Assembly (NCBI GenBank): GCA_016234985.1
Contig: JACRNK010000063.1
Coordinates: 1 to 8,439, forward strand
Source: Deltaproteobacteria bacterium
Lineage (GTDB): Bacteria > Desulfobacterota > GWC2-55-46 > UBA9637
Direction of reading: 5' to 3'
Length of the DNA stretch: 8,439 nt
Positions within the stretch are counted from its first letter, which is position 1. The number at the start of each line of letters is the position of its first letter. The position numbers and the translations under genes are program-made. Below the pieces are notes generated by a model. That model saw only the letters and a program-made list of their open reading frames with translations. It had not been told where the DNA came from and did not search any database. Below are positions 1-8,439 of this stretch, in pieces.

Positions 1-78
1 GATGCTGTCCAAATCTTCTGCATAAACAGGGGTGATAAGTAAAAAGACTAAACCCACGACCCACGACCCATGATCCAT
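1..78 (-). CDS. lolA: Secreted protein N-terminus, probably LolA (partial, 3' end outside window)
   Basis: Only the first 26 codons are in the window. The frame opens at an ATG at 78-76, 14 nt after the ftsK stop, and reads MDHGSWVVG, then a hydrophobic run LVFLLITPVYA, then EDLDSI. This is a classic signal peptide with a VYA|ED cleavage site, so the product is exported to the periplasm. The mature part is too short to identify by sequence. The LolA call (periplasmic carrier of lipoproteins to the outer membrane) rests on position: lolA directly follows ftsK in E. coli and many other Gram-negatives, and mature LolA often begins with an acidic helical stretch of this kind. The n-region lacks the usual lysine or arginine and is encoded by a 7-bp tandem repeat, so the true start could differ. 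Other secreted proteins cannot be excluded. Confidence 0.55.
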   Translation of the reverse strand, partial: MDHGSWVVGLVFLLITPVYAEDLDSI

Positions 79-83
79 GACCC
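52..83. repeat. Heptanucleotide tandem array (about 4.5 copies)
   Basis: On the plus strand the units are ACCCACG, ACCCACG, ACCCATG and ATCCATG, followed by a partial ACCC. The array covers the start codon and first residues of the downstream lolA-like gene. The unit length is not a multiple of three, so a change in copy number would alter which ATG is in frame. Confidence 0.85.
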
Positions 84-92
84 TTTCTTTCC

Positions 93-2342
93 TCACATCT
101 CCCTCCTTGCCAGAACCTCTCTTGGTCTTGACCCCTGACTTGGTCCAACAACGCCCTCTTCCTCCATCTTTTCAATGATCCTTGCTGCTGTGTTGTAACC
201 AATTCTTAACCTTCGCTGGATATATGAGGTTGAAATCTGTCCCATCTGCAATGCGATATTAACTGCCTCGTCATATCTCCTGTTAAATTCCTCATTGTCT
301 TCTTCATTGTTTTCTGCGCTGTTTTTATCTTCTAGTTTTGCCTCAGCAATTTCCTTATCAAATACTGGCTTGCCCTGTTTCTTTAAAAATTCAGTTACCC
401 TGTTGATTTCAATCTCTGAAATATATCCGCCGTGAATCCTCTGAAGTTTTGCCGTGCTGGGCGGCAGAAAAAGCATATCACCTTCGCCCAGCAAACTCTC
501 TGCGCCCATAGCATCAAGGATTGTTCTGGAATCTGTCCTTGATACAACCTGACAAGAAATCCTTGCAGGGAAATTCGCCTTTATAAGCCCTGTTATTACA
601 TCAACTGACGGTCTCTGCGTTGCAACAAGGAGATGTATGCCGGCAGCCCTTGCCATCTGCGAGAGACGCACAAGGCAGTCCTCAACATCCTTTCCAGCAA
701 CCATCATCAAATCTGCAAGTTCATCTATAATGACAACTATGTAAGGAAGCCTCTTGTGTTCCCTGTCATTATTTTTGTTTTCATTATTTGCATTTTCAAT
801 AGGCTTTTTGCCTTCATCTATAGATTTATTATATTGGGCGATATTTTTTGCGCCCATCTCTGCCATGAGTTTATACCTCTCGCCCATCTCCCTAACAATG
901 CCTCGCAAAATGCCTGCCGCCTTTTTCGGGTCTGTCACAACCTGCGTCATAAGATGCGGTATGCTTTCATATGCTGAAAGTTCAAGCATCTTCGGATCTA
1001 TCATTATGAATCTCACATCATCAGGCGATGCCTTATAAAGTATGCTCAGTATCATTGCATTTATAGATACGCTCTTGCCTGTGCCTGTTGCGCCTGCAAG
1101 CAGAAGGTGAGGCATTTTAGCCAGATCTGCGACAAATGTATTGCCTGCCAAATCCTTGCCGATTCCAAGCGTCAAGAGAGAATGACTTTTTGCATATTCC
1201 TCGCTTTCAAATATGTCTCTTAAAAATATCTTTTCCTTTACTGCATTCGGCACTTCTATGCCTACAACTGCCTTCCCAGGAACAGGGGCAAGTATCCTGA
1301 TGGATGATGCGCGGAGCGCTAATGCAAGGTCGTCTGTGAGGTTTACAATCTTCCCGACCTTTATGCCGGGCGCTGGCTCAAATTCATACATTGTTACAAC
1401 AGGGCCTGGCCTTACAGCAAGGACTTTGCCCTCTACGCCAAAATCCAAAAGTTTCTTCTCAACAATCTGCGAGTTTATTATAATCCCTTTTTCATCTACA
1501 GGCTTCCCCTTTTCAGGATTTGCATCAAGAAGAGAAATAGGAGGGAGTTGAAATTTATCATCGGGCTTTAAAAATTCAAAATGCTCCTGAACAGGTTCTA
1601 TCTCTTTTTGTTTGACTGCCTTCTTTGCTTGCGCTGGAGGCGGCTCAGGCATAACAATTTTTGGTGGCAAAGGTTTTTTATCTATTATAGGCTTATCAGG
1701 TTTTTCTTCAGGTTCTATGTCTTTAAGTTCCTGTTGTCTTTCTCTCCATCCTGTCCATAGTTCGCTTGCCTTTTCATATATGAATTTACAGCCGCTGTAA
1801 GTTTTCTTTGCAATATCTACAACTGAGATGCCTGTTCCATAAACCGCAGTTATTGCCATAACTGCTGTTAGCAAAATAATTGTGCCAAAGGTATTAAGAT
1901 AATCTTCCAGAAAATAATCAACATAACCACCGACCAACCCGCCTGCATAAAATTTATCTGAAGCGAATATGCTTAAAAACCCTGAACAAGAAATGAGCAA
2001 GAAGAAAAGGCTTATTGGGATGGATATTTTAAATGGAAAATCCTTCCTTAACAGCAATTCCATTGAAATTGTGAATAATAGGACTGGCAGAAGATATGCA
2101 GAAAATCCGATTAGAAAAAAAAGACCGCCGGCAAGATATGAACCGACTATGCCTCCCCAGTTTGATATTTTTTCATTTACGCCTTGTGTAAAAAAGGCAG
2201 GGTCGTTTTGAGAATATGATAAAAGGCTTATTGCAATAAATAGACAGATTGCAAGGATGAGTATTCCGCTAATCTCTTTTCCACGATTAAGACCTTCGGG
2301 CACAGGTTTATGACTGCTTTTTTCTTCCTCTTTTTGTCCCAT
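93..2342 (-). CDS. ftsK: DNA translocase FtsK/SpoIIIE family
   Basis: Membrane-anchored hexameric ATPase that pumps chromosomal DNA through the closing division septum and helps resolve chromosome dimers. Numbered from the ATG at 2342 (749 aa), there are about four membrane segments (roughly 24-43, 64-94, 105-127, 153-173), then a short proline/lysine/glutamate-rich linker, shorter than in E. coli. The motor domain has Walker A GATGTGKS (417-424), Walker B IVVIIDEL (535-542) and the ATQRPSVDVITG segment. A winged-helix gamma domain (about 685-749) with GQISTSYIQRRLRIGYNTAA would read KOPS-like polar DNA sequences. An Asn-rich insert lies just before Walker B (about 515-530). The frame can be extended upstream to a TTG at 2396 overlapping the birA stop, but the ATG at 2342 has an AGGA box (2349-2352) at 6-nt spacing and gives the usual acidic/basic cytoplasmic N-terminus, so I prefer it. 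Length and domain order are normal for the family. Confidence 0.96.
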   Translation of the reverse strand: MGQKEEEKSSHKPVPEGLNRGKEISGILILAICLFIAISLLSYSQNDPAFFTQGVNEKISNWGGIVGSYLAGGLFFLIGFSAYLLPVLLFTISMELLLRKDFPFKISIPISLFFLLISCSGFLSIFASDKFYAGGLVGGYVDYFLEDYLNTFGTIILLTAVMAITAVYGTGISVVDIAKKTYSGCKFIYEKASELWTGWRERQQELKDIEPEEKPDKPIIDKKPLPPKIVMPEPPPAQAKKAVKQKEIEPVQEHFEFLKPDDKFQLPPISLLDANPEKGKPVDEKGIIINSQIVEKKLLDFGVEGKVLAVRPGPVVTMYEFEPAPGIKVGKIVNLTDDLALALRASSIRILAPVPGKAVVGIEVPNAVKEKIFLRDIFESEEYAKSHSLLTLGIGKDLAGNTFVADLAKMPHLLLAGATGTGKSVSINAMILSILYKASPDDVRFIMIDPKMLELSAYESIPHLMTQVVTDPKKAAGILRGIVREMGERYKLMAEMGAKNIAQYNKSIDEGKKPIENANNENKNNDREHKRLPYIVVIIDELADLMMVAGKDVEDCLVRLSQMARAAGIHLLVATQRPSVDVITGLIKANFPARISCQVVSRTDSRTILDAMGAESLLGEGDMLFLPPSTAKLQRIHGGYISEIEINRVTEFLKKQGKPVFDKEIAEAKLEDKNSAENNEEDNEEFNRRYDEAVNIALQMGQISTSYIQRRLRIGYNTAARIIEKMEEEGVVGPSQGSRPREVLARREM

Positions 2343-2392
2343 ATAAATTCCTAAAGTTACAGAATATTTATAGCATGGCAGATTGCAGGTAG

Positions 2393-3202
2393 TCAAGGCA
2401 GTTGCTTCATTACCACATCCCCTGAAACGATTTTTACTGTCTTGCCTGATTTTTCCCTGACGAGGAGATGTCCGTCATCGTCTATTGTTAAAGCAATACC
2501 CTCTATTTCTCTATCCATATCTTTAATCTTGACTGCCTTGCCAGCCATATTAAAATAGGTTTTCCATGCCTCGCACACAGGCGCAAAGCCGTTTTTCAAA
2601 AAGGCTTCATACCATTTTTCAATATTCAAATAAAGCGTATTTAGAAAATCTATCCTTGAAATATCTTTGCCTGTTTCCTCTTTTATAGATGTTGCAATCG
2701 GTTTTAATTCATCAGGAAACATCTCCTTCGTCATATTCAGATTTACGCCTATGCCAAGGATAATAAAATTTATTTTGTTTTTATCTGAATTCATCTCTGT
2801 CAATATGCCGCAGACTTTTTTTGAGTTTATTAAAATATCATTGGGCCATTTGACCTCTGGCTTTTTTACTGAATATCTGGATATTGTCTCTGCAACTCCA
2901 ACCGCAGACATTAGCGTCAAATGAGGCGCTGTAACAGGCGATATATCAGGGCGGAGTATTATTGAGGTATAGATATTCACGCCTTTTGGCGATTCCCAAA
3001 TCCTGCCAAGCCTGCCTTTGCCTTTTGCTTGCGAATCAGCGACAACAGCAGTCCCTTGTTTTGCGCCTTTTACCGCCAGTGCATATGCAGCAGTATTTGT
3101 AGAATCTATGTTTGAATGGAAATAAAATGGTCTGCCAATAAATGATGTTTCAAGTTTATTTGTTATTGCAGTCTTATTGAAAGGTTTTTTTCTATTCTCC
3201 AT
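2393..3202 (-). CDS. birA: Biotin--[acetyl-CoA-carboxylase] ligase, monofunctional
   Basis: Activates biotin with ATP to biotinyl-5'-AMP and transfers it to the biotin carboxyl carrier domain of carboxylases. Of 269 residues from the ATG at 3202, the biotin-binding loop KGKGRLGR is at about 60-67, KWPND at 118-122, and GIGVNLN follows; all are hallmarks of the BPL/LplA catalytic fold. The SH3-like C-terminal domain (MAGKAVKI...DDDGHLLVR) is present. There is no room for an N-terminal helix-turn-helix, so unlike E. coli BirA this should be a ligase without repressor activity. The first arginine of the usual GRGR loop is lysine, but the key downstream arginine is kept. The start ATG overlaps the nadC stop as TGATG, implying translational coupling; a GTG one codon earlier is the alternative start. 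Pairing with nadC is common in bacteria. Confidence 0.93.
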   Translation of the reverse strand: MENRKKPFNKTAITNKLETSFIGRPFYFHSNIDSTNTAAYALAVKGAKQGTAVVADSQAKGKGRLGRIWESPKGVNIYTSIILRPDISPVTAPHLTLMSAVGVAETISRYSVKKPEVKWPNDILINSKKVCGILTEMNSDKNKINFIILGIGVNLNMTKEMFPDELKPIATSIKEETGKDISRIDFLNTLYLNIEKWYEAFLKNGFAPVCEAWKTYFNMAGKAVKIKDMDREIEGIALTIDDDGHLLVREKSGKTVKIVSGDVVMKQLP

Positions 3203-4092
3203 CACCTATAACCTGTTTTTATTATCTCCATACTAATATCCACAGCCCTTGCTGAATGTGTCAATGCCCCGACTGAAATAAAGTCAACGCCAGTCTTTGC
3301 TATTTCTCTGACATTTTTTAGATTAACACCGCCTGATGCCTCTATAAGAGTTGCAAGTTGCAAGTTGCAAGTTGCGAGTATAAGAGAAACTGCCTTTTTC
3401 ATTTGCGATATTGTCATATTGTCCAGCATGATTATATCAACCCTGCACTCCACTGCCTCTTTCAGTTCCTTGAAATTTTTAACCTCAACCTCAATCTTTT
3501 TATTTGGGGCATTTTTTCTTGCCAGTGCAATGGCATTCTTTATTCCGTGTGCTGCTGCAATGTGATTGTCTTTAATGAGTATAGCGTCATAAAGACCAAA
3601 CCTGTGATTAAAGCCGCCGCCACATCGGACAGCATATTTTTCAAGGATTCTTAAACCGGGTGTTGTTTTTCTGGTATCTAAAATCTTTACATCATAACCT
3701 TTTACTTTCGCTGCAAACTGATGCGTTAATGTCGCAATGCCTGAAAGTCTTTGCAAAAAATTAAGCGCAACCCGCTCGCCTGTAAGAAGTGTTTTTAGAC
3801 TGCCTTTTATTTCTGCAATGCACTGCCCTTTTTTTATTTTTTCACCATCTTTTACAAGAGGCTTAAAAACTGCCTTCTTGTCCAATTGCATGAAAACCTC
3901 TTTTGCAGCAAAAAGCCCTGAAACAATAAGGTTCTCCTTTGCGATGATTACTGCAGCGCCAACAACCTCTCCCCTTGCGGGAGAGGGATGGGGTGAGGGG
4001 ATAATCGCATTCGTAGTCAAATCCCCTGTGCCAATGTCTTCTAAAAGGGCGGTTTTGATTATGTTTTGAATTTTGTTGCGAGATAGTTTCAC
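3202..4092 (-). CDS. nadC: Nicotinate-nucleotide pyrophosphorylase (quinolinate phosphoribosyltransferase)
   Basis: Converts quinolinate and PRPP to nicotinate mononucleotide and CO2 in de novo NAD synthesis; cytoplasmic. At 296 aa it is slightly longer than usual. Visible motifs are EDIGTGDLTT (18-27), GERVALNFLQRLSGIAT (105-121), DTRKTTPGLR (139-148), the NHRFGLYDAILIKDNHI segment with catalytic basic residues, and EASGGVNL near the C-terminus. The start is a GTG with no recognisable Shine-Dalgarno box (the preceding bases are a T run), so initiation may be weak. Two segments look like repeat insertions kept in frame: PSPHPSPARGE (about 32-42) and ATCNLQLATL (239-248). Both fall next to conserved motifs but leave the catalytic residues intact, so the enzyme is probably active. 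First gene of the nadC-birA-ftsK run. Confidence 0.93.
   Translation of the reverse strand: MKLSRNKIQNIIKTALLEDIGTGDLTTNAIIPSPHPSPARGEVVGAAVIIAKENLIVSGLFAAKEVFMQLDKKAVFKPLVKDGEKIKKGQCIAEIKGSLKTLLTGERVALNFLQRLSGIATLTHQFAAKVKGYDVKILDTRKTTPGLRILEKYAVRCGGGFNHRFGLYDAILIKDNHIAAAHGIKNAIALARKNAPNKKIEVEVKNFKELKEAVECRVDIIMLDNMTISQMKKAVSLILATCNLQLATLIEASGGVNLKNVREIAKTGVDFISVGALTHSARAVDISMEIIKTGYR
3349..3376. repeat. Heptanucleotide tandem array inside nadC
   Basis: Four head-to-tail copies of AGTTGCA on the plus strand, the last ending in G instead of A. It encodes NadC residues about 239-248, between the helix MKKAVSLI and the conserved EASGG strand, where most NadC proteins have a much shorter link. 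Confidence 0.88.
3965..4000. repeat. 36-nt G/C-rich hairpin repeat inserted in the nadC frame
   Basis: The plus strand holds CCTCTCCC (3966-3973), a 5-nt loop and GGGAGAGG (3979-3986), a perfect 8-bp stem, followed by a GATGGGGTGAGGGG tail. This resembles a dispersed repeat usually seen between genes in many environmental genomes (from memory, not searched). Here it encodes PSPHPSPARGE of NadC; 36 nt is 12 codons, so the frame is kept. Confidence 0.72.
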
Positions 4093-4173
4093 AAAAAAAG
4101 AATATCAAAAGAATGATTGTAAGGCAAGAAATGTATCGGCTTGCTGGCTAATCAGTCTATATGTTTATTCAAT

Positions 4174-4179
4174 ATTATA
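4174..4179 (-). promoter_or_regulatory. Putative -10 box for the nadC operon
   Basis: A perfect TATAAT on the minus strand, about 80 bp upstream of the nadC GTG. At 16-18 bp spacing the upstream hexamer is a poor match to TTGACA, so the promoter is weakly supported. The box lies within the terminal inverted repeat of the palindromic element. Confidence 0.35.
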
Positions 4180-4331
4180 CACAGCGTCATAAGTAGAACA
4201 GCATACAGAGCGTCAGAACAAAGCAGACCAAGGCGCGACGAAGGCTCGGAGTGAGGCGTATTGTCAGCATACGCCGCAACGACGAGACGAGGAGCAACGC
4301 AGGTATGCGAAGTTATGACGCTCTGTATAGT
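4174..4331. repeat. Palindromic MITE/REP-like element with terminal inverted repeats
   Basis: The right end (plus strand, 4313-4331) begins TTATGACGCTCTGTATAGT and the left end read on the minus strand (4192-4174) is TTATGACGCTGTGTATAAT: 17 of 19 positions match. A second inner copy of the arm lies at 4203-4215, a perfect 13-bp reverse complement of 4316-4328. The centre has a 7-bp stem GGCGTAT (4255-4261) and ATACGCC (4269-4275) around a 7-nt loop. The G/C-rich interior contrasts with A/T-rich flanks. There is no room for a transposase, so any movement would depend on an enzyme encoded elsewhere. The family is not identified and no clear target-site duplication was seen. Confidence 0.7.
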
Positions 4332-4426
4332 TTGTCGTTCTTCGTAAGGAGCAAGATATACCTCTTTCCTTTATAAACAATATTAAGCGGCAGTTCATCC
4401 TTATTTAGAACAATCTCCTTTTTTGA
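4313..4426 (-). pseudogene. HemP/HmuP-like small protein, probably a relic
   Basis: Reading from just after an in-frame TAA (4429-4427), this minus-strand frame encodes about 37 residues: SKKEIVLNKDELPL, then NIVYKGKRYILLLTKNDKL, then YRAS and a TAA stop. The core resembles the short HemP/HmuP haem-uptake family (pattern: I-x-H/Y-x-G-x-x-Y-x-L-x-x-T-x-x-x-KL, normally ending ILTK); this is a recollected pattern, not a search result. There is no ATG, GTG or TTG in frame; an AAGGAG lies directly before ATT, which is a very rare start. The final YRAS* is encoded by the terminal repeat of the palindromic element, so the native end appears replaced. I read it as a degraded gene, but a tiny functional gene with an unusual start is possible. 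No other haem or iron genes are in the window. Confidence 0.42.
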
Positions 4427-4446
4427 TTATTTACAAAATTTATAAA

Positions 4447-4492
4447 ATTTAACCAAAGTGCTTCTACTTATTTAACCAAAGTGCTTCTACTT
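4447..4492. repeat. Perfect 23-bp tandem duplication
   Basis: Two adjacent identical 23-bp units (4447-4469 and 4470-4492), each starting ATTTAACCAAAG and ending TGCTTCTACTT. It lies in A/T-rich non-coding sequence upstream of the HemP-like frame. No reading frame crosses it convincingly. Confidence 0.85.
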
Positions 4493-4587
4493 GTCTACCA
4501 AGGCTGTCTATGGATGTCAAAGGATGTGAAGGTTTTTTAGTGGACAGCCCCATGGAATCTGCAAGAGTTTTCTTATCTCGGAGAAAA
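4493..4587. other. Non-coding stretch with a short inverted repeat, possible IS remnant
   Basis: Contains GGCTGTC (4502-4508) and its reverse complement GACAGCC (4543-4549), separated by 34 bp, plus an imperfect 10-bp direct repeat (TGGATGTCAA then AGGATGTGAA). The minus-strand motif GGGGCTGTCCACTAAAAAA looks like the terminal repeat of some insertion sequences, but I cannot name a family and there is no transposase fragment. No gene is supported here. Confidence 0.25.
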
Positions 4588-5474
4588 CTATTTTGTTTTC
4601 AGGAAAAGCGTAGTTTCCGATATCAATTGACTTCGGTTTCTCTCGTATAGAACCCAGTGGGTGGCATCTTTAATGATTATTTCCTTCTTCCAGCCGGCGC
4701 CGCTCAGCTTGCCAAATAAGGTGGGATCGGCAAAAAGGTCTGCATCTCCTCTTATCACGAGAACATGGGCTTTGATCTTGCCGGCATCAAAGACCGGTTT
4801 GTTGCTCCAGATGTAGTAAAGATCTACGAGCGGGCCCACAGGACGGCGGATGGAATTGGGTTGACGGCTTCCGCTGGTTGGATCAGACTCCATAAATACC
4901 TTAGCCACAGCTTCAAATGCCTCTTTGCGAGCCAGTTCATGGCCGTCCATCATTGTGTGCCAGTGATGCAGAATCATCTCAAAGGTTGCCAGTTGGTAAG
5001 CAGGGAGTTTGGAATTGAGAGCCCCCGGTCTTTCCTCAAGAGGCTCAACCATGGACGGCAGGTTAAAGCCGTGCATCGCCCCGTATAAAACCAATTTGTT
5101 AACCTTTTCAGGGTGTCCGGCAGCATACATGCCGGCTGCAACAGCGCCCCATGACCAGCCGATGATATTTACTCTGTCAATCTTTCTCGTCTTCCTGATG
5201 TATTCAACAGCAGCTTCCACATCCTTGATAGCCTCTGTTGCCCTTACAACAGGAGGATTTTCATGAGGAGGTTTTTCCATGGCCGCCGGCATGGTGGACT
5301 TGCCAAACCCCCTGAAATCCAGAGCCCACACATCATATCCCTCTTTGGCCAGATCCTCCATCCATGAATAACCCGGCACTCGCCTGACTCAGCAGGAGAC
5401 CGTGCAAATAAACTCAAACAAATTGCAGCAATGACGGTAAAAACCAACCAATGCAGCCTGACAGTTTTGTCCAT
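4588..5474 (-). pseudogene. Exported alpha/beta hydrolase, disrupted by internal deletion and frameshift
   Basis: The gene opens at an ATG at 5474, 10 nt after the tusA-like stop, with a signal peptide (MDKTVRLHW, then VFTVIAAICLSLF). After SPAES the frame turns into nonsense. The hydrolase body is in another frame from about 5379 (a GTG) and runs 263 codons to 4588. It has WALDFRGFGKS, a nucleophile elbow GWSWG (Ser76), an acid candidate in GDADLF (Asp212/214) and a histidine in ATHWVLYE (His241), so the whole triad survives. The first beta strands and the HG oxyanion motif expected between signal peptide and PGYSWMEDLAKEGYDVW are absent, an estimated 60-70 residues. A TGA just upstream blocks frame extension. 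Most likely a pseudogene; a sequencing or assembly error, or a short cytoplasmic product from the GTG, are alternatives. The substrate is unknown. Confidence 0.75.
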
Positions 5475-5484
5475 TATGCTCAAG

Positions 5485-5733
5485 CTAAACCGCCTTTCTC
5501 ATGAGGAGTTTATAGAACTCCTCCATCTTCTCAATCTTCAGTATCTCCTGACCATCATCCTGAAGACTGACAGGGACAAGCCTTATCGGTTCACCCTCAT
5601 CAATGTAGAGTAGCATTGTCTGACCCAATTTCATCTCCTCAATCTGAAGTTTTGCCTTTACATAGTTCATGGGGCATGCCACGCCCCTGAGGTCCATAAA
5701 AACATCTGCCTTTATGTTCTTCATATCTTTCAC
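5485..5733 (-). CDS. TusA/SirA-family sulfur carrier protein
   Basis: Small cytoplasmic protein of 82 aa whose fold carries a persulfide on a conserved cysteine and passes it to partner enzymes (tRNA thiolation, molybdenum cofactor or sulfur metabolism in known relatives). The motif DLRGVACPMNYVKAKL places the active cysteine at residue 20 in a CPxxxxK context, and the rest (GQTMLLYIDEGEPI...DGQEIL) fits the family's two-layer sandwich. The start is set by the ribosome site: GGAGG at 5742-5746 lies 8 nt before an in-frame GTG at 5733, which follows the upstream stop as TGATGTG; the first in-frame ATG (5724) is too far from it. The CPMNYVK form differs from E. coli TusA and, from memory, is common in TusA relatives near sulfur-assimilation genes. 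Its neighbours (two E1-like proteins) suggest a sulfur-transfer role, which is inference. Confidence 0.9.
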   Translation of the reverse strand: MKDMKNIKADVFMDLRGVACPMNYVKAKLQIEEMKLGQTMLLYIDEGEPIRLVPVSLQDDGQEILKIEKMEEFYKLLMRKAV

Positions 5734-5734
5734 A

Positions 5735-6193
5735 TCATTTTCCTCCAATTATGCGGCCAAAGCTCAAAACCAGACTGACCAACCCGGCCCCTATTAAAAG
5801 ACCTGCGGGCAGACCTCTGAAAAAGAGAACCCCGATAAGTGTCCCTATAAGGACTGCAAAGAAGCTCTGTGGGCTGGCCTGGATATAGGCCACCCCCTTC
5901 CCACCTACATAAGAACTGACAATGCCGCAACCTACAGTATAAAATCCAAGGGGGCTTTTAAAAAAATTCCAGACATCTATAAACCCGCTCTTCTCATACA
6001 TAAGGGGACTCAGAAGGAATAGCATCAAGAAAAAAAGCCCTACATTCAACCCGTGCCTGTTTACCACAACCACGGCATCTGTCCTGAGAAGTCCTAAAAG
6101 CAGAAGGACAGCGCTGGCAGAGGCAAGCGTGTAATCCCTCAAGGCAAGGCTCAATGCCGCGATGATGAGCAGGGCGATGATTCCTTCAGACAT
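5735..6193 (-). CDS. DUF441 (YeaL-type) small integral membrane protein
   Basis: A 152-aa protein made almost entirely of hydrophobic segments: GIIALLIIAALSLAL near the N-terminus, ASASAVLLLLGLL, NVGLFFLMLFLLSPL, then a glycine-rich GFYTVGCGIVSSYVGGKGV part, FFAVLIGTLIGVLFF and a final GLLIGAGLVSLVLSF segment. Length, spacing and the SPLGFY...GKGV...P.....L.IGTLIGV.FF.G.P.GPLI-like pattern match the DUF441/YeaL family, which has no established function. The ATG at 6193 is chosen because AGGAGG (6198-6203) sits 4 nt upstream and overlaps the stop of the preceding ThiF-B gene; the frame continues ten codons further upstream but only inside that gene. Its last codons contain the tusA-like ribosome site, so the two are probably translated together. 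A transporter or anchoring role for the operon is speculation. Confidence 0.83.
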   Translation of the reverse strand: MSEGIIALLIIAALSLALRDYTLASASAVLLLLGLLRTDAVVVVNRHGLNVGLFFLMLFLLSPLMYEKSGFIDVWNFFKSPLGFYTVGCGIVSSYVGGKGVAYIQASPQSFFAVLIGTLIGVLFFRGLPAGLLIGAGLVSLVLSFGRIIGGK

Positions 6194-6201
6194 TCCTCCT
6201 C

Positions 6202-7095
6202 CTATAGTCTTGTGTTGTCCCATCGCCCTGCTTCAGGCGTCTCCACCTTCACCATCTCAGGCTTTGAAAGGTCCACCCTTACAATGGCAGGCGCCTTCAC
6301 AGGCTGGAGCTGAGGCCGGTTCAGGAGAACCTTCATGGCCTCGAAGCTGGCTAATATGCCCACAATATTTGCCATCGGGGATATCACTGTCCACGGGACC
6401 TTCCCTTCTATATACTCCTTTGCCCATCTTGCCATAGATTTTTGATTGATTGAATCAGAGAGTGTGACAGAATAGCGGGCCCTCTCATTTTTTATCTCCA
6501 GTATCTCCCGCTTTATGTCATCTGTGAGATCCCTTCCACGGGAAGGCTGGCTAAGCGCCTCCTCCATGGACATGGAATCGGGCGTGAATGTCATCACCCC
6601 GCCTCTAAAAGGAGGGGTTACAGCAATCCAGATGGAAGGGATTCCCAGGTCCCTTGCAGCGCGATGGATGATGATGCGGGCTACAAGGTTGTCTGTGCAG
6701 TCGATGATGACATCCGTGCCGGCCAGCAGTTCCTTTGAGTTCTCCTCTGTCAGATACTGCGTTGTGACCCTTGAATTTATCTTTGGATTTATGTCCTTGA
6801 GCGCCTCCGCAGCCACCATGGCCTTTGAGCGGCCTATATGGGCGATGGAACAGAGCATCTGCCTTGTCAGATTGCTGACCTCAAATGCATCCCCATCTAT
6901 AAGATGCATATCCTGGATGCCCAATCTGGCGCACTGGATAGCTGCGATCCCGCCTACTCCTCCGAGTCCCACAATAGCGACCTTGCTCCTGTTCAGCTTT
7001 ATCCCCTCGTCCACTGTGAGGATGCCGATGTTTGTTGCTGCGCAAAAACCTATGGTAGCCGGATTGGCTGTTTTATTGGCTGTTTGGGTCTCCAT
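6202..7095 (-). CDS. E1-like ThiF/MoeB/HesA-family protein, paralogue B
   Basis: A 297-aa protein with the Rossmann-type adenylating fold: glycine loop GLGGVGG (43-49), acidic strand end DGD (67-69), SNLTRQ (74-79), a lysine at 91 and DCTDN (132-136), matching MoeB positions that bind ATP and Mg. It should activate a carboxylate, classically the C-terminus of a small ubiquitin-like or peptide substrate. Odd points: no zinc CxxC pairs, no cysteine where ThiF or MoeB carry the catalytic one (the segment reads WIAVTPPFRGG), and threonine 21 where MoeB and paralogue A have the arginine given across the dimer. The C-terminus is GRWDNTRL. The start is the ATG at 7095 with a strong AGGAGG (7103-7108) 7 nt upstream; the longer open frame to 7257 is repeat sequence. 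Next gene is 8 nt away. The substrate is unknown. Confidence 0.88.
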   Translation of the reverse strand: METQTANKTANPATIGFCAATNIGILTVDEGIKLNRSKVAIVGLGGVGGIAAIQCARLGIQDMHLIDGDAFEVSNLTRQMLCSIAHIGRSKAMVAAEALKDINPKINSRVTTQYLTEENSKELLAGTDVIIDCTDNLVARIIIHRAARDLGIPSIWIAVTPPFRGGVMTFTPDSMSMEEALSQPSRGRDLTDDIKREILEIKNERARYSVTLSDSINQKSMARWAKEYIEGKVPWTVISPMANIVGILASFEAMKVLLNRPQLQPVKAPAIVRVDLSKPEMVKVETPEAGRWDNTRL

Positions 7096-7102
7096 AAAAA
7101 AA

Positions 7103-7108
7103 CCTCCT
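7103..7108 (-). promoter_or_regulatory. Ribosome binding site that fixes the ThiF-B start
   Basis: AGGAGG on the minus strand, 7 nt before the ATG at 7095 across a pure T run. It shows that the open frame continuing to 7257 is not part of the protein. Confidence 0.8.
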
Positions 7109-7129
7109 ATTTTGTTTTCATTTGCTCCG

Positions 7130-7200
7130 AAAATCTCCCCTAACCCCTCTTTTCCAAAGAGGGGAACTTGAGCTTTCCCCCTTTGACAAAGGGGGATTTT
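7130..7200. repeat. Double-hairpin palindromic repeat in the ThiF-A/ThiF-B spacer
   Basis: Two perfect hairpins side by side: CCCCTCTTT (7144-7152) with AAAGAGGGG (7156-7164), and TCCCCCTTTG (7176-7185) with CAAAGGGGGA (7187-7196). The outer bases (AAAATCTCCCC at 7130-7140 and GGGGGATTTT at 7191-7200) are also complementary with one bulge, so the whole unit is palindromic. It looks like the dispersed 'CCCCCTTTG..CAAAGGGGG' repeats common in some environmental bacterial genomes (recollection, not searched). It may attenuate or stabilise the transcript between the two E1 genes. The remaining spacer bases (7096-7129 and 7201-7231) hold only the ribosome site. Confidence 0.8.
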
Positions 7201-7231
7201 TTCATTGGTATCTATATTCGCCCTTAAAGGG

Positions 7232-8080
7232 CTACAGTGTCGCATAATCCCATCCACCTGCCGGCGGCTCAGAGATAGTTACAGGCGGACTTGATGAGAG
7301 GTCAATGATAATCCCCTTTGGGGCGCGGGCCAGGGGATCCCTCCCTGTAAGTACTTGCACCGCCTCATGGAAGCTGAAGAGGGACAACAGGTGTGCCCTG
7401 ACAGGGGTGATGATCCAGCCATCCTTTCCGTCGCAATAATCCTGCGCCCACTGGGCCGGGGCCCCTAATTTGACCGAATGCCACGCCCTCTTCTTTTTGA
7501 TATCTGCAATCTGTTGTCTTAGTTCCATGTCTGTGAGCTTCTTCCCCATGCCAGGGAGGTTCAATGCCTTCTCATAAGGAACGCCTGTTGGGAGGAATGT
7601 TGAAACAAAACCCCTGGTCGGGGGGCTCCCTGACATTCCTATGCTCGGAATGCCGAGTTCTCTGGCTGTCCTGTGGATTATCACCCGCGTAGGCATATCA
7701 TCTACAGCCTCCATAACTATATCGTTACCTTTTATCAATTCTACAACATTATCCTCATCCACAGCCGCATGTATTACATTTACCCCCATGAACGGATTTA
7801 TCTCTTTCAACGTCTTTTTTGCAACATCGGCCTTCGGGTGTCCAAGAACCGTTGTAGAGGCCAGCATCTGGCGGTTTATGTTGGATATCTCAAATGTATC
7901 CTTATCAACGCATGTTACATGCCCGACTCCCATCCTCGCGCACAGTATGGCCTCATAACCGCCTACGCCGCCGAGGCCGCAAATAACAACCTTCGCCTTT
8001 CTGAGCCTCTCCTGTTCTTCCCATGAGTAAACCCCGATATTCCTCTTTACCATCTCACTATAAAAAAGGTCCTGGTTCAT
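7232..8080 (-). CDS. E1-like ThiF/MoeB/HesA-family protein, paralogue A
   Basis: A 282-aa member of the same E1-like superfamily and clearly a paralogue of the next gene; shared blocks include IIHRxAR(E/D)LGIPSI, LTD, a WAxxYxxGKxxW segment and a C-terminal GxWDxxxL (here GGWDYATL). Adenylation residues are present: GLGGVGG (35-41), DKD (59-61), SNINRQ (66-71), Lys83 and Asp127. Arg13 in VKRNIGVYSWEEQ aligns with the MoeB arginine that reaches into the partner's ATP site; paralogue B lacks it. No CxxC zinc motif, and the usual catalytic cysteine position reads GMSGSPPTRG. The start ATG (8080) overlaps the cupin stop as TGATG, with a purine-rich GGGAGAGG stretch upstream; a GTG at 8083 is the alternative. 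It likely acts in the cytoplasm with its paralogue, possibly as a heterodimer (inference). The substrate is unknown. Confidence 0.88.
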   Translation of the reverse strand: MNQDLFYSEMVKRNIGVYSWEEQERLRKAKVVICGLGGVGGYEAILCARMGVGHVTCVDKDTFEISNINRQMLASTTVLGHPKADVAKKTLKEINPFMGVNVIHAAVDEDNVVELIKGNDIVMEAVDDMPTRVIIHRTARELGIPSIGMSGSPPTRGFVSTFLPTGVPYEKALNLPGMGKKLTDMELRQQIADIKKKRAWHSVKLGAPAQWAQDYCDGKDGWIITPVRAHLLSLFSFHEAVQVLTGRDPLARAPKGIIIDLSSSPPVTISEPPAGGWDYATL

Positions 8081-8439
8081 CACACCCCCCTCTCCCTGTC
8101 GAGGCTTTCCTCGTAATTCCCTCTGAGCACAGTATGGATGAAGTAGCCGCTCCCCTCAATCAACCTGTAAGAGTGAACTACCCCCTTTGGTATAAATACA
8201 GTAGACGGGGAGCTGACGATATGCGTCTCGCCGTCAAGCGTCACCTCTGCCTTCAACCCTCCCATGTCATTTTCATCCGAAAAGAAGAGATAGACGCTGC
8301 TGACATTGTGAGCGTGGGAATCCACATACTTCGGCTGATCCAATTTGACTCCTGACGCCTTTCTCACCATGATGTAACAATCGGATTCCGGCAGCATCTT
8401 CTCTTCAATGAATACCCGCCTAACCCCCGGCGCATCATC
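8080..8439 (-). CDS. Cupin-domain protein (partial, 5' end outside window)
   Basis: The frame is open to the window edge (119 codons visible), so the true start lies upstream; the internal ATG at 8397 is not a credible start because the preceding residues DDAPGVRRVFIEEK are continuous with it. The visible part is one cupin beta-barrel domain: SHAHNVSSVYLFF with a metal-binding HxH pair, then VFIPKGVVHSY with the PxGxxH histidine, followed by a final strand GYFIHTVLRG. Such a domain could be a metal-dependent enzyme or a small-molecule sensor; nothing here decides which. The canonical glutamate of motif 1 is not obvious in the usual spacing. Its stop overlaps the ThiF-A start, so the two genes should be translated together and probably serve the same pathway. 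Confidence 0.82.
   Translation of the reverse strand, partial: DDAPGVRRVFIEEKMLPESDCYIMVRKASGVKLDQPKYVDSHAHNVSSVYLFFSDENDMGGLKAEVTLDGETHIVSSPSTVFIPKGVVHSYRLIEGSGYFIHTVLRGNYEESLDRERGV

What the first reader, a model, noticed from the sequence alone, without database searches (positions are those of the whole stretch)
6202..8080. Paired E1-like paralogues that look like an asymmetric heterodimer
Both proteins keep the E1 glycine loop, NxxRQ-type motif, lysine and aspartate. Aligned over their N-termini (19 residues from Arg13 or Thr21 to the first beta strand in both), A has the arginine that MoeB donates to the partner's ATP site and B has threonine. In a heterodimer only the B nucleotide site would receive an arginine, as in eukaryotic split E1 enzymes where one subunit is catalytic. 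Neither has zinc CxxC pairs or the usual catalytic cysteine, so adenylation without E1-thioester chemistry is likely.
Basis: partly seen in the sequence, partly recalled or inferred. Interest (0 to 1): 0.72.

Follow-up and report, generated by a model that had tools for sequence, protein, structure and literature searches.

The report
Paired E1-like enzymes in metabolite operon
Two neighbouring bacterial genes related to the enzymes that switch on ubiquitin sit, in relatives from several phyla, in one conserved operon with a homocitrate-synthase-like enzyme and a cupin, and they likely form a two-part enzyme that would activate a small acid rather than a protein, in a pathway for which the papers searched gave no description.

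Summary
The pair is real. A (7232-8083) and B (6202-7095) are two ThiF/E1-fold paralogues, found side by side in every intact case examined (13 of 14 fetched genomes, the 14th cut by a contig end; 10 of 10, 3 of 3 and 2 of 2 positive genomes in three sampled groups). Both subunits keep the other ATP-site residues checked. One reader claim is wrong: A has a conserved cysteine at about the E1 position (113 of 120 homologues); B has not. That is the firmer asymmetry. The context was missed: relatives carry A-B with a homocitrate-synthase-like enzyme, a cupin, DUF441 and a secreted-looking hydrolase. In 398 Bacilli genomes the cupin occurs in the same 10 genomes as A/B, and as fragments in two more. 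I read it as an E1-like pair that activates a small acid, likely as an A-B heterodimer, with a homocitrate-type acid as predicted substrate. Complex, activity and substrate are untested. The window shows only the cupin; a synthase would lie off the contig.

The parts
8080..8439 (-). Cupin gene, cut by the contig end; homologous to the separate cupin of L009 and to the cupin domain of the synthase-cupin fusions
   Evidence: 57% identity to the L009 cupin, 37% to the cupin part of the L013 fusion
7232..8083 (-). E1-like protein A, 283 aa, cysteine-bearing paralogue
8042..8044 (-). A Arg14, probable arginine-finger position (K 76, R 42, 2 not readable, of 120 homologues)
7433..7435 (-). A Cys217, cysteine near the E1 position, 113 of 120 homologues
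7610..7633 (-). A SGSPPTRG motif (SGSPPxRG in 119 of 120 A homologues)
6202..7095 (-). E1-like protein B, 297 aa from its Met, cysteine-less paralogue
7033..7035 (-). B Thr21 at the finger position (R 104, T 12, A 4 of 120 homologues)
6601..6618 (-). B TPPFRG motif ([VI]TPPFRG in 118 of 120 B homologues)
5735..6193 (-). DUF441 membrane protein, present in 8 of 15 operons read (window included)
   Evidence: PF04284 107.1 bits
5485..5748 (-). TusA-like sulfur carrier; no homologue among the ORFs picked in the 14 related loci
   Evidence: PF01206 51.4 bits
4588..5379 (-). Alpha/beta hydrolase, N-terminally incomplete copy of the operon's hydrolase
   Evidence: 60% to the L013 hydrolase; PF00561
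5244..5483 (-). Signal-peptide-like ORF (by eye) upstream of the hydrolase, in another frame

Best explanation
A and B are neighbouring ThiF/E1-fold proteins that occur together with a homocitrate-synthase-like enzyme and a cupin in related genomes, and they are predicted to be the carboxylate-activating step of a small-molecule pathway, likely working as an asymmetric A-B heterodimer. Shown by sequence: the pairing, the shared operon, intact ATP-site residues in both, a cysteine at about the E1 position in A and not in B. Inferred: the synthase (fused or adjacent to the cupin) makes a homocitrate-type polycarboxylic acid; A and B adenylate one or two of its carboxylates with ATP; A's cysteine may take the acyl group as a thioester, or a sulfur, before release; DUF441 may export the product and the hydrolase act on it outside the cytoplasm. 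The Arg finger is variable and probably does not decide which site works.
For: Pairing: both genes in 13 of 14, 10 of 10 full positives among 398, 3 of 3 among 300, 2 of 2 among 299. Tree: A 99*, A+B 95*, B 66. Operon. Phyletic link: the fusion's cupin in the same 10 of 398 genomes plus fragments in 2 (Fisher 2.7e-18, not corrected for kinship). A, B and cupin fragments lie between the same flanking genes in three genomes. ATP residues intact in both families. Cys in A 113 of 120, none at -8 or -10 in 118 anchored B. No conserved small ORF for a peptide or ubiquitin-like substrate near the operon: 656 ORFs compared, matches only between the closely related L020 and L021. Synthase: nearest solved chain is a homocitrate synthase (6ktq; 330 vs 222 bits for the best isopropylmalate synthase with L123); VR[FL]xxED in 15 of 15. 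A second synthase-cupin in the L015 genome lies beside two ATP-grasp proteins, Asn synthase, methyltransferase and MFS, an independent hint of a building block.
Against: No activity, substrate or complex was tested. Both ATP sites look complete, so two homodimers acting in turn fit as well. A's cysteine is absent in 7 of 120 homologues, and PMC13139853 (passages) says the matching MoeB and ThiF cysteines form no thioester with the adenylated substrate. Only 1 of 5 synthases scanned (NifV-like protein not counted) reaches the NCBIfam homocitrate-synthase cutoff (L009 416.5 vs 413.55; L123 400.1, L127 294, L017 284.6, L013 282.1), and the NifV-like protein lacks the VR[FL] arginine, so that residue does not mark every homocitrate synthase. 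The synthase is not in the window, and the own-genome search found only two more distant relatives, 41% and 35%. In one of the 10 genomes (G498) the cupin match spans a TAG. Among the loci read the hydrolase is not found in L009-L011 and DUF441 not in L016-L021.
Confidence: 0.45

Rival explanations
1. A and B are two separate homodimeric adenylating enzymes that activate two different carboxylates, or two successive intermediates, of the same product, with no A-B complex.
For: The ATP-site residues are intact in both families; ThiF and single-copy Tcd enzymes are homodimers (passages); substrate-side motifs differ (SGSPPxRG vs TPPFRG).
Against: Strict adjacency and joint decay suit a complex better but do not exclude this; distances of A and B co-vary, r 0.65 over 780 row pairs, not corrected for the species tree.
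Confidence: 0.3
2. One reading: a heterodimer in which only the B site works because A donates the arginine and B has threonine.
For: True of the residues in the window and its clade: (R,T) in 5 of 39 contig pairs, and in the window itself and G906.
Against: 104 of 120 B homologues have Arg; the commonest pair is (K,R), 27 of 39; the finger is reported non-essential; the cysteine is on A, not B.
Confidence: 0.08
3. A sulfur-transfer system: A/B make an acyl adenylate that receives sulfur from a TusA-type carrier, giving a thiocarboxylate metabolite.
For: A TusA-like gene lies in the window operon and a sulfate permease beside the L009 operon; A has a Cys near the ThiF/MoeB position.
Against: The window's TusA has no homologue among the ORFs picked in the 14 related loci; no other small gene recurs near the pair.
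Confidence: 0.12
4. A peptide- or protein-modifying system with its substrate encoded elsewhere in the genome.
For: ThiF-like enzymes modify peptides in several RiPP pathways (PMC12250964, outline and three sections read); PaaA is the top Foldseek match of A.
Against: A starts directly with the E1 fold, so no N-terminal recognition domain; no conserved small ORF near the operon; the synthase fits a small acid.
Confidence: 0.1

Closest known systems
Yeast Tcd1-Tcd2 heterodimer (ct6A in tRNA), PMC13139853, passages read
   Same: Two ThiF-fold paralogues; an E1-like pair acting on a small carboxylate on tRNA
   Different: Tcd1 lacks an ATP-coordinating arginine and Tcd2 is held to be the only active site; here both A and B keep theirs. 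The tRNA-binding C-terminal domain is not evident here
ThiF / MoeB
   Different: No zinc CxxC pairs, no recurring ThiS/MoaD-sized gene beside the pair, a [ST]PPxRG motif; below NCBIfam cutoffs
Eukaryotic split E1 (UBA3-APPBP1, SAE2-SAE1)
   Same: Two paralogues with the cysteine on one only; in the commonest (K,R) type the cysteine-less partner has the Arg (roles in split E1 recalled, not looked up)
   Different: The non-catalytic partner of split E1 has lost ATP-site residues (recalled); here neither has. At 283 and 297 aa there is no room for the large extra domains of eukaryotic E1 (recalled)
PaaA (pantocin A)
   Same: Top Foldseek match of A (5ff5, E 5.7e-18); a ThiF-like enzyme in a natural-product pathway
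   Different: PaaA belongs to a ribosomal-peptide pathway; residues 95-240 of A match no ThiF-family chain by sequence
Homocitrate / 2-isopropylmalate synthase family
   Same: HMGL-like barrel with HCS_D2, whole in L009 and partial in the fusions
   Different: In most operons read fused to a cupin in place of the rest of the C-terminal part

Membership tests
ThiF/E1 superfamily (PF00899) | Profile above the Pfam cutoff, E1 fold, ATP-site residues | tested here: met
ThiF / MoeB sulfur-carrier activating enzymes | Zinc site of two CxxC pairs | tested here: not met
   No CxxC in window A or B; 1 of 120 A and 0 of 120 B homologues have one
ThiF / MoeB sulfur-carrier activating enzymes | E1-position cysteine | tested here: inconclusive
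   A: Cys at -10 in 113 of 120 (MoeB, ThiF at -8). B: none at -8 or -10 in 118 anchored, 2 not scored
ThiF / MoeB sulfur-carrier activating enzymes | Ubiquitin-like carrier gene nearby | tested here: inconclusive
   No recurring small ORF near the operon; a carrier elsewhere was not sought
ThiF / MoeB sulfur-carrier activating enzymes | NCBIfam cutoff | tested here: not met
   A: PRK08223 131.7 bits vs 266, thiF 115.1 vs 275.25, MoeB 102.2 vs 266; B likewise below
Split (heterodimeric) E1 | One subunit has lost its ATP-site residues | tested here: not met
   Intact in 39 A and 39 B homologues, apart from Glu for the D62 equivalent in 2 of 39 B
Split (heterodimeric) E1 | E1-position cysteine on one subunit only | tested here: met
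   A yes, B no, by position only; catalysis not tested
Split (heterodimeric) E1 | Physical heterodimer | not testable with these tools
   Single chains only were predicted
RiPP ThiF-like adenylyltransferases | N-terminal peptide-recognition domain before the E1 fold | tested here: not met
   The match to ThiF begins at residue 4 of A and 10 of B
RiPP ThiF-like adenylyltransferases | Precursor peptide gene nearby | tested here: inconclusive
   No conserved small ORF among 656 near the operon; a fast-changing or distant precursor would be missed
Homocitrate synthase (operon partner) | NCBIfam TIGR02146 cutoff 413.55 | tested here: inconclusive
   L009 416.5; L123 400.1; L127 294; L017 284.6; L013 282.1

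The most novel reading that the evidence does not exclude
A bacterial split E1 whose substrate is a small polycarboxylic acid instead of a ubiquitin-like protein: a cysteine-bearing subunit A and a cysteine-less partner B that can lend an arginine, fed by a homocitrate-synthase-cupin enzyme, spread (by record names) over Bacillota, proteobacteria, actinobacteria, Nitrospirae and a cyanobacterium.
Probability: 0.28. Interest if true: 0.8.

Novelty: new variant of a known kind. Interest (0 to 1): 0.58.

Why it matters
E1 enzymes are known mainly for activating ubiquitin-like proteins and a few peptides or tRNA. A constant E1 pair tied to a metabolite operon would extend E1 chemistry to small acids and would give a bacterial case of how one E1 homodimer may split into a cysteine-bearing and a cysteine-less partner. 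The operon is widespread, compact, and now defined well enough to test.

Tried and rejected
Arg/Lys versus Arg/Thr covariation as proof of a shared site: no contig pair lacks Arg in both subunits (27 K,R; 6 R,R; 5 R,T; 1 R,A of 39), but the tree needs only 2 changes in A and 2 in B, and the independent-pairs test had 2 pairs: no statistical support. Contig pairs were taken from equal 'longest contig' lengths, not from the contigs themselves. The trees are quick ones with long-branch warnings. Plasmid-borne copies: 392 plasmid records match, all below 60% identity. Regulatory RNA: 3 Rfam matches in 7 sources, none just before A. Defence-system membership: only partial matches, to the E1 part of E1-E2 profiles, in the 25 of 32 rows shown. 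Literature on the operon: the listings shown gave no description (each shows only part of its hits, save 24 and 86); (AclA) returned 0 papers. The 2009 E1 natural-history paper (recalled) is not among the papers I saw; one search listed papers holding its title words, so prior notice there is not excluded. PMC1779556 was searched for six terms, none found. Not done: the family of G100 (three busy answers).

Full report

Are they a pair? Yes. A search of a very large protein set gave 228 A and 268 B relatives; I worked with the 120 listed of each. A quick tree of 66 rows puts A in one clade (99*), A+B in one clade (95*), B in one clade with weak support (66); several reference rows are long branches. 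In whole genomes: both genes in 13 of 14 genomes behind the fetched loci, the 14th cut by its contig end inside A; 10 of 398 sampled genomes of the class of Brevibacillus porteri (Bacilli) have full A and all 10 have B beside it, and one more has a partial A hit that on reading is an A fragment followed by a B fragment; 3 of 300 and 2 of 299 in two other groups, all with both, one with A cut by the contig end. The searched sets overlap in a few genomes. Of 97 genomes, the window's own and 96 relatives, only its own has the pair, so it is an accessory operon.

The arginine. A has R14 and B T21 at the same distance from the first strand. Among 120 A homologues 76 have Lys, 42 Arg, 2 could not be read; among 120 B homologues 104 have Arg, 12 Thr, 4 Ala. 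Thr marks one clade, the window's (100* in a tree of 40 pairs); G906 belongs to the type by sequence. The finger is also reported non-essential in MoeB and ThiF, and Tcd1 R59A did not significantly lower ct6A in yeast (26% reduction; PMC13139853, passages only). That paper gives the nearest known case: Tcd1 and Tcd2 form a heterodimer held to have one working site, but there Tcd1 lacks an ATP-coordinating arginine. Here both keep theirs.

The cysteine. A's C217 stands 10 residues before the Pro that opens the core helix; MoeB C187 and ThiF C184 stand 8 before theirs; TcdA Cys234 stands 10 before a position that I matched by hand. It is present in 113 of 120 A homologues. In B no Cys lies at -8 or -10 in 118 scored; one has Cys at -7 and four at -15; two were not scored. 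Of the 7 A proteins without it, four are in the tree, all outside the large 24-row A group (support 92); the one with a matched contig partner has Ala at B's finger.

The operon. In the orthologous loci L009-L021, from Bacillota, proteobacterial, Fluviispira and actinobacterial records, A-B lies with a homocitrate-synthase-like enzyme fused to a cupin (11 of 13; in L011 the fusion is on another contig), or, in L009 and in G906, with separate synthase and cupin genes. L022 is cut inside A. DUF441 follows in L009-L015 and the window; a hydrolase lies beside the pair in L012-L021 and the window. By eye the complete copies start with a signal-peptide-like stretch; a lipobox pattern is found in L012, L013 and L014. 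The window's cupin is homologous to both cupin forms. The synthase is expected off the contig; the own-genome search found only two more distant relatives. In the same 398 Bacilli the fusion's cupin is found in the 10 A/B genomes, once with a TAG inside the match, and in two more as fragments with a TAA, which lie between the same flanking genes as the decayed A/B of G218. By equal contig length, 21 of 55 fusion clusters share a contig with a listed A or B cluster.

What it likely does. The closest solved relatives of the synthase are homocitrate synthases, and 15 of 15 checked keep the VR[FL]xxED arginine, which E. coli LeuA (VEF) and the NifV-like protein of the window's genome lack. That this arginine binds the far carboxylate of 2-oxoglutarate is recalled from homocitrate-synthase structures, not looked up, and NifV-type enzymes lacking it are also homocitrate synthases. 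Only 1 of 5 synthases passes the curated cutoff, so the exact acid is open. No conserved small gene near the operon offers a peptide or ubiquitin-like substrate. A second synthase-cupin in Thermoactinomyces mirandus sits with two ATP-grasp proteins, Asn synthase, a methyltransferase and an MFS transporter: the same enzyme type beside a different set of carboxylate-activating enzymes. The simplest reading is that A and B activate carboxylates of this acid. Both share the [ST]PPxRG motif (119 of 120 and 118 of 120), absent from the relatives read at L005 and L006; an arginine there could bind an acid, which is inference.

Confidence. Pairing and operon: high. Adenylation by both: likely. Heterodimer: about even against homodimers. 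Substrate: a guess with some support. Roles of DUF441 and the hydrolase in the pathway: weak.

Noticed in passing
window 4588-5483: The hydrolase copy in the window lacks about 100 N-terminal residues of its relatives; a signal-peptide-like ORF lies just upstream in another frame. Broken gene or assembly fault; longer copies exist in relatives.
   Followed up: partly
window 3205-4092 and G000:C23: The window's NadC-like protein is 80% identical to that of G009 (another family of the order); the genome has a second copy on C23, 64% identical to it, and same-genus copies are 65-66%: the contig may be mis-binned.
   Followed up: partly
L127 (G103:C41): A second homocitrate-synthase-cupin in Thermoactinomyces mirandus with two ATP-grasp proteins, Asn synthase, a haem-oxygenase-like protein, methyltransferase and MFS: an apparent natural-product cluster, no A/B in the stretch read.
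   Followed up: partly
L124, L128, L129: Decayed remnants of the operon (A and B fragments in one, cupin or synthase-cupin fragments in the others) between the same neighbouring genes in three Bacilli genomes.
   Followed up: partly
L126 (G000:C87): A NifV-like gene (434.1 bits vs cutoff 462.9) near genes that look by eye like NifX-type proteins, in the window's genome.
   Followed up: no
L009 4913-6607: A sulfate permease gene directly after the operon's DUF441, and a TusA-like gene inside the window's operon: a possible sulfur link in this clade.
   Followed up: no
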